From Pedobacter steynii (GTDB lineage Bacteria > Bacteroidota > Bacteroidia > Sphingobacteriales > Sphingobacteriaceae), in assembly GCF_900103665.1 (NCBI RefSeq), contig NZ_FNGY01000001.1, positions 930,001 through 994,000 on the forward strand: DNA of 64,000 bases, read 5' to 3'. The notes under the pieces were generated by a model that did no database searches, was not told the origin of the DNA, and worked only from the letters and a program-made list of their open reading frames with translations. Positions 1-64,000 of this stretch are shown piece by piece. The translations under genes were made by a program, and so were the position numbers. Each line of letters opens with the position of its first letter. Position 1 is the first letter of the stretch.

Positions 1-1104
1 GAATATAGATGCCTCCCTGTATTCCGCAGGATCTCCAAAATATTTGTAAAGGATGTATAGGATTGTTATAACCGCATAAATGATCAGGTGGATGTTTCTG
101 TTTTTCTTTAATTTTTCAACATAAGTGCCAATAGGTGCTGTGCTCTTTTTAACAAAGAGCAATACAAAAAAGGAAATCAGATTTAAGATGGGCAGCATCG
201 ATATGGCATTTAAAACGCCTAAATATTTCTGTAGTGTATAGTTTCTGTATTGAATTAAATTACCGAAAAACCTCCCGCTGATGATCAGTATGATCAGGTA
301 GGAAAGGATATAACTGATCGTTGTTATTTTTAACGAAGAGGAGGAGAAAGATATGGAAAATATAGAACCAACCATGTCCATAATCGTCAGTAAGAGGATT
401 GTATAGCTGATCATAAAGCCCCATTTAAAGAAAGGGTTTGAAATGGCTTGATGGTCAATTGGGTATATTAATTTTTTAATGGAATAAGCCCGGTTAGAAA
501 GGTAAAGGAAGCCAATTAGCACCGCAATAGTTTTAAAAGAGATTACCAGGAAGATAATAGAAACGATGATGTCTTTTATGTATAAAGATTCCGCAGTTAT
601 AAATCCGGTATATTTATATAAGGAGTCCGGGTCTGAGGATACGGCATAGCTGAAAACTAATGCACTGCAGAAGGGGATGATCAACGATTTTAGCCTGGAT
701 ATCCCTGCTGGTTTGGTTTCAGTTTTATAATAAAAGAAAGCAAAACAAATCAGCGGAATAAAAAAGGTGACAAACCTCATCGCATTATAAATGCTCATGC
801 TGTTCTCTATATCTAAATGATAATCCAGAAAGGCCGACCAATCTGATTTGAAGATGTAGTAGGGGATAAAAAGGAGCTGTATCAGCACAGCTTTGGTAAT
901 GAGCTTATTCTTATAGAAATACCAGGCAAAAACCAGACTTTCTAAAAACCAGTTCTGTACCTGCCATAAATAGCCGTAAAAGGAAGTGTCCGGTCCGTAA
1001 CTGTCTACAAAATAATTGCTTATTTGAAAAAATGCAACAATAATACCTAATATCCAAATAGAGTTAAGGGCATTTTGTTGTTTATCACTAAAGAGCAAGG
1101 TCAT
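1..1104 (-). CDS. Multi-pass membrane protein, 3' end cut by window edge
   Basis: An open frame runs from the ATG at 1102-1104 leftward to base 1 without a stop, giving 368 residues of an incomplete protein. The translation is a series of roughly ten hydrophobic segments separated by short charged loops (for example around IWILGIIVAFF near the start and IILIISGRFF further on), so it is an integral inner-membrane protein. I do not recognise the family; the visible part could be the membrane half of a sensor or an export protein whose C-terminal domain lies outside the window. Its start is only 7 bases from a 23-bp inverted repeat that may hide or control the ribosome-binding region. That it is a real gene is fairly sure; its function is unknown. 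Confidence 0.75.
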   Translation of the reverse strand, partial: MTLLFSDKQQNALNSIWILGIIVAFFQISNYFVDSYGPDTSFYGYLWQVQNWFLESLVFAWYFYKNKLITKAVLIQLLFIPYYIFKSDWSAFLDYHLDIENSMSIYNAMRFVTFFIPLICFAFFYYKTETKPAGISRLKSLIIPFCSALVFSYAVSSDPDSLYKYTGFITAESLYIKDIIVSIIFLVISFKTIAVLIGFLYLSNRAYSIKKLIYPIDHQAISNPFFKWGFMISYTILLLTIMDMVGSIFSISFSSSSLKITTISYILSYLIILIISGRFFGNLIQYRNYTLQKYLGVLNAISMLPILNLISFFVLLFVKKSTAPIGTYVEKLKKNRNIHLIIYAVITILYILYKYFGDPAEYREASIF

Positions 1105-1111
1105 ATTTATT

Positions 1112-1166
1112 AACTTTAATATATCTGTTCAAACAAGTTACCCGTTTGAACAAATATATTAAAGTT
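1112..1166. promoter_or_regulatory. Long inverted repeat upstream of membrane protein gene
   Basis: Arms 1112-1134 and 1144-1166 are complementary at 22 of 23 positions around a 9-base loop (AAGTTACCC). The arms end in GTTCAAAC/GTTTGAAC next to the loop and are AT-rich at the base. It lies about 70 bases after the stop of the metallo-hydrolase gene and 7 bases before the ATG of the membrane protein gene, both read leftward. It could terminate the first gene, act as an operator, or fold in the leader RNA of the second. There is no strong T tract on either side, which weakens the plain terminator reading. Confidence 0.55.
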
Positions 1167-1235
1167 TTAGAATCTGCATGATGTTATAGAGGATAAACTC
1201 ATTATTTAAATGAAAAAGCTTTGAATTTAGCGTAA

Positions 1236-2762
1236 TTACGAGTCGGATCCTGTTTCTACTCTTTCGATAGTATTTAACTGATCATTCCACTCAAATTGAT
1301 GAATGTCCCAGGTTTGGGTACCTCTTGGCCGTTCAAGTTTCTGGGCAATGATTACTTTTTGTCCATCTGTACGCAGGTTGATCATGCCATAGACGGTCAC
1401 AATTCTTTCTTTTTCTTTCTTCGGATCAAGGTCTTTAATCTTTATGAATTCTTTACTTGACCGCATTAATTCTGTACTGAAAATATAAGAACGTTCTCCT
1501 CTGCTGTATTTACCTATGGTACCCAAAGTATCAGGGCGGGGATGACAATGAGGTTCATCATCGCCACTTGAGATAACGGTAGCCAAAGGATTGACTGCCT
1601 GTAGAAATTCAGACGTAAAATCTGAACTTCCATGGTGACAGCATTTGGCAAAATCTACCTGAAAGTGTTTCTTTACAGAATCTATTGCTGCATTCATCTG
1701 ATCTTGCAATATCTTTTTCTGTGACGCACTGGTCGCATTTTGTATTTGCTTACGTAATGTGGCAATGTCAATTCCCGAATAACTCTGAAGCAAAAAATCT
1801 TCTGCAGGGGGATTCAGGTCTCCGCCTAAGAGCACACGGACATGCCCCATCACCAGCTTGATGACAACGGAGTGTCCATTTTTAGTTCTGCCAACGTTAT
1901 CCGTATTGCCTGTTTTTGCTTTGAAATACCTCAGGGTTCTCTGGTTCTGTATGTCTTCGGTCAATGGACCAAGAATTTCCATCTTTAATTCCGGGGTACT
2001 TAACAGGTACTGGGGCTGGTTTATATTTCCCCTCACTGCGGCACTAAAGTTCACATTTTTATGTTGGTCTAGTGCCTTTTTTAAAGTTCTTTCATGCAGG
2101 GAACCTTCGCCCATGTTATTTAAATGCGCTTTCATCTGTTGATCTGTGATGACCAGTTCAGTGATGTAATTGGTGTTTCCTACCCGAATGGTTGCACCCA
2201 ATTCATCGGCACCTTCTCTTTGAACCAAGCCGCTATGGTAGATGTTTTTAAAGCTGAATTGTTGAGTGCTGTCGGTCTGTTTTTTAAACAACTGCCCAAA
2301 ACCAAGATAATGATCGCTATCCGGATGTGAGATTATTGCATCAAAGACCGGAGGTGCAGATTGACTACGTTTGGTATTAAACCTCCATTTTAAAAAACGC
2401 AACATGTTATCGCTGCCACCCGCATCGATGATATAATGCTGGTCATCGGGTGTTACGACATGGCAGCCATCCCCTTGCCCTACATCAATAAAATTGACTT
2501 CCAGGATCCGGTCAGGCCTGATCTTAGATTTTAGGATATAACCGGTACAGCTTCGACTTCTGACTTTGATATAGGTTTCATCTTTAACAATTTTTTCTAT
2601 GAAGGTGTCTTTATCTTTGAGCACCCGAATGAAATCTCCAAACAAGAGATTCTTAAGGTGTGTCCATTTTATTTTTTCGCCATCTGTTTTTTCATCGAAA
2701 ATTTTGACAGCAGGATAAACGGCAAAGCCGTGACCTTGTTGAAGAATTTGTTGTTGTTCCAT
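1236..2762 (-). CDS. ComEC/Rec2-like metallo-beta-lactamase-fold hydrolase
   Basis: This 508-aa protein matches the soluble hydrolase part of ComEC-type proteins. Residues about 35-85 look like a small SH3-like barrel. From about residue 88 the metallo-beta-lactamase fold begins with the strand VNFIDVGQGDG (GQGDG at 95-99), followed by IIDAGG, the metal-binding HPDSDH at 146-151, a later LLGGDL strand and CCHHGSSD. All the usual metal ligands are therefore present. There are no membrane segments and no signal peptide, so it is probably cytoplasmic, unlike full-length ComEC. The family cleaves phosphodiester bonds or small metabolites; the substrate here is unknown. It may be co-transcribed with the upstream outer-membrane-like gene 67 bases away. 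Confidence 0.75.
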   Translation of the reverse strand: MEQQQILQQGHGFAVYPAVKIFDEKTDGEKIKWTHLKNLLFGDFIRVLKDKDTFIEKIVKDETYIKVRSRSCTGYILKSKIRPDRILEVNFIDVGQGDGCHVVTPDDQHYIIDAGGSDNMLRFLKWRFNTKRSQSAPPVFDAIISHPDSDHYLGFGQLFKKQTDSTQQFSFKNIYHSGLVQREGADELGATIRVGNTNYITELVITDQQMKAHLNNMGEGSLHERTLKKALDQHKNVNFSAAVRGNINQPQYLLSTPELKMEILGPLTEDIQNQRTLRYFKAKTGNTDNVGRTKNGHSVVIKLVMGHVRVLLGGDLNPPAEDFLLQSYSGIDIATLRKQIQNATSASQKKILQDQMNAAIDSVKKHFQVDFAKCCHHGSSDFTSEFLQAVNPLATVISSGDDEPHCHPRPDTLGTIGKYSRGERSYIFSTELMRSSKEFIKIKDLDPKKEKERIVTVYGMINLRTDGQKVIIAQKLERPRGTQTWDIHQFEWNDQLNTIERVETGSDS

Positions 2763-2829
2763 TTTTTTATGATTAGTTGGGTAGCGTTTGTTGGTTCAGG
2801 CTGTAGCCCCTTTTTAGGTCAGAATTTAA

Positions 2830-4164
2830 CTAGGGCTTCGTGAAGGGGAGTCCGAATTTAATTCCCCAAAAACCAGCGTTTTTTAAAGAGGTATTCAGGT
2901 AGGATTTGCGTTCATAGAACAATTCGAAATTGATGCTGTTATTGCCTTCTTTGTCTTTAAAAGGAATGATTAAACCGAGGCTTGTGCTGTTCACATAAGA
3001 GGAGGGTGAGGAGGTAACCAATCCATTGAATGAAGTGGCCAGATCAATTCCGATATTGGTTTCATTAAATACGTCAAACAGAACAATGAACTGAGCACCG
3101 AAATCTGGTCTGACCCTGCTCTTAAAATCGGTGCTGGTCATTGAAAAAACACTTTCATCTTCTGCTAAAATTGAGGTTGAATCTGTCAGCTTTTTTAGAT
3201 TGTACCAGCGGGAGGGGCTGGAGATTTCACTTAAGGTATGTTTTCGGGAAAGCGCAGCAAAAGCGGACCAATAAAACTGAAGATTTTTAGCCGTTGTAAC
3301 GGTATGTAGTTGATTGTAAGATAGTTTTATGTTTGCGGTATAAACGGATTTATCAATAGGCTTACTTAAACTGGTTGCAATTTGAGGATCGAGGTATTTA
3401 AAGTTGTCCCAGCTAAAGGGGGTTACATTGAGTTTAAACCAGGATATGCGCTTAGCCGTCCATTTTTCCTTATAATACTTTAGTTCCAGTTCCTCAAGGG
3501 TATTGAAAAACCGTTTTTTTGCTCCTTTGTGAACTTTTGCCGAATCTTTTTCTTCAATTTCATCGGAAATATCTAAGTAGTCAGAAAAATCTGTTTTTGC
3601 ATTTTCATATTTTTCCTTGGTTTCCCCAAAGGCTTCATCCACTATTGCTTTATGAAAGACTTCATTTCTGGCGCCAGGCTTAGGTTTATAGCCCTCATTA
3701 ACAATCCAGGTAAATGAATATCCAGCTTTAAGTGATTTTTTGTTTTTGAAGTCAAAAATCTTTTTGCTCATCTCTCCACTAATATCAATGGCATGAATGT
3801 ACTTAAAGGGGCCATCCAGTGGCTCTTTTTTTACTACGAAAACAAAAGGTGTAAAATAGAATTTAGAGCCATCTTCGTCTATCTGCAGGGTGGCAAACCG
3901 GCCAACCTTACTGAAGCTGTTTTCTCCAACTGTAATTTTTGAATAATCCTTCTGGATGAGTGAGCGAAAACTATAACGGGAGATTAAATAATTTTTGTGA
4001 TCGTCATAAATTTTGTTGGTGGTATCCTGATAATGAGTCAGCTTCTTCAGTATCCGGGGGAAAACAGTATCAATGTATTTTACCGGGACGTTTTTTGTTT
4101 GCGCATTAACTTTTGTATACAGCAAACAGCTGAATAACAAAAGCACGGTCGTTAATTTTTTCAT
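2830..4164 (-). CDS. Secreted protein, probable outer-membrane beta-barrel
   Basis: I chose the ATG at 4162-4164 (444 aa) because it places a clean signal peptide at the N-terminus: Met-Lys-Lys, then a hydrophobic run (LTTVLLLFSCLLYT) and a VNAQ cleavage site. An upstream in-frame ATG at 4203 would add 13 residues ahead of the signal. The body is rich in alternating polar/hydrophobic strands and ends in FWGIKFGLPF, a pattern common at the end of Bacteroidota outer-membrane barrels. No family was recognised. It lies just upstream of the ComEC-like hydrolase in the same direction, so the two may form an operon. Confidence 0.6.
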   Translation of the reverse strand: MKKLTTVLLLFSCLLYTKVNAQTKNVPVKYIDTVFPRILKKLTHYQDTTNKIYDDHKNYLISRYSFRSLIQKDYSKITVGENSFSKVGRFATLQIDEDGSKFYFTPFVFVVKKEPLDGPFKYIHAIDISGEMSKKIFDFKNKKSLKAGYSFTWIVNEGYKPKPGARNEVFHKAIVDEAFGETKEKYENAKTDFSDYLDISDEIEEKDSAKVHKGAKKRFFNTLEELELKYYKEKWTAKRISWFKLNVTPFSWDNFKYLDPQIATSLSKPIDKSVYTANIKLSYNQLHTVTTAKNLQFYWSAFAALSRKHTLSEISSPSRWYNLKKLTDSTSILAEDESVFSMTSTDFKSRVRPDFGAQFIVLFDVFNETNIGIDLATSFNGLVTSSPSSYVNSTSLGLIIPFKDKEGNNSINFELFYERKSYLNTSLKNAGFWGIKFGLPFTKP

Positions 4165-4235
4165 GTTTTTAAGATTGGTACACAAACATCCAAATACTTG
4201 CAAACATGTCTTTATGGTAAAACGCGTGGATTCAA

Positions 4236-4252
4236 ACCGTTTTTTAAACGGT
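4236..4252. promoter_or_regulatory. Short perfect palindrome in divergent promoter region
   Basis: ACCGTTT and AAACGGT flank a three-base centre in the 163-base gap between the leftward gene starting at 4164 and the rightward operon starting at 4328. A symmetric site in a divergent promoter gap could bind a dimeric regulator, but only position and symmetry support this. Confidence 0.25.
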
Positions 4253-4327
4253 AAAATAGGGGGAAAACACCCTAAGGAATTTTTTTGATAAACTCGATGT
4301 TTACTTTCCTAAACAAACCAGATTAAA

Positions 4328-4795
4328 ATGGAAAGAAATTTATCTAAATTAATGCCTGTTATGGAAGCCAATACAGGTACACTCTTACAACCGTCTTATC
4401 AGGACAAGCAAAAAGAGGACAAAGGATTTACTGGTGCAAAAAATCTTGCAGAGAGGGAAGTTGCCTATGAGGAGGCCATGAAATGTATATACGAATACGA
4501 GCAAACTCCTCTCGGCGGATTCAAGAAAAAAACGCTGGGCGTCATTTTTAAGAAGGAGCTGCTGGAGGACTGGATTAAACATATTGACACTATCTCAACT
4601 TATGATGCAATGGATATCAGATTTGGAATTTATACACAGGAATTTATAAACGATACTCCCGAACCGGATGATCATAACCTGGATAAGATAACTGTATTCC
4701 TTTTCCCGATGTTTGAGGGCAAGCCGGCAACGATAGGTAAGCCAAAACAAGATCAAAAAGTGAATCCTTTTAATATGGGAGAAGTATACCCCTGA
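4328..4795 (+). CDS. Hypothetical protein, first gene of two-component operon
   Basis: A 155-aa soluble protein without signal peptide or membrane helix; I do not recognise a domain. The N-terminal third is polar (LLQPSYQDKQKEDKGF), the middle has a helix-rich segment with KKKTLGVIFKKELLEDW, and the C-terminus is proline- and lysine-rich. Its stop codon overlaps the start of the next gene (TGATG at 4793-4797), which implies translational coupling with the membrane protein and, through it, with the histidine kinase and response regulator. That context suggests an accessory or output component of the signalling pathway, by inference only. Confidence 0.65.
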   Translation: MERNLSKLMPVMEANTGTLLQPSYQDKQKEDKGFTGAKNLAEREVAYEEAMKCIYEYEQTPLGGFKKKTLGVIFKKELLEDWIKHIDTISTYDAMDIRFGIYTQEFINDTPEPDDHNLDKITVFLFPMFEGKPATIGKPKQDQKVNPFNMGEVYP

Positions 4796-5448
4796 TGGAA
4801 TTGAGTATTCAACATTATTTTGAATTTTTGAGTTTGCTGATATCGGTCATCTATATCGGCAAACTTAAAAATCATTTTTTAATCACATTTGTACCCTATT
4901 TGTTGCTCATACTTGTAGTGGAACTAATCGCCAAATATCTTGCCGTAAACTTCCATTATAAAAATATCTGGGTCTATAACCTGATCAATCTTTTGAGCCA
5001 CAGCTATTATGCCTTTATATTTTATTGTTTTGCCCGGCAAAAGGTCCATAGAAAGGTGATTGTTGTATTGACCATCACGTATATCGTTGCTGCGCTGACC
5101 TATTATCTGTTCACCTCTTTTTATGAATTCAACAATGTGATCATCTCTACTGGTGGAGTATTGGGGATTTTCCTTGCTTGTCTGCATTTTTACTACTACC
5201 TGCAAAATGACAATTACGTTCATGAACGCCATTTTTTGAGCGGATTATTTATCGCCTCCGGAGTCCTGATCTTTTATTCCGGAATTGCCATTTGTTTTTC
5301 TCTTTATAATTATATTCGTATAAATGATCTCAGACTTTTTGGTGATCCGCTTTATCGTGTTATCCCCAGATCGCTAAGCATTTTTCTATACCTTCTTATC
5401 TCGATTGCCATTATCATATGGAAAAGACCCACGAAGACATTGTATTAG
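4795..5448 (+). CDS. Small integral membrane protein coupled to sensor kinase
   Basis: A 217-aa protein with about six or seven predicted membrane helices filling almost its whole length. The start ATG overlaps the stop of the preceding gene by one base, and its 3' end overlaps the histidine kinase gene by 31 bases. I recognise no named domain. Because the downstream kinase has only one membrane helix and no extracellular domain, this multi-helix protein is a good candidate for the signal-sensing partner of the kinase. That role is an inference from gene order and coupling. Confidence 0.7.
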   Translation: MELSIQHYFEFLSLLISVIYIGKLKNHFLITFVPYLLLILVVELIAKYLAVNFHYKNIWVYNLINLLSHSYYAFIFYCFARQKVHRKVIVVLTITYIVAALTYYLFTSFYEFNNVIISTGGVLGIFLACLHFYYYLQNDNYVHERHFLSGLFIASGVLIFYSGIAICFSLYNYIRINDLRLFGDPLYRVIPRSLSIFLYLLISIAIIIWKRPTKTLY

Positions 5449-6212
5449 CCATTATTATTTCCAGTATCATTCTCGTCATACTTTCTGTATTTACTACCTT
5501 ATTCTTCCTGGTTTTTGTAAGAAAAAAACGCATTATTAATGAAAAGAAGGAGGAATTGAGCAGGAACTTCGAGAAGCAGCTGTTAGAAACCAAGCTGGAA
5601 ATTCAGAATGAAACCTTAAATGGCGTCAGCCGGGAGATCCATGACAATATCGGGCAGGTGCTTTCTTTTATTAAGCTGTCACTTTCCACATCAGTTCGGC
5701 TTGATGCAGAAGAAAAGAACACGAAAATAGTAGAAAGTGTTCAATTGATTTCAGAAGTAATCAGTGATTTAAGAGACCTTTCAAAGAGCCTCAGTTTTGA
5801 AAAAATTAAAGAGGAAGGACTGGTGCAGGTCATCATGAATGACATAGAAAGATTGCATAAAAGCGGGATCATCAATGCTTTCTTTGTGCTGGAAGGAAAT
5901 CCGGTTAAGATGGCTGGTCAGGTTGATCTGGTCCTGTACCGGATTTTTCAGGAGATTGTGAACAATACGCTAAAACATGCCGGATCAAAAGATATTTTTG
6001 TGGATTTGAAATTTGGAGAAAAATGCTTTACCTTAACTATTAAGGATTCGGGAAAGGGGTTCTGTGAAGACAGGTTAGACAAGGGACAGGGGCTCGGCCT
6101 TAAAAATATCAGACAGCGTGCAACCCTGATTGGAGCAGATGTTGTAATGGAGACTAAGCCATTTGGGGGGTGTAAGACAACAATAACTTTGAATAGTACC
6201 TCAATATTGTAA
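5418..6212 (+). CDS. NarL/DegS-type sensor histidine kinase
   Basis: The 264-aa protein has one N-terminal membrane helix (about residues 8-33), a short coiled segment, then the HisKA_3 dimerisation and phosphoacceptor motif SREIHDNIGQ with His75. The C-terminal HATPase_c domain shows the N box (FQEIVNNTLKHA), the G1 box DSGKGF and the G2 box GQGLGLKNIRQRA. It should autophosphorylate on His75 and pass phosphate to the LuxR-type regulator that starts three bases after its stop. It has no periplasmic sensing domain of note, so sensing probably relies on the membrane protein encoded just upstream, whose gene it overlaps by 31 bases. Confidence 0.92.
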   Translation: MEKTHEDIVLAIIISSIILVILSVFTTLFFLVFVRKKRIINEKKEELSRNFEKQLLETKLEIQNETLNGVSREIHDNIGQVLSFIKLSLSTSVRLDAEEKNTKIVESVQLISEVISDLRDLSKSLSFEKIKEEGLVQVIMNDIERLHKSGIINAFFVLEGNPVKMAGQVDLVLYRIFQEIVNNTLKHAGSKDIFVDLKFGEKCFTLTIKDSGKGFCEDRLDKGQGLGLKNIRQRATLIGADVVMETKPFGGCKTTITLNSTSIL

Positions 6213-6215
6213 TAC

Positions 6216-6851
6216 ATGCAACAGACAACTATAGCGCTCGTCGATGACCATCGGCTGTTTAGGCAGGGAATTGTATCCCTTATCAAAACTTTTCCTGAAT
6301 ATGATGTGCTCTTTGAAGCGGGAAGCGGGGAGGAGTTTTGCGAGCGGATTCACCAAAAAAATAAGCCGGATATCGTACTGCTCGACCTGAATATGCCTGT
6401 AATGAACGGGGCACAACTCGCCAGCTGGATTAAAGAACATTATCCGGAAATACACATCATTGTGCTTTCCATGGTAGATGATGCTGAGACCATTTTAATG
6501 ACGATCAAGACAGGGGTCAGAGGTTATCTGTTGAAAGATGCTGATCCTTTGGAGTTTAAAGCAGCTTTGGACGCAGTAGCAGACCATAATGTTTATTTCC
6601 CTTCATTTGTTACCCGCCTAATGGCTGAACGTCTGTATACCCCTTCCACAGATGTTAAACTGAACCAACGGGAAAAGGATTTTTTGAAATACGCTGGCAC
6701 AGAACTCACTTATAAAGAAATTGCTGAAAAGATGTTTGTGAGTCTGAGAACAATAGATGGCTACAGAGATGGTCTTTTCGTTAAGCTCAACGTTAAGAAT
6801 AGAGTCGGCTTAGTCTTATATGCGATTAAAAACAAGCTGATTGAATTGTAA
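6216..6851 (+). CDS. LuxR/NarL-family response regulator
   Basis: A 211-aa two-domain regulator. The receiver domain (about 1-120) has the acidic pair Asp10-Asp11, the phosphoacceptor in VLLDLNMPVMNG (Asp57) and the conserved lysine in YLLKDADP. The C-terminal GerE-type helix-turn-helix (about 145-205) reads LTYKEIAEKMFVSLRTIDGY, with recognition helix VSLRTIDGYR. It is the cognate partner of the preceding kinase, lying three bases downstream. Target promoters are not known; the first gene of the operon is a natural candidate for autoregulation. Confidence 0.93.
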   Translation: MQQTTIALVDDHRLFRQGIVSLIKTFPEYDVLFEAGSGEEFCERIHQKNKPDIVLLDLNMPVMNGAQLASWIKEHYPEIHIIVLSMVDDAETILMTIKTGVRGYLLKDADPLEFKAALDAVADHNVYFPSFVTRLMAERLYTPSTDVKLNQREKDFLKYAGTELTYKEIAEKMFVSLRTIDGYRDGLFVKLNVKNRVGLVLYAIKNKLIEL

Positions 6852-6890
6852 AAGCCCTGTTTTTTTTGTCCAAATCAGCTATATTTAACT

Positions 6891-7457
6891 ATGAAAAACA
6901 ATAAAAAAGAGTTGTTACCAGAACAACGTGCAGAGCTGATCAGCACCTTAAAAGACCGCTTTGAGAAAAATATGAACCGCCACAAAGGTCTGGAATGGGC
7001 TAAAGTGCAGGCGAAACTGGAAGCCAATACCGAAAAACTATGGTCACTTGACGATATGGAAATCAGCGGCGGTGAGCCGGATGTTGTTGGTTATGATCAG
7101 AAAACCGGCGAATACATTTTTTATGATTGTTCCGCCGAAAGTCCTAAGGGGCGCAGAAGTGTTTGTTATGATGGCGAAGCGCTGGAGTCAAGAAAAGAAC
7201 ATAAGCCAAAGAATAGCGCCATGGAGATGGCTGCTGCGATGGGGATTGAAATTTTAACGGAAGAACAATATCGCGAATTGCAGCAATTTGGAAAGTTTGA
7301 TACGAAAACGTCGAGCTGGATCAAAACACCGGCGGATATCAGAAAGCTTGGCGGAGCAATTTTTGCGGATTATCGTTACGATACGATCTTCGTTTATCAC
7401 AATGGTGCAGAATCTTACTATGGTGCCAGAGGCTTCCGCGGTTCCCTAAAAGTATAA
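6891..7457 (+). CDS. DUF4256 family protein
   Basis: A 188-aa soluble protein matching the DUF4256 family, with the characteristic stretches ELISTLKDRFEKNMNRH, GGEPDVVGYD, YIFYDCSAESP and the terminal YYGARGFRGSLKV. The family is widespread in bacteria and has no established function. It begins 39 bases after the response regulator and could be read through from that operon, although no clear terminator is visible between them. Length is typical for the family. Confidence 0.88.
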   Translation: MKNNKKELLPEQRAELISTLKDRFEKNMNRHKGLEWAKVQAKLEANTEKLWSLDDMEISGGEPDVVGYDQKTGEYIFYDCSAESPKGRRSVCYDGEALESRKEHKPKNSAMEMAAAMGIEILTEEQYRELQQFGKFDTKTSSWIKTPADIRKLGGAIFADYRYDTIFVYHNGAESYYGARGFRGSLKV

Positions 7458-7491
7458 TCTTTTTCTCTTCTTCAGTAAGGCAACAATAATT

Positions 7492-8013
7492 ATGAGGTTT
7501 TTCCTATCTTTTACGTTAGTCATTTTTATATTTTCTACAAGCACTACTATTGCGCAAACAACCAAACAAATTGTTCAGGATGCTCCGGTTTATGCGGAGA
7601 TGTTAAAAATTTTGACAACCGATCAGGAATGTCCGAAGTATTTTTCAGTTGATCAAAGAACACTAGATTATCCCCACATATTTGGCTTTGGTAAGGCTGG
7701 AATCTCCGATTATCTGGAAAACCCGGAATGGAGTTTTATTAGATCAACTGGAAACACCGAAGATAAGTCTGTTTCTAAACGATATCTTTCAAAAAGGGTA
7801 TTCAAGGTAGATCCAGGCTTATCATTTACGGTAAAGGCTGGGTTCAAAATTTTTAGTCCCGTTGCTTATTCTGATGATAAAAACAGATGTTTTGCCGTCT
7901 ATGAAGAGTTTAATGATCAGCGAAGATTGCTGAATTTAGGGGCTATGTTTTTTCAATTGAAGGATAACAAATGGATCCTCCTGAAAAACTATGTTCCTGC
8001 CATTATAGATTAA
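7492..8013 (+). CDS. Secreted hypothetical protein
   Basis: A 173-aa protein with a signal peptide (FFLSFTLVIFIFS followed by a TIAQ cleavage site at about residue 22). The mature part is about 150 residues without cysteine clusters or repeats that I recognise; it is probably periplasmic. It follows the DUF4256 gene by 34 bases in the same direction. No function can be assigned. Confidence 0.65.
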   Translation: MRFFLSFTLVIFIFSTSTTIAQTTKQIVQDAPVYAEMLKILTTDQECPKYFSVDQRTLDYPHIFGFGKAGISDYLENPEWSFIRSTGNTEDKSVSKRYLSKRVFKVDPGLSFTVKAGFKIFSPVAYSDDKNRCFAVYEEFNDQRRLLNLGAMFFQLKDNKWILLKNYVPAIID

Positions 8014-8266
8014 ATAATTAGTTGTCAATAGTGTTTTGTGTTTACAGTATTGAACAACCGCTATCTTCATGTTCTTTGAAGAATAGGCCGGGAATGACCT
8101 TTTTTATCCGTAATGGAGATCGTGGCTAAGAAGTCGGCTTTACATTACAGTTCAAAAGGCTTGTTATTTCTATTTTTTAAAAATAATTTCTTAACTTAAT
8201 TGTTTGAATTTCTTTATGTGAGGTTTAAAGTGTTGAATTCCATTTTAATAGCGCACTAATTCTTGG

Positions 8267-8893
8267 TTGTTCATGTTTTTTACTTTAAACGTTCTCTTTA
8301 TGCATAATGCTATATTAGTTCATCAAATGATCGACGTCATGCGGCGATTTTCTCCAGTCTCGTCCGCATTGGCATTACAGCTATCGCAAATCGTACATTT
8401 CATGGATTGCAGAGCTGGCAATACCATCCTCAACTATAAAGAAATACAGAAATTTGTTTGGTTTCAGCTAAAAGGAACCTCCGCAGAAATGACGAGGGAT
8501 ATGGAAAGTTCAGAGGAATCTACAAGCTGGTTTTGGTTTGTCGGAGATTTCCTGCACACCACGCCCGGTTTCTTCAGTCAGCAGCCTTCAGTCAGCTCCA
8601 TTGTCACACTTGAAGATAGTAGCTTTATCGCCATTTCAGTGGAAGATTTTACCGCATTAAAAAAACAGTTTTTTGAAGCTGAACAACTGATTGAAAAACT
8701 TCGGGATAATTGCAGGGTGCTTAGAACGCAACACCTGATCGATATGAAACGCACCGCTTTGGAACGTACCAGAAATCTCTACTATAACCATCCCAATCTT
8801 TTGAAAATTTGCTCAAGAAAGCAATTGGCCAGCTTTTTAAACATGTCTCCGGATACGCTTACAAGAGCTATGAAAAAGTTGAACGGTATTTAG
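8267..8893 (+). CDS. Crp/Fnr-family transcriptional regulator
   Basis: The protein has an N-terminal cyclic-nucleotide-binding-like beta-roll (from about residue 30 to 145, with FWFVGDFL and SFIAISVEDF) and a C-terminal winged-helix segment ending CSRKQLASFLNMSPDTLTRAMKKL. The usual phosphate-binding cassette for cAMP is not evident, so the ligand is unknown. The start is uncertain: ATGs at 8267, 8300 and 8327 are possible, and the first 20 residues are hydrophobic and atypical for the family, so 8300 or 8327 may be the true start. It lies just upstream of the MauE-like gene and may control it or the convergent SusC/SusD operon. Confidence 0.8.
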   Translation: MFMFFTLNVLFMHNAILVHQMIDVMRRFSPVSSALALQLSQIVHFMDCRAGNTILNYKEIQKFVWFQLKGTSAEMTRDMESSEESTSWFWFVGDFLHTTPGFFSQQPSVSSIVTLEDSSFIAISVEDFTALKKQFFEAEQLIEKLRDNCRVLRTQHLIDMKRTALERTRNLYYNHPNLLKICSRKQLASFLNMSPDTLTRAMKKLNGI

Positions 8894-9024
8894 TGGGCAA
8901 GGCTCGGTAGCCTGATAAAATGTTTAATTATCCGACAACAATCGTGTCATCATCCGACTATCGTCGGATCAGTTGTTAAGAATTGTCCTGAACTTTAAGG
9001 TATGATTTAACAAATACAAAAGTA

Positions 9025-9504
9025 ATGGACACGATAGCGAAACGACCAAATCCTTCTAAAAAGAGAGAAGCATACCTGATGATCTTGTACACGGTCTTTA
9101 TTCTGTTCTGGTTATACTCGGCAGGATCTAAGCTCTATGATTTCGACACATTTAAACAAGAAATGCATAGTCAGGTTTTTCCAAATGGAATAAGTAACCT
9201 GTTGAGCTATGCAATACCTGCTTTCGAAATTATGATTGCTGGACTATTGGTTTATTCCACGACTAGATTACTGGGTATGACACTTAGCTTTTTGTTAATG
9301 CTGATGTTTACGGCCTATGTTGGCCTGGCTTTGCTGGATGCTTATCGCTTTATGCCTTGTAACTGCATCGGTTTGCTTGGACAACATGCCAGCTGGGGTG
9401 CTAATTTTATATTGAACCTGTTTATTGTTATAGTAGCTGCTATAGGTTTGATCTTAACTTTTAAACACAGAGAAAGGAGGAAGGAAAAAGACATGAACGT
9501 ATGA
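9025..9504 (+). CDS. MauE/DoxX-like membrane protein
   Basis: A 159-aa protein with four membrane helices and the MauE-type features: GSKLYDFDTFKQEM after the first helix and a cysteine pair in MPCNCIGLLGQ before the last helix. In Bacteroidota such proteins often accompany TlpA-like thioredoxins and SusC/SusD pairs and probably handle electrons or disulfides at the membrane. That matches the convergent operon next door, which begins with a TlpA-like protein. The following small secreted peptide gene is 46 bases downstream and probably co-transcribed. Confidence 0.8.
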   Translation: MDTIAKRPNPSKKREAYLMILYTVFILFWLYSAGSKLYDFDTFKQEMHSQVFPNGISNLLSYAIPAFEIMIAGLLVYSTTRLLGMTLSFLLMLMFTAYVGLALLDAYRFMPCNCIGLLGQHASWGANFILNLFIVIVAAIGLILTFKHRERRKEKDMNV

Positions 9505-9550
9505 GGTTATAGTGTGAAAATTTTCAAAAGAACATTAAAAAAATAAATTT

Positions 9551-9868
9551 ATGAATCTAATAAAAAAACTACCCTTGATGGCCTTCGTATTAGGTCTCGG
9601 GTTTATGATCGCAATGAGCTCATTTAAAGGAGAATTGAAAAGGTCAACTATTTATTATTATAACCATCCTAGCAGCAATTTTGTAGATATGAAAGTACCG
9701 GGGAATTGGGATACAGTACAGGATCCGGATTTCATCTGTGACGCAAATACCTTTGTTCCTTGCTCTGTAAATGTGCCGGATGGAGTATCTATTAATACTT
9801 ATTTATCAAGTTATAATACTTTACCGGCACTTCTTGTAGCCTCAAATGATAGAAGAGATAGTCGATAG
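9551..9868 (+). CDS. Small secreted protein, DUF6520-like
   Basis: A 105-aa protein with an N-terminal hydrophobic signal (LPLMAFVLGLGFMIAMSS) and a short mature part with two cysteines (FICDANTFVPCSV). The signal resembles the DUF6520 peptides that in Bacteroidota are typically encoded immediately after MauE-like membrane proteins, as here. DUF6520 has no known function. The assignment rests mainly on the signal sequence and neighbourhood. Its stop is six bases from the convergent stop of the SusD gene. Confidence 0.6.
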   Translation: MNLIKKLPLMAFVLGLGFMIAMSSFKGELKRSTIYYYNHPSSNFVDMKVPGNWDTVQDPDFICDANTFVPCSVNVPDGVSINTYLSSYNTLPALLVASNDRRDSR

Positions 9869-9873
9869 ATTTC

Positions 9874-11259
9874 TTATAGCGGGTTTTGTTGCATTCCGGA
9901 GAGACGTATCACATCTTCGGGGATAGGTAAAACAAAGCGGTGATCATTAGCGGGTAGCCTGTAGGTTTGCCCGTTAATTGTTCGCTTTAGAGAAATATTG
10001 GCACCTTCTTTATTTAGCCGTTTAATGTCCATCCAGCGCAACCCTCTCATGACTAGCTCTTTTCTTCTGTGTTCCAGGATGGAGTTTAAAGCTTCGGCTT
10101 GGGAGTCAGTTTTTAAGTCTATAAAAGTAGTCCGTCCGTTCTGCTTTTTCCATCTGTTTACGAGTAAATAGTTGAGATCAGCCATTCCTTCTTCTATACG
10201 CCCATTTCTTGCTAAACATTCCGCACGAATCAGGTAAACTTCGTTCGTTGACACGCCACTGAATAGGGAGGAGCCTTGCCGATAGCTCCCTTTAAAACGG
10301 AATGCTCCATCCGGCCTTAATCTATAAAAGATAATTTTCCTCAAGTCATCATCTGCATAAGATTTATATAAATCATCGGAGATTTTTGCTGTGAGTACGC
10401 TAATAGGGTCAGTAGATTGCATATTCCGATTGAAAATTACTTCTACATTGTTTAGTGCTATAGGCGTATTTGAAGTGCTGTTCAATGTACTGTAATCCAT
10501 CAGTGTTTTATGGATCTGCAGGCAGGAATCAGCGTTTAAATAAGCATTCTCATAATCCCTCATTGATAGGTAAACTCTGGCCAGCAACCCATAACTTGCT
10601 GCTCTGGAACTCCGCCATTTGGAAATTGGGTTGTTTGGAAGAAGACCTATCGCTATTTTTAGATCATCAACAATCTGTTGATAGGTTTGCTTTAAATTAG
10701 CCCGTTTCAATTTTACATTGAAATCGGAGGTCAGGTGTAGGGGTAATCCTAAATCAGTTGATGAAGATTGCTCATCGTATGCTTTACACCAGACAATGGC
10801 CATATCAAAAAAAGCATTTGCCCTATTGTAGAATGCCTGCCCCTTGACGTCGTTAAATTGTTGGCTTTGTCCGGTACCAGGATCTATCTTTTTTAGACCT
10901 TCCAAAATAGTATTGCAATAATAAATGGTTCTATAACCCGATGTCCAGCCACATTCAGGCTTATCAGAAAGAATGATCTTATCTCCCCAGTTATAGATGT
11001 TTTTATCTGTTCCATATCCCAGGTTGTCCCAGTCTGCATCGCTTAGGTAATAATCATCTGAACTGATTTCTCCCTCAGATGGGCCAGATTGATTTATATT
11101 TAGGGTATTGTCCAGCAGTGCCTGGAAATCTTCCAATGTTTTTGGGACCGCTAATTTCTGGTTTGATTTTTCATCAAGAAATTTTTCACAGCCCATGTTC
11201 AGAAATAGAGGTACTAAAATCAGCAGGCTAATGATGTTGAGTTTTTTGAAAATATTCAT
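9874..11259 (-). CDS. SusD/RagB-family outer-membrane lipoprotein
   Basis: A 461-aa SusD-like protein with a lipoprotein signal (LFLNMGCEKFLDEKS), an N-terminal SusD-like_3 helical region and a C-terminal RagB/SusD part ending with RWMDIKRLNKEG and FVLPIPEDVI, which are hallmarks of the family. It forms the lid of the SusC transporter encoded 33 bases upstream and binds the imported ligand at the cell surface. The ligand cannot be read from sequence. It is the last gene of the leftward TlpA-SusC-SusD operon. Confidence 0.93.
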   Translation of the reverse strand: MNIFKKLNIISLLILVPLFLNMGCEKFLDEKSNQKLAVPKTLEDFQALLDNTLNINQSGPSEGEISSDDYYLSDADWDNLGYGTDKNIYNWGDKIILSDKPECGWTSGYRTIYYCNTILEGLKKIDPGTGQSQQFNDVKGQAFYNRANAFFDMAIVWCKAYDEQSSSTDLGLPLHLTSDFNVKLKRANLKQTYQQIVDDLKIAIGLLPNNPISKWRSSRAASYGLLARVYLSMRDYENAYLNADSCLQIHKTLMDYSTLNSTSNTPIALNNVEVIFNRNMQSTDPISVLTAKISDDLYKSYADDDLRKIIFYRLRPDGAFRFKGSYRQGSSLFSGVSTNEVYLIRAECLARNGRIEEGMADLNYLLVNRWKKQNGRTTFIDLKTDSQAEALNSILEHRRKELVMRGLRWMDIKRLNKEGANISLKRTINGQTYRLPANDHRFVLPIPEDVIRLSGMQQNPL

Positions 11260-11292
11260 AACTATAATTGTGGTGTTAAATAATAAGCCAGG

Positions 11293-14200
11293 TTAATTGA
11301 CATTGGCCCTGAGTCCGATGGAAAAATATTTTGAGGGCAGTAAGGTATTTCCATTCTGATATTCGGGATCTAGCCTGAGCTTGTTGGCGCGCCAAATGAT
11401 TCCCAGGTTACTTGCATTGAAGAAAATGCTTAGGTTTTTCATTCCAAGCTTGTTGACCAGATTTTGGTTTAGGGAATAGGATAACATCACATATTCCATT
11501 CTTATATGATCTGCTTTTTCGACTAATACCGAAGATCCCGAATAAAAGGTATCTCTATTCGTGTTGAGCGCATATATCATTGAGGGAATGTTTGTATGGT
11601 GCTCATCACCTGGTTGCTGCCATCTGGCCGCGTAATCACTATGACCAAGCCCCCTATTAAATAAGGAAGAATAGTCGATCGAATTTCGTCTGAAATGATG
11701 CCCCAGTTTATAGCTGAAGCTTAAACTCAAAGACAACCCGCCATAGGAAAAGGTATTTCCCAGGGAACCTGAAAAAGCAGGTAGTACCTGGCCGCTATAT
11801 TTCAGGTCACTTAAAGAGCTGTTATACATTAACTGAGTATAGTCATTTGTTTTTTTTCCATCGAAATATCCGGTCGGATCACCGGTTTCGGGATCTAATC
11901 CAGCCCATTTATAGGAAAATATGGAGAATATAGGTTTTCCTTTAACGCCAGAAATGCTTCCTGCGCTAATAAAATTACCCGAGTTTTTGGTATCCATGAG
12001 GTAATCTACCACCTCGTCTTTATTGTAATTAAAATTAAAATCAGTTGCCCAGCTAAACCTCTTCTGTTTGATATTAATACTGCTCAGTTCTATATCTATT
12101 CCTGAACCTTTGATCCTGGCTACATTTTTAGTCAATGTCTGCCCCACGCCATAGGTCTCATCCATCATTGCATTGCCAAACAAGTGATCTCCGTTTTTTC
12201 GATAGTATTCAATACTACCCACCAACCTGTTTGATGCAAACCTAAAGTCTAATCCAAAATTGAGCATTCCTGATGTTTCCCATCTAAGGTCTGGATTTGA
12301 ATAGTTATCGAACTGAGCATAAGGCAGACCTGGGTTGTTGGCTGGTGCTTTTAAAAAACGTATCGTGCTAACCGCACTCATTTTAGGGTCAATATTTCCG
12401 CTAAAACCGTAAGTTGTTCTAAGGCGCAAGTAGGGTATAAGGTTGGATTTATAGAAAGATTCTTTACTGATATCCCAGCTACCGCCTACAGACCATAAAA
12501 GATTCCATTTATCATTGGTGTTTAGACCAAAAAGGTTTGATGCATCCCGTCGGGCACTGGCAGAAATGATGTACTTATCATTATAGGTATACGAACCATT
12601 TGCATAAACAGAGACAAAGCGGGAAAGGGCATCTTCCAGGTTTTGATTTTCTGGAATATAAGAGAGTTCTTTGCTAATGTATTCCGGATATTGATTGGTA
12701 TAGTCAACCTGTCCTATCGCGAGGATATCTGCATTATAGCCATACATACGATAATTGTTACCCGTGGAGCGGGCACCTCGAAATTCTGTTCCTCCAATCA
12801 GATGAACCTCATGTTTATTCCACACGCGGTTAAAATTCAATTGGCCTCTTAAATTATGGGCTAATAGCAGATGGTTAGATAAATCTAATATTCCTCCTTT
12901 TGGAACGCGGTAAATCACTTCTCCGGTTGAAGGATTTATTTGTGTATAGGTATTGACCAGGTTCCTTGAAAAATAGCTGTCCTTATCCCGGTGGTTCTTA
13001 CCTGTGGATTGTTGACGTTCATACTGATATTTTAGATCCGCATTGAGGCCTTTGAACAACGTGTAATTGATGCCGGTATTAAATAAAATGTCAGTCGTGC
13101 TTGTTGTGTTTTGGCTATGCTTGTAGTCTAACAATGGATAGTAATTCCAGTCGAGCAGTTTTCCTCCTTCCAGTGATTCAATATAACTTTGTCTTTTTTG
13201 GGCAATAGTTAAGGGATTGCCACTATCGTCGGCAAAACGAGCATATGGGTATAAATCGTAAGCAGCTGACTTAATGTTATCGTAACCCGGCCTGCCGCTA
13301 ATGCTGCTGTTTAGGGTGTAATATATGTCTGTAGTAATTCTTAAATCTTTTAGTGGCTGATAAGTATGGCCAAACCTTAGATTAAAGCGTTGGTACTTTT
13401 CGTTCAGAATGCTTGAATTGCGATCATAACCCGCCGAAGCAATCCAATTATGTTTTTGCGATCCGCCATCTAAATTCAGTGCATATTGCTGGTTAAGGCC
13501 AACCTGATACATGTATTTATGGTACGCTCTTCTAACGTCAAATGTTCTCAGAAGAGCTGTGTTTTTCCGATAGTCAGGATTAGTGATGTCTCCGTTGTGT
13601 TTGATCAACAATTCTACGACAGGAGTTAGGGGCGGCTTATTTGAATTATTAATCCTGGATTCATAAAATTTGTTTTTATATAACATTTCTTCCACATCTA
13701 TAAAATCAGAAGAAGACATCTGTCGAAGGTAGCCCAGGTTAGGTTTAGTTTTTAATGTGGTGTTGATGTTAAACCCGATACTTAGGGGCTTGTTAAAAGC
13801 CCCTTTCTTAGTCGTGATGACGATAACTCCGTTTCCGGCTCTGGCTCCCCAGATAGAGCTTGCAGCTGCATCTTTCAGTAAAGTGATCGATTCAACATCA
13901 TTGGGATTAATGTTGTCAATATTTCCTTCATAAGGGAAGTTATCTAAAACAATTAGTGGTGCCTTTGGGCCATTAATGGTACTCAACCCTCTGATCATGA
14001 GTTTCCCTTCTCCGGCAGTTGTGCTATTATCTGCGATTAATCCGTTGGCTATCGCAGGCAACCTGCTCAATATATCAGTACTCACTTGTTCATTGAATCT
14101 TTTATTGCCGATAGCTGTAAAAGATCCTGTTGCTCTTTCTTTTGGTAACTGCTGGTAACCAGAAGAAATGATGACCTCCTTCAAATTTTTTTCTTCGGCT

Positions 14201-14484
14201 TTCATTGAAATAACGAAAGGTAGGGCAGATGAAGAAATATAAACCCTGGTACGTAAATAACCAATGCATGATACTTCAAGAATAGAATCACGAGGATCAA
14301 CGCTGATATTAAAAATACCGTCTTGCTTTGCCAGGCTTTTAGTATTTCCGGGTATTGACTTGATTGTCGCACCAGGCAAAGGTTGTTTTGATTCGGATGT
14401 GATGATCTTGCCGGTTATAATTTTCTGGCCAAAGGCCTGGACACCGCAAAATAATAGGATGATATGGAATAGTGCTAGTTTCAT
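11293..14484 (-). CDS. SusC/RagA-family TonB-dependent transporter
   Basis: A 1063-aa outer-membrane transporter. A signal peptide ends at VQAFGQ (about residue 20); a carboxypeptidase-regulatory-like D2 domain follows (ITGKIITSESKQPLPGATI, about 22-105), then the plug with the SusC signature (LMIRGLSTING, SITLLKDAAASSIWGARAGNGVIVITTKKG, the latter spanning two strands) and a 22-strand barrel to the C-terminus. It lacks the extra STN domain found in sigma/anti-sigma controlled members. It pairs with the SusD lipoprotein downstream. The substrate is unknown; the linked TlpA-like protein suggests peptide or protein-derived ligands rather than glycans, as no glycosidase gene is adjacent. Confidence 0.94.
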   Translation of the reverse strand: MKLALFHIILLFCGVQAFGQKIITGKIITSESKQPLPGATIKSIPGNTKSLAKQDGIFNISVDPRDSILEVSCIGYLRTRVYISSSALPFVISMKAEEKNLKEVIISSGYQQLPKERATGSFTAIGNKRFNEQVSTDILSRLPAIANGLIADNSTTAGEGKLMIRGLSTINGPKAPLIVLDNFPYEGNIDNINPNDVESITLLKDAAASSIWGARAGNGVIVITTKKGAFNKPLSIGFNINTTLKTKPNLGYLRQMSSSDFIDVEEMLYKNKFYESRINNSNKPPLTPVVELLIKHNGDITNPDYRKNTALLRTFDVRRAYHKYMYQVGLNQQYALNLDGGSQKHNWIASAGYDRNSSILNEKYQRFNLRFGHTYQPLKDLRITTDIYYTLNSSISGRPGYDNIKSAAYDLYPYARFADDSGNPLTIAQKRQSYIESLEGGKLLDWNYYPLLDYKHSQNTTSTTDILFNTGINYTLFKGLNADLKYQYERQQSTGKNHRDKDSYFSRNLVNTYTQINPSTGEVIYRVPKGGILDLSNHLLLAHNLRGQLNFNRVWNKHEVHLIGGTEFRGARSTGNNYRMYGYNADILAIGQVDYTNQYPEYISKELSYIPENQNLEDALSRFVSVYANGSYTYNDKYIISASARRDASNLFGLNTNDKWNLLWSVGGSWDISKESFYKSNLIPYLRLRTTYGFSGNIDPKMSAVSTIRFLKAPANNPGLPYAQFDNYSNPDLRWETSGMLNFGLDFRFASNRLVGSIEYYRKNGDHLFGNAMMDETYGVGQTLTKNVARIKGSGIDIELSSINIKQKRFSWATDFNFNYNKDEVVDYLMDTKNSGNFISAGSISGVKGKPIFSIFSYKWAGLDPETGDPTGYFDGKKTNDYTQLMYNSSLSDLKYSGQVLPAFSGSLGNTFSYGGLSLSLSFSYKLGHHFRRNSIDYSSLFNRGLGHSDYAARWQQPGDEHHTNIPSMIYALNTNRDTFYSGSSVLVEKADHIRMEYVMLSYSLNQNLVNKLGMKNLSIFFNASNLGIIWRANKLRLDPEYQNGNTLLPSKYFSIGLRANVN

Positions 14485-14517
14485 TTTACAGAAATTATGA
14501 ATGAGTTATTTTGCAGT

Positions 14518-15834
14518 TTATTGATCCGTGATGACGAAGAAGTCGATCTCCCTAACGGCTTCGATTAATTCGAGGTCATATGTTTTCAGTTCCCTCTGCA
14601 GCGTCGGGAAATCCGGATTACCGGAGAGATCGATATCTATGTTGGTGGTATAGCCCGTTTCATTCAAAACCGGAATTTTAATAATATCAAGCGCATTAAT
14701 CTGAGCTGCGAGTGAAGAAGGAGGAAGATTTTGCAGCCTGGATCTGGTGTATGAGAACAATGTGCTAAATGGCTCTCCGCCTTTTGTGCTAATTTTATCC
14801 TTGCGGCTGGTTCTTTTTAAAATCAGACATTTTGTCTTTCTCTTTTCGATTTTCCCATAATAACCAGAGTATCTGTTTAGATCTTCCAGCATATAAGAAT
14901 AGAGCTTGTTAATTTTATTGGGCGGTACGACCATCGAATAGGTGTAAAAATTGCTTATTGAAAATAAGCTGCCGGCTTTGGCATAATCTTTAACCAATAG
15001 GGATTTGTCCTTAACTTTTATCACCAATCGCTTGGGATCATAAGCATCTTCAGACGAAGGCATCAGATGGCTGATCACATCAGTATATATTTCAATAAGC
15101 GGAAGATTTCTAATTGTTTTGCCGGTTAAAACACCTTTTTCATTTCTAAGTTCATTTTGTCCTGATCCTAGTCCATCATAATACCCTTTGAAAAGAATTC
15201 CATAGCTTTGCAGATCTAAATTGCTGAGCAGATCATTTCTTAGCAAAACAGGGATTTTAGGATCCAGATCGATTTTCTGACGAATAGATGAAGGATTGTT
15301 GTCTAATGCCAGCTGGACATTTTTAGCAGTTACCTCTCTTGATGAACTTTGTGTGATTACCCTTCCATCAGCAGATATCCAGACGCAATGGGGGAGGACT
15401 CGATGTGGGAAAGTCTTCCTAAGTAAGTTATGGCCATAGACGCTTGATAAGTTCAAAGCTGAGAGCGTTTGATTCGTTTTTATAAAGGGTTCTACCTTGT
15501 TTTTTTCTTCAAATGTCACCGGAAGTATAATTAATTTGTCTTTAAACGGTTGCGCTGCGTGATGCATTTTTGGCATGGCAACGATGCAGGAGAAACACCA
15601 TGTCGCCCAAAAGTCCAGGATGATTAATTTCCCTCTGTAATCGTTCAGCGTAACCGTCTCTTTCCCTTCCGGATGGTTTACCACTTTTAAAGGCATATTC
15701 CACAATGCTTCAGGAATTTGATCACCGATTTTTAGGGATTTAATACTGTCTTTCAGTGGGTCTGCGGTCTGCGCGTCTGCCTTGAAAAAAAGGCAATGCA
15801 TGGCCATGGCGATGCATATCGTTAATTTGTTCAT
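14518..15834 (-). CDS. TlpA-like thioredoxin with C-terminal DUF3738-like domain
   Basis: A 438-aa secreted protein: signal peptide ending FKADAQ, then an AhpC/TSA-type thioredoxin domain (about 35-180) with the active site ATWCFSCIVAMP (CFSC rather than the common CGPC or CPPC). The C-terminal half (about 190-438) has the spacing and motifs of DUF3738/TIGR03435, such as KRKTKCLILKR and the final IPVLNETGYTTN ... LELIEAVREIDFFVI. It is the first gene of the leftward operon with SusC and SusD (34 bases to SusC). It probably reduces disulfides or shuttles electrons in the periplasm in connection with the transporter. The DUF3738 call is from memory of its pattern. Confidence 0.8.
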   Translation of the reverse strand: MNKLTICIAMAMHCLFFKADAQTADPLKDSIKSLKIGDQIPEALWNMPLKVVNHPEGKETVTLNDYRGKLIILDFWATWCFSCIVAMPKMHHAAQPFKDKLIILPVTFEEKNKVEPFIKTNQTLSALNLSSVYGHNLLRKTFPHRVLPHCVWISADGRVITQSSSREVTAKNVQLALDNNPSSIRQKIDLDPKIPVLLRNDLLSNLDLQSYGILFKGYYDGLGSGQNELRNEKGVLTGKTIRNLPLIEIYTDVISHLMPSSEDAYDPKRLVIKVKDKSLLVKDYAKAGSLFSISNFYTYSMVVPPNKINKLYSYMLEDLNRYSGYYGKIEKRKTKCLILKRTSRKDKISTKGGEPFSTLFSYTRSRLQNLPPSSLAAQINALDIIKIPVLNETGYTTNIDIDLSGNPDFPTLQRELKTYDLELIEAVREIDFFVITDQ

Positions 15835-16058
15835 CTTGATTAATTTTAATTTATAAAAGGATTTTTGTTGATGTTTTGGTGTTCGTTAATCTGATTCTTT
15901 GATTTGCCACTATTGGGGTTTTGTGACTTGTTTAATTAAACAATTAAAGTATTTGAATTTCGATTGTATCTTTAAAGTTGAATTTTGTTGAATATATAGA
16001 GAATTCGCCATAAGTGTATGGCTTTTTGATTATTTATTTTTTATTCCTTTACTGTACG

Positions 16059-16304
16059 ATGAATGAAAAAAATGATATAGCTCCGATTGATCAGTTTGTG
16101 ATTGATTACGTCATCAAATTAAGAAGTCAGAGAAAGCTCAATCAGCAAGACATAGCTGTGGTATTAAATGTGGGTAGAACATTCATTACGAATGTAGAGA
16201 GTCCAAAAAACAGAGCAAAATATAATCTTGCTCATATTGCAAAATTAGCGGATCATTTTGGGATGTCTCCACAAGAGTTTTTACCTAAAAAACCGATGAT
16301 ATAG
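16059..16304 (+). CDS. Small Xre-family HTH protein
   Basis: An 81-aa helix-turn-helix protein from the ATG at 16059; an upstream in-frame ATG (16014) would prepend a hydrophobic 15-residue stretch unlikely to be part of a DNA-binding protein. The HTH_3 domain covers LRSQRKLNQQDIAVVLNVGR, TFITNVES and LAHIAKLADHFGMSPQEFL. It is a single-domain repressor, of the kind often found with toxin partners or in mobile regions. No toxin gene is adjacent; downstream lies a broken TlpA-like gene and a second small HTH gene in the opposite direction. Confidence 0.82.
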   Translation: MNEKNDIAPIDQFVIDYVIKLRSQRKLNQQDIAVVLNVGRTFITNVESPKNRAKYNLAHIAKLADHFGMSPQEFLPKKPMI

Positions 16305-16408
16305 TCGGAAGGATATTTTATGCGGACCGGTTACCGGATTCACAGCCAGATATGCTGTTCTCACAGTCTGTCTTTCTTTTGCCTATGTCCGGGCTTAATT
16401 TTGACCCT

Positions 16409-16841
16409 ATGTTAAAAAAGAAAACGATCCGCACCTTATTATTAAGTATGTTCTTTGGCCTCTCCTGGAATGCCGAAGCCCAAACCAGCCAAACCCTGCA
16501 AAGCCGGATTCAACTGATGGCTAAAGAAACAGACCCGGAAAAAAATGTGCTTTCGCTGCACAGTATCATCAGGGATTTCAAGCTGGATACTGTCAAAAAC
16601 GCAGAGGATATTGATGTTCTGAAAGGACAGGTCGCGATTTCCTTTCTTAAAGCGGGTGCTTTTCTGAAATTTGAGGTCTACCTCGGTTTGATCAGCAACA
16701 AGTTTAATCAGACTTCTTATTTGAATCTTGCACAGTATTCTAAATGAAGATTCCGGATACCTGATCATGGACTATAGCAGTCAGAAGATTCCCATTTCAA
16801 AACAGAAAAAAAGTTCGGTCAAAGCCTTGTTGAAATTGTAA
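16409..16841 (+). pseudogene. Frameshifted N-terminal remnant of a TlpA-type protein
   Basis: The reading frame from 16409 starts with a signal peptide (LLLSMFFGLSW, cleavage near NAEAQ) and continues to FNQTSYLNLAQ, then hits a stop at 16745-16747. In the +1 frame the sequence resumes at about 16735 with ILNEDSGYLIMDYSSQKIPI and runs to a stop at 16839-16841, so one frameshift near 16733-16740 separates two halves of a single protein. The N-terminal pattern (KFEVYLGLISNKFNQTSY) is typical of the domain that precedes thioredoxin in Pedobacter TlpA-like proteins. The thioredoxin domain itself is absent, so this is a truncated and frameshifted fragment. Confidence 0.6.
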
Positions 16842-16865
16842 TGCATTAGGCATTCATTTTTACAT

Positions 16866-17111
16866 TCAAGCGAATGTATCCGCAATTTCTTTTATAATCT
16901 TTGCACTGAAGGTATGCCTGCCTGTGAGCCACCTGTTTATTTCGTCTGGATTGATGTCCAGAGAGATCGCAAGGTCGTTCGGGGAAAGGCCTTGCTCAGC
17001 TAAGATTTTTTCAGTTTTACGGGCAACGTCCAGATTCAACTGCGCTAATTCCTCTATAGCGGGGTTTCCGCTTTCTTCCAGCCAGATGGAGACAAAGTCG
17101 TTCTCTTCCAT
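16866..17111 (-). CDS. Small HTH (Xre-like) protein
   Basis: An 81-aa protein whose C-terminal 45 residues form an HTH of the antitoxin-like Xre type (LAEQGLSPNDLAISLDINPDEINRW plus TGRHTFSAKIIKEIADTF, given here in parts). The N-terminal 35 residues are acidic and helical. Such proteins are often antitoxins of type II pairs, but no toxin is found in the 300 bases on either side. It converges on the TlpA remnant. Confidence 0.72.
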   Translation of the reverse strand: MEENDFVSIWLEESGNPAIEELAQLNLDVARKTEKILAEQGLSPNDLAISLDINPDEINRWLTGRHTFSAKIIKEIADTFA

Positions 17112-17488
17112 TTATTTTTTGTAATTGTTTAAAGTATTCCGGGTATTTCAGCCCATTTATTCATTGGGCGGCAAATCTAATGATATTACTTTTATTATCA
17201 CAAACACTCGGTATTTTGAAGTAATTCACAATTATGTGATATATTTGTTATTCCCTATACTTTTTTTTACCTTTAATTGTCTATCCAATAAAAGTATCAC
17301 TATGAAAAATTTTTGAAAGACTTTACTGATGAACCATTTAAATAATAATCTCCCCTGGTTATAAATTAGATGCCCCTAAAACACAAAAGCCTTGGATTTC
17401 TCTGAGGCTTTTGTGTTTTAGGGATTATTCAGGCAATCAATTAAGATCATTTGAGCGGAGGTAGGGAATTTATTTTAATTTTGGGGCA
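17112..17488. other. 377-base intergenic stretch
   Basis: Apart from the perfect hairpin at 17374-17423 described separately, I see only AT-rich sequence and no convincing gene. It lies between two divergent genes and must hold both promoters. Confidence 0.5.
17374..17423. terminator. Perfect 19-bp hairpin, isolated
   Basis: CCCTAAAACACAAAAGCCT (17374-17392) and its exact complement at 17405-17423 enclose a 12-base loop. The shape is that of a factor-independent bidirectional terminator, but the following T tract is weak and neither neighbouring gene is transcribed towards it (the left one reads away leftward, the right one starts 66 bases later). It may therefore be a leader hairpin, a remnant of a deleted gene's terminator, or a regulatory site. 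Confidence 0.6.
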
Positions 17489-18007
17489 ATGATGAATGCT
17501 TTAAACACTTTCATTTGCCCATCATGCGGCAAAGAACATTACGAATGGCCTGCGCTGGCTTTTCCATACCCTTCCAGTTATGGTTCGCTCAGTGAGGAGG
17601 AAAAACAATACGGACAAACAGAACTCAATGAAGATTTTTGCGTCATTGAATATCCGGATCAGATTGACTTTTTTATACGGGTCACCTTGACTCAAAAGGT
17701 AATAGGAAGCTGTGAAGGATTGGATTATGGGGTATGGGTGTCATTGAGTGAAAAGAGTTTCCTGGATTACAGTGAGAATTTTAACAATGAAAATCATGAG
17801 GTGGTTTACTTTGGCTGGTTGTCAAACTGGCTTCCTGACTATGAGTACAGTGGTTCAATTCCAATGAATGTGGAAACGAGAAAAGGCAGTCAACGTCCTG
17901 ATGTGGTTCCTCATGAAGATCCTAACCATCCATTTGTTCAGGATTATTTTGCGGGAATTTCATTGAAAGAGGCCGAACGCAGGATTGCTGCGATGTTGGG
18001 AGTTTAG
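17489..18007 (+). CDS. DUF2199 family protein
   Basis: A 172-aa protein that opens with a zinc-ribbon-like CPSCGKEHYEWPALAF, continues with YPDQIDFFIRVTLTQKV and GVWVSLSEKSF, and ends with HPFVQDYFAGISLKEAERRI. These are the conserved blocks of DUF2199, a bacterial family without known function. Length is typical. Its last four bases overlap the end of the convergent small membrane protein gene. Confidence 0.88.
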   Translation: MMNALNTFICPSCGKEHYEWPALAFPYPSSYGSLSEEEKQYGQTELNEDFCVIEYPDQIDFFIRVTLTQKVIGSCEGLDYGVWVSLSEKSFLDYSENFNNENHEVVYFGWLSNWLPDYEYSGSIPMNVETRKGSQRPDVVPHEDPNHPFVQDYFAGISLKEAERRIAAMLGV

Positions 18008-18201
18008 TCCTTCTGCTCTAAGTTTTGTTGAATAAGTCTCGCCCGCTTCATTTTAATAAAATAAAGGGCACAGATTGATGTGATTAAAGGGTAGGGGAAC
18101 CGACCAGCTAATCCTTCTTTTGAGTTTAAAAACTCAAAAGTCAAGATTGTAATTAAAATGATCACACAGGAAATCAGTGTAATGTTGATGATACGATCCA
18201 T
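18004..18201 (-). CDS. Small two-helix membrane protein
   Basis: A 65-aa protein with two hydrophobic helices (ITLISCVIILITILTF and FPYPLITSICALYFI) separated by a short polar turn, followed by a basic tail. Its 3' end overlaps the convergent DUF2199 gene by four bases. It is short and has no recognised family, but hydrophobicity pattern, start codon context and lack of a competing gene make it plausible. Confidence 0.5.
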   Translation of the reverse strand: MDRIINITLISCVIILITILTFEFLNSKEGLAGRFPYPLITSICALYFIKMKRARLIQQNLEQKD

Positions 18202-18330
18202 GTTTGTTTTATTTTACTGCAAGTTAATTATAAAACGCTTAATTACAAGGTAATGGTGTCACTTTTCTAGCCCATGAATCAACCATCAGGAACGATTTAA
18301 AAATCTGGTTAAAATTATCGACCTTTAAAA

Positions 18331-19104
18331 ATGATGAAACCTATCTTTAACTACACCTGTTTGCTCTTGCTTTTTGTGCTGACTTCTTTTTCAGGCAAAA
18401 AAGCGCAAAAAATAAATATTGTTTTTATTGGCGATAGCATTACTGAGGGCAGTGCTTTAGCAGATTCAAAAACAGAAGCTCCACCAATCTATGTGGCGAA
18501 GCTGTTGAGGGATCGTAAAGATATTACCTTAGTAAACGTTAATAATAAAGGGTTTAGTGGACATACCACTGTAGATTTTTTGCCAAAGAACAACATTGAT
18601 TTCTCTAAAGTACTGCAGGCAGCCGATAGCTTTGCACAAGATAAAACCGCGGTATTATTGTTCTCTATCATGTTGGGCACAAACGATAGTGCGATGTTTG
18701 GCCCAAATGGTGCACCTGTCCAGGCCATTGAGTACAAAGATAATTTGAATGTCCTGATCAATACCCTGATTAACAAATACCCTGATGCTAAATTTGTCCT
18801 GCAATACCCACTTTGGTACAGTCCCAATACACACAACAACGCAGGATATATGCAGGAAGGGCTCGATCGGCTAAACAGTTATTTTTCGCAAATCGAAGCC
18901 TTATATGCGGAGCAGAAACTTAGCCATCCAAATAAAGTTTATTTAGGAGAAAAAGCTGCTTATGGCTTTTTTCAAAAGAACCCTGAAAAGTTGTTTAAGG
19001 CTGAGGAGGGCAAGCACGGTACCTTTTATTTGCATCCCAATGCTGAGGGCTCTAAACGTTTAGCTGGATTTTGGGCAAAGGGAATTCTAAAAGCAATTAA
19101 ATAA
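18331..19104 (+). CDS. Secreted SGNH/GDSL hydrolase
   Basis: A 257-aa protein with signal peptide (LLLLFVLTSFSG) and the SGNH blocks: FIGDSITEG with the nucleophile Ser36, the glycine block NKGFSGHTT, LGTNDSAMFGPNG with the block-III Asn, and a C-terminal FYLHPNAEG carrying the catalytic His. It should hydrolyse an ester of a carbohydrate or lipid in the periplasm or outside the cell. Two adjacent ATGs (18331, 18334) are equally possible starts. Its end overlaps the convergent antiporter gene by eight bases. Confidence 0.85.
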   Translation: MMKPIFNYTCLLLLFVLTSFSGKKAQKINIVFIGDSITEGSALADSKTEAPPIYVAKLLRDRKDITLVNVNNKGFSGHTTVDFLPKNNIDFSKVLQAADSFAQDKTAVLLFSIMLGTNDSAMFGPNGAPVQAIEYKDNLNVLINTLINKYPDAKFVLQYPLWYSPNTHNNAGYMQEGLDRLNSYFSQIEALYAEQKLSHPNKVYLGEKAAYGFFQKNPEKLFKAEEGKHGTFYLHPNAEGSKRLAGFWAKGILKAIK

Positions 19105-20680
19105 TTTTTAGCCGCTCTTCTTCCAGGTCTATCTGATACAATTGCTGACGAATGATTTCTTCATCAACGGAAACGTCTTTATTGAGTTCCGACAGGTATT
19201 CCCGCTGGCTTTCGAGCAAGCCGACAAAAATCGCTTTCGTTTCATCGTTCATCCAGCTGTCGTCAGCAGCTTGTGCTTTTTCCTCCCAATGTTTCATGAT
19301 TTTTTCCATGCCTGCATGGCCCTTTAGTTCATTCTCGTACTTGTTTTTAAGAAACTGATATGCATGTTTCCTCAAACCCTGCTTCATTTCCCGCCTGGCC
19401 AATTCCTCTGCTTCTTCATTAAATATCCCGCCAAATGAACCGGTACGTTTTATGAAATAGGGAAGGGTAAGTCCTTGCACCACCAGTGTAAGTAAAATGA
19501 CCACAAAGGTGATGAATAGGATCAGGTTCCGGTATGGAAATGCAGTGCCATCAGCTAAAGTAACCGGGATAGCCAATGCCGCGGCTAAAGACACGACACC
19601 ACGCATTCCTGTCCAGCCAAGCAGTAGGGGCATTGTGATTCGCATTCTTCTGGAACTCGCACGTGGCGCTACACTGGGCCGGAAGATCAGTGTGGCGGTC
19701 ATCGCAGCGTAGGAACTGATGACCCGGGCTCCAACCAACACTCCGGTTACCAATAGGCCATAACCAATGGCGGTGCCTAAAGGAATGCCTTTCGCTCGTA
19801 ACCCATCAACGATTTCCGGCAATGCCAGACCGATAATGAGGAAGACAATACCATTCAAAATGAATATAAAACTTTCCCATACACTGTGTCCCTTAATGCG
19901 GCTGGCGCTGTTCAGGAAAGTTAACCTTCTTGCAGACATATATAAACCGGTACTTACCACCGCCATTACACCCGAGCTATGAACCTGTTCTGCAATCCAG
20001 TAAATAAAATAAGGCTCAATAAGGGTGAGCGCAATATCTGAGGGGGCATCCGTCGGTAATCTTTTATGACTCTGCACAAATATCCAGCCCAGCAGTAAAC
20101 CAATGCCGACACCGCCAATCACCATCCAGAGAAAGCTAAGTGCGGCTTCCTGCCATATGAACTGGCCTGTGCCAACCGCTACGAGTGCAAATCGAAAGAT
20201 GATCAATGAAGAAGCATCATTCAATAAGCTTTCGCCTTCCAGGATTGCTGAAGTTGATCTGGGGATTTTTACAAACTTAGTGATCGCTCCCGTACTTACC
20301 GCATCGGGTGGCGATACAATCCCGCCCAATAAAAATCCCAAAGCAATGGTAAATCCCGGAATCAAATGATTGGTCACCAGAGCCACAGAAAGCGCAGTGA
20401 AAAACACCACCAGGAAAGCAAAACTACCGATGATGCGCCACCATTTTTTCATCTCTTTAAAAGAAATGGACCAGGCGGCTGAAAACAACAAGGGGGGCAG
20501 AAATATGAAAAATATAAGGTCAGGATCAATTTTTACAGCTGGGAGCCCGGGGATAAAGCTGACCAGTAATCCGGCAACAACCAATAGAATAGGGTAAGCG
20601 ATTTTAAGTTTGGCAGCCCACATATTCAACAGCACGATTGCAGCTATAATGGCCAACAGAAAAGGTAGAATGGTATGCAT
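19097..20680 (-). CDS. CPA1-family Na+/H+ antiporter
   Basis: A 527-aa protein with about 12 membrane helices (residues 1-410) and a charged cytoplasmic tail (about 415-527). It carries family signatures such as FIFLPPLLFSAAW, GGIVSPPDAVS (the ion-binding aspartate), EGESLLNDASSLI and GWTGMRGVVSLAAALAIP. It exchanges protons for sodium or potassium across the inner membrane. Length and layout match YjcE/NhaP-like members of Bacteroidota. It stands alone, convergent with the SGNH hydrolase. Confidence 0.93.
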   Translation of the reverse strand: MHTILPFLLAIIAAIVLLNMWAAKLKIAYPILLVVAGLLVSFIPGLPAVKIDPDLIFFIFLPPLLFSAAWSISFKEMKKWWRIIGSFAFLVVFFTALSVALVTNHLIPGFTIALGFLLGGIVSPPDAVSTGAITKFVKIPRSTSAILEGESLLNDASSLIIFRFALVAVGTGQFIWQEAALSFLWMVIGGVGIGLLLGWIFVQSHKRLPTDAPSDIALTLIEPYFIYWIAEQVHSSGVMAVVSTGLYMSARRLTFLNSASRIKGHSVWESFIFILNGIVFLIIGLALPEIVDGLRAKGIPLGTAIGYGLLVTGVLVGARVISSYAAMTATLIFRPSVAPRASSRRMRITMPLLLGWTGMRGVVSLAAALAIPVTLADGTAFPYRNLILFITFVVILLTLVVQGLTLPYFIKRTGSFGGIFNEEAEELARREMKQGLRKHAYQFLKNKYENELKGHAGMEKIMKHWEEKAQAADDSWMNDETKAIFVGLLESQREYLSELNKDVSVDEEIIRQQLYQIDLEEERLKII

Positions 20681-20775
20681 AGGTTAAATTCTTTTGAATA
20701 TCGGCAATAGGCCAGGCTTCTGCCCGAAATATGAAGATAAAAAAGAATCAGGCATTTAGATGTAAAAAATGGCGG

Positions 20776-21282
20776 TTAGTACTTCTTTAATCCAAATTGA
20801 TTGAGGTGGTGGGTAAAATGCTTACTATGCCAGATTAGCCATTCATCGTAATTCATGGGGCCGAATGCACCATGGACGGCGGTGGTTTCCGGATCGGAAA
20901 AGTATTTGTCAAAATCATCCAGCTCCTTCATTAACTGTCGGATGGCGGTAACCAGATCCGGATAGATTAATTTCGCCGGAAGCACTCCCCGGGTTACATT
21001 TCTTGGTATTTCCAGTGGCCCGTAAATATTGGCTTGTTTGGCCAATTTTGCCTGTTCTTCGGAAACTTCACAAAAGGGTTCTTTTGTGCCATTGGTATAT
21101 TGAACCTGGTCAATGAGGTGTTCTATCATTTGTTGTGGTGTCATTTTCCCCCAGATTGCAATTGTGCCGGGTTGAAGTTGCCTGAACAAGGTTTCCAGGC
21201 TCAGGCGGTTAGGGGTGTCAACCAATCTGAATGGTGCTCCTATAGTGTCATTTGTTTTCATCATTTCTGGTAAAGTTATCAC
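20776..21282 (-). CDS. DinB/DUF1569-like protein
   Basis: A 168-aa protein of the DinB four-helix superfamily, DUF1569-like: KMTPQQMIEHLIDQV supplies a first metal-site histidine, and NYDEWLIWHSKHFTHHLNQFG at the C-terminus supplies the remaining histidines (quoted as one 20-residue-scale motif, His residues near positions 152, 155 and 158). The enzymatic role is unknown; relatives are metal-dependent thiol transferases or simply uncharacterised. An internal ATG a few codons in could be the true start (MMKTNDT). Confidence 0.75.
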   Translation of the reverse strand: MITLPEMMKTNDTIGAPFRLVDTPNRLSLETLFRQLQPGTIAIWGKMTPQQMIEHLIDQVQYTNGTKEPFCEVSEEQAKLAKQANIYGPLEIPRNVTRGVLPAKLIYPDLVTAIRQLMKELDDFDKYFSDPETTAVHGAFGPMNYDEWLIWHSKHFTHHLNQFGLKKY

Positions 21283-21345
21283 CCATTTTCAATTGATTAC
21301 TATGCGAAACAGACAATAAAAGGGGGGAGATGAGACAATATCCTG

Positions 21346-21687
21346 TTAGCCTTTCTTCTTAGATAACTTGGCCATTGGGTTAAATTCGAGGCAGAGGTCA
21401 ACCCAATATTTCAGTTTTTTTAAGTTGTCAATAGCGGTGTCTTCAACGTAAACGTAGTCTTTCATTATTCTGCCGTTGTTCATCATGTTCCTGCAATTAC
21501 CGTTCTCCAGTTCTACCCCAACTTTTGCTGAACCTATGCGGCATAATAATTCAGTGCCTGAGACACAGATACACATTTTATGATCGACCATAAAGCATAT
21601 TCCACTGAACATTTCCTTTTCAGTTACATCTTCACGGTCAGAGAGTAATTCCCGTACCTGATTAGCCAGTTGTTCGTCATAAGCCAT
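21346..21687 (-). CDS. TfoX N-terminal domain protein
   Basis: A 113-aa protein consisting of a single TfoX/Sxy N-terminal domain: VTEKEMFSGICFMVDHKMCI, LLCRIGSAKVG and KDYVYVEDTA. Stand-alone TfoX-N proteins are common in Bacteroidota; unlike the Haemophilus competence regulator they lack the C-terminal domain and their role is unclear. It is probably transcribed with or independently of the DinB-like gene 63 bases downstream. Confidence 0.85.
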   Translation of the reverse strand: MAYDEQLANQVRELLSDREDVTEKEMFSGICFMVDHKMCICVSGTELLCRIGSAKVGVELENGNCRNMMNNGRIMKDYVYVEDTAIDNLKKLKYWVDLCLEFNPMAKLSKKKG

Positions 21688-21873
21688 ATTTCTATAATTT
21701 GATGGATGTTAATTTAAATATAGTGAATGTTTATCTATTTGGCTTTGTGCTTTTATGGAATGTTTTTTTTCCATTTCAAACATTTTGATCCTAGGGTTGC
21801 TTGATGTTTTGTTAACGGTCAAAGATCTTTGTCTTATCTACGGTTTCCCGTATAGAGATAAAAAACTGCAGTA

Positions 21874-21897
21874 CTATTTTTGATTAAACAAAAATAG
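21874..21897 (+). promoter_or_regulatory. Inverted repeat over a TAnnTTTG promoter element
   Basis: CTATTTTTG (21874-21882) and CAAAAATAG (21889-21897) are perfect complements around ATTAAA. The left arm contains TATTTTTG, which fits the Bacteroidota -7 consensus TAnnTTTG, 22 bases before the ATG at 21904. A well-placed -33 element is not obvious, so the site may be an operator, a leader hairpin or both. Confidence 0.35.
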
Positions 21898-21903
21898 ATA
21901 TAT

Positions 21904-22110
21904 ATGAAAAAGTACTATGTAAACAAGCGTGCACAGAGCAATGGCGATCATGAGGTACATCACGAGAGCTGCAGATATCTGCCACTTCCGGAAAATAGAA
22001 GCTATTTGGGAGAATATTCCTCTTGTGGTCCTGCAGTAACTGAAGCAAAAAGGACTTATTCTACTGCCAATGGTTGCCTGACGTGTTCAACTGATTGCCA
22101 CACGGGCTAA
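21904..22110 (+). CDS. Small cysteine-rich protein
   Basis: A 68-aa soluble protein with five cysteines (in HHESCRYLP, SSCGPAV, NGCLTCSTDCHTG) and several histidines, suggesting a metal site. It begins with a polar KKYYVNKRAQ and has no signal. I recall similar short proteins in Bacteroidota but no assigned function. It is monocistronic, followed by a strong terminator at 22179-22210. Confidence 0.7.
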   Translation: MKKYYVNKRAQSNGDHEVHHESCRYLPLPENRSYLGEYSSCGPAVTEAKRTYSTANGCLTCSTDCHTG

Positions 22111-22178
22111 AGGATTATTTTTAAGGCTTGCGTGATTTGACACAGGCTTTTGGGTTTAACAGCTATTTTACCTAAACT

Positions 22179-22210
22179 GAATAAGTCCCGGCAACGGCCG
22201 GGACTTATTC
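22179..22210. terminator. Bidirectional terminator
   Basis: GAATAAGTCCCGGC (22179-22192) pairs perfectly with 22197-22210 around an AACG tetraloop. It lies between the ends of the convergent small cysteine-rich gene and the DUF4142 gene and can end both transcripts. Confidence 0.8.
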
Positions 22211-22234
22211 AAGTTGAGATCTGCCTGTCAGCTA

Positions 22235-22822
22235 CTAATTCATACTGTCCTGAATCTTTTTAATCATTACCAGGTGTGCCTTTACCACTGGAGTAGTTTT
22301 GGAAGCAAAGGCTTTTAAGTCCGCATCCTTGCTATCAATCGCCTCATCCTGCATCAGTTTAAGCGTTTTCTCGTGGCCGTTTACCATTGCATCCACATAG
22401 GCTTTGTCAAAGTCTTTTTCGGTTTTCCCATTCAGTTCAGTCATCTTTTTCTGATGCTCCTCATCTAAGGCGCCAGGTAAGGTGATATTTTTCATTTTGG
22501 CTATTGCCTTCAGTTCTTCATTGGCTTTACCATGGTCATTGACCATCATGTTTGCGAAATCTTTAACCTGGGGATTGTTGGTTTTTTCAAGTGCGAGATT
22601 TCCGAATTCAACTTCAGCCATTCCTCCCACAGCTGCTTTTGTAGCAAACTCTGCATCTGACGCTTCTACGGCGATTCCTCCTGTAGCCATAACGTTGGAA
22701 GTCGTGTCCTTAACTGTGTTCAGACTGTCGGCTGTATTCCTGGCATCTTTTGTTCCGCTGTTGCATCCCTGGAATGCAAAACCAGCTACAGAAATAGATA
22801 ATAAATACACTAATTTTTTCAT
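22235..22822 (-). CDS. DUF4142 lipoprotein
   Basis: A 195-aa lipoprotein (signal with FAFQGCNSG lipobox) followed by a ferritin-like four-helix DUF4142 domain: ATKAAVGGMAEVEFGNLAL, VKDFANMMVNDHGKANEEL and KAYVDAMVNGHEKTLKLMQ. The family is periplasmic and strongly expanded in Bacteroidota; roles in stress have been suggested but not settled. Length is typical. Confidence 0.9.
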   Translation of the reverse strand: MKKLVYLLSISVAGFAFQGCNSGTKDARNTADSLNTVKDTTSNVMATGGIAVEASDAEFATKAAVGGMAEVEFGNLALEKTNNPQVKDFANMMVNDHGKANEELKAIAKMKNITLPGALDEEHQKKMTELNGKTEKDFDKAYVDAMVNGHEKTLKLMQDEAIDSKDADLKAFASKTTPVVKAHLVMIKKIQDSMN

Positions 22823-22959
22823 AACGGCTAGATTTTGTTTTTATAACAGTTAAACATTTTTTTTAAACCACTTATATAAACAAACCACAGGACGTCTGGT
22901 TTTAATAGCGCTCAGGTAAGGGCTATAGCAGGTAAGATCATTTATTAGTCGGTGGATGT

Positions 22960-23541
22960 CTACGAAGAGTAGGTCAGTGCAACGACTCCTCCCGGGAAAG
23001 CCTTTACCTCTGTCAGCTTCAGGTAAAACGGTATTTTACAACCTGTAAAAATTGGCAGGCCCAAACCCAATACAACCGGATGGACGGCCAGGTGGTATTC
23101 ATCGATGAGACCCGTTGCGATGAGGCTTTGCATAAACTCCGCACCACCAAATGCAACGATCGGTTTTCCGGCCCCTGCTTTAAGTGCTATGATCTCTTCC
23201 GCAAGATCGCCGTCGAAAACCTGTGCCTCTGTCCAGGAAGCTTCGGCGGCGGTCTGCTGTGCCGTTCCGGCATCGATGCCTTTAAATCCTTTTCTGGTAA
23301 AGACCGCCTTGGGGATCTGGTTCATCGGTGCGGCAAAAGGACCGGTCGCTGTCGGCCAGTAAGGTGCCATCAGCTCAAACGACTTTCTGCCCATAATCAG
23401 TAAGCTCGCGTCACTGCTTTTCTCAACACTCCAGGCCAATGACTCCTCGTCTCCGGTTTTGAAGATCCAATCGTTCTTGCCATTTGCATCGCACACGAAG
23501 CCGTCTAGTGAAAGCGACATTTTCATTACTAACTTTCTCAT
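22960..23541 (-). CDS. RibD-C/dihydrofolate-reductase-like protein
   Basis: From the ATG at 23541 this is 193 aa, beginning MRKLVMKMSLSLDGFVC as usual for the family; an upstream in-frame start at 23610 adds 23 residues with no counterpart. It has the RibD C-terminal reductase blocks SLLIMGRKSFELM, GKPIVAFGGAEFMQSL and LIDEYHLAVHPVVLGLGLPIF. It should bind NADPH; the substrate is unknown. It is preceded by a divergent-looking but same-strand AraC regulator and an NmrA-like protein. Confidence 0.87.
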   Translation of the reverse strand: MRKLVMKMSLSLDGFVCDANGKNDWIFKTGDEESLAWSVEKSSDASLLIMGRKSFELMAPYWPTATGPFAAPMNQIPKAVFTRKGFKGIDAGTAQQTAAEASWTEAQVFDGDLAEEIIALKAGAGKPIVAFGGAEFMQSLIATGLIDEYHLAVHPVVLGLGLPIFTGCKIPFYLKLTEVKAFPGGVVALTYSS

Positions 23542-23626
23542 AATTATAGATTTGTATTTCAAATATACTGCGGCCTTTCTAAATCCGAGAGTGGGGAAAA
23601 TGACAATCAAAGGGGGTGATTACGTC

Positions 23627-24550
23627 TCAATTCTGTTGGTCAAACGATTTTCGAAATTCCAGCGGACTGAAGGAGGTTTTACTTTTGAATAGTTTGTTAA
23701 AGGACTGAGAATGCTCAAACCCTAACATATAAGCGATTTCGCCTACGCTAAGGGAAGTGACGGACAGTTTCTCTTTGGCCAATTCTATCAGCTGCTCATG
23801 GATAAACTGCTGTGCGGTTTGGCCTGTTAGCGTCTTCAGCATCGAGCTTAAGTATTTCGGCGAGAGATTTAGCCTTTCCGCGAAATACTGCACCCTAGGC
23901 AGGCCTTTTTTGCCCGCAATGTCCTCGCCGAAATAAGCGGAAAATAATGATTCCAACTGCTCCAGCATTTGATGACCGGCCCGCTTTCGGGTAATAAACT
24001 GGCGATTGTAAAATCGATCTGAGTAATTAAGCAAGGTCTCTATCTGAGAAATAATAATCCCCTGACTAAACTTGTCAATGTTGGCGTGATATTCCCGCTC
24101 GATGTTGCTGATGATGTCCATCAGGGTATCCTCTTCCTTTTTGGATACAAACAGCGCTTCGTGGATGGCATAACTGAAATACTCATATTTCTTTATCCCC
24201 CCGGCCAAAGGCGTACCCCATAAAAAATCCGGGTGGATGAGCAACATCCAACCCGATTTATTAGCAGGGGTACCGGTAATTTGTTCTATGCCGAATACCT
24301 GTCCCGGAGCGATAAAGAACATGACGCCTTCGTCAAAATCATACGACTGCTGACCGTACATTACTTTACCGCCAATATTCTTTTTAAGTGCTATTAAATA
24401 AAAATCAAAGGTCCATTTGCAGTCAAAGTATTCCGGTTGCATTTGTATATCCGTATAATTCACAATACTGATCAGGGGATGCTCGGGCGGAGTAAGACCT
24501 CTGGTCTGATGAAACGCGGTAATTGTCTTTAATTTTTTTATTTTTCTCAT
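23627..24550 (-). CDS. AraC-family transcriptional regulator
   Basis: A 307-aa regulator with an N-terminal cupin-like ligand domain (about 30-190, including GVMFFIAPGQVFGIEQ) and a C-terminal double HTH: FAERLNLSPKYLSSMLKTLT and SVGEIAYMLGFEHSQSFNKLFK with the family-typical SPLEFR ending. In Pedobacter such genes commonly sit beside a reductase or NAD(P)-binding protein, as here with NmrA-like and RibD-C-like genes, and probably control them. Confidence 0.9.
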   Translation of the reverse strand: MRKIKKLKTITAFHQTRGLTPPEHPLISIVNYTDIQMQPEYFDCKWTFDFYLIALKKNIGGKVMYGQQSYDFDEGVMFFIAPGQVFGIEQITGTPANKSGWMLLIHPDFLWGTPLAGGIKKYEYFSYAIHEALFVSKKEEDTLMDIISNIEREYHANIDKFSQGIIISQIETLLNYSDRFYNRQFITRKRAGHQMLEQLESLFSAYFGEDIAGKKGLPRVQYFAERLNLSPKYLSSMLKTLTGQTAQQFIHEQLIELAKEKLSVTSLSVGEIAYMLGFEHSQSFNKLFKSKTSFSPLEFRKSFDQQN

Positions 24551-24634
24551 GCGTTTGCCTGCTACCGATCCTGCGATGTCTTTACCTTTAATCCGAAATT
24601 AATAAATAATTTAATAGAACATTAAGCAGGAACT

Positions 24635-25540
24635 TTATTCCCTTTCATAAGCTTCGGCAAAATCTTTGGCGAAGTCTTTCAGTTTCACTTTGCCTAAGGA
24701 AGGTTTGTGCTGATGGTAATCCTCATAAAGCTGGCCATTACCCTGGCTTTCCTGCAGCTCGATAAAGCCCCTGGCTACCTGTTCATTAAAACCTATGCTC
24801 AGCCAATCATTCAGCAACTGCTGGCTTGGAACAACCTGCCATTTCAAGTCGGGTTTGCCGATGGCTTCCCCCAGCACCTGAGCAATCTCATTGGGCGAAA
24901 CCTCATCACTTGCGACGTAACGTATGGTTTTTCCCTCAAATGGTCTGTCCACTTCTTCGGCAATGACAGCAGCAATGTCTTTCGGCGAGACCCATGGCTC
25001 TTTCACATCACCACCATAATTGGAAACGAGGGCTCCCCGCGATTTGATCTGATGAATAGTAGAAAACAGGTTGATGTAGAAGCTAACCGGCCGGATAAAC
25101 TTGATCGCTATCCCGGCCGGCAGTTGTCGAAGAATAGTCTCGACATTGTGGTGGAAACGGATGATCCCGGTTCCTTTATTCGTATGTGCGCCGATGCTGC
25201 TGAGGTGGATCAGCTGCTTTATACCGGCGCGTTCGACAGCCGCTTTGTAGTTTTCGCCGATTTTAGTAATCTCGCTGATAAAGTCCACAGATTGATCAAA
25301 CATATTTCCGGCGGCTTCCATGGTCTCCATAAGGTAAACCATGTCCGCGCCTTTGAAGGTTTCCGCCAGGAAATCTACATCCTGCAATGTGCCAATGGCT
25401 GCTTTCGCGCCAAGGCGTTCAATTTCTGCCTGACGTTCGGCATTGCTGCTGATCACGGTGACTGCATGGCCGTTGCTGACCAGTGTTTCTGTAAGTGGCT
25501 TCCCAATGTTTCCAAGTGAGCCTGTAAGTACGATGTTCAT
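24635..25540 (-). CDS. NmrA-like NAD(P)-binding protein
   Basis: From the ATG at 25540 the protein has 301 residues and starts directly with the Rossmann strand MNIVLTGSLGNIGKPLTETL (GxxGxxG motif); the longer frame from 25576 adds 12 polar residues. Further blocks are DMVYLMETMEAAGNM and IKQLIHLSSIGAHT. It belongs to the NmrA/SDR-a5 group of atypical short-chain dehydrogenases, which sense the NAD(P)H state or reduce small molecules. It lies upstream of the AraC regulator gene. Confidence 0.87.
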   Translation of the reverse strand: MNIVLTGSLGNIGKPLTETLVSNGHAVTVISSNAERQAEIERLGAKAAIGTLQDVDFLAETFKGADMVYLMETMEAAGNMFDQSVDFISEITKIGENYKAAVERAGIKQLIHLSSIGAHTNKGTGIIRFHHNVETILRQLPAGIAIKFIRPVSFYINLFSTIHQIKSRGALVSNYGGDVKEPWVSPKDIAAVIAEEVDRPFEGKTIRYVASDEVSPNEIAQVLGEAIGKPDLKWQVVPSQQLLNDWLSIGFNEQVARGFIELQESQGNGQLYEDYHQHKPSLGKVKLKDFAKDFAEAYERE

Positions 25541-25640
25541 GTTTTGCTTTTTTTGTTGAGTCAAAAGTCCGAACAATGAACAGGAAGGATGTAGCCAAAA
25601 GTCGCTATGTTGTAGCCAAATTTAGCGATCATCCTTTCAT

Positions 25641-27869
25641 TTATTTTTCCAGGAAATTCAGTTCTGCAATGGCAACCGACTTTTTATTTCCAGCAATTGC
25701 GATGGGTTTTATTTTTATATACCGGGTGGATATTTCATTTTTAAAATAGTGTGTTCTGGCGGTTGGATCGTTAATCAGGTTTCCAAATTCAAAATTTTCT
25801 ATAGGCTCCCAGTTTTTACCGTCCTTGCTGATCTCGATCATTCCCTTTTCAATCATACCATCCAAAAAAGCTTTGGGAGGTGTATAAATGAAAGCTGTTA
25901 ACCGGTGTACAGCACCCAAATCTATGGTCATCGGAGCGGTTTGATCATTGAATTCCGCCTGCCAATACGTTTCTTTGTTTGCATCAAAAGCCTTTGCCGC
26001 TTGATCTGATCCAGTCTGTACTGCTAATAATTTCCAGTTTTTCTGGAGCAGGCCAAATGCTTCTTTGGCAACACTGCCTTTTTCATGATTAGCGATGGCG
26101 ATGGCTTTGACCTCGGCATTAACGACGAGGACAGGCACCGTGTATTTTTTTGAAGAGGAGGAGGGCTCAGTACCATCTGTAGTGTAATAAATTTCAGTAC
26201 CGGTACCCAGGTTTCCAGTGGCATCCTGTCCATGTGGTTTCCATCCAAATTCATGTTTTTTGGGCGATATGGTTACTAAACCATTCAGGTCCCTGTCGAA
26301 TTGAAGCTGAGTTGGTTTTGAGCGGTAATAATGTGCTTCAATTGTGGCAATTGCCGGAGTAGCCCTCGATGACAGTACTTTTACTCTGAATCGTGAAGCA
26401 GTAACTTCCGGAAAACGCAATATGCGCTTATAACCAATATTCGTTGCAGCAGCAATTTTCTGCCATTTATTGTCAATCCAGGCCTCAAGGATATGTTCTT
26501 CCACCCGTTCACTATGGGACGCGATCGCCTCCTGCAAAACAATTCTGTTGATGGTAACGGGGCTGCCAGTTGTAATTTCTATGCTGTTTTCTGGTTTTGT
26601 TAGCAACAGATAAGTATTTAAGCTTTTATCCAGTACTTGTTTTGGGCCTTTTGCAGTGGCGAATAAATTTTTGCCATAAGTTTCGTTGATGCGTTTACCT
26701 ACCTCGCTCAGGACTTTTACATCCTCCGGAGAGAATTTGCCTTCCCGGTTTGGCGGAATGTTCAATAAGAAGGTCGAATTGCCGCCAACTGCTCTTTCAT
26801 AAATGTCAAAAACATCATCGGTACTGCGCACTTTTTGTCTTTCATCATCCCGGTAAAACCAGCCCTCACGTATGGAAGTATTCGTTTCTGCCTGCTGATA
26901 GTGTAAATATTTCCCTTTATACAACTCATTTCTGGCACCCAGGGATTCCTCAGTTAAATCCGGAAAATTAATTGCAGTTTTGGGATTTTCAGTATAGGGA
27001 ATAATATTCCATTCCGTATTTCGCGTTCCGCCAGCCTCATTGCCACACCAACGGATATCTTCTTTGCCAAAAATAACTGCCTTAGGTGCTAAAGTGTGGA
27101 TTAGTTTTTTCCAGGCTGCATAATTGTATTTCTGACCTCCTTTTGTTTTCGGGTGGGCACCATCAAACCAAACTTCATCGATCGGACCATATTCTGTTAG
27201 GAGCTCGAATAGCTGGTTAAGAAAATATTCATTGTAATCATCTACCTCAAACTCAAATTTGGTTTTGTTGGCAAAAGGTCTGCCGGCAATCTTTCCCGGA
27301 ATGGTACGTTTGTTCACTTTACTTAAATTACCATACAAGCCGCTGGCACTTTCGATCTGGAAAAGGTCGGCCGGCGACAAGTAAATTCCTAGTTTTAAGC
27401 CATATTTTTTGCAGGAAGCGGAGAGTGCTTTCACGATATCTCCCTGGCCATTCTGAAAACCTGTCGACATGATTCCATGTGTCGTATACCGGCTTTGCCA
27501 AAGTACGAATCCGTCATGGTGTTTTGCAGTCAGGATGACCATTTTCATTCCTGCAGATTTCATCGATTGGCACCACTGATCTGTATGCAGTTCTTTTAAA
27601 TCGAAAATCTTTGGATCTTCTTTGCCATTTCCCCATTCCATGCGGGTAAAAGTGTTAGGCCCAAAGTGGATAAAGGCAATGAACTCGTTTTTTAAGGCAG
27701 CAAGTTGATTGGCGGTTGGTACTACATGGGCTGCTTTCGCTATAATCGAGGATTCTGTGTCATTTGCGGTTACCGGGATTGTATTTTGTAGGGTTATCGT
27801 ATTGTTTTGTGCCTGTGCATTTAAATAAAATACTGCGCCGGCCAGGACGCTGATAAATATTTTTTTCAT
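25641..27869 (-). CDS. GH29 alpha-L-fucosidase with C-terminal binding modules
   Basis: From the ATG at 27867-27869 (742 aa) a signal peptide ends at LNAQAQ. The GH29 domain covers about residues 50-400: FIHFGPNTFTRMEWGNG, KMVILTAKHHDGFVLWQSRY and the nucleophile strand IDEVWFDGAHPK (Asp). After it come a short beta-sandwich, a chitobiase C-terminal-like module (EIYYTTDGTEPSSSSKKY) and an F5/8 type C (CBM32-like) carbohydrate-binding domain near the end (YWQAEFNDQTAPMTIDLG). It should remove alpha-L-fucose from surface or host glycans in the periplasm or outside. It stands alone and is not in the nearby SusC/SusD unit. Confidence 0.9.
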   Translation of the reverse strand: MKKIFISVLAGAVFYLNAQAQNNTITLQNTIPVTANDTESSIIAKAAHVVPTANQLAALKNEFIAFIHFGPNTFTRMEWGNGKEDPKIFDLKELHTDQWCQSMKSAGMKMVILTAKHHDGFVLWQSRYTTHGIMSTGFQNGQGDIVKALSASCKKYGLKLGIYLSPADLFQIESASGLYGNLSKVNKRTIPGKIAGRPFANKTKFEFEVDDYNEYFLNQLFELLTEYGPIDEVWFDGAHPKTKGGQKYNYAAWKKLIHTLAPKAVIFGKEDIRWCGNEAGGTRNTEWNIIPYTENPKTAINFPDLTEESLGARNELYKGKYLHYQQAETNTSIREGWFYRDDERQKVRSTDDVFDIYERAVGGNSTFLLNIPPNREGKFSPEDVKVLSEVGKRINETYGKNLFATAKGPKQVLDKSLNTYLLLTKPENSIEITTGSPVTINRIVLQEAIASHSERVEEHILEAWIDNKWQKIAAATNIGYKRILRFPEVTASRFRVKVLSSRATPAIATIEAHYYRSKPTQLQFDRDLNGLVTISPKKHEFGWKPHGQDATGNLGTGTEIYYTTDGTEPSSSSKKYTVPVLVVNAEVKAIAIANHEKGSVAKEAFGLLQKNWKLLAVQTGSDQAAKAFDANKETYWQAEFNDQTAPMTIDLGAVHRLTAFIYTPPKAFLDGMIEKGMIEISKDGKNWEPIENFEFGNLINDPTARTHYFKNEISTRYIKIKPIAIAGNKKSVAIAELNFLEK

Positions 27870-28141
27870 TAATGATGTGTTTAGTGTCAGTTTGCATCCG
27901 TTTGCCAGCATCACCGGTCATCCGGATAATTTGGTTGAAATCAAATGTACTAAAGCAAACCGAATAAAATTTGGCCTAAATGGACTTTTTCTTGTACAAA
28001 TCCGACTATTTGTTTTCTGAATATCAGAAGACAAAGGGATGTTTCCTGGCCTCTGCAATGAAAGCACCATTGTCAATATAAATTGTTAATTGAATATTTT
28101 ATTCCTAACATTGAAGCAGTATTTCATTTAACGATCTCAAT

Positions 28142-29026
28142 GTGTCTATAAAATATACACTTTCAATCTGCTTTTTATTGTTTTTGTGCGCTTTTAGCAC
28201 TCAGGCTCAAAGATTTGCCTATTACCCAAACGGGAAAAAAATACCCTATAAAGTTACTTCTATAAACAATATGAAGGATTCTCTTGGCATCTCGGATGTG
28301 GATGTGGTATCTACCTCTTATGGTGAAGTTATGTATCAGAGGTTAACTAATAAACCGGTTTTTTTATTGCTAAATAAGAAGGAGTTTGTGTCAAAAATTC
28401 CAATAATGTTGAAGAAGTATGATTACAATGACTATATATATTCCTACAGTTTTTATGCGGAGCTTAAAAGACATTTAGACAGTGGTCAGCTCACTAAGGC
28501 TTTCCTCACTGAAACATTCGGAAAGGTATCCCGGGAGATTGAGGAAGAGGATGGTATAAAAAATTTGATTTTTAGGAAGAATAATGCGAAGATTTCTTTT
28601 GATGGGGATAGCGCTGTAAAAGTTGATGTCATTAACTATCGGGCCTATGATCTTCATAAAACAGCTATACTGGAGTATAAAGTAACAGGAGAGGATTATT
28701 CTATTGGCTTCGATATCACGATATCCAATTTATCTGATTCCGAAAAGACCATAAAATATGTCTACATCACAGTCACTGCCCGCAATCCGGTAAGTGATAA
28801 GATTGGAACTAAAACAGTTAGGGCGATAGGTCCAATTAAAAGTGGTGATTATGGCGATTACAGCTTTGAAAACACCTTTTATTCTTCTACTGCTAAATAT
28901 CTTTCATTAGATGCGATAAAAATCCAATATATGGACGGCAGTATCAAGCTTTTAAATAAAGCCCAGACCCGGGCCATTACAACCGTGGATTGGGAAGAGG
29001 AGGGGAATAGGACATTAGACGATTGA
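28142..29026 (+). CDS. Secreted hypothetical protein with GTG start
   Basis: A 294-aa protein starting with GTG at 28142; this gives a complete signal peptide (IKYTLSICFLLFLCAF, cleavage after STQAQ), and no ATG in frame would keep it. The mature protein has no recognised domain; the C-terminal half is beta-rich, with TIKYVYITVTARNPVSDK resembling an immunoglobulin-like fold. It stands alone between the fucosidase and the cytochrome block. Confidence 0.65.
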   Translation: MSIKYTLSICFLLFLCAFSTQAQRFAYYPNGKKIPYKVTSINNMKDSLGISDVDVVSTSYGEVMYQRLTNKPVFLLLNKKEFVSKIPIMLKKYDYNDYIYSYSFYAELKRHLDSGQLTKAFLTETFGKVSREIEEEDGIKNLIFRKNNAKISFDGDSAVKVDVINYRAYDLHKTAILEYKVTGEDYSIGFDITISNLSDSEKTIKYVYITVTARNPVSDKIGTKTVRAIGPIKSGDYGDYSFENTFYSSTAKYLSLDAIKIQYMDGSIKLLNKAQTRAITTVDWEEEGNRTLDD

Positions 29027-29381
29027 TAACTACAATCTAAATATAGTTTTATAACAGCTGGAGCCATCACTTTGGAGGTATCCTTTGTAACCGGATAGCA
29101 GTGCTGGCGGAGTCTGGGCTGCCCGGAAGTACCCGCTATGGGTATGCCTTTTTTATCCTTTTGGAAGCGTATTTTCAAACAAGAATTGTAGCGCAAAAAA
29201 AAAAACATCACTATTAAGCAAGATAAGATGTATTTCGTTTGGTTTAAAATGTTTAGCTTTATTTATGTGTAAATGTATGTACAATCATTTGTTTGTGCAT
29301 TAGGCCGCCTTTGCTAAAGGAGCTGAGTTACAGATTTGGCCAGGTGTTAAGCCAAACAAGCATAATTCTAATTAGATTTAT
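29027..29381. other. 355-base intergenic stretch
   Basis: It holds a weak hairpin (TACCC/GGGTA near 29130) with a pyrimidine-rich tail that may end the preceding transcript, an 11-base A run near 29197, and presumably the promoter of the cytochrome block. Nothing coding was seen. Confidence 0.4.
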
Positions 29382-32300
29382 ATGATGCGTCGACTAATTT
29401 TTATGTTGTTGGGTGCGGTGCTTTTAGTTAGCATTGGTATCTACTTATATTCATCTTCCGGACCCAAGCTGCCAAAAGACGTGGAGGAAGCATATGAAAC
29501 TTTGCCAAAATCCCTCGACTATAACATAGATGTAAAACCAATACTTTCTGATAAATGTTTTGCTTGTCATGGCCCGGATAAAGCAAAGCAAAAAGCTGGC
29601 CTACGATTGGATCATGCTGATTTTGCTTATGCTGAATTACCGGAAAGTAAAGGCAAAGTGGCTATTGATCCTGGTAATCTCGACAATAGTGAAGCTTTTC
29701 ATAGGATCATATCTGCTGATCCGAAGTATAAAATGCCTACACCGGAATCACATCTTAACCTTACGGCCATTGAAAAAGCAACACTCATCAGATGGATAAA
29801 GGAGGGAGCAGTATATAAGCCACATTGGGCTTTTGTAAAACCAGTTAAAATTGAAACACCGAAAGTTGATGAGGCCGCTAAAGTGAATAATCCTATCGAT
29901 AATTTCATTGTCGAAAAGTTGCAAAAACAGCAGTTAAAGCAATCGCCTGAGGCCAATAAGGAGCTGTTGCTCCGGAGAGTATCATTGGACTTAACAGGTT
30001 TGCCACCAACCATATCGGAAATTGATGCTTTTTTGAAAGATAAGTCATCCAATGCATATGAGAAACAAGTCGACCGTTTGCTCCGTTCACAACATTATGG
30101 AGAAAAAATGGCTGTTGATTGGCTTGATGTTGCACGTTTTGCTGATTCTCATGGATATACTGTAGATAGGTTGAGAGATATGTCGCCATATCGCGATTGG
30201 GTAATTAAAGCTTTCAATACTAATATGGCTTACGACAAATTTATGCAATGGCAACTTGCGGGTGATCTTATGCCAAATCCAACGCGCGAAATGTTGATTG
30301 CAACTGCTTTTAATCGCAACCATCAGCAAAATATGGAGGGTGGAATTATTGAACAGGAGTTTCAAACGGAATATGTAATTGACCGTACCAATACTTTTGG
30401 CGATGCCATGTTGGGCTTATCGGTGGGTTGTGCAAAATGCCACGACCATAAGTACGATCCCATCTCACAAAAGAATTACTATCAGTTGTTCAGCTTTTTT
30501 AATAATGTGAAAGAGGCTGGGCAGATTTCATTTGATGATACGATGCCGGGTCCAACGTTGTTGCTCCCTGACTCAGAAAAAGAGCGGGTGATCAGTTATA
30601 TTAATAAGACCATCGCGGTACAGGAGCAAAAAATAAAAGAGAAAAAAGTTAAGGAGGAAGCAGGTTTTCAGAACTTTCTTGATAGAAAGGATTATAAGAA
30701 ATTGTCTGCCGGGAAGATGCCGGTAGATGGGTTGCAGGCTTACTTTAACTTTGATAAAGGAAATTTAAACGATGAAATAGATCGTAAGCAGATTGGTGTG
30801 ATGAAGCGTGATGCAGGCGGGCCAGGAGAAGCCGCCGTTTTTATTCCGGGGAGCGCGGGTAAAGGTTTGGTATTGGATGGTGATACCTGGCTTGATCTGA
30901 ATCAGGTGGGCGTTTTTCGTAAATCTGAGCCATTTAGCATAGGGCTTTGGGTTAATATTCCTAAAGCGCTTACCGAAGGTGTAATTTTTCATAAAAGCAT
31001 AGCTGAGCGCTTGTATAATTTTAAGGGATATCATCTTTATTTGAAAGACAATAAGCTGGAATTGAATATGGCGCATGCTTATCCTGCAAATGCGATAACT
31101 AAACTTAGTATTGATAATGTGCCACGTGATAAATGGATACAGCTAACCATGACTTATGATGGTTCTTCAAAAGCCGCTGGTTTAAAATTATATCTTGATG
31201 GTGCAGAAATGAAAATGGAAACTGGTATGGATAGGCTAGACAAGGATATCCTATTTTCAGATGGTGCACAGCCTGGTTTGCAAATAGGAGCCTGGTGGCG
31301 TGGTCGTGGTTTTAAAGACGGTAAGATAGATGATATTTCGGTGTATAACCGTACACTAACTCCAATGGAAGTAAGTGTTTTGGCGAGAAAGATAAGTTGG
31401 AATCAATTAGCTGCAAAACCAAAACTAACAGATGCGGAGATCAATTCATTTAGACAGTATTATTTTAATGTGGTTGATCCGCTGTTGAAGAAAGCCGAAA
31501 ATGAACTAAAGGTATTGCGCACTAATCTGTCAGATTCTACCGCCAATATTCCGGAGCTGATGGTGATGCGGGAAATGACGAAGCCTAAAAAGACTTTCTT
31601 ACTTAAACGTGGGAATTATGATATGCCCGGAGCGCAGGTATTTCCCAATACTCCAGAAAGTATATTGCCTTATCCTAAAAACCTGCCCAAAAACAGGTAT
31701 GGTTTAGCGCAATGGCTCACTAATCGTGATCACCCGCTAACTGCCCGGGTTGCAGTAAATCGCCTTTGGCAGAATTTCTTTGGTGTAGGTTTAGTGAAAA
31801 CTTCAGAGGATTTTGGAAATCAGGGAGAGATGCCTAGTCATTTGGAACTGTTGGATTGGTTGGCTGTTTCTTTCCTGGAATCGGGATGGAATGTAAAGGA
31901 ATTGAACAAAAAGATCGTGATGTCGGCCACTTATAGGCAAGATTCCAGGGCAAGCAAAGAAGCACGTGAAAAAGACCCTGAAAACCGACTGATTTCTCAT
32001 GGCCCGGCTTATCGGATGTCGGCCGAAATGATACGGGATAACGCATTGATGGCAAGTGGACTATTGAACCCGAAAATTGGTGGAAAAAGTGTTAAACCTT
32101 ATCAACCGGATGGCCTTTGGGAAATCAATAATACTTCATATACTCAGGATAAAGGTGCCGATGTGTATCGCCGTAGCTTGTATGTTGTTGTTAAAAGGTC
32201 TGTACCTAATCCTACATTATCAACCTTTGATGCCACTTCAAGAAGCTACTGCATTACCCGAAGACAAAAAACGAATACTCCTTTGCAGGCACTGGTCACC

Positions 32301-32618
32301 TTGAATGATCCTACTTTTTTGGAAGCGGCAAAGGTGTTGGGTGAACAGATGACCCGGTCGGCTGACAGTCGTCAGGCTATAGCGCAAACTTATAGAAAGC
32401 TTACAGGCCGTTTAGTACAGTCAAAAGAGCTGGAACTATTGTCTGCTTTACAGCAAATGGAGTTGAAGAAATTCAGGCAAAACCCTGAAAAACAAAGCGG
32501 TTGGCTCAATGCCGGCCAATATCAGGTTAATAAAATAATGGATCGTGCCATGATTGCTGCAAATGCAGTTGTTGCCAGTACCATATTAAATTCAGATGCA
32601 ACATTAACAAAAAGATAA
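29382..32618 (+). CDS. Planctomycete-type cytochrome c / DUF1549 / LamG / DUF1553 protein
   Basis: A 1078-aa protein anchored by an N-terminal helix ([19 protein letters not shown]). The cytochrome-c-like PSCyt1 domain follows, with haem motif CFACH at residues 59-63. DUF1549 occupies about 170-380 ([30 protein letters not shown]), and contains a second CxxCH ([11 protein letters not shown]). A LamG/concanavalin-like sandwich is at about 480-680 and DUF1553 at about 780-1040 ([30 protein letters not shown]). Such proteins are abundant in Planctomycetes and some Bacteroidota and are thought to couple redox chemistry to polysaccharide breakdown, unproven. It is four bases from the DUF1501 gene. 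Confidence 0.9.
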
Positions 32619-32622
32619 CCTC

Positions 32623-34143
32623 ATGGTAGATCATCACCACCACGAAGAAGAATTTAGGCTCAATGATCCTGAATTTAATCGGTTGAACCAAAGACTGGAT
32701 CGGCGCAACTTTCTAACCAAAACATCCATGGGCATTGGTGCTTTGGCACTTGGGGCCTTGTTTGGCAACAAACTGATGGGAAATGCTCCACGTCCTGCGG
32801 TCAGCAATGCAACAGGAGATATGGAGCAGGAAATATTGAGGGCATTGCCGCACTTTGCCCCCAAGGCTAAAAGAGTGGTATACCTGTTTATGAGTGGAGG
32901 ACCTTCGCAGCTTGAAACTTTTGATTATAAGCCAGCATTGGTAAATTTGATGGGGCAAAACCTGCCAGATTCTGTGCGCAAAGGCCAGAGGTTAACAGGG
33001 ATGAGTGCAAACCAGAGTGCCTTGCCGATGGTGCCTTCCTATTATAAGTTTAATCAGCACGGACAAAACCAGACCTGGATTAGTGAGTTGTTGCCTTATA
33101 CCGCTAAGGTGGTTGATGATTTATGCATTGTAAAATCCATGCATTCTGAAGCGATTAACCATGATCCGGCAATTACCTTTTTTCAAACCGGGAACCAGTT
33201 GCCAGGTCGCCCGTCAATAGGCTCCTGGCTTAGTTATGGTTTAGGCTCTGATAATGAAAATCTGCCGACCTTCATTGTTTTGGTGTCTAAGAATGGTCAG
33301 AAAGATCAACCTCTTTATGCTCGTTTATGGGGTAACGGATTTCTGCCATCTAAACATCAAGGTGTGCAATTTGGTTCAGGAAAGGATCCGGTATTGTTTC
33401 TTAATAATCCCGATGGTTATGACGGTGCTGATAGAAAGGAAATGTTGGAATACCTCTCGAAATTAAACCAGATACAGAATAGTACTTATGGAGATCCTGA
33501 AGTAGATGCGCGAATAGCGCAATATGAAATGGCTTATAGAATGCAAACATCGGTTCCGGAAGTGATGAGTGTGGCTGATGAGCCAGAGGAGGTATTTGAG
33601 TTGTATGGGCCTGATAGTAAAGACCCGGGTACCTATGCAGCAAACTGCCTGTTGGCACGGAAGCTTTTAGAAAAGGATGTAAAGTTTGTTCAGCTGTACC
33701 ATCAGGGATGGGATCAGCATGGTAGCTTGCCATCGGGTATTGCCGCACAGTGCAAAGCCACAGATCAGGCTACTGCGGCACTAATTACAGATTTGAAGCG
33801 CAGAGGCTTGCTGGAAGATACATTGGTGATTTGGGGTGGCGAATTTGGCCGTACAGTATATTCGCAAGGCAAGTTAACAGCCAATGATTATGGTCGTGAT
33901 CATCATCCGCGCTGTTTCACCATGTGGATGGCTGGCGCAGGTGTAAAACCGGGAATCAGTTTCGGTGAAACAGATGATTTTAGCTATAATATTGTGAAAG
34001 ATCCTGTTCATGTTCATGATTTTCAGGCAACACTATTGCACCTGATGGGAATTGATCATGAGCGACTGACTTATAAATTTCAAGGCCGGAGGTTTAGGTT
34101 AACGGATGTAGAAGGGAAAATAGTAAAAGGTATTTTAACATGA
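32623..34143 (+). CDS. DUF1501 protein with Tat-like signal
   Basis: A 506-aa protein with a twin-arginine-like start ([21 protein letters not shown], about residues 28-48; the consensus is RRxFL). The DUF1501 domain, related to the alkaline-phosphatase/sulfatase superfamily, covers the rest: [44 protein letters not shown] and [21 protein letters not shown]1501 genes nearly always accompany DUF1549/DUF1553 partners, as here. It lies between the cytochrome fusion (4 bases) and the membrane cytochrome (4-base overlap), a tight operon. Confidence 0.92.
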
Positions 34144-35480
34144 TCGTACTGGATATTTTTACTTTTTCAGGTCGGCTGCACCCACTAATCGTCCACTTGC
34201 CGATTGGCTTCATTTTGCTTGCTACCTTGTTTAACGTCTTATCCTATTTGCAGAAATATAGGTATCTGAGGCAAGCAGTTCCGCTTATTTTGTTTATTGG
34301 TTTTATGGCTGCTGTACTTGCCTGCGTATTCGGATATGTACTTTCCCTCAGTGGAGATTATGATGCGGATACACTTAGCCACCACAAGTTTTCGGGAATT
34401 ACTTTAGCCATTATTTGTGGCTTACTTTATTTTTCTTCTACTTCGATGTTTAAAGAATACCTGCGTGTAGGGGATAAACTGTTTTCTGCCCTGCTGTTGG
34501 GATTGGTGGTACTAATGAGTTATAGCGGTCATCAAGGTGCAAGTCTGACACATGGAAATGATTACCTTACTTTCCGCACATTGATGCAGCAGGAACGTGA
34601 AAAGCCGGCCACAGTAGAACAGGCGATGCTGTTTGAAGATGTAGTGCAGCCAATTCTTCAAAAAAAATGTGTCCAATGCCATCGTGATGGCAAACAAAAA
34701 GGCGAACTGTCATTAGAATCGTTAACCGCCTTAAAAAAAGGTGGTAAGAGCGGTCAGGCTGTGGTATCGGGTAAGCCGGATATGAGCGAGCTTTTCAAAC
34801 GCATTACCCTCGATGAAGGTCATAAAGATTTTATGCCAGCCGATGGAAAACCTCCTTTAACCAAAAATGAAGTAAAATTGATTACCTGGTGGATCAAAGA
34901 AGGTAAAACAGAGGGAGGGAAGACCATTTCGGAAATTAAAAACACAGCTTCGTTAAAACCAATGGTTGCCTTGTATCTGGGAATTGGAGGAGCTACGGAA
35001 CCTGAAGATGATGCTGGGGAAGTGGCTCAGATGATTAATCCTGATTTGCCACTTGTAGTGGATACCACGCATATAACTAGTTTGAGAAAAAAGGGAGTAA
35101 GGGTTAGAATGATGTTGAATAAACCTGTAATGCTTGATATTACTTTACCCCCTAAGTCTGGAATTAAGATGGCTGATGTAAAACCTGAAATGTTAAGGTT
35201 AGCTAAGAATATTGTTTGGTTGAACTTTTCGGACAATGAATTAACGGATCAGCAACTTGATTTCCTGCCTGCATTAACAAATCTTGAGAAACTTAGACTT
35301 GATAAAAACCCTGTTACGGATCAGTTAAGTGACTACCTGGTTTCTTTGAAGCATATTGAAGCCGTGAATCTCAACGAAACTAAGATAACAGATGCGACTA
35401 CGCTTAAGCTTAAAAAGAATCCAAGTATTCAGAGGGTATACAGCTGGAAAACTAAAGTAGATGAAGTAAAAGTAAATTAG
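34140..35480 (+). CDS. Membrane cytochrome c protein with leucine-rich repeats
   Basis: A 446-aa protein with four membrane helices of DUF2231 type ([19 protein letters not shown], about 1-135), a PSCyt1-like cytochrome c domain with haem motif CVQCH at about residue 176, and C-terminal leucine-rich-repeat-like segments ([40 protein letters not shown]). It is the likely inner-membrane redox partner of the two preceding proteins. The ATG overlaps the DUF1501 stop by four bases, implying coupled translation. The LRRs suggest protein-protein contact. Confidence 0.87.
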
Positions 35481-35894
35481 CTATAAAACTTAACTTTCGA
35501 CTTACTAATTACGATCAAGAGTTCCAGAATCAGGGAGGAATAACAACCAAACGATGTACATCACTGGGGGAGTATTTAAGCCAGGACATACCCTTGATTT
35601 GACAAAGATTCATCAATTTTAAGATGATCCCTATCCAACCATAATTTCGGTAGACTTTACATGATAGGTCCAGGGAAAAGCTGAACGTAGAAAAAGTGTA
35701 TCGTCATTAAATGGTGCTGGAGATCAGCTAACGATAAAAACGGAGTAATTAAAAAGTCGACAATATGGTTGAGTAGTTTGCAGATTTGAATTATTAATCG
35801 GTAAAAGCTTATCAGCACCTTGCATTAAGCAAATACATGTCAGGATCCCTATAAAACTTGTTCGTATCTGTGAAATTCAACCAAATATACCGAC
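35481..35894. other. 414-base intergenic stretch before SusC
   Basis: No gene, clear terminator or recognisable repeat was found. It presumably carries the SusC promoter; I could not single out a convincing TAnnTTTG element. Isolated codons look like worn coding sequence, but no frame is long enough to name. Confidence 0.4.
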
Positions 35895-38800
35895 ATGATT
35901 AGAAATTCTACCAAAGCAATTTCCTATAATACGAAAGTGTATAGGTTAAATTGGGGGCGATTCAAGTTTTTCGTACTTCTTTCAGCGCTATTACAATTAG
36001 TTGCGGCTGGGACCTATGCCCAGGCAGTTAAAATTACCGGCCAGGTTACTGACCATAAAAACCAGGCCCTACCTGGTGCAAGCATCGCGGTAAAAGGCGC
36101 TAAAGCAGGTACCACTACTGATATTGATGGCCGGTACAGCATCACCCTGGCAGACAATAGTGCCGTGCTGATATTTTCGACCATAGGTTACTCAAGTCAG
36201 GAAATACCTGTTAAAGGACGTACCGTTGTCAATGTAAAACTGTTCGATGATGCTAAAGACCTGACTGAGGTGGTTGTGGTGGGTTACGGTGCCTTGAAAA
36301 AAAGAGACGTTACCGGTGCAGTAACCTCAGCCAATTTAGGCAACGTAACTAAAACACCTGTTTTCGGTACCGCTCAATTGTTGCAGGGCCAGGTAAGTGG
36401 GGTGCAGGTCACGCAAACCAATGCACAACCCGGTGCGACTTTTAGCGTACGCATCAGGGGTACCAACTCTATTACCAACAGCAGTGAGCCATTATATGTG
36501 GTTGATGGTTATGCAGGGGCAGATATCTCCGCTTTAAACCCTAATGATATTGCTACGATGGATGTTTTGAAAGATGCATCTGCTGCTGCAATTTATGGCA
36601 ACAGAGGTTCAAATGGGGTAGTTATCATTACGACTAAAACAGGGAAGGCAGGGCAGAACACCGTTTCGGCCGATGTATATTCTGGTGTTCAGCGGGTAGG
36701 TAAGGTCCTGGAAATGATGAATGCCAGCCAATTTGCGGTCTATCTGGATTCTGTAACCGCTTACAATAACGTAGGTTCAAAAACACCAAAGCCATTGCCA
36801 TTTACCCAGGATCAGATCAATTCATTAGGCACAGGTACGAACTGGCAAAAAGAATTGTTCAGAACCGCTCCTGTTACCAATGCTAACGTTTCTATTAGTG
36901 GAGGTAGCGAATTGAGCAAGTATCTGGTCAGTTTCAGTTACTTCGATCAAAAAGGCATCATCATCAACTCTGGTTATAAACGAGGTACATTACGATTCAA
37001 CTTCACGCACGACATTAGCAGGAAAGTATCATTTGGTTTAAATTCACAGCTGTCTTATGATCAGCAAAATAAAGCCAACGTAAATACCAGTGGCGGTGCT
37101 GGTGGAGGTACCTTGCTTGATGCGTTGCGTATCAGTCCTACTGTACCTGTTTTTGATGCTACAGGTGATTATACCTTTCAAAATGGTCCAAGTGGATATA
37201 CCAACATATTAGGTAACCCGGTAGCAGCAGCGATGTTAAACACTGATATTAGTAATAGTCTACGTGTTTTCATTAACGCCTATGGGGAATATAAAATCCT
37301 CGAAAACTTAAAATTCCGGGCAAGTGTGGGTACAGACGATCGTTTTGAGCGGGGACGTTTATTCAGGCCGAATACGACCTATTTGGGTTTAACCACCAAT
37401 GGCATTTCGCAGGTGATCAACCCTCAAAACATCAATTGGTTAAATGAAAATACGTTAACGTACAATACAACCATCAATAAAATACACAGTATAACTGCTT
37501 TAGCGGGCTTTACCTATCAGTATTTTCAATACAAAGCAAGCACAGCCACAGCGCAGTCACTAACCACCAATAATTTAGGCACAGATGGTTTAGGGGCCGG
37601 TACGAGCTTATCCGCTTCCTCAACAGCCAACGGCCGTCGCCTTGCCTCCTTCATCGGCAGGGTGAATTACAGCTTGCTCGATAAGTATTTGTTAACCGTT
37701 TCCCTGCGTCGTGACGGCTCCTCGGCTTTGGGTGTAAACAACCAATGGGGCGCATTCCCTTCAGCTGCACTGGCATGGAGGGTCTCTGGGGAAGATTTCA
37801 TGAAAGAACTAACCGCCATTAATAATTTAAAACTTCGCTTAGGATACGGTATTGTCGGTAATGCCGATATTCCTGTTAACGCACCTTACTTACAGTACGG
37901 ATTAAATAGCTATGTACTTAATGGATCCCGGAATGTCGGATTTTCACCCAATAACATTGCAAATCCAAACTTGCAATGGGAGCAAACCAAGTCCTATAAC
38001 ATTGGTTTGGATTTAGGAATGTTTAACAACCGGCTTACTTTTAATGCCGATATTTACGATAAAAAAACAGCTAAGCTTTTATTCCAGCGTCCGGTACCTT
38101 CGACCACTGGTTTCAGTACCTTTCAGGACAATCTTGGTGCGATGAGTAACCGTGGTGTGGAGCTTGCTTTAAACACTGTGAATATTAACGGTCAGTTTGT
38201 AAAATGGACAACCGGAATCAATTTTGCCAGAAATATCAATAAGATACTGGACCTTGGAGGTCCTAAAAGCGTACTTACCGGTACCGTTAGCTCCAGCTTA
38301 TATCCGGGTGGTCAAAATTCATCCATCTTACAGGTGGGTAAACCTATCGGGTCATTTTATGGCTATGTGTATGACGGCATCTGGCAATCACCCGAACAAA
38401 TTACCGCAAGTGGGCTCAGCAACAGCCTTAAACCTGGCGATCCGAGATACAAAGATCTGAACAACGACCATATTATTAATGCCTCAGACAGAACCATTAT
38501 AGGGAAGGCCTTACCAAAATTCAGCTATGGTTTTAATAGTAATTTAACTGTGGGTCAGTTTAACTTGTTCGTATTGATACAGGGTGTGTATGGCAACCAG
38601 ATCATGAATGAGAACAAGATTGAAGGCGAAAACGGAAGCACGGGCGACAATAAATTGGCCTACGTATTAACCCGTAGCTTCGGTATGCCTGGTTCAGATA
38701 ACAGCTTACCAAGCGTGGGCAGTACACTACGCCGTAGTCTGGGCCCAACCAGTGATGTATTGGAAAGCGGGAGTTATCTGAGGTTTAAAACGATCACCTT

Positions 38801-39020
38801 AAGCTATGACCTTCCCTTACCAAAACTGAGTTCGGTATTTAAGTCGGCGAGTATCTATGTAACCGGTCAAAATATGTTCACGATCACCAAATACTCAGGC
38901 TATGATCCGGAAGTGAACACTTATGATACTTCAAGCGGCAACTATACTTCCTTAGGGACCGACTATAACCCGTATCCAAATGTTAAAACATTCACCCTGG
39001 GCATAAAATTAGGTTTGTAA
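35895..39020 (+). CDS. SusC/RagA-family TonB-dependent transporter
   Basis: A 1041-aa transporter with a long N-terminus before the signal (FFVLLSALLQLVAAGTYAQ), a CarboxypepD_reg-like domain (VKITGQVTDHKNQALPGASI, about 45-130), the TonB-box-like LTEVVVVGYGALKKRDVTG, the plug (SVRIRGTNSITNSSEPLYVV and AIYGNRGSNGVVIITTKTG) and a full barrel. It imports an oligosaccharide with the SusD protein encoded 15 bases downstream. The flanking lyase and esterase genes suggest uronate-containing oligosaccharides. Confidence 0.95.
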   Translation: MIRNSTKAISYNTKVYRLNWGRFKFFVLLSALLQLVAAGTYAQAVKITGQVTDHKNQALPGASIAVKGAKAGTTTDIDGRYSITLADNSAVLIFSTIGYSSQEIPVKGRTVVNVKLFDDAKDLTEVVVVGYGALKKRDVTGAVTSANLGNVTKTPVFGTAQLLQGQVSGVQVTQTNAQPGATFSVRIRGTNSITNSSEPLYVVDGYAGADISALNPNDIATMDVLKDASAAAIYGNRGSNGVVIITTKTGKAGQNTVSADVYSGVQRVGKVLEMMNASQFAVYLDSVTAYNNVGSKTPKPLPFTQDQINSLGTGTNWQKELFRTAPVTNANVSISGGSELSKYLVSFSYFDQKGIIINSGYKRGTLRFNFTHDISRKVSFGLNSQLSYDQQNKANVNTSGGAGGGTLLDALRISPTVPVFDATGDYTFQNGPSGYTNILGNPVAAAMLNTDISNSLRVFINAYGEYKILENLKFRASVGTDDRFERGRLFRPNTTYLGLTTNGISQVINPQNINWLNENTLTYNTTINKIHSITALAGFTYQYFQYKASTATAQSLTTNNLGTDGLGAGTSLSASSTANGRRLASFIGRVNYSLLDKYLLTVSLRRDGSSALGVNNQWGAFPSAALAWRVSGEDFMKELTAINNLKLRLGYGIVGNADIPVNAPYLQYGLNSYVLNGSRNVGFSPNNIANPNLQWEQTKSYNIGLDLGMFNNRLTFNADIYDKKTAKLLFQRPVPSTTGFSTFQDNLGAMSNRGVELALNTVNINGQFVKWTTGINFARNINKILDLGGPKSVLTGTVSSSLYPGGQNSSILQVGKPIGSFYGYVYDGIWQSPEQITASGLSNSLKPGDPRYKDLNNDHIINASDRTIIGKALPKFSYGFNSNLTVGQFNLFVLIQGVYGNQIMNENKIEGENGSTGDNKLAYVLTRSFGMPGSDNSLPSVGSTLRRSLGPTSDVLESGSYLRFKTITLSYDLPLPKLSSVFKSASIYVTGQNMFTITKYSGYDPEVNTYDTSSGNYTSLGTDYNPYPNVKTFTLGIKLGL

Positions 39021-39035
39021 TTGTAATAATTAAGA

Positions 39036-40514
39036 ATGATAGCGATGAAAAAGATATATATACTATGCATTTTAGCAGGCTTCGGCTTATCGTCCTGCAA
39101 AAAACTGTTAGATGAAAAACCGGCAGGTGTTTTAACAGATAAGAATTATTATCTAAGTGCCGCAGATGCGCAAGCGGCCATTATTGGCGCCTTAAGTCAG
39201 CTACAACCCCAGGGTTATTACCAGCGTACGGCTTATATTATGGGCGAACTTTCCGGCGATTGCCTCGTACCGCTGCTTACCCAAAATCAGGAGCGTATTG
39301 ACATGTACAAGATCGCTTATGCGCCTGCAAATATTGAAATCAATAACTGGTGGGTAAATAGTTATAAGCTGATCAGCAGAACAAATGATATTCTGGCAAA
39401 CGTACCCAATATCAATATGGATGCGGTCGCAAAAAACAATATTCTGGGGAATGCCAGCTTTTTACGCGGCATGGCTTATTTTGACCTGGCAAAAAGTTTT
39501 GGTGATGTTCCCCTGATCACGCATCCCATAGTAGGGGCAAATGATCCGGACTTTTCTCCATCCAGAACTGCTGCGGATAAGGTCTATGCACAGGCTATCG
39601 CCGATTTGTTATTTGCAGAAGCCAATTGTCTGTCTGAAGATAAAATTTCATCCGCCAATAAGGGCATGGTATCCTCAGGAGCAGCAACTGCGATGTTGGC
39701 CAGGGTTTACCTGCAAAGGGGAAGTACTACTTTTGCAGATCCTAATGACAATCAGAATGCACTTGCAGCCTGTAATAAGCTGATCAGTTCCGGAACGTAT
39801 AAGCTGATGTCTAAATATGCGGATGTATTTAACTGGGATATGAAATATTTCCCTCAGCAAACAGAGCATATTTTTGCCGTGCAATTTGGCACCAATAATA
39901 CCACCACCACTCAAAATATAACGGTACGCATGTTTACACCCCTTGCAGGCGGAGGTTCCGGCTCATTTGTCGCCAATCCATATGTTTTTAACACGCTGTA
40001 TACGGCTGAAGATCACATCAGAAAATCATGGAATGTAGCCAACAAGGTAACTGATCCAAAAGGAGTAGTTTCAACCGTTGCTCCCTGGATCAGCAAATAC
40101 CGTGATCCGCAATGGGTGTTGGGGAGCAATAACTCCAGAATGAATTGGATTGTACTGCGTTTCGCAGATGTATTGTTAATGCAATCTGAAGCAATGAACA
40201 ATATTAATCCCGCCGATCCTAATAAATTTAATGGCCTGAATGCCGTGCGCGACCGGGCCGGACTGACCGCTTCGCATTTGAGTCTGGCCAATACACCTTC
40301 TGCTTCAGCCTTTATTGATACGCTGGTTAAAGACCGTGCCCGTGAGCTTTGTGTGGAAGGGCACCGCCGTTGGGACCTGATCAGGTTAGGGCGTTTCAAA
40401 CAGGTAGAAAAAGCCATAAATGACATTACGGTTCAGGACCATCAGTTCTTATTGCCTGTTCCTCAGCCAGAGCGTGACGTAAATCCTAATTTATCACAAA
40501 ATACAGGTTACTGA
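39036..40514 (+). CDS. SusD/RagB-family lipoprotein
   Basis: A 492-aa surface lipoprotein: signal with LAGFGLSSCKKLL lipobox, then the SusD fold including NILGNASFLRGMAYFDLAKS, RFADVLLMQSEAMNNI and the terminal RELCVEGHRRWDLIRLGRF and HQFLLPVPQPERDVNPNLSQ blocks. It partners the SusC protein. The start could be the ATG at 39036 or at 39045 (Met-Lys-Lys, more typical). The next gene follows after ten bases. Confidence 0.94.
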   Translation: MIAMKKIYILCILAGFGLSSCKKLLDEKPAGVLTDKNYYLSAADAQAAIIGALSQLQPQGYYQRTAYIMGELSGDCLVPLLTQNQERIDMYKIAYAPANIEINNWWVNSYKLISRTNDILANVPNINMDAVAKNNILGNASFLRGMAYFDLAKSFGDVPLITHPIVGANDPDFSPSRTAADKVYAQAIADLLFAEANCLSEDKISSANKGMVSSGAATAMLARVYLQRGSTTFADPNDNQNALAACNKLISSGTYKLMSKYADVFNWDMKYFPQQTEHIFAVQFGTNNTTTTQNITVRMFTPLAGGGSGSFVANPYVFNTLYTAEDHIRKSWNVANKVTDPKGVVSTVAPWISKYRDPQWVLGSNNSRMNWIVLRFADVLLMQSEAMNNINPADPNKFNGLNAVRDRAGLTASHLSLANTPSASAFIDTLVKDRARELCVEGHRRWDLIRLGRFKQVEKAINDITVQDHQFLLPVPQPERDVNPNLSQNTGY

Positions 40515-40524
40515 CCTATCTGTT

Positions 40525-41721
40525 ATGAGGTATAAACTTGCCATTCTATCTATACTCTTATCCTTAAGTTTCAGTGGTTTTGCTCAGCATAAAACCAATA
40601 GAACTGCTTTTATACTACTTGATGAGCAAACGCTGCTTGATTGTAAACAAGAATATCAACGCAAGGATGCCGCTATGGTAAGCCAGGTTAATGAATTGAT
40701 TGTCAACGCTGACAGTTTGCTCGCCGCCGGACCTTACTCTGTTACCTTTCATAAAACTAAACTGGCTTCGAGCGGTAATCAGCAAGATTACATCAGTCAG
40801 GCACCTTATTGGTGGCCAGACCCCTCAAAAAAAGATGGCAGACCCTATATCCGTAAAGATGGCCTCCGTAATCCTGAGATCTATTTATTGAATGATGGAA
40901 GTCAGATGGGGAAAATGTGTAGCAATGTACAGCAATTAACATTGGCCTTTTACTTTACAGGCAACGAGAAATATGCAGCAAAAGTTAAAAATTTGCTGCA
41001 AGTCTGGTTTATTGCCTCCGATACCAGGATGAACCCTAATTTAAATTATGCACAGTATATTCCGGGGCTTAATGAGGGACGGGGGATTGGCATTATTGAA
41101 ACTATCGGCTTAACCAATATTCCGGATATGCTGGCGATTCTTCAATCCAGTAAAAATATAAATGCCGATTTAGTAAGGGGCATAAAAAAATGGTATAAGC
41201 AATATTTAAACTGGCTGCAAACCAGTAAAAATGGCAAATCAGAACGCGCCCAGATTAATAATCATGGGACTTACTATGATTTGCAGGTGGTCAACTATGC
41301 CCTGTTTACCGGTAATGAGGCATTGGCTGCCCGCACGCTGAAAACGTCTACCATTTTGAGGATCGACCAGCAATTTACCACCGATGGCTTACAGCCTTTA
41401 GAGCTGGTCCGGACCAAATCATGGGGATATAGCAATATGAACCTTTTGGGCTGGTGTAAGCTGGCTATCATGGCCAAACGGATAAACATCGATCTTTGGC
41501 ATGAGCAAACTGAAGACGGCAAGGGGATTAAAACAGCTATTGCCTGGCTGATGCCTTATGCTTTAAAAGAGAAAGCATGGCGTTATGACCAAATAGAACC
41601 CTTTAGTTATGGTACATTTGGTCGGATCGCTGAGGCCGCTGCTGTTGCCTATCCGGAAATTTCTTTTAAAGCGTTTTTAGAAGAACATCCGGTAATGAAT
41701 CCATTGCAAAACCTTAATTAA
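40525..41721 (+). CDS. Alginate_lyase-fold polysaccharide lyase, PL38-like
   Basis: A 398-aa secreted protein: signal peptide (AILSILLSLSFSGFAQ), then an (alpha/alpha) toroid of the alginate_lyase type (PF05426). The blocks YISQAPYWWPDPSKKDG, NVQQLTLAFYFTGNEKYAAK, NNHGTYYDLQVVNYALFTG and WGYSNMNLLGWCKLA match this family, and the first resembles PL38, for which endo-beta-1,4-glucuronan lyase activity is known. It should cleave a uronate-rich chain by beta-elimination (His/Tyr in NNHGTYYD likely catalytic). It lies between SusD and the CE15-like gene with 10-base spacers, one operon. Confidence 0.8.
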   Translation: MRYKLAILSILLSLSFSGFAQHKTNRTAFILLDEQTLLDCKQEYQRKDAAMVSQVNELIVNADSLLAAGPYSVTFHKTKLASSGNQQDYISQAPYWWPDPSKKDGRPYIRKDGLRNPEIYLLNDGSQMGKMCSNVQQLTLAFYFTGNEKYAAKVKNLLQVWFIASDTRMNPNLNYAQYIPGLNEGRGIGIIETIGLTNIPDMLAILQSSKNINADLVRGIKKWYKQYLNWLQTSKNGKSERAQINNHGTYYDLQVVNYALFTGNEALAARTLKTSTILRIDQQFTTDGLQPLELVRTKSWGYSNMNLLGWCKLAIMAKRINIDLWHEQTEDGKGIKTAIAWLMPYALKEKAWRYDQIEPFSYGTFGRIAEAAAVAYPEISFKAFLEEHPVMNPLQNLN

Positions 41722-41731
41722 TGCCCTGCGC

Positions 41732-42997
41732 ATGAAGAGATCAGTCCTGCTGTTTTTAATTTTTATTTGTGCTTCGGGCATCCGTACTTATGCTCAGCAA
41801 CAACTAATTAATGGAAAATTAGTTCCGGCAGTGCTTAGGATGAAAAACGGGGATAGCGTGACCACGATTAAACAGTGGGAAGAGAAACGCAGGCCCGAAC
41901 TGATCGACTTTTTTAGGAAAGAAATGTATGGGCAGTCGCCCGGGAAGCCAACTCAGCTTACTTTTAAGGTATTTGATTCCGATAAAAAAGCTTTGGGTGG
42001 TAAAGCGACCCGTAAGCAAATTGCCGTATATTTTGAAGGCAACAAGGATGTTGAAATGGGTATACTGTTATATATCCCAAATCAGGTAAAGCATAAAGTG
42101 CCGGCTTTTGTCTCCTTAAACTTCTTTGGAAACCAATCTGTTCATCCCGATACTTCCATCAAATTGCCAACCGGCCGGATGGTCCTGGAGGGGCAGGGGG
42201 TGGTCAATCATTTAGCTACAGCAGCCAGCCGTGGCAGTGATACTGCCCGATGGCCAATAGAGATGATCCTGGATAAAGGATATGCTATTGCAACGGTCTA
42301 TTATGGTGATATTGATCCGGATAACAGGACAGAAATTACAACTGGTGTACGTAGTCTTTACCCTGATCTGCAAAATAGAGCGGATAATTTCGGTACCATT
42401 GCTGCCTGGGCCTGGGGGCTTAGCCGGGCAATGGATTATCTGGAAACCGATAAAAGAATTGACTCAAAACGCATTGCAGTGCTTGGTTTGTCCAGGTTAG
42501 GAAAGGCTGCTTTATGGGCCGGTGCAACTGATGAGCGTTTTACCCTAACGATTAGTAATGAATCGGGGGCAGGTGGTGCAAAATTATTCCATTCCATCGC
42601 AGGTGAATCCATTCGGAAACTTTGCACTAAGTTTCCAAACTGGTATTGTCGTAATTTCAATAAGTATATAGACAGAGATGATGTATTGCCATTCGATCAG
42701 CATATGGTGATCTCATTGGTTGCCCCACGTCCTGTCTATATCGCCAGTGCATCAGAAGATCTCAACAGCAATCCGGAAGGCGAATTTTGGGGAGCGAAAG
42801 GAGCGGATCCGGTGTACCGCCTGCTGAATACAAATGGATTGCCGGCTGCTTCCTGGCCAGCCATAAATACACCCATCACTGGACGCATTGCCTATCATAA
42901 CCGCTCCGGAAAACACGATATCACAAATTACGACTGGATCCAGTTTCTGAATTTTGCAGATCGATATTTAAAGGATCAATATCCGGTTGACCGCTGA
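41732..42997 (+). CDS. CE15-like glucuronoyl esterase
   Basis: A 421-aa secreted alpha/beta hydrolase (signal ending GIRTYAQ). The nucleophile elbow AVLGLSRLGKAALWAGATD corresponds to the CE15 GCSRxGK motif, with Ser in GLSRLGK; SNESGAGGAKLF and the terminal HNRSGKHDITNYDW supply the acid and catalytic His. CE15 enzymes split esters between glucuronic acid and alcohols. Together with the upstream lyase this suggests a glucuronate-containing glycan. The gene ends on base 42997, directly abutting the stop codon of the convergent UvrA-like gene. Confidence 0.85.
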   Translation: MKRSVLLFLIFICASGIRTYAQQQLINGKLVPAVLRMKNGDSVTTIKQWEEKRRPELIDFFRKEMYGQSPGKPTQLTFKVFDSDKKALGGKATRKQIAVYFEGNKDVEMGILLYIPNQVKHKVPAFVSLNFFGNQSVHPDTSIKLPTGRMVLEGQGVVNHLATAASRGSDTARWPIEMILDKGYAIATVYYGDIDPDNRTEITTGVRSLYPDLQNRADNFGTIAAWAWGLSRAMDYLETDKRIDSKRIAVLGLSRLGKAALWAGATDERFTLTISNESGAGGAKLFHSIAGESIRKLCTKFPNWYCRNFNKYIDRDDVLPFDQHMVISLVAPRPVYIASASEDLNSNPEGEFWGAKGADPVYRLLNTNGLPAASWPAINTPITGRIAYHNRSGKHDITNYDWIQFLNFADRYLKDQYPVDR

Positions 42998-45247
42998 TCA
43001 TGCCAGGTGTTTTCTCAAATATTTGGCCGTTTCGGAGTGTTTATCTTTTAATAATTGCGCTACTGTCCCTTCAAAAACCAGCGCTCCGCCATATTTACCT
43101 GCACCAGGACCAATGTCAATAATCCAGTCCGCTTGCGAAATAATGTCAAGATTATGTTCAATAACCAGGAGCGTATTGCCCTCATCAACCAATTTATTTA
43201 AAATACGCATCAACCTTTCGGTGTCCGATGGATGTAATCCTGTACTGGGTTCATCCAGCACCAGAATATTTTCTCCTCCCTTCAGTTCCCTGCTGAGTTT
43301 TAGCCGCTGCATTTCTCCTCCTGAAAACGAATTAAGGCGTTGCCCCAATTTCAAATAACTTAAGCCCAGTTCTGAGAGTAAGCTGAAATACGCCAGAAAA
43401 TCAGGGTCCTCAAAAAAGGCCTCCGCTTCTTCTACCGTTAAGTTCATGACCTCTGCAATATTTTTATGCTTAAATTTATATTTTAAAACATTGGGGTTAA
43501 ATCCAGTTCCATTGCATACTTCGCAAGGTAGCTCGATATCGTCCATGAATGCCAGGTCAATTTTTTCGATACCCAGTCCTTTGCAGTTCGGACAAGCACC
43601 CTTACTATTGCTGCTGAAAAATTGATTGCTCGTCTGGTTGGCCTCTGCAAATAGCTTTCTTATTTTATCCGAAATTCCCAAATAAGTCAGCAGTGTAGAT
43701 CTTGAATGTCCAGCGATAGGAGACTGATCAATAATGATCACTTCAGGAATCTGAACCGGCAAAACCCTGCTGATCAGGGTACTCTTACCTGATCCCGCAA
43801 TACCTGTAACCACCGATAACACACGCTTGGGGATTTCAACAGAAATGTTTTTTAAATTATACAAACTCGCATTTTCAATTTTTATGGATCCGATCCCTTT
43901 ACGTGGATTCATTTTGTACCTGCGTTCGTTCGAAAAATATTTACCGGTCTTACCTTCTGAAGTCTTGAGATTCCTGAAGTTACCCTGATAAATGATCTCG
44001 CCGCCGTGGATCCCTGAAAATGGGCCCATGTCAACAATATGATCGGCAATCTTGATGATGTCAGGATCGTGCTCCACAATAAGTACCGTATTTCCCTTTT
44101 CCTTTATTTGTTGGATGATCTGGGAAATATGGTCCAGATCTTTTGCATGAAGGCCAATGCTGGGTTCATCAAATATGTATAACAGATCTTCCAGACTGTT
44201 TCCCAAATGCCTCACCATTTTGATGCGCTGTGATTCCCCGCCCGACAAAGAATTCGTTGCTCTGTCTAGTGTAAGGTATTGAAGTCCAATGGTAACTACG
44301 TTTTCAAGCTTTTTTTTAAGTTCATTTAATATGGTTTCAAACGACTTTGAGGAGAGCGACTGTACAAATTCCAGCAGCTCTTCCATCGGAAGCGCTGCAC
44401 ATTGAGCGATATCTTTTCCTGCGATCTTACAGGATAGCACTTTTTTGTTTAGCCTTTTGCCCTTACAATCCGGGCAACTTTCTGATATGATGATCTTTTG
44501 CAGGTCCTTTTTCCTCCTTTGGTGTTCTTTGGATTCCTTTTTTAAAAAGTCGTTCTCTATTCTCCTGATCAGCCCGATATAGCGCATGGTCTTTCCCCAG
44601 GATTTATCCGGATGTTCAGGCTTATGTTCCTCTGCATGGAGCAGTAGTTCCCATTCTTCCTTTGTGAAATCTTTAAGTTTTTTATCACCATCAAAGTAGC
44701 CCGAACGGGTGTATCTGAGCCACCTGTAGCCTCCGGGCTGAAATGTCGGAAATAAAATAGCGCCTTCGTTCAAGGACTTGTTTTTATCCAGAAGCTGGTT
44801 AATATCTATTCTGCAGACGTAGCCCAGGCCTTCACAAACCGGGCACATCCCCTGAGGATTATTGAAGGAAAATACACTTGAATAGCCGACAAAGGGTTTG
44901 CCCAGCCTCGAAAATAGCAGTCGTAAGGAGGCCTGGATATCAGTGGCCGTTCCAACGGTTGACCTTGCGTTTCCTCCAAGCCGCTTTTGATTGATAATTA
45001 CAGGCACATTTAAATGTTCGATTTTATCGACATCTGCAACGCCAATATGATTTAAACGGTTTCGTGTAAAGCTGTTCTGCGTTTCGTTGATCTGACGTTG
45101 TGCTTCAGCGCCGATGGTTTCAAAGACAAGTGAGGACTTTCCGGAACCTGAAACACCGGTAAAAACAGTGATCAGGTTCTTAGGTATTTCTAATGAAATA
45201 TTTTTCAGGTTATTCTGACGGGCACCAAATATTTTTATCGTTCTCAT
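42998..45247 (-). CDS. UvrA2-like ABC ATPase
   Basis: A 749-aa UvrA paralogue, shorter than the ~940-aa housekeeping UvrA. Two ABC modules are visible: Walker [16 protein letters not shown] and [13 protein letters not shown], signature sequences [11 protein letters not shown] and [11 protein letters not shown], and Walker B segments [13 protein letters not shown] and [12 protein letters not shown]. Zinc-binding pairs occur in [28 protein letters not shown] and CEVCNGTGF. The shortening affects the UvrB-binding and insertion region. Such class-II or III UvrA proteins are linked to resistance to DNA-binding drugs rather than standard nucleotide excision repair. Confidence 0.88.
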
Positions 45248-45418
45248 GCTGGATTTTCAAATTGGTTACGTGCATACACGCTGCAAAAATAGTTCCGGCC
45301 TGTGACAACGGTATGTCAAGGGGGATAAATTCAGATTGGCTTAAAGTTTATTTTTATTATTAAGATAATTTATTTCATATTTATTTGTTTTTGTTGCGTG
45401 TAATGCATAGGTTAGCTT

Positions 45419-46378
45419 ATGAAACATCCTGTTATAACACCCGGTGCTATTTCCCCATTCATTGACCCGCTTACAGATTTTGGTTTTAAACATCTTTTAG
45501 GGAGTGAGCCCAATAAAGAAATTATGATTGCTTTTCTGAATGCCATTTTTGCAGGAAAAAAGGAAATCGTGGATTTGGTTTTTAGTCCGACGGAATATGC
45601 TGGAAGCACTGATGGGTACAGGAAAGTCTTTTTTGATCTGATGTGTACGGGAAAAGACGGTGATCAGTTTGTTATTGAAATGCAACGTAGAGAGCAAGAA
45701 TATTTTCATGACCGTTGCATTTATTATTTATCGAGATTAATTAGCGGGCAGCTCCCGAAAGGAGCATCCAATTGGGATATAGAACAACTTAAGGAGGTGT
45801 ATCTAATCGCGATATTGGAGTTCAAATTTAAAAACAACGATGATGACCGTTATTTACATGACATCGCCTTAATGAACAAAGATACAGGTAAAGTTTTCTA
45901 TGATAGATTGGGGTTTAAATTCCTGGAATTACCTAATTTTGATAAGGAGGTCCATGAATTGAAATCAGACCTGGACAAATGGTTTTATATTCTTAAAAAT
46001 ATGAGCCAAATGGAAAAGATACCAGTGTACCTCAATGAAGGAATCTTTGAAAAATTATTTAAAATCGCAGAGGTGAGTAAATTAACAGAAGAGCAACGGA
46101 AAATTTATGAATCTAACTTAAAGGCCAAGCGGGATTATGAGAATACCATTGCTTTCGCCAGAAAAGAAGAAGGAGCAAAGGCCAGGGAGTTAGGCCGGGA
46201 AGAAGGTATAGAGTTAGGCCGGGAGGAAGGTATAGAGTTAGGCCGAGAGGAAGGTATAGAGTTAGGTCAGCTAAAAGAAAAACTGGCAACGGCTCTTGAA
46301 TTAAAAGAAACAGGATGGCCAGTTGATCAAATTTCAAAAATCACAAAGCTTTCCATTGAAGAAATTGAGAAATTATAG
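45419..46378 (+). CDS. Rpn family PD-(D/E)XK nuclease (transposase-like)
   Basis: A 319-aa protein of the Rpn / 'PD-(D/E)XK nuclease family transposase' group: FIDPLTDFGFKHLLGSEPNK at the N-terminus, then VFFDLMCTGKDGDQFVIEMQ as the nuclease core (Asp, Glu-x-Gln), and DRCIYYLSRLISGQL. Rpn proteins are DNA endonucleases that promote RecA-independent recombination and some serve in phage defence. The C-terminus carries 3.5 copies of an 8-residue repeat (REEGIELG) that differs in number among relatives. No inverted terminal repeats were seen, so mobility is unproven. Confidence 0.88.
   Translation: MKHPVITPGAISPFIDPLTDFGFKHLLGSEPNKEIMIAFLNAIFAGKKEIVDLVFSPTEYAGSTDGYRKVFFDLMCTGKDGDQFVIEMQRREQEYFHDRCIYYLSRLISGQLPKGASNWDIEQLKEVYLIAILEFKFKNNDDDRYLHDIALMNKDTGKVFYDRLGFKFLELPNFDKEVHELKSDLDKWFYILKNMSQMEKIPVYLNEGIFEKLFKIAEVSKLTEEQRKIYESNLKAKRDYENTIAFARKEEGAKARELGREEGIELGREEGIELGREEGIELGQLKEKLATALELKETGWPVDQISKITKLSIEEIEKL
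46187..46270 (+). repeat. 24-bp tandem repeat within the Rpn gene
   Basis: Three full 24-base copies start at 46187, 46211 and 46235 and a half copy at 46259-46270, differing by one or two bases. Each encodes ELGREEGI in frame. It extends the charged linker near the C-terminus and can change length by slippage without breaking the frame. Confidence 0.9.
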
Positions 46379-46400
46379 TTTTACCTTTCGGAGCATAAAA

Positions 46401-46430
46401 ACAGAACCTGTCTAATCAGCCAGGCTCTGT
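46401..46430. terminator. Probable terminator after Rpn gene
   Basis: ACAGAACCTG and CAGGCTCTGT form a stem with one internal mismatch around a ten-base loop, 22 bases after the Rpn stop codon. It may serve both this gene and the convergent lyase. Confidence 0.5.
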
Positions 46431-46509
46431 CGTTTAAAGATTGCCTCTGCAATATGCAATGATTTTAAGTCGGCTGTTGCAGCGGCTTTATTTGGATAAT
46501 GTTGCCCGT

Positions 46510-47388
46510 TTATTGTAAGGGAAGTTTGATGATCCGGATATTGTCGTGGTAAGCAATCCGTGTAAGGCCTTCTTGGGTTCCATAAACGCCCCATTTAATG
46601 TATCCCAGATTTCCCACAGCCACGTTTCCGGCAAAAGTGCGGTAGTTTGTTTTTTCATCTACGAGTACATAGTTGCTTTGCCCTGGTAGTTTCATGTAAG
46701 TTCTCATATATCCTGTAGCACTATCGGCCCATAAAACATCTACCCTGAAATGCATCCATTGATTTACATAAAGCTGCAGGTTCGGTATAATATCTTTTAT
46801 CGAAGAGGAGCCTTCATATCGTAACCGCATCGCGTTTCTTGCTGTGCGAAACTGAAGGGGAACACCGGATCCGGTGGTTGAATTACCGGATACTTTTAAC
46901 TGAAAAACGTTGGTTTCGTAAGTAGGTCCTGAAACCCATGGCGTCCAGTCCTTCAGCAATACGCTAAACTCGTAACGACGTTCATCTCCCGGAAAAAACC
47001 GGGCACTTGGTATGGCTACCGCATCGCTTTCGCTTCTAATGGACCCGTCCGACAAGTAATCAGGATCGCCATAAACAATTTTATGGGCAATGGCATAGTT
47101 ACTCCCATTACCTGCAGGGTTGACCATGTAAACCGCATCGGCCGCCGGGGCATGTGTGCCAGTTACACCGGTAATGCCAGAGCTAGTGGTTCCGTTTTCA
47201 TAGTTTACATCCAGAATTACATCACCGTTATTAAATGTAGAATCTTGCTCATTAGTGATTTTTTTACCAGTTAAATTGCCGTCTTGTACCTGGTTTTTTA
47301 ATTCAGTTTCATTTTTGCTGCAGGCAGTTGTGAAAAACAACAGGGCAACAACTAAGTACTTTTGGAGATTAATTTGTGTTTTTTTCAT
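46510..47388 (-). CDS. Polysaccharide lyase lipoprotein (heparinase-I/PL20-like fold)
   Basis: A 292-aa lipoprotein (signal with LFFTTACSKNE). The mature part is a single beta-jelly-roll of the Polysacc_lyase type (PF14099), with YEFSVLLKDWTPWVSGPTY, FQLKVSG, QFRTARNAMRLRYEG, YVNQWMHFRVDVLW and GYIKWGVYGTQEG. Families PL13 (heparin) and PL20 (glucuronan) share this fold. Given the PL38-like lyase and CE15-like esterase nearby, a glucuronan-type substrate is plausible but not shown. It is monocistronic. Confidence 0.75.
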   Translation of the reverse strand: MKKTQINLQKYLVVALLFFTTACSKNETELKNQVQDGNLTGKKITNEQDSTFNNGDVILDVNYENGTTSSGITGVTGTHAPAADAVYMVNPAGNGSNYAIAHKIVYGDPDYLSDGSIRSESDAVAIPSARFFPGDERRYEFSVLLKDWTPWVSGPTYETNVFQLKVSGNSTTGSGVPLQFRTARNAMRLRYEGSSSIKDIIPNLQLYVNQWMHFRVDVLWADSATGYMRTYMKLPGQSNYVLVDEKTNYRTFAGNVAVGNLGYIKWGVYGTQEGLTRIAYHDNIRIIKLPLQ

Positions 47389-47631
47389 GGTGATTATTTG
47401 GTTAGGAATGATTGTTTTGCTGCTAAGTCAACACCAGGAAATCCTATGATTTGATGATGCCGGTTTTAGGTTGAATCTTTATTAATTGTTTATCTTGTTT
47501 TATAAAATTAAGGAAACAAGAATATAGTCACTTTTGATTATGATCATAAATGTTTAGAAATCGGTTAACGTTTAATTTTTTGCTCCCATGTTATTTGTCC
47601 GCAGTACATCTTTGACTTTACTCCATCGCCG

Positions 47632-48021
47632 ATGAAAATTACAAACCTTGTTGATCTGTTTACTATTCTTCCTGAAGAAGAAAGAATAATTGTAGATGTA
47701 TTGAGACAGATAATTATTGAATCGCTTCCTGAATACTGCAAAGAGAAAATATCATACAATGTTCCATTTTTTTACGGCAACAAAGGTATATGTATTATTT
47801 GGCCTTCAACTGTTCCGAGAGGAGGTATCAAAAAAGGAGTTCTCTTAGGTTTTTGGTATGGACACAGATTAAATGATCAGGATTGCTTTCTGTCTCACGG
47901 AATAAACAAGCAAATTTTTTATAAAATCTATCAAAGCCCGGAGGAGATTGATGAAAACCCAATAAAAAAGCTTTTAAAAGAAGCGATCAAATTAGACGGT
48001 ACTTTCAAAAAAGTATTCTAG
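47632..48021 (+). CDS. DUF1801 family protein
   Basis: A 129-aa protein of the YdhG/DUF1801 fold: EERIIVDVLRQIIIESLPEY, EKISYNVPFFYGNKGICIIW and GVLLGFWYGHRLND. Small intracellular proteins of unknown activity; the fold binds metal or small ligands in relatives. Length fits. It is immediately followed by a convergent hypothetical gene. Confidence 0.83.
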   Translation: MKITNLVDLFTILPEEERIIVDVLRQIIIESLPEYCKEKISYNVPFFYGNKGICIIWPSTVPRGGIKKGVLLGFWYGHRLNDQDCFLSHGINKQIFYKIYQSPEEIDENPIKKLLKEAIKLDGTFKKVF

Positions 48022-48027
48022 ACTGCC

Positions 48028-48489
48028 TTATTTATCCATGAGGAGTCCGTTAAAGGAAATCGTTTCCCCGCGATGCGGATCTGGAAGTTCAGAAGAGCCG
48101 ATGTTTGGATTTACAATGGCTAGTATTCCATCGTCGTCGACAAAGAGTCCTGAATAGTAGGTGGAATCGCCGAGTCGTACAATGCTTCTGCGTTCGGATT
48201 CCTGCAGCGCTACCATCCAGAATATAGGTTCCGGATCATTAAGCCTGGCTTTTGCTTCAGCGTATATTTTGTCCCAGTCGCTGCCTACTTTGGAAAGCAG
48301 GAATTTAAACAGGGGGGTATAATCGTATCCGTATTTGCCGCTTGTCATGGATTTGTGGTTGCGGTCATCATTCAGGAATGCTTTGCTGTGTCGCTGATAC
48401 CGGTATTCACTGCCGGTTGATACGTTGTATTTATTGGATAGGGATACCTTGTTTTCTTTGCGGTAAAGGGGTTTGATGCGGTTGTTCAT
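48028..48489 (-). CDS. Hypothetical protein
   Basis: A 153-aa soluble protein with basic, lysine- and tyrosine-rich N-terminal half (KENKVSLSNKYNVSTGSEYR) and a second half with FKFLLSKVGSDWDKIYAEAK. The phrase VGSDWDKIYAEAKARL resembles a conserved block in small proteins near Bacteroidota toxin or defence loci, but I cannot name a family. No signal peptide. It lies at the border of the cassette-like array. Confidence 0.6.
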   Translation of the reverse strand: MNNRIKPLYRKENKVSLSNKYNVSTGSEYRYQRHSKAFLNDDRNHKSMTSGKYGYDYTPLFKFLLSKVGSDWDKIYAEAKARLNDPEPIFWMVALQESERRSIVRLGDSTYYSGLFVDDDGILAIVNPNIGSSELPDPHRGETISFNGLLMDK

Positions 48490-48682
48490 GGTGTGGATAC
48501 TGGCTGGTCTGGCTGGAATAAAGATCGTGAAATTTCCGGTAGGGCACTGGAAGAATTGAATAAAGTGAAATTTTGGTAAAAGGGAGAAGTATATATCTGG
48601 ACTGGTTTAGGGGTAAACGTTCTTGACAACATAAAAAGAGTTAATAAACAGAAATTCAAACAACTAAACAAGGAAATAAAGG

Positions 48683-48818
48683 GCAGCTAACAAGGGTTTT
48701 GCAATAGTAGGGCGAAACTGCAAAGTTTAACGGTAGTTCTTCGATTCAACATTTGTACAAAATTGAAGATTTGTGCTTAAATTACCCCACCATCGCAAAG
48801 CCCCAAAACGTTAGCTGC
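48683..48818 (+). repeat. attC-like site 0 (left end of cassette array)
   Basis: GCAGCTAAC (48683-48691) pairs with GTTAGCTGC (48810-48818). Inside, 48694-48712 pairs with 48785-48803 over 19 positions with only four differences, all A/G or T/C transitions that keep wobble pairing. A variable ~70-base part fills the tip. This is the R''-L''...L'-R' layout of integron attC sites, with cleavage expected within GTT at 48810. The block CCCCACCATCGCAAAGCCCC (48785-48804) recurs exactly in site 2. Confidence 0.65.
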
Positions 48819-48839
48819 AATATAGCGCCCCGACACATT

Positions 48840-49526
48840 ATGAGTTTTGACAGTAGAAAATATCACTTTTATTTGCTTTTTGCGGACACAACAAAAGGTA
48901 AAGAGCCGTGGACAAAAAATGAATGGACAAAAAACATTCAACCGCTTTTTGACAAAATCATAAAGCATTCATCCTATTACGACAAAACGGGTTTGGGTGT
49001 CCACGCTCATACACCACGACCTAACTCTGAATATTATGATGAAATGAAATTCGGAAAACTTCGTTGGAATGAAAAGTCGTTTGAAAAATGGACTTTTGGT
49101 GACGAAGAAAAGGAGCGGCAGTTGGACTGTTTGGACTGTTGGACACCAATGCGGACCGTATGTGAAAAAATAGATTCTGCACCTGACATCTACTTTAGTA
49201 TTTGGAATGAACAAAACCATCCCAAAAAAGAGAAGATAAAATTTGACTTTCTAATGGTTGTTGCAATTGCAGAAGAACTCAATTACAAAGGGACAGACGA
49301 CATAAGAGAATTATCAAAAATTCTAAATGCTAAGAAAACGGTATATAAATACAGACGTTGGGGAAGTGTTCACGACCCCGAAAAAAATGCGCAATGGAGT
49401 TTTATCAATTCAATACAAGACACAACTTCATTTGGTATTTACAGAGCTGAAACGTTAGACATACACGACACAAAATTTGATGACCTTAAATTTGAACCTT
49501 ATTGGACGACAATATACGGCAGCTAA
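48840..49526 (+). CDS. Hypothetical protein of first cassette
   Basis: A 228-aa soluble protein from the ATG at 48840; a longer open frame from 48753 crosses the attC-like site and is unlikely to be used. Motifs include YHFYLLFADTTKGKEPW, GLGVHAHTPRPNSEYYDEMK and LDCLDCWTPMRTVCEK. No named domain recognised. The unit from base 48811 to the next site is 780 bases with this single gene, the usual content of an integron cassette, and its stop codon TAA lies within the R'' repeat GCAGCTAAC. Confidence 0.7.
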   Translation: MSFDSRKYHFYLLFADTTKGKEPWTKNEWTKNIQPLFDKIIKHSSYYDKTGLGVHAHTPRPNSEYYDEMKFGKLRWNEKSFEKWTFGDEEKERQLDCLDCWTPMRTVCEKIDSAPDIYFSIWNEQNHPKKEKIKFDFLMVVAIAEELNYKGTDDIRELSKILNAKKTVYKYRRWGSVHDPEKNAQWSFINSIQDTTSFGIYRAETLDIHDTKFDDLKFEPYWTTIYGS

Positions 49527-49600
49527 CATTGCATTGGTGTTTATAGGGGCTGACGTGCCCTGATTTCCCCTATAACGCCAATGCTTCAACGTTAGCTGAC
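49519..49600 (+). repeat. attC-like site 1
   Basis: R'' GCAGCTAAC at 49519-49527 is the exact complement of the first bases of the same unit (TTAGCTGC at 48811), as expected if a circular cassette was cut within R'. Inner stem 49531-49549 pairs with 49567-49584, GCATTGGTGTTTATAGGGG against CCCCTATAACGCCAATGC, with one extra T on the left strand (an extrahelical base, typical of attC). R' is GTTAGCT at 49591-49597. Confidence 0.72.
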
Positions 49601-49659
49601 CCAATTGACAAGTGGATGTGACAATATTATCCGGAAGGATAAACAACATACTGCTTAAA

Positions 49660-50115
49660 ATGAATTCTCATAAAATAATGGAAAAATACTTAAAACCACT
49701 ATACGACTTCCTTGAAAAGGATGAATGGTATTTAGAAGAAGCTGAGTTCATTAATTTACAATATGACATTGTAGACGAAATGGAAGCAGACAAAATCGGC
49801 TTCGATGCAGTCGAAAATATACTTGAACTAATGGAAAAAAATCATTTGGTGGAATTTGGAACCCCTGGACCATTAACGCATTTTATTGAGAAATTTTATA
49901 AAGAAAGGCAAGAAGATTACGAGAATTTACTAAAGAAATCAGTAAAAGACAAACCAACAGTTCATACAGTTTGGTTATTGAACCGTGTAATAAATGGAAA
50001 TAAAAAACAAAAAGAATTAATTGGAATACTAAATTCTATAAGTAAAGACAAGGAAATAAAACAAGAGATACGAGATGTTGCTAATAACTTTTTAGAATAT
50101 CACCAAAATAAATAA
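49660..50115 (+). CDS. Hypothetical, immunity-like protein of second cassette
   Basis: A 151-aa soluble helical protein. The likely start is the ATG at 49660 (or 49678); a GTG at 49612 is also in frame. Its helices (FLEKDEWYLEEAEFINLQYD, HTVWLLNRVINGNKKQKELI, KEIKQEIRDVANNFLEYHQ) give a HEAT-like alpha-solenoid look that resembles immunity proteins of polymorphic toxin systems, but I cannot assign a named Imm family. The unit starts with TTAGCTGAC at 49592. Confidence 0.65.
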   Translation: MNSHKIMEKYLKPLYDFLEKDEWYLEEAEFINLQYDIVDEMEADKIGFDAVENILELMEKNHLVEFGTPGPLTHFIEKFYKERQEDYENLLKKSVKDKPTVHTVWLLNRVINGNKKQKELIGILNSISKDKEIKQEIRDVANNFLEYHQNK

Positions 50116-50140
50116 TTGGTAGATTTAGCTATGAGAAAAA

Positions 50141-50201
50141 GCGGAATAACAAGGGGTTTGCAGTTTCGCCCCACCATCGCAAAGCCCCGAAATGTTAGCG
50201 G
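50141..50201 (+). repeat. attC-like site 2
   Basis: GGGGTTTGC (50153-50161) pairs with GCAAAGCCCC (50179-50188) with one extrahelical base. R' is GTTAGCG at 50194-50200; the left R'' (ATAAC at 50146-50150) is degenerate and does not match the start of its unit. It shares the exact 20-base block CCCCACCATCGCAAAGCCCC (50169-50188) with site 0. Confidence 0.6.
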
Positions 50202-50241
50202 TAATTTTGCAGAACCGCAGAAATCGACAGAATAAGATAAA

Positions 50242-50490
50242 ATGAATATTGAAGAAATTTTTAACGAAATAAGAAATAATCCGAAATTAACTTACGCAAT
50301 TATCGCAATAGTTTTAACTTTGGTTTTAATTGGATATATAAAAAGGTGGAAATGGGCAACAGAACCAACGGGTCATAGAAAAAGTATGATACTTGTGGAG
50401 TGGTTTGGTTTTGAAAACTATCGAAAAATAATGATTGGAGTACTCATCATCGGCATTATTAGCTTGCTTTTTCTATTGTATATGGCATAA
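50242..50490 (+). CDS. Two-helix membrane protein, Imm17-like
   Basis: An 82-aa protein with two membrane helices (LTYAIIAIVLTLVLIGYI and IMIGVLIIGIISLLFLLYM) joined by a 30-residue loop containing WKWATEP and LVEWFGFENYRK. The size, two-helix layout and loop fit the Imm17 immunity family of polymorphic toxin systems. No toxin gene is adjacent. It begins 47 bases after the cassette boundary and is followed 32 bases later by another small gene. Confidence 0.6.
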   Translation: MNIEEIFNEIRNNPKLTYAIIAIVLTLVLIGYIKRWKWATEPTGHRKSMILVEWFGFENYRKIMIGVLIIGIISLLFLLYMA

Positions 50491-50522
50491 TGGTAAACAA
50501 AAAATAAACAACTGGAACTATA

Positions 50523-51032
50523 ATGTTTAACAAAGAAATTTATATCAAAGAAATGACCAAAATGGTTGATAATGCCATTGAGCGTATGAAAAATGAATAT
50601 TCGCAATTTAAAATTTTTACAGCAAGTATTTGGACTGATCCAAATGCGGCTGCAAGCTCAATTGGATTTGATAGTAAAGAAAATTCACTCAAAAATGTTG
50701 ACAAGTCAAATGAATGGGATAAAAAGTATTATGAAAAATATTTAGCCGAAGGGGATTTAGAACAAGCAGCGTTATTTAAGCCTAAAGAAGCGACAAGAAT
50801 GTGCAATCCTGCAGACTACAACCTAAAAGACTTTGAAGAAACTTCTCATAAAAGCTTTTCCAAAAACTGGGAAAGTGAAACTGATGGAAAATGTTGGACA
50901 GAATTATATCCGGCCTTACGAGAAATTGGAAAATATGCTTTTGCTAAGATTAAAAATGCAAACTTAGAAGATGGTTTTGAACTATCAATTAATAGTAAAA
51001 AAGATTGGTATGGCAAAACATGGAAAATCTAA
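50523..51032 (+). CDS. DUF4303-like hypothetical protein
   Basis: A 169-aa soluble protein. IFTASIWTDPNAAASSIGF near residue 35 resembles the DUF4303 core, and the remainder (NEWDKKYYEKYLAEGDLEQA, CWTELYPALREIGKYAFAK) has matching helical spacing. DUF4303 members occur among immunity-type genes of toxin systems. The stop TAA (51030-51032) lies in an R''-like sequence, TAACGCTAA. Confidence 0.5.
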   Translation: MFNKEIYIKEMTKMVDNAIERMKNEYSQFKIFTASIWTDPNAAASSIGFDSKENSLKNVDKSNEWDKKYYEKYLAEGDLEQAALFKPKEATRMCNPADYNLKDFEETSHKSFSKNWESETDGKCWTELYPALREIGKYAFAKIKNANLEDGFELSINSKKDWYGKTWKI

Positions 51033-51059
51033 TAACGCTAAACGAGAGACCAAAACTAT

Positions 51060-51851
51060 GTGGCGCTTTTCCATCATTTCCAGTTCTATATGGACATAAG
51101 ATCCCTTATTCATCATCAACCTGTGTTAAGTAATAGTGCCGCAAAATCGGTAAATAAGGATGCAGCAGAATCGGTAACAATGCGGGAGAAAAAAGGCAAG
51201 AAAGCCTATAGAAAAAGGGTGATCAAGGCATATACAGATCATGTTGACGAGGATAAACTAAACAGCTTAAAAAAGAAAATATACTTAACCAGTCAATTAG
51301 AAATGAAAAAATATTATAAAATAGACAATAAAGGACAACAGCTTTATAAAGAAACATGGTTTGATAAAAAAAAGAATGTTGCCATTGTTCACTATGGGAA
51401 AGTTGGTTATCGAGGAAAAACAGAAGAAATACCCCTTGATGAAGTAAAAACAAATAATGATTTTTTAGCTAATTTCTGTAAAGACTGCAAAGCGGATGGA
51501 TATTACGAAATACCTCAGGACAAACATGCTTGGGTAGTTGTTCAATTCCCCTTAAAAAGCGAATTAGGAAACAAAAGAGATTTATGGTTAAAAGACAAGG
51601 TGCAGGAGTATTTAAAAAACCATCTTGGCTGGAATGGACTTGGCGATGTTGACGGTTTCGATATGGGACAAAAAAAATTAAATATTTTTTGTCAAGTTGT
51701 TGACGATGAAAGGGCTGTTAGTAGTATTAAAACCTGTTTAAAAGAATATCATCTTGATTTAAATCAGGCAAGAATTGCAACAAAAAAAATTGGAGAAAAA
51801 GAATATACCTTAAAATTCTCTCACAAAAAAATAGACAATTTTGAATTATGA
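51060..51851 (+). CDS. Hypothetical protein, WGR-like segment
   Basis: The frame opens with GTG at 51060 (263 aa); internal ATGs at 51090, 51180 and 51303 are alternatives, and the first 40 residues look like an unrelated fusion. From about residue 82, KKYYKIDNKGQQLYKETWFD then AIVHYGKVGYRGKTEEI resembles the WGR or poly(ADP-ribose)-polymerase-associated module. The C-terminal half lacks a recognised domain. Its stop overlaps the next start by four bases (ATGA), so the two are coupled. Confidence 0.55.
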   Translation: MALFHHFQFYMDIRSLIHHQPVLSNSAAKSVNKDAAESVTMREKKGKKAYRKRVIKAYTDHVDEDKLNSLKKKIYLTSQLEMKKYYKIDNKGQQLYKETWFDKKKNVAIVHYGKVGYRGKTEEIPLDEVKTNNDFLANFCKDCKADGYYEIPQDKHAWVVVQFPLKSELGNKRDLWLKDKVQEYLKNHLGWNGLGDVDGFDMGQKKLNIFCQVVDDERAVSSIKTCLKEYHLDLNQARIATKKIGEKEYTLKFSHKKIDNFEL

Positions 51852-52171
51852 AACAGATCGAATTACAAGCAATGAATTTTAAACAATCACTTCCTGTTGT
51901 TTATGAAGATTTAGAACCGTTCCTAATGGCTGAACTTAATTTGCTTAGAGATAAATTGATTTCTCTTCCTGATAGTACAAGCAGCAAAGAAATACTCTAC
52001 CTATTTGAGAGTTGTGTATTGTCTTTGAACAATATTGAAAACAACGAAGAAATTGACAGCACAATTGACACAGAAGAACGAGAGGGGTTGTGCGATGCTT
52101 TATACAAGATGGGGACTATTGTGGGACTTGATGAAACAACAGAATATATTGATAATTGGAGAGAATGGTAG
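51848..52171 (+). CDS. Hypothetical acidic protein coupled to WGR-like gene
   Basis: A 107-aa acidic helical protein starting with MKQIELQAMNFKQSL, with ELNLLRDKLISLPDSTSSKE and DTEEREGLCDALYKMGTIVG. No recognised family, no signal. Translationally coupled to the upstream gene. It is the last gene before site 3. Confidence 0.6.
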   Translation: MKQIELQAMNFKQSLPVVYEDLEPFLMAELNLLRDKLISLPDSTSSKEILYLFESCVLSLNNIENNEEIDSTIDTEEREGLCDALYKMGTIVGLDETTEYIDNWREW

Positions 52172-52206
52172 TGGCAAGTTTTAAATACGCATATGTGGAC
52201 TAAAAA

Positions 52207-52340
52207 CTACCGCCAACAGTAGGTTGGCAATGAAGGGGCTTGACGTGCAAAACTTAACATTGATAACCCTATTGAACTTTTGTGCTAAGCTCGGCTGACA
52301 GTTTTCAAATGCCCCACCATTAAGCCCTGTTTGTTAGGCC
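52207..52340 (+). repeat. attC-like site 3 (right end of array)
   Basis: R'' CTACCGCCAAC (52207-52217) matches the complement of the unit start TTAGCGGTAA at 50195 in 9 of 11 positions. R' is GTTAGGC at 52333-52339. Inner block AATGAAGGGGC on the left pairs with GCCCCACCATT (52311-52321) with few mismatches. The tip is about 70 bases. Confidence 0.55.
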
Positions 52341-52365
52341 ACAGATTTTTATTGGCTTAAAAAAA

Positions 52366-52391
52366 GGAAACAGCCATAATATGGTGTTTCC
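52366..52391 (-). terminator. Factor-independent terminator on minus strand
   Basis: On the minus strand GGAAACACCAT and its near-complement (one bulged G) form a stem followed directly by seven T residues (plus-strand A run at 52359-52365). It lies after a tRNA-like 3' end, as would a natural tRNA terminator. Confidence 0.65.
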
Positions 52392-52396
52392 TTAAG

Positions 52397-52438
52397 TAGG
52401 GAGGAGCGGAGTCGAACCACGATCTCCGCCTGCCTAGG
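52397..52438 (-). other. tRNA/tmRNA 3'-end-like fragment
   Basis: On the minus strand the sequence contains GTGGTTCGACTCC, the T-arm/T-loop pattern, then GCTCCTCCCTAC as a possible acceptor strand, ending just before a terminator. The rest of the RNA is missing; the minus-strand gene ending at 52453 begins where the body would be. It looks like a 3' remnant of the kind left at an integration site. The amino acid is not determinable. Confidence 0.3.
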
Positions 52439-52452
52439 AATAGTCGAACAGC

Positions 52453-53091
52453 CTAATCAAGCAATTCGGGATGATGCCGGGTAATGTAAGCCAATGCTTT
52501 TGTTTCAAACACCACACCGATCGATTCCATTAATTTCTCCAGATACTCATTGATTTCCAAAATCACAGGACCGATCTCTTCATTTTTTACTACACTGCTC
52601 TCTTCCCTGGAACTGATGAGGAGTTGATCTAGAATGTCGTACCACTCCGTTAAACTCCTATAATCAAAAAACTCCTCAAAGAAAATATTTACGTCATTTA
52701 CTTCGTTTCCTACAAGCTTGCGGAAGTATAAATGCGGACAGCTTAAAATTTGCTCATTTTCCAGGTAATAGCCAAAACAGGCTTTAACATTTCTGTAAAC
52801 TGGATGATCTTTTTCTATTTTGAAGTTCTCCTCGCTGGTATATAGAATATGAGCAATTTCCAATAGTTTAATACATTGATGATGGAGTAATTCAAATTCG
52901 TCCGGGTCTCCAAATTGGTCATTCGACAATGAGCAGGCTGTTTTAATCCAATTGAATACTTCCATCCGGAAATCCTCAATATATGCATCAAGGATCCAGA
53001 ATTTTCCGATACCATATAGCGGATAGTCGATTTCATAACTGGTTAATTGTCTGAAGTTTGTTTCTGATAAAGTTGTTGTTGCTGTTTTCAT
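52453..53091 (-). CDS. Uncharacterised protein, member A of local family
   Basis: A 212-aa soluble helical protein. It shares with its neighbours at 53126-53725 and 63423-64000 the blocks KLLEIAHILYTSEENFK, ILSCPHLYFRKLV, FFEEFFDYRSLTEWYDIL and a final helix EINEYLEKLMESIG. No named family was recognised; it is not obviously a nuclease, toxin or DNA-binding protein. Transcribed leftward with the second copy 34 bases upstream. Confidence 0.75.
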   Translation of the reverse strand: MKTATTTLSETNFRQLTSYEIDYPLYGIGKFWILDAYIEDFRMEVFNWIKTACSLSNDQFGDPDEFELLHHQCIKLLEIAHILYTSEENFKIEKDHPVYRNVKACFGYYLENEQILSCPHLYFRKLVGNEVNDVNIFFEEFFDYRSLTEWYDILDQLLISSREESSVVKNEEIGPVILEINEYLEKLMESIGVVFETKALAYITRHHPELLD

Positions 53092-53125
53092 GTTATTGTT
53101 TTTTTTGTGAGTGGATAAATTGGTT

Positions 53126-53725
53126 TTAATTCTGAATTTCTTTAGTTCTGCAGCTTCGTTCGTATATCAGCCAACTGGCTTCGTAAAGCTTTTGAAGATT
53201 TTCATAAACGATGATGATTTCATCCTTCATCAGGAGTTCATCGTTGCAGAATGGGCTTAAGGCTTCGCTCATCCAGTACTGCAGAATACGCCTATAGTCT
53301 GTTAGTTTATATTGCTTAAATAGCTTGCTAAACAGTATCCCTGGATTCCAGAGTTCTTCCATGCTCAATACAGTTGGATAAAATTTGATTTCCTGCTGCT
53401 CTTTGTTGAGGAACCCTTCTCTGAGTGCTTTCTCTGATTCATCCAGGTTGAAATTGTTTGGAGTGCTTTTTTCTCTCAATAGCCAGGCGGCCTCTAATAG
53501 CTTTATAGTCATTCTGTATTGAAGGAATAAGTCTGATGGGCAATTCCTTCTCCTGTATGTTTTATTAGTGAGTAGGAGGTTTCTCCAATACTTAAGCTGT
53601 TCCAGCTGAGCAGGAAGGTGATCATGAAGACAAAAGTCTTTCAATATAACCTTGGGGTTTTCTATTTCACTTTGGCTGAGGTTATAAAGTAGAAGTGTTT
53701 TTGTTGAAATGTTTTTAGTCTTCAT
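53126..53725 (-). CDS. Uncharacterised protein, member B of local family
   Basis: About 199 aa from the ATG at 53725 (MKTKNIST); an upstream ATG at 53782 gives 218 aa. Similar in order to member A and C: LSQSEIENPKVILKDFCLH, MTIKLLEAAWLLREKS, LSMEELWNPGILFSKLFKQY, KLTDYRRILQYWMSEAL and VYENLQKLYEASWLI. Member C shares the same IxNPxxFLxxFC start. Divergent from the Xre regulator that starts 166 bases away, which is a plausible controller. Confidence 0.75.
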   Translation of the reverse strand: MKTKNISTKTLLLYNLSQSEIENPKVILKDFCLHDHLPAQLEQLKYWRNLLLTNKTYRRRNCPSDLFLQYRMTIKLLEAAWLLREKSTPNNFNLDESEKALREGFLNKEQQEIKFYPTVLSMEELWNPGILFSKLFKQYKLTDYRRILQYWMSEALSPFCNDELLMKDEIIIVYENLQKLYEASWLIYERSCRTKEIQN

Positions 53726-53861
53726 GATTTCCCTATTTTTGTAGTACGAATAGATATCATTTGGAACTTCTAACCCATGCAATTTTTATTCTATTTAAGT
53801 TTTAGTTAATTAAAATACAAAAATATATCCTTATTGTGTTATTTATGTCGTTATGTTTTAG

Positions 53862-53869
53862 TAAATTTG
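53862..53869 (+). promoter_or_regulatory. Possible -7 promoter element of xre gene
   Basis: TAAATTTG matches the Bacteroidota -7 consensus TAnnTTTG, 22 bases before the ATG at 53891. A -33 element at the expected distance is not clear. Confidence 0.35.
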
Positions 53870-53890
53870 ATTTCACAAAACTTAAAAGAC

Positions 53891-54370
53891 ATGAGAACTA
53901 CAACAGATGCAGCAGCAAAAATCCACCAGGGAAAAAATGTAAAACGCTTTCGCGAGATGCTTGGAATAAGGCAAGAGGCTTTGGCTGATCAGTTGGGGTC
54001 GGAGTGGAGTCAAAAACGGATTTCTTTAATAGAATCCAGAGAGAGCGTAGATCCGGCTTTGTTGAATTCGATAGCTGAGGTGCTAAAAATCCCAGTGCAG
54101 GTATTAGAGAACTTTAATGAACAGGCGGCAATAAATTATTTTAATACATTTAATAATAGTACTCAACATAACAACCATAACGGAGGAGATGTGAACCATA
54201 CGAATACTCAAAATTTCGACCCTTTCATTGCATTGGTAGAAGCCATGAAAGAGCTTAAAATAATCTACGGAGAGAACAGAAAACTTTATGAGGAAAATAA
54301 AGGCCTCTATGAAAGTCTGCTCCACCTTGAACGAGAAAAGATCACTGATTTACAATCTAGATTAGCCTGA
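53891..54370 (+). CDS. Xre-family regulator with asparagine-rich linker
   Basis: From the ATG at 53891 (159 aa; an upstream in-frame ATG at 53834 is less likely). An HTH_3 domain (NVKRFREMLGIRQEALADQL, ISLIESRESVDPALL) is followed by an Asn/His-rich linker (NSTQHNNHNGGDVNHTNTQN) and a C-terminal coiled segment (RKLYEENKGLYESLLHLERE). The layout matches other Xre proteins of this group; a relative with a deleted middle sits at 63173-63398. It is divergent from the member A/B genes. Confidence 0.85.
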   Translation: MRTTTDAAAKIHQGKNVKRFREMLGIRQEALADQLGSEWSQKRISLIESRESVDPALLNSIAEVLKIPVQVLENFNEQAAINYFNTFNNSTQHNNHNGGDVNHTNTQNFDPFIALVEAMKELKIIYGENRKLYEENKGLYESLLHLEREKITDLQSRLA

Positions 54371-54508
54371 TTTGACAAGTCAGAATTGGACTACTCTAAA
54401 AAATAAAATAGATGGTCTAATCTCAAAAACTCTTTTTAATGAAACCAAACATGGGGATATGCAAGAATCGAAGTAAACGGCTATCTTAGGCTAACTTTTA
54501 TTCTCCAA

Positions 54509-54919
54509 ATGCAAACAATAGACTTGCTGCCTAATCAAATCATTAATTTACTCAATTACAGTTATGCTATAGTGAAGAAACTTCTTGAAGAGCAGGGAGA
54601 GTTCTTTCCTATTGGAATCTACGTAGACACGACAGGAAAGATAATTGATAGTTTAGCATTTTATGGTGATGATTTCCCTCTTAGTAATGTCTTAATTGAT
54701 CAGATGCAAAATGATTTCACCAAGAGATTAGCTTCCGGTAGTATCGCTGCTTATTCAATTGTTTATGATGCGATAGTGAGAAATGAACAATATAAAGATC
54801 CTATTGATGTGGCAATAGCTAAATTCGTGAGTAACAGTCCTCATTCAAAAGGAGATTGTTTTATGCCTTATCAAATTATAGATGGTAAAGTGAAATTCCT
54901 TGAACCATGGCTGGAATGA
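54509..54919 (+). CDS. Hypothetical protein
   Basis: A 136-aa soluble protein beginning MQTIDLLPNQIINLLNYSYA, with FFPIGIYVDTTGKIIDSLAF and VAIAKFVSNSPHSKGDCFMP. I do not recognise the family; the layout resembles small proteins found next to toxin genes. It follows the Xre gene by 138 bases. No signal peptide. Confidence 0.6.
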   Translation: MQTIDLLPNQIINLLNYSYAIVKKLLEEQGEFFPIGIYVDTTGKIIDSLAFYGDDFPLSNVLIDQMQNDFTKRLASGSIAAYSIVYDAIVRNEQYKDPIDVAIAKFVSNSPHSKGDCFMPYQIIDGKVKFLEPWLE

Positions 54920-55033
54920 TCTTCAATAAGAGAATATGGTAATTAAATCCATAGAAATTCCCACCAGGGTAGACCTTGACGATCTTCTGGCAGATGATAC
55001 CCCGTAAAAAATCAAAATTCCTTTGCTGAACGA

Positions 55034-56077
55034 CTAATTCAACATGTCCCATTCCGATTTTAATATCGCAAACTGATATTCATTGACCCATCTGTCATTT
55101 ACAAACCGATTTTCAATAAAATAACCTTCCTTTTTAAAGCCCAGATCTTTTAATAGGTTGATCATTTCCTTGCTATCTGCGCTCAGCTTCAGAACAACCC
55201 GATTAACCTTTGCTTTTTTAAATAAAAGAGACAGTGTTGAAGACAGAGATTCTTTTATATTCATTTGTTCGTTAGGAAAGGAATTGATAATGAGTTCCGC
55301 AATGCGGTCATCATGCTGACTGAGTTTTAACTCGCAGTCTCCGCTTACTTTTTTGCTAAACTCATCCTGCAACAAATGAACAAATTCAGGAATATCTTTA
55401 ATTTCAGAGGTGCTATCATCTGCAATTCTTGCTTTACGGTCTAAGTTCAAAGAGCCCACGTGTACACTATTGGAGATCTCTCTGCCATCCTCTTTAGCAA
55501 AAGAGATATAGGCTTCCATACGCTCATTTATATGTTGCGGACTAATAGCAAGTACATCTTTTCCTTCCACTCTTTTTGCCCCGATCAATTGACAACAGGT
55601 CTCTTTTAAATCAGGAAAATAAATCACCAGCATTGCACGATCATTATGATACTGGCTCACCGGGATGTCCGATTTCTCCCAGTTAAAGGTGATTTTCTCG
55701 GCCGTTTGACTGATGCCTGGATTAACAGCCACAGGAAGTGTTCCCATGCTCATTAATACTTTTGTATAATCCAGACTGATGTTTGGATATACTCCCTGAA
55801 GTGCATTCTTTTTATTATAAGAAACTGCTTCATTGTATTCGTTTCTGTCTGTTCCCGCAACGGCAAGGCGGAATCCTATACGGATCGCATGGATTGAGGG
55901 CTTGAGGATCTCATTTACGATCTTCATCTTTTCACAGTTTGCCTTTCTTGCCGGGGTAAGCGGTTTAGTGCTTTTGCCAATCATTCTGATGACATGTTTG
56001 CCTTTTAAGGTATAACCTACCAGGTTGCCGACTCTGCCATGGAATCCGCCAAATAACCCATTTCTTAATGTTCCCAT
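55034..56077 (-). CDS. DUF6266 protein fused to GNAT-like acetyltransferase segment
   Basis: A 347-aa protein. Residues about 1-215 are DUF6266: NGLFGGFHGRVGNLVGYTLK, KAMs-like KGKHVIRMIGKSTKPLTPAR and GVYPNISLDYTKVLMSMG. Residues about 235-347 have a GNAT (RimJ/RimL) pattern: AELIINSFPNEQ, VNRVVLKLSADSKEMINLLK, DLGFKKEGYFIENRF and NEYQFAILKSEW. The combination is unusual and may indicate that DUF6266 acts as a carrier or targeting module. It stands apart, upstream of 650 bases without a gene. Confidence 0.75.
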   Translation of the reverse strand: MGTLRNGLFGGFHGRVGNLVGYTLKGKHVIRMIGKSTKPLTPARKANCEKMKIVNEILKPSIHAIRIGFRLAVAGTDRNEYNEAVSYNKKNALQGVYPNISLDYTKVLMSMGTLPVAVNPGISQTAEKITFNWEKSDIPVSQYHNDRAMLVIYFPDLKETCCQLIGAKRVEGKDVLAISPQHINERMEAYISFAKEDGREISNSVHVGSLNLDRKARIADDSTSEIKDIPEFVHLLQDEFSKKVSGDCELKLSQHDDRIAELIINSFPNEQMNIKESLSSTLSLLFKKAKVNRVVLKLSADSKEMINLLKDLGFKKEGYFIENRFVNDRWVNEYQFAILKSEWDMLN

Positions 56078-56724
56078 TTTGATGTTTTTAATTAATTATT
56101 TAAATTGTTTTTAACAATTTACGAAATGTTTTTCATATCGTATTAATATGTGTTATAATAAAACAAACTGTAGTTTGATTTTGGAAACGTCGTTTAAAGG
56201 TGGTGGGGACCAATAATTGACCTATCAACCTCCTGATGATGGTTATATAATGGACAATAGCAATATAACGGAAATGTAAAACATTTCAATCGGATCTCAG
56301 TATGAATGTTTTTTATCTGTGGAAGGGGGATATCTACAACGTGTTTAAATGTTTTAATTGTTGAAATAACGAAAATAATTAGTGTTTAATTTTTTGTTAC
56401 AAATTACATATATTTATACTATAACAATGTTTAGTGCGTTATTTAGCAATTATATATTCTTGCTGGAATATTGTTCGTTTTAATGTGAACTGAAGCAGAA
56501 GCCTAAAGAAAGATTAAAATAAAAAGGGAGGGAAATAATTAACATACAAATTAACCTTTAAATCGCATCCCATGATGAAATACTTAAATCCTAAATAGTA
56601 CCTCGAGCGCTCGACTCAATTGGTCTCCCGTAAAATCATCCTTATTCGTTAACTACATAGGCCTTATTTTTTATTGCCTGGGTAATTCCCTTGTCCAAAA
56701 TTGGCCTGATAAATCCTTATTGTT
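56078..56724. other. 647-base AT-rich stretch without genes
   Basis: No coding frame longer than about 20 residues and no convincing terminator or repeat array was found. It contains the promoter of the leftward DUF6266-GNAT gene and of the rightward HTH gene. A GC-rich patch with CTCGAG and GCTCGAC occurs near 56602-56616. Confidence 0.4.
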
Positions 56725-56967
56725 ATGAAATCGATTTTGAGAAGAATAGAAATGAAAATAGAAAGATATTTTAATTCCAGAGAAAGGCAGATGCAAGCAG
56801 ATCATGTCCCATTACAGTTAGACGAATGGTTCGATAAGCTCCAGGTAATGCAATTGTTAAGCATCAGCGCAAGTACTTTTTACAGGTTGGAAAAAGTGTC
56901 CAACTGGAAAATGCAACAGGTTGGTAAGAGAAAGTATTACCTTAAATCGTCAATTTTGGGTGCTTAG
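56725..56967 (+). CDS. Excisionase-like HTH protein
   Basis: An 80-aa protein ending in a winged HTH of the excisionase/MerR-like helix_turn_helix_17 type: QLDEWFDKLQVMQLLSISAS, FYRLEKVSNWKMQQVGKRKY and YLKSSILGA. Such proteins control excision of mobile elements or transcription. It is followed by a terminator at 57004-57029 and then by the phased repeats before the DUF6266/lysis cluster, so it may act there. Confidence 0.75.
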   Translation: MKSILRRIEMKIERYFNSRERQMQADHVPLQLDEWFDKLQVMQLLSISASTFYRLEKVSNWKMQQVGKRKYYLKSSILGA

Positions 56968-57003
56968 TGAGTCATTTTGTAATGTTGTTTATCTAAAACT
57001 GTT

Positions 57004-57029
57004 ATGCCTGTGCTGATTAGCACAGGCAT
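57004..57029 (+). terminator. Factor-independent terminator after HTH gene
   Basis: ATGCCTGTGCT pairs perfectly with AGCACAGGCAT around a GATT loop, followed by TTTTTGATTT. It lies 37 bases after the excisionase-like stop. Confidence 0.85.
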
Positions 57030-57066
57030 TTTTGATTTATGCTAATTCGTAAAACTACTGACTGTG

Positions 57067-57110
57067 TCAAATTGATCCAAATTGAGTCAAATCCATTCAA
57101 ATTGCTTCAT
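57067..57110 (+). repeat. 10-bp phased direct repeats (iteron-like)
   Basis: The core (T/C)CAAATTG or a close variant recurs at exact 10-base spacing: TCAA-ATTG (57067), CCAA-ATTG (57077), TCAA-ATCC (57087), TCAA-ATTG (57097), TCAT (57107). A helical-period array like this usually binds a protein on one face of DNA. It is 144 bases before the DUF6266 gene that opens the lysis-like cluster. Confidence 0.6.
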
Positions 57111-57253
57111 GACCCATTGAGACTTAGGTTATTAAGAAATTGATCCATACGTTTGAATCGTAATGTTTAAGCGGCTTCCGAGGTACCCGGAAAAACGCAG
57201 CTTGCAAGCGACTTACGAATCAACAGATTAATTCATTTTTAAAACTTAAAACA

Positions 57254-57901
57254 ATGGGATTTTTAGAAGGAGGTCCATTCTTCCACCTCACAGGAAAAGT
57301 AGGAAACAACGTTGGCCGCCGTGTCAAAAACAAAAATGTATTTTCAATGAAGCCAGGAAAATCATCAAAGCCTGCTACGAAAGAGCAAGTTAACCATCGT
57401 ACCGGCTTTGGTCTGATCATGAAGCAAGTGAGTTTGTTCAGCGCAGCAATTGTGATTGGATTCAAAAACAATAAGGAAGATGTTGCTCCTGGAAATGCAG
57501 CGCTGGCTTACAACTTAAAACATGGGCTTACAGGAACTGGGCCAAATTATAGCATCGATCATGAAAATTTTTCGATCAGTAGGGGCAAGTTGGCTCCTGT
57601 TCAAAAACCGACAGTGGCGAGTGTCGCCGGAGAAACAGCAACACTGGAATTTTCCTGGACGGTAAGTTCCAGCCATGTCATCAGTAATGACACCGATGTA
57701 GTGAAGGTCTATATCTATACGCCAGAGGCAGAACTAGTCGTCGTCAATCCGGTAATTGTAGTACGGACAGCTTTAAAGCTTAAGATGGCAGTTCCATTTG
57801 ACTATATCGGTCTGCCACTTCATTGCTATATGATGTTGGTCACTGCTGATGGAAAGATAGTTTCAAATTCCCAATATTGTGGAAGCGTTACTTTAACCTA
57901 A
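57254..57901 (+). CDS. DUF6266 family protein
   Basis: A 215-aa protein of DUF6266: LTGKVGNNVGRRVKNKNVFS near the start, IVIGFKNNKEDVAPGNAALA and YNLKHGLTGTGPNYSIDHEN. The C-terminal part is beta-rich (VVKVYIYTPEAELVVVNPVI), like an immunoglobulin or carrier-type sandwich. Function of DUF6266 is not known. It opens the rightward cluster with holin-like, endolysin-like and lipoprotein genes; a terminator at 57910-57940 follows it, so it may be transcribed separately from them. Confidence 0.85.
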   Translation: MGFLEGGPFFHLTGKVGNNVGRRVKNKNVFSMKPGKSSKPATKEQVNHRTGFGLIMKQVSLFSAAIVIGFKNNKEDVAPGNAALAYNLKHGLTGTGPNYSIDHENFSISRGKLAPVQKPTVASVAGETATLEFSWTVSSSHVISNDTDVVKVYIYTPEAELVVVNPVIVVRTALKLKMAVPFDYIGLPLHCYMMLVTADGKIVSNSQYCGSVTLT

Positions 57902-57909
57902 TCAATCGA

Positions 57910-57940
57910 TCACCCGCTGTGCCGTAAGGACAGCGGGTGA
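57910..57940 (+). terminator. Terminator after DUF6266 gene
   Basis: TCACCCGCTGT and ACAGCGGGTGA are perfectly complementary around nine bases; T-rich sequence follows (TTATTCCT). It lies eight bases after the stop codon and separates the DUF6266 gene from the lysis-like genes. Confidence 0.75.
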
Positions 57941-57968
57941 TTATTCCTACAATTTAATAGATTTTATT

Positions 57969-58340
57969 ATGAAAAATATAGGTGTAAAAAAGCCTCATAT
58001 CATGACGGCCTATGCGTTAGAAATTGGTTTTTTATTGTTCGTCATGGTTTTATTGTGGCCATTGGGACAACATTTGATCATAAGTGCGGATGTAACCGCA
58101 GGATATATTGATCCTGGCATCTGGCTCCTGGTCTTGCTGAGTCTGATCTCCTTTCTGCTGGTTGCAGGACTAAGCTTTTGGTTATTACAAAGGTTATGGC
58201 TGGGATTGGGCTTGCCGGTAATAGAAGTAATGGTTTTACAATTTAAAACTTTGGACTCATGGAAACAATTAAGCTTTTACTGGGCATCATTTGTATCCCT
58301 GTTATTTGCAGCAGTGGGATGCCTGATCGCGATTTGTTAG
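57969..58340 (+). CDS. Small membrane protein, holin-like
   Basis: A 123-aa protein with three membrane helices (MTAYALEIGFLLFVMVLLW, WLLVLLSLISFLLVAGLSFW and FYWASFVSLLFAAVGCLIAI) and a short charged start, the size and topology of class I/II phage holins, though sequence identity to a holin family was not recognised. Its last 82 bases overlap, in another frame, the start of the endolysin-like gene, so the last helix and the signal peptide of the next protein share DNA. Confidence 0.7.
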   Translation: MKNIGVKKPHIMTAYALEIGFLLFVMVLLWPLGQHLIISADVTAGYIDPGIWLLVLLSLISFLLVAGLSFWLLQRLWLGLGLPVIEVMVLQFKTLDSWKQLSFYWASFVSLLFAAVGCLIAIC

Positions 58341-58810
58341 GCGATTCACTTGCCGAGGAAAAAATTAGAGTATCTGTACTTGCGATTGCGGAAAGGGAAC
58401 TCGGAGTCAGGGAAAAAACCGGAAAAAATGATGGAGAAAGGGTGGAGCACTACCTAAAATATATAGGCTTACCAAAAGGCCATGCCTGGTGTGGTGCCTA
58501 TACAAGCTGGGTGTACGGACAGGCAGGTCTTTCTAAACCCAGGACAGGCTGGACACCAGCACTGTTTCCGGCAAACCGGCTCACCAGAAAGCCAAAACCT
58601 GCAGATCTTTTTGGAATCTATTTTCCATCATTGAAGCGGATTGCACATACAGGGTTTGTCGTAAGTATCAAATCAGACTGGGCACTAACAACGGAAGGCA
58701 ACACCAATATAGAAGGGGGCAGAGAAGGCGATGGGGTTTATAAAAAGCGCAGACATCTGCGCACCATCGCCAAATTTGCCAACTGGATAGGAAAGGAGAA
58801 TAAACGATGA
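58259..58810 (+). CDS. Endolysin-like CHAP/TIGR02594 protein
   Basis: A 183-aa protein with a signal-like start (KLLLGIICIPVICSSG) followed by a TIGR02594/CHAP-type domain: LAIAERELGVREKTGKNDGE, LPKGHAWCGAYTSWVYGQAG with the catalytic Cys, LKRIAHTGFVVSIKSDWALT with the catalytic His, and TEGNTNIEGGREGDGVYKKR. Such enzymes cut peptidoglycan peptide bonds. The signal suggests export by Sec, as in secreted endolysins. It overlaps the membrane protein gene by 82 bases and the next gene by four. Confidence 0.82.
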   Translation: METIKLLLGIICIPVICSSGMPDRDLLGDSLAEEKIRVSVLAIAERELGVREKTGKNDGERVEHYLKYIGLPKGHAWCGAYTSWVYGQAGLSKPRTGWTPALFPANRLTRKPKPADLFGIYFPSLKRIAHTGFVVSIKSDWALTTEGNTNIEGGREGDGVYKKRRHLRTIAKFANWIGKENKR

Positions 58811-59316
58811 AGATGTGCAGCTTATTTTTAATTCTCGGCCAGCTGTTCTTATCAGCATGCGGGATGCTTCATAAAACAACAAAGAACAGTTCCGTTTCTA
58901 ATTTGAAAGAGAAGGAGAAAATTGAGATTGAGGATCAATCAAAATACCTGCATCAGCGAGAGATCAAATCCTTAACCATCAGAAGTGATTCTTTAAGTTC
59001 TTTTTCACAGATAGAAATATGGCCAAAAGGAAAGTTTGATTTCTCCCCCGGGCAGGGTTTTTCCGGACAGGCAGATAAAGTATTGATCTATAAAAAGACA
59101 AAGTCTGGCAACAGCAGCATCGAAAAAAAAGAGGAAGTAGCGCAGCGTACCAAAGTATCCAACAAGGCCGAATCCAGGATAAAAGCAACAGATCTTTCCC
59201 GAAAAGATACAGAAAAGAAAAGCTCGCCACTATCTGTCTGGCAATGGCTTCTGGTTCTGATTGGGGTACTTTTCCTCTGGTACATTTCAAAATATCAATT
59301 AAATAATCACTCCTAA
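58807..59316 (+). CDS. Lipoprotein with C-terminal membrane anchor, spanin-like
   Basis: A 169-aa protein with a lipobox signal (LFLILGQLFLSACGMLHK, LSAC), a periplasmic polar middle (about 25-145, charged and low-complexity: KEKEKIEIEDQSKYLHQREI, TKSGNSSIEKKEEVAQRTK) and a C-terminal membrane helix WQWLLVLIGVLFLWYISKY. An outer-membrane lipid anchor plus inner-membrane helix is the layout of unimolecular spanins, which fuse the two membranes at the last step of phage lysis. Start overlaps the endolysin-like stop by four bases. The same architecture could belong to a structural linker. Confidence 0.75.
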   Translation: MKMCSLFLILGQLFLSACGMLHKTTKNSSVSNLKEKEKIEIEDQSKYLHQREIKSLTIRSDSLSSFSQIEIWPKGKFDFSPGQGFSGQADKVLIYKKTKSGNSSIEKKEEVAQRTKVSNKAESRIKATDLSRKDTEKKSSPLSVWQWLLVLIGVLFLWYISKYQLNNHS

Positions 59317-59328
59317 ATTTTTAAAAAC

Positions 59329-60219
59329 ATGGCAAAAATAACAGGTGGTATTTTCGGAAACATTTCCGGAAAGATCGGAGGACTGGTGTTCTCTACAAGA
59401 AACAATCAGACGGAGGTAAGAAGCCTCCCAAAAAAGTATGAAGGACCGGTAACTGAGGCTGCGTTAAGTACCAGAGCAAAATTAAAGCTAGTCGCGGGAT
59501 TTTTAAGACTGTTTACTTTTTTTATAAGGATAGGATATCCTAAGAAGCCGAAACAGCGCATGAGTGCATTTAATGTTGCATTTTCGAAAAATTATCGATG
59601 GATCATCAGTGGAGCATATCCGAATCTGGAAATTGATTACCCGAAGGTAACTTTAAGCAAAGGAAATTTGGATGGATTGAAGGGTCTGATGGTACATCAG
59701 GTTGATCATCAGTTGTTTAATTTGAGATGGAATTCTAGCGTAGAATCGTATCAATCACCGGCTCCTGATTGCTGTGACCGTATTTACTGCATCCTTTATG
59801 ATCCTATAGGTAAACAGGTTGTTGAAGTGGCTGCAGGTGCAATGAGAAGTGATAATTATTTCCTGTTCTACCTGCCTGAAAACATGGTAGGAAAGAAAAT
59901 CCATCTTTATCTATTTCTGCGTTCTTCCTGGAAAAAGGAGGTGTCCCGGACACAATACAGATGTCTGGACTTGCGGGAACCCGACACCAATGAAAAAGAA
60001 AGGAATTTTATAAGCTGCTGTAAGACTATTCCCTGTGAGGGTGCAAAAGCAAAAAAGGAAAGTCTGGGGAAAGTAACAAAACATCTGGTGATTCCAAAAG
60101 CTGTTGTCCCGAAAAATAAGTCAGGAAAGATAGGGCGCTCCGTTCGTAATTATACACGCAATGTTTTGAACGAAGGGATTGGCAGCAGGCGAAAACCGAC
60201 ACGTCAAAAGAAACCTTAA
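59329..60219 (+). CDS. DUF6266 family protein with basic C-terminal tail
   Basis: A 296-aa protein: DUF6266 core (about 1-215) with FGNISGKIGGLVFSTRNNQT, KPKQRMSAFNVAFSKNYRWI and SGAYPNLEIDYPKVTLSKGN, then a lysine- and arginine-rich tail (about 235-296; KNKSGKIGRSVRNYTRNVL, IGSRRKPTRQKKP) not present in the other two copies. The tail could bind nucleic acid or cell wall. It begins 12 bases after the lipoprotein gene, in the same operon. Confidence 0.8.
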   Translation: MAKITGGIFGNISGKIGGLVFSTRNNQTEVRSLPKKYEGPVTEAALSTRAKLKLVAGFLRLFTFFIRIGYPKKPKQRMSAFNVAFSKNYRWIISGAYPNLEIDYPKVTLSKGNLDGLKGLMVHQVDHQLFNLRWNSSVESYQSPAPDCCDRIYCILYDPIGKQVVEVAAGAMRSDNYFLFYLPENMVGKKIHLYLFLRSSWKKEVSRTQYRCLDLREPDTNEKERNFISCCKTIPCEGAKAKKESLGKVTKHLVIPKAVVPKNKSGKIGRSVRNYTRNVLNEGIGSRRKPTRQKKP

Positions 60220-60248
60220 TTTGATATTTAAGGGGATATAGATTAAAA

Positions 60249-60286
60249 AATTTCGGGCCTATGCAGTTCTGCATAGGCCCGAAATT
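60249..60286. terminator. Strong bidirectional terminator
   Basis: AATTTCGGGCCTATGCAG and its exact complement are separated by two bases, so the actual loop is TGCAGTTCTGCA-like within the stem top. It lies between the converging DUF6266 gene and the leader-peptide gene. Confidence 0.8.
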
Positions 60287-60312
60287 GAAAGCTATAGATG
60301 TGATTGGTCAGG

Positions 60313-60531
60313 TTACTCCCCTGCATTAGATCCAATTACAGGCTCTTTAGAACCCCATGGAACTCCGCACGATATTTCGCCTCCTGCATATTGGATGTCA
60401 GCATAGTATTGACCATTAGTGTAGCTCCAGCCAACAATAGTGCCATGCGAAGAGCCACCACCTGGTAATTTTCCACCAAATACCTGGCTTTGCTGTTCTT
60501 TAGACAGCACATTAAAAGTTGTATTTTTCAT
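60313..60531 (-). CDS. Putative double-glycine leader peptide precursor
   Basis: A 72-aa small protein beginning MKNTTFNVLSKEQQSQVFGG, which fits a double-glycine leader (conserved hydrophobic and acidic positions before GG) cut by bacteriocin-type ABC transporters. The remainder is glycine-rich (LPGGGSSHGTIVGW, YADIQYAGGEISCGVPW) with one Cys. No transporter or maturation gene is in the window. The neighbour upstream on the same strand is an astacin-like protease. Confidence 0.6.
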   Translation of the reverse strand: MKNTTFNVLSKEQQSQVFGGKLPGGGSSHGTIVGWSYTNGQYYADIQYAGGEISCGVPWGSKEPVIGSNAGE

Positions 60532-60837
60532 TGGTATAGATTTTATTGTCTCCCTATCTTGCCGCCGTGGGGGACAGTTATTCAGCGTACACCAGTTTTA
60601 TTTAGGTTGTAGGCGCGTCTTCCTGATTATAAATATAAATGATAAATCACATATGTGTGAAATAATTTTGATTATTTATTTGTGGTGATAGAAGACGTTA
60701 TCCTTATTCTCTGATGTGAGTACATGATGAGAATTATGAGAAGTGTAGATTGTGAAAAAAAAACGCCCAGACAGGGCGTTTTTTTTAATATGGAAAGTTT
60801 TTATCTCTTGCAGGCAGAGAGATGAGAACGTTACGTT
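60532..60837. other. 306-base gap between leader peptide and protease genes
   Basis: It contains the terminator at 60763-60779, the end of the protease transcript, and the promoter of the leader peptide gene. Nothing else was identified. Confidence 0.4.
60763..60779. terminator. Factor-independent terminator
   Basis: ACGCCC and GGGCGT form a stem around AGACA, flanked by A9 on the left and T8 on the right, so it works in both directions. On the minus strand it follows the protease gene. Confidence 0.9.
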
Positions 60838-61680
60838 TTAAAGTCCGTACATTGTTTTTACCCAGCTTACATCACCTGCGGATGGTGTTTTAGATCCACT
60901 CCATGAGGGATCAACCCAGGTTGTGCCGTTTTTGCGGGTAGTGGTAGGGAGGCTGCTATTGATAGCGCCGTAACCGTTATAAGATCCGTATAACATAATG
61001 GACGCGAAATCAAAGGTTGTTCCTCCGTAATTCATTCCTGTTATTTTGTTATAACTGCCCTGGGCAGATGTACTGATGTTGCTCCACTTCACGTCAATGT
61101 AGGTATCGCGGTCGGCCCGCAATTGCTCATGATGTAAACCGATTGCATGTCCAAGCTCATGTACTACAATTCCTTTTGCGCTTGGGTCAGACAAGTTCAT
61201 GGTTGCGTTACTCACATAACCCACTGTACAATTATTGGCGCTGCCACGTTGTATTCTCAGATACGTACCGGTATTTCGGGATACAAAGCTGAGACCGGTT
61301 TTATTTGCCCAGTCATTAATGGCTGATGTAATGACGGATCTTTCACTGGTTGTGAAGTTCGTGCTGATGTAATAATAAATCGTTGCGGAAGGCCAGACAT
61401 TGTTTTGCCCATGTCCTTCTGTCTGAACGTCTGTTTTTTGAGGAGAAGCCGATAATTGATCATCCGTAAGGATCATATCTCCGTTGAATATGTTTTGTCC
61501 GTTAATGCGCTGATAGCTGATTAATGAACCAAGGTAGTAAGCGGACTTCCATTCGCCCTCCTGACTTGCCTTGAGGTTTTCCGATGCAGGTTCAGCAGTA
61601 GTGTCAATTTGTTTTTTACATGATGTTGCACATAGCAGAACCGCTATGATGCCGGTCAGGATCAGTTTTGTCGTTTTCAT
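60838..61680 (-). CDS. Astacin-like (M12A) metallopeptidase lipoprotein
   Basis: A 280-aa lipoprotein (signal with LLCATSCKKQ). The peptidase domain (about 95-280) has the zinc-binding motif HELGHAIGLHHEQ (HExxHxxGxxHE), and the Met-turn SIMLYGSYNGYG. It should cleave proteins at the cell surface or in the periplasm. Upstream of a leader-peptide-like gene on the same strand, but a terminator separates them. Confidence 0.9.
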   Translation of the reverse strand: MKTTKLILTGIIAVLLCATSCKKQIDTTAEPASENLKASQEGEWKSAYYLGSLISYQRINGQNIFNGDMILTDDQLSASPQKTDVQTEGHGQNNVWPSATIYYYISTNFTTSERSVITSAINDWANKTGLSFVSRNTGTYLRIQRGSANNCTVGYVSNATMNLSDPSAKGIVVHELGHAIGLHHEQLRADRDTYIDVKWSNISTSAQGSYNKITGMNYGGTTFDFASIMLYGSYNGYGAINSSLPTTTRKNGTTWVDPSWSGSKTPSAGDVSWVKTMYGL

Positions 61681-61884
61681 AATTTTGGGATGATTTGGTT
61701 AGTTAATTTAGTTTTTTATAGAATTAAAGCTATAGTAAATAATACTAAGAATGCATTGCTGTGTCATTTTTGTATACTGTTATGTAAGAAAAGTACATTA
61801 TATTGTATTTTCTTTGCTATATAGCCAAAGAGAGAAATAATAGCAATCTGATCCTGATGACTGTAAGCCACCAAGCCTTAAATT

Positions 61885-62403
61885 ATGAAAACTACAATTG
61901 CAATCATAACAAGCGTCATTTTATCTATTGTGTTCCAACAGGCACCTTTAAGTGAAATTGGAACAATAAAATTGCCGGTTAATCTGGACCATTCTGACGG
62001 AAAGCAAATCGCCGCGTTTGAAAAAGTAAATTTCAAATATTTGTCTTCAACCAGGGGCCTAAAACATATTTACAAAATAGGGGACATCTTGTTTGGTTTT
62101 GAAGATTTTAGTCGTCCGGAAAAATTAGCTGGTTCTCTTGAAGATTATAAAGAGCGGATACTTGGCGAGGTAGAATCAATCGAATTAAGGAAAACCAAGG
62201 AAACGGTCGATATCATTAAACACAATAACACTAAGTTTTTAGTGAGAAAGGCTATACGCGAAGATGAATGCTATTATTATTTTATGTCTGATACACGTGC
62301 CGGTGCAGGAATAAGAGGGGGAATTCAATTTAAAAAAGCAGATCAACAAAAGGCCGAAAAAATCTTAAATGATTTTTTGAAAAATATTCAGTTTAATAAG
62401 TAA
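61885..62403 (+). CDS. Secreted hypothetical protein
   Basis: A 172-aa protein with a weak signal (TIAIITSVILSIVFQQAP). The mature part is acidic and lysine-rich, with FEDFSRPEKLAGSLEDYKER and CYYYFMSDTRAGAGIRGGIQ. No recognised family. Divergent from the astacin gene. Confidence 0.65.
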   Translation: MKTTIAIITSVILSIVFQQAPLSEIGTIKLPVNLDHSDGKQIAAFEKVNFKYLSSTRGLKHIYKIGDILFGFEDFSRPEKLAGSLEDYKERILGEVESIELRKTKETVDIIKHNNTKFLVRKAIREDECYYYFMSDTRAGAGIRGGIQFKKADQQKAEKILNDFLKNIQFNK

Positions 62404-62470
62404 TTATTTGACCACTGGTATGCCGAAGGATCTATTGTACAAGGCATATATCATAAACAAACAATGCCGG

Positions 62471-63043
62471 TTAAAACAAAATCCCTGCCCGAACGGCAAA
62501 ACCATAATATCTATTTTTAGTAACGTTAGGTTCTCTTTTTATAGTTTGATCATTGTATCCTATACTCCCAATCATACCTGTCTTTGGAGCAACCTTAAAC
62601 TTATAACCAACCCCTAGATTGAACATTGTTCCTTTACTAAAGTTGTCCGCAATTTTCGCCGCTCCTCCAGCATCACCATAGGCAAAAAATGTATTGTTTT
62701 CATTTTTAAAGTAATACCTGACATCTACAAAAAGAAGCATTAAGTTGTTGTAGTCGTGACTGCTTTCAGTAAGTGTATAGTTCTCAAGGCCAATCCCTGC
62801 ACCAATAGAAATTTTATTGGTAATAAACATACCGTTGATGTTTCTTAAACTCAATGAATAAGCACCATCCGTGGTGGATTTGAACATATTTTTTGAAGCC
62901 TCGTACTCAAATGTCTTGTTTCCAAAGGAATACCCTATTTCCGTTAAATTAAAATATCCCCGCTCTTGTTTGGTTACCTCCTGAGCAATTGTCTGGATTG
63001 AAAACAGCATGGCCACGGAGAATAAAATTATCTTGTTCTTCAT
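62471..63043 (-). CDS. Outer-membrane beta-barrel protein
   Basis: A 190-aa protein with a signal peptide ending SIQTIAQ, then an eight-stranded OmpA-like barrel: NKISIGAGIGLENYTLTES, YYFKNENNTFFAYGDAGGAA and the terminal YYGFAVRAGILF with final Phe. Such barrels serve as porins or adhesins. It lies convergent with the small secreted gene. Confidence 0.83.
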   Translation of the reverse strand: MKNKIILFSVAMLFSIQTIAQEVTKQERGYFNLTEIGYSFGNKTFEYEASKNMFKSTTDGAYSLSLRNINGMFITNKISIGAGIGLENYTLTESSHDYNNLMLLFVDVRYYFKNENNTFFAYGDAGGAAKIADNFSKGTMFNLGVGYKFKVAPKTGMIGSIGYNDQTIKREPNVTKNRYYGFAVRAGILF

Positions 63044-63172
63044 ATTAAAACGAAGATAATTTTATTTCTAATAATAATTTTTTATTCTGTTATTGTCTCC
63101 GTAATGAAATAATGGTTATAGATATTTTTTAGCGCGGGAATCTTTTTGGCGAAATTATTATCGCATTAAATG

Positions 63173-63398
63173 TTAAGTCCTACGCTTAAGTAGTTCAATC
63201 TTTTCCTGTTCACTTTTTACGAGACGTTCCAGGAGTGCTACTTTTTCCTCGTAAAGCGTTACTATTTTTTCCATGGGATCGAAGGAAGGAGAGTAGTTTA
63301 GAGACATTTTGTTGGGCTATGCCCAGTTCGATTGCCATCGTTGATTGCTTCATCCCACGTAATTCACGAATCCGGCCGATTTTTCTTCCAATGTTCAT
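63173..63398 (-). pseudogene. Xre regulator with deleted middle
   Basis: The frame from the ATG at 63398 encodes the HTH start NIGRKIGRIRELRGMKQSTM, AIELGIAQQNVSK and then shifts to unrelated residues. In the adjacent frame the last part reads SFDPMEKIVTLYEEKVALLE and RLVKSEQEKIELLKRRT, ending with a stop at 63173. This is the C-terminal coiled part seen in the intact Xre protein at 53891-54370. The HTH second half and Asn-rich linker (about 60 residues) are missing, leaving a frameshifted join. Confidence 0.7.
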
Positions 63399-63422
63399 GT
63401 TGTTTAGTTTTTAGTTTGACGA

Positions 63423-64000
63423 TTAATTTATTGATGCGGTGCTTTGCAGATAAATGACCGACTGGGTATTGTCAATCAGATAAATCACTTCAATCAGTTT
63501 CTCGATATATTCTTTGATGATGACCATCTCAGCTCCATCTTCAATCACTTCATCAATGGTTTGAGTACGGTGAGCATATTCCACAATCCGATCGAAGGTT
63601 AAGCGCCAGTCGTTGAGTGTTTTATAACTGAATAAATCCGTAAAGAAACAATTGGTATTTCTGATTTCCTCATGGGAGAGGTTTCTGAAATGGGAATTGA
63701 TGAGGGTATGGTAGTATTTAGAAAGATCTATTGTACAAGGAGTACATAGGGTAAGGTTCGCTGTAATAGAGTATTTTTCACCTCTTCTAAAGAATATATG
63801 TGCAACTTCTAAGAATTGAAGCAGGCATCGGTAATTATAATGATAATCTTCCGGATTTCCATGCTTTTTGGAAGAACATGCAGAACGAATGAGGTTGAGG
63901 ATTTCTATTCGGAAGGTTTCAATGTCGATGTCGCACCTGCAGAAGTATTCCAGAAATAGGTGAGGGTTGGAAATTTGCTCTTTGGTCAGTTGATGGTAGC
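63423..64000 (-). CDS. Uncharacterised protein, member C of local family, truncated by window edge
   Basis: An open frame from the right window edge to a stop at 63423-63425, about 192 codons. Shared blocks with members A and B: LTKEQISNPHLFLEYFCRCD, LQFLEVAHIFFRRGEKYS, LSHEEIRNTNCFFTDLFSY and KTLNDWRLTFDRIVEYAH, then EYIEKLIEVIYLI. No recognised family. The N-terminus lies outside. It is upstream of the deleted Xre gene, the same gene-pair as 53.1-54.4 kb. Confidence 0.7.
   Translation of the reverse strand, partial: YHQLTKEQISNPHLFLEYFCRCDIDIETFRIEILNLIRSACSSKKHGNPEDYHYNYRCLLQFLEVAHIFFRRGEKYSITANLTLCTPCTIDLSKYYHTLINSHFRNLSHEEIRNTNCFFTDLFSYKTLNDWRLTFDRIVEYAHRTQTIDEVIEDGAEMVIIKEYIEKLIEVIYLIDNTQSVIYLQSTASIN

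Follow-up and report, generated by a model that had tools for sequence, protein, structure and literature searches.

What is a holin, endolysin and spanin-like gene set doing between two DUF6266 genes in a Pedobacter steynii genome, with no phage structural genes around it? The set lies in a stretch of 64,000 nucleotides (contig NZ_FNGY01000001.1, positions 930,001 to 994,000), called the window here; positions below count from its first letter. With moderate confidence, we propose that 57254-60219 is a domesticated phage lysis cassette which, like a type 10 secretion system (T10SS), releases the co-encoded DUF6266 or FN3-domain protein. The region is a one-strand run of DUF6266, holin-like, CHAP-type endolysin, lipoprotein and basic-tailed DUF6266 genes, and our ORF check confirmed the reading frames and coordinates of an earlier sequence-only reading. 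The features are:

56725..56967, plus strand: HTH (excisionase-like) gene, 80 aa; weak PHROG excisionase matches, best E=0.03
57004..57029, plus strand: terminator-like hairpin, 11-bp stem and T run, separating the HTH gene from the operon; consensus scan
57254..57901, plus strand: DUF6266 protein, 215 aa, putative cargo; Pfam E=8e-29, AF2 model, FN3 fold matches
57969..58340, plus strand: holin-like membrane protein, 123 aa; family recurrence in standalone loci and viral contigs
58259..58810, plus strand: CHAP/TIGR02594-like endolysin, 183 aa; PHROG endolysin E=2e-16, conserved Cys/His/Glu/Asn
58807..59316, plus strand: u-spanin-like lipoprotein, 169 aa, with lipobox Cys18, linker and C-terminal TM; aligned sequences
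59329..60219, plus strand: second DUF6266 protein, 296 aa, basic C-terminal tail; Pfam E=4e-22
60249..60286, T-run on the minus strand: 17-pair terminator-like hairpin directly beyond the operon; consensus scan

The consensus scan of the region returned 10 terminator-like sites against 5.5 expected. The HTH gene is probably a transcription unit of its own. The promoter pattern of Bacteroidota (-33/-7) was not found in the locus, and its count over the window (7, with 4.5 expected by chance) is not clearly higher.

Profile searches with the 57969-58340 protein gave no convincing family match (best E 0.13). It had been described as a three-helix holin-like protein; a hydropathy scan finds four segments (relatives have mostly three or four, some two). 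The endolysin matches two PHROG endolysin families (E=2e-16 and 2e-8), while its CHAP match (E=0.002) falls under the Pfam cut-off. Cys78, His130, Glu146 and Asn148 are invariant among nine aligned sequences, including that of the window; which of them are catalytic we assume from general knowledge of CHAP enzymes. These matches and residues support the predicted endolysin-like enzyme with Cys and His. Its N-terminus has a hydrophobic stretch, the sole trace of an export signal in the sequence, and the endolysin may have an export signal of its own. In the third protein, the lipobox Cys18 is invariant in 18/18 aligned sequences (the window's included) and the C-terminal stretch is hydrophobic. 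Alignment and hydrophobicity thus agree with the unimolecular-spanin layout suggested before, a predicted lipoprotein signal and C-terminal TM in one chain. The dN/dS ratio was 0.11-0.43 in every pair computed, and by this sequence measure the lysis cassette is under purifying selection. Several cassettes carry stops or broken frames (e.g. L237), and the spanin-like gene is cleanly absent from Pedobacter sp. KBW06 (L077).

Both operon DUF6266 proteins and a third one at 55034-56077 (E=9e-34) exceed the Pfam gathering cut-off of 23.4 bits, with scores of 101, 79 and 117 bits, respectively. The structure prediction proposed earlier for DUF6266 was run on the 57254 protein: the AF2 model (pLDDT 93) and its FN3 fold matches indicate an N-terminal beta/3-helix part followed by a C-terminal FN3 domain. 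The fold also gave one weak full-length match, to the unnamed viral protein A0A8S5RM31 (TMq 0.52, E 3e-3). By eye, the DUF6266/FN3 partner proteins have no signal peptide, and no enzymatic domain was found in the cassette copies scanned. A counterpart of the second DUF6266 gene is found at the corresponding position in two Pedobacter genomes, those of L077 and L078. The third, noted earlier beside the module, is a genuine DUF6266 gene but not an operon member: we left it out because it lies on the opposite strand and is placed among orphan genes by the DUF6266 tree. Its tail weakly resembles GNAT and gives the protein weak PHROG acetyltransferase matches. Our literature search found no paper on DUF6266.

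We assembled 85 loci, of which 80 came from endolysin homology within the bacterial family (hand-picked among the matches listed), three from the window genome and two (L077, L078) from a DUF6266 query; several genomes contribute more than one locus, so the loci are not independent. Prophage-like loci were those with at least four flanking genes matching viral contigs, a cut set after the counts were seen. Only 4/85 fall in this class and 81/85 are standalone; the middle genes are clearly not restricted to full prophages. The standalone loci contain the holin in 75 cases, the endolysin in 80 and the spanin-like gene in 67. In 75/81, a same-strand partner gene from one of three families of about 210-250 aa is present: DUF6266 in 58, an FN3-domain family (FNX) in 15 and a 252-aa family (K252) in 2, never two together. 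The proportion is 73/79 without the two DUF6266-query loci and 70/76 when family loci alone are counted. The six partnerless loci are L085, L087, L100, L108, L116 and L230, two of them at contig ends. From the 35 DUF6266 copies in the 8.06 Mb of the window genome, we estimate that about 0.02 per locus would be expected by chance (at most 5 kb away, same strand); the region is not a chance cluster.

In seven FNX genomes, FNX lies no more than 2.6 kb away on the same strand at 26 of the 30 endolysin places among the matches listed (the list covers 13 of the 17 places in G019 and 5 of the 7 in G093, and part of the FNX matches). DUF6266 occurs in 66/71 endolysin genomes compared to 111/251 overall (Fisher p 2e-24, kinship not corrected). 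The five endolysin genomes without it comprise three that gave prophage-like loci and two with a 252-aa gene. The arrangement of the window locus is repeated in the two named Pedobacter genomes (L077, L078), and P. caeni DSM 16990 is among the Pedobacter strains that carry the operon. A blastn comparison with the other two copies returned gene-level homology and no shared terminal repeats, and a mobile unit bounded by such repeats was rejected.

The reverse association does not hold. Searching 20 further DUF6266 loci (19 outside the family) for the three lysis families of the cassette, we found none of them in 20/20, which rules out a general link between DUF6266 and lysis; 45/111 DUF6266 genomes lack an endolysin match, and 30/35 copies in the window genome lie outside its three cassettes. 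The relation is one-way: where there is a cassette, a DUF6266 or FN3 gene can be expected, but a DUF6266 gene does not in turn predict a cassette. The recurring neighbourhood anticipated by the sequence-only reading is therefore present when starting from the cassette (75/81) and absent when starting from DUF6266. In the same 20 loci, the 252-aa family was matched once and the HTH family three times, and four of the loci (L239, L241, L244, L258) have in common an upstream gene of about 146-157 aa instead. Phylum-wide, DUF6266 was found in 26/395 genomes and the holin profile in 4/395, of which two alone are convincing, both in the window's genus.

Are these genes of phage origin? Our viral set consisted of 80 IMG/VR contigs (L119-L198), classed as viral there. 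The holin family is present in 58/80 (56 with the first profile, before its enlargement), the spanin-like family in 24/80 and DUF6266 in 0/80. In the endolysin tree, from which two standalone endolysins were excluded by length, standalone sequences form mainly two groups nested among viral ones; the standalone/viral label changes 4 times, compared to a shuffled mean of 53. DUF6266 and FNX cassette types both occur in both standalone groups. Phage lysis cassettes were probably domesticated more than once. The endolysin and holin genes share 82 nt, as in 61/67 standalone loci measured; viral pairs overlap by 82 nt in 18/52 and by 79 nt in 13/52. Among annotated phage records, the endolysin matches 77, mostly Streptomyces phages and all at less than 60% identity, and the holin matches none, so the evidence that the two genes came from phages is provided by the IMG/VR contigs. 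DUF6266 itself was rejected as a phage protein: the 57254 protein has no tblastn match in phage or plasmid collections, no copy is found in the 80 endolysin-bearing viral contigs, and PHROG searches with the two operon copies gave nothing under E 0.2. In viral contig L126, the protein matched by FNX is a 611-aa lipoprotein, and the match probably reflects a shared FN3 domain.

Around the operon, 0/17 non-cassette genes in the 50-64 kb flanks match proteins of the viral contigs, and neither Terminase_6N nor Phage_portal is matched in the window genome (controls: 6/14 and 4/14 genomes, respectively). For these flanks and these two families, the claimed absence of phage structural genes is supported and, with the recurrence, so is the claim of a lysis unit linked to DUF6266. 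PADLOC gave no defence-system match among 8 proteins, and a defence system was discarded as a candidate.

The set had been considered impossible to match to a described system, but it fits a described kind, the T10SS or repurposed lysis cassette. In the sections of the sources available to us, T10SS are holin/endolysin/spanin clusters outside phages whose released proteins nearly all lack signal sequences (PMC10847048), and the clusters likely arose from phage lysis cassettes (PMC10847048; PMC13284979). Like YenLC of Yersinia entomophaga and ChiWXYZ of Serratia marcescens, as far as these sections describe them, our operon clusters putative holin, endolysin and spanin genes outside a prophage, and its viral-contig homologues, gene overlap and endolysin tree point to phage-cassette ancestry. 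It differs in belonging to Bacteroidota, in its CHAP-type endolysin, one-gene instead of two-gene spanin and internal FN3-fold gene, and in often having several cassettes per genome; cargo and regulator are putative, and the systems are likened by layout. As to an adjacent regulator, a T10SS feature, the HTH family lies on the same strand within five genes in 38/81 standalone loci, and here the 57004..57029 hairpin intervenes. The IMG/VR cassettes have the same holin and endolysin families, in some cases a u-spanin-like gene, and a similar overlap but, unlike this operon, they lie in contigs classed as viral and lack DUF6266. The DLP12 lysis module of E. coli K12 likewise consists of host-kept lysis genes, according to the part of PMC7918800 available to us. 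Unlike our operon, it belongs to a defective prophage. It is not known to have an FN3-type partner. Colicin operons co-transcribe the gene of a cytoplasmic protein with a lysis gene for its release, the latter coding for a single small lipoprotein; in our operon, no immunity gene or toxin domain was recognised.

In the mechanism that we propose, a cue would act, probably in few cells; the holin would permeabilise the inner membrane, the endolysin would cleave peptidoglycan and the u-spanin would disrupt or fuse membranes. The resulting burst or leak would free the co-encoded DUF6266 or FN3 protein, the presumed cargo, and dispersed DUF6266 paralogues could be released in trans. A release system for a DUF6266 product was one of three earlier suggestions and is the one we prefer: the recurrent partner speaks for it, the location of most DUF6266 genes away from these lysis genes against it. 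Also against release are the KBW06 spanin loss, the partnerless loci and broken cassettes; one genome has 17 endolysin matches (some perhaps pieces of one gene), which is odd for a suicide device. The variable partner position, the holin without annotated-phage match, the possible endolysin export signal and an HTH gene in under half of the loci, placed before a terminator-like hairpin, weigh in the same direction.

DUF6266 and FN3 proteins could instead control lysis, as antiholin-like, timing or sensing partners that are mostly first in the operon and are not cargo. We regard this as unlikely, although DUF6266 stands directly before the holin in 50 loci, a partner is nearly always present and the scanned copies lack enzymatic domains. 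FNX takes that position in only 4/15 loci and in the other 11/15 mostly follows the endolysin, viral cassettes have the same holin without DUF6266, and both families are multicopy away from cassettes (35 DUF6266 copies here; seven genomes with 5-31 FNX matches apiece). The cassette might also be kept for explosive lysis, to release membrane vesicles or DNA, or to supply a gene transfer agent (GTA) with unlinked lysis genes; the FN3 genes would then be accessory. The available part of PMC7918800 reports that the DLP12 module modulates OMV production, and that of PMC13236601 that GTAs can lyse their host. We hold this to be less probable still: the recurrent FN3-fold partner stays unexplained, and the missing Terminase_6N and Phage_portal matches make a tailed-phage-type GTA unlikely.

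A prophage or phage-satellite remnant, another of the earlier suggestions, would account for the viral relatives of the lysis genes, the weak excisionase-like HTH gene upstream and the broken copies. It is very improbable and already largely refuted by the recurrence, the purifying selection, the arrangement common to two named Pedobacter genomes and the absence of DUF6266 from viral contigs. Moreover, viral-matching flank genes number 0-2 in the 81 standalone loci (74 with 0) compared to 4-13 in the four prophage-like ones.

If lytic release is the function of the operon, a T10SS-like, phage-derived lysis operon is placed in Bacteroidota and DUF6266 gains a functional lead. A broader strategy in two parts is a speculation that we hold with low confidence: one to about a dozen cassettes per genome would serve genome-wide FN3-fold families (up to about 30 copies) acting as lysis-released effectors, e.g. 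in competition or kin interaction, and such families would have been recruited more than once in each other's place. These families are DUF6266 or helical-FN3 proteins, some of which carry an extra domain, e.g. GNAT, at the C-terminus. Such a strategy, if true, would be unlike known T10SS. The natural exchange of partners, DUF6266 or the FN3 family beside the same lysis genes, makes the idea of lytic release directly testable.

The window carries a run of five genes on one strand at 57254-60219, and the lysis-like module that the sequence-only reading had placed there is confirmed: the gene order, the endolysin Cys and His, and the lipobox with its C-terminal hydrophobic stretch are all present. 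The operon and its borders are as follows.

56725-56967, HTH gene (excisionase-like family), 80 aa
57004-57029, terminator-like hairpin
57254-57901, first gene, DUF6266 protein, 215 aa
57969-58340, second gene, holin-like membrane protein, 123 aa
58259-58810, third gene, CHAP-type endolysin, 183 aa
58807-59316, fourth gene, lipoprotein with a C-terminal hydrophobic stretch (spanin-like), 169 aa
59329-60219, last gene, second DUF6266 protein with a basic tail, 296 aa
60249-60286, terminator-like hairpin

The holin and endolysin genes overlap by 82 nt. Residues Cys78, His130, Glu146 and Asn148 of the endolysin are invariant (alignment of 9 sequences including the window), as is the lipobox Cys of the spanin-like proteins (18 sequences including the window). 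Given the two hairpins, a type of site only mildly enriched in our scan, the HTH gene is probably a unit apart from the operon. The DUF6266 gene at 55034-56077 lies on the opposite strand and clusters in the DUF6266 tree with orphan copies, that is, copies away from cassettes. Directly past the operon and convergent to it, a 72-aa ORF (60313-60531, minus strand) carries a double-glycine-like leader (...LSKEQQSQVFGG) and is possibly a secreted peptide precursor; its sole NCBIfam match is bacteriocin-like (E=0.09, well under the cut-off). Two adjacent genes at 52453-53782 (minus strand) had no Pfam or NCBIfam match, and by eye a similar gene sits near the cassette on contig C26 of the same genome.

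The window genome (8.06 Mb, 41 contigs) holds 35 DUF6266 matches and three holin/endolysin copies, each with a DUF6266 gene ahead. Among 251 Sphingobacteriaceae genomes, 71 have the endolysin, 111 have DUF6266 and 66 have both, versus about 31 expected (Fisher p 2e-24, kinship ignored). Five endolysin genomes lack DUF6266: the loci of three (G131, G162, G218) are prophage-like, and in G035 and G203 a 252-aa gene precedes the holin at the one locus examined in each. We examined 85 loci, window included. The expectation that the lysis genes are not confined to full prophages is borne out, since 81 loci are not prophage-like. The four prophage-like loci (L114, L117, L118, L216) contain no DUF6266, FN3-family (FNX) or 252-aa gene. 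The 81 standalone loci contain the holin in 75, the endolysin in 80, the spanin-like gene in 67 and the HTH gene in 38; a partner gene is found in 75 (DUF6266 58, FNX 15, 252-aa 2), never two types at one locus, and 60 have holin, endolysin, spanin and partner together. When two loci found via DUF6266 were dropped, 73 of 79 retained a partner, while by our arithmetic chance would place about 0.02 DUF6266 genes near each locus at 35 copies per genome. Where the partner is DUF6266, it sits immediately ahead of the holin at 50 loci, a position that FNX takes at 4 of its 15, mostly following the endolysin at the rest.

Both main partners are predicted to share an FN3 fold. The DUF6266 model (pLDDT 93) combines an N-terminal beta/three-helix part with a C-terminal FN3 domain (best Foldseek E 6.6e-4). 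The FNX model pairs an FN3 domain (Foldseek E 6e-7) with a helical N-terminal region, the packing of the two being unsure (pLDDT 88, pTM 0.53); Pfam fn3 was matched at E=1e-7 in one member and more weakly in others. FNX has no match in the window genome and is multi-copy like DUF6266: G019 has 31 matches, G093 has 20 and five further genomes have 5-15 each. Among the matches listed for these seven genomes, it lies at most 2.6 kb away on the same strand at 26 of 30 endolysin places.

Scanning viral contigs with the endolysin alignment gave 163 relatives, of which 80 were kept; the holin family occurs in 58 and the spanin-like family in 24, and DUF6266 in none of the 80. Of the 67 standalone holin/endolysin pairs, 61 overlap by 82 nt; in viral contigs, 31 of 52 pairs overlap by either 82 or 79 nt. 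On the endolysin tree (FastTree, 78 standalone and 81 viral or prophage rows, 159 in all; deep branching tentative), the standalone/viral label changes 4 times versus a shuffled mean of 53. One supported clade comprises 44 standalone rows; the other 34 fall in a second group, which has viral rows L119 and L124 inside or beside it. DUF6266 and FN3 cassettes occur in both groups, so one partner family was probably swapped for the other more than once. Of 824 genes flanking the first 45 loci, 37 had a match among viral-contig proteins, 35 of them in the three prophages of this set; as a control, viral contigs compared with each other gave 889 of 1573. Annotated phage records yielded distant endolysin relatives only, and no relative of the holin.

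The dN/dS of 19 gene pairs (window, L077 from Pedobacter sp. KBW06, L078 from P. caeni, and the copy on contig C33) ranges from 0.11 to 0.43, the holin and endolysin values being affected by the overlap of both genes. Window gene order is kept in L077 and L078, except that L077 has cleanly lost the spanin-like gene (9545-9556), the endolysin being followed directly by DUF6266. At C22:130996-132290 in the window genome (L047), two DUF6266 genes adjoin no cassette lysis gene and group in the tree among cassette copies; this is perhaps a cassette stripped of its lysis part. Stretches at 63422-63998 and 59313-60247 match the C26 locus (685587-685866, 688948-689524) at 86-91% identity, yet the holins and endolysins of the two loci share just 50-54%, and C26 matches the second DUF6266 gene at both ends only, which suggests recombination and deletion.

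These comparisons of sequence show the operon to be a conserved phage-type lysis cassette outside prophages, coupled to the gene of an FN3-fold protein. The DUF6266 and FNX proteins would be cargo released by the cassette. Against this, many DUF6266 genes have none of these lysis genes nearby, and 45 of the 111 DUF6266 genomes have no endolysin match; for such copies, release in trans or by another route is conceivable, as is a wholly different role for DUF6266. The main rival is that the partner proteins act in lysis control. On the DUF6266 tree (132 rows) lysis-linked genes are clustered, with 9 changes of the linked/orphan label, and the directly-upstream label changes 20 times versus a shuffled mean of 40. 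Many orphan copies in the window genome (L006 and relatives) carry variable C-terminal extensions; six were scanned, and a clear GNAT domain turned up in one (Pfam E=1e-11), while the extensions of several others terminate in PG or PS. Four orphan loci (L239, L241, L244, L258) have in common an upstream gene of about 146-157 aa (...SNPHFFILNKGLNSGKPL... or similar), one member of which gave no good NCBIfam match.

Our literature search found no paper naming DUF6266, and the listed titles and abstract openings on type 10 secretion and lysis cassettes, including Bacteroidetes, Pedobacter and Sphingobacteriaceae, describe no such unit. Type 10 clusters lie outside phages, their cargo mostly lacks a signal sequence, and in Yersinia entomophaga a cell subpopulation releases cargo by lysis (PMC10847048); a 2026 study, by contrast, reports non-lytic type 10 export in Salmonella (PMC13284979). 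By sequence, the window cassette likewise clusters outside prophages. Induced expression of the cassette would permeabilise and lyse the cell, or make it leaky, and thereby set the FN3-fold protein free, a release that most likely follows the logic of type 10 secretion.
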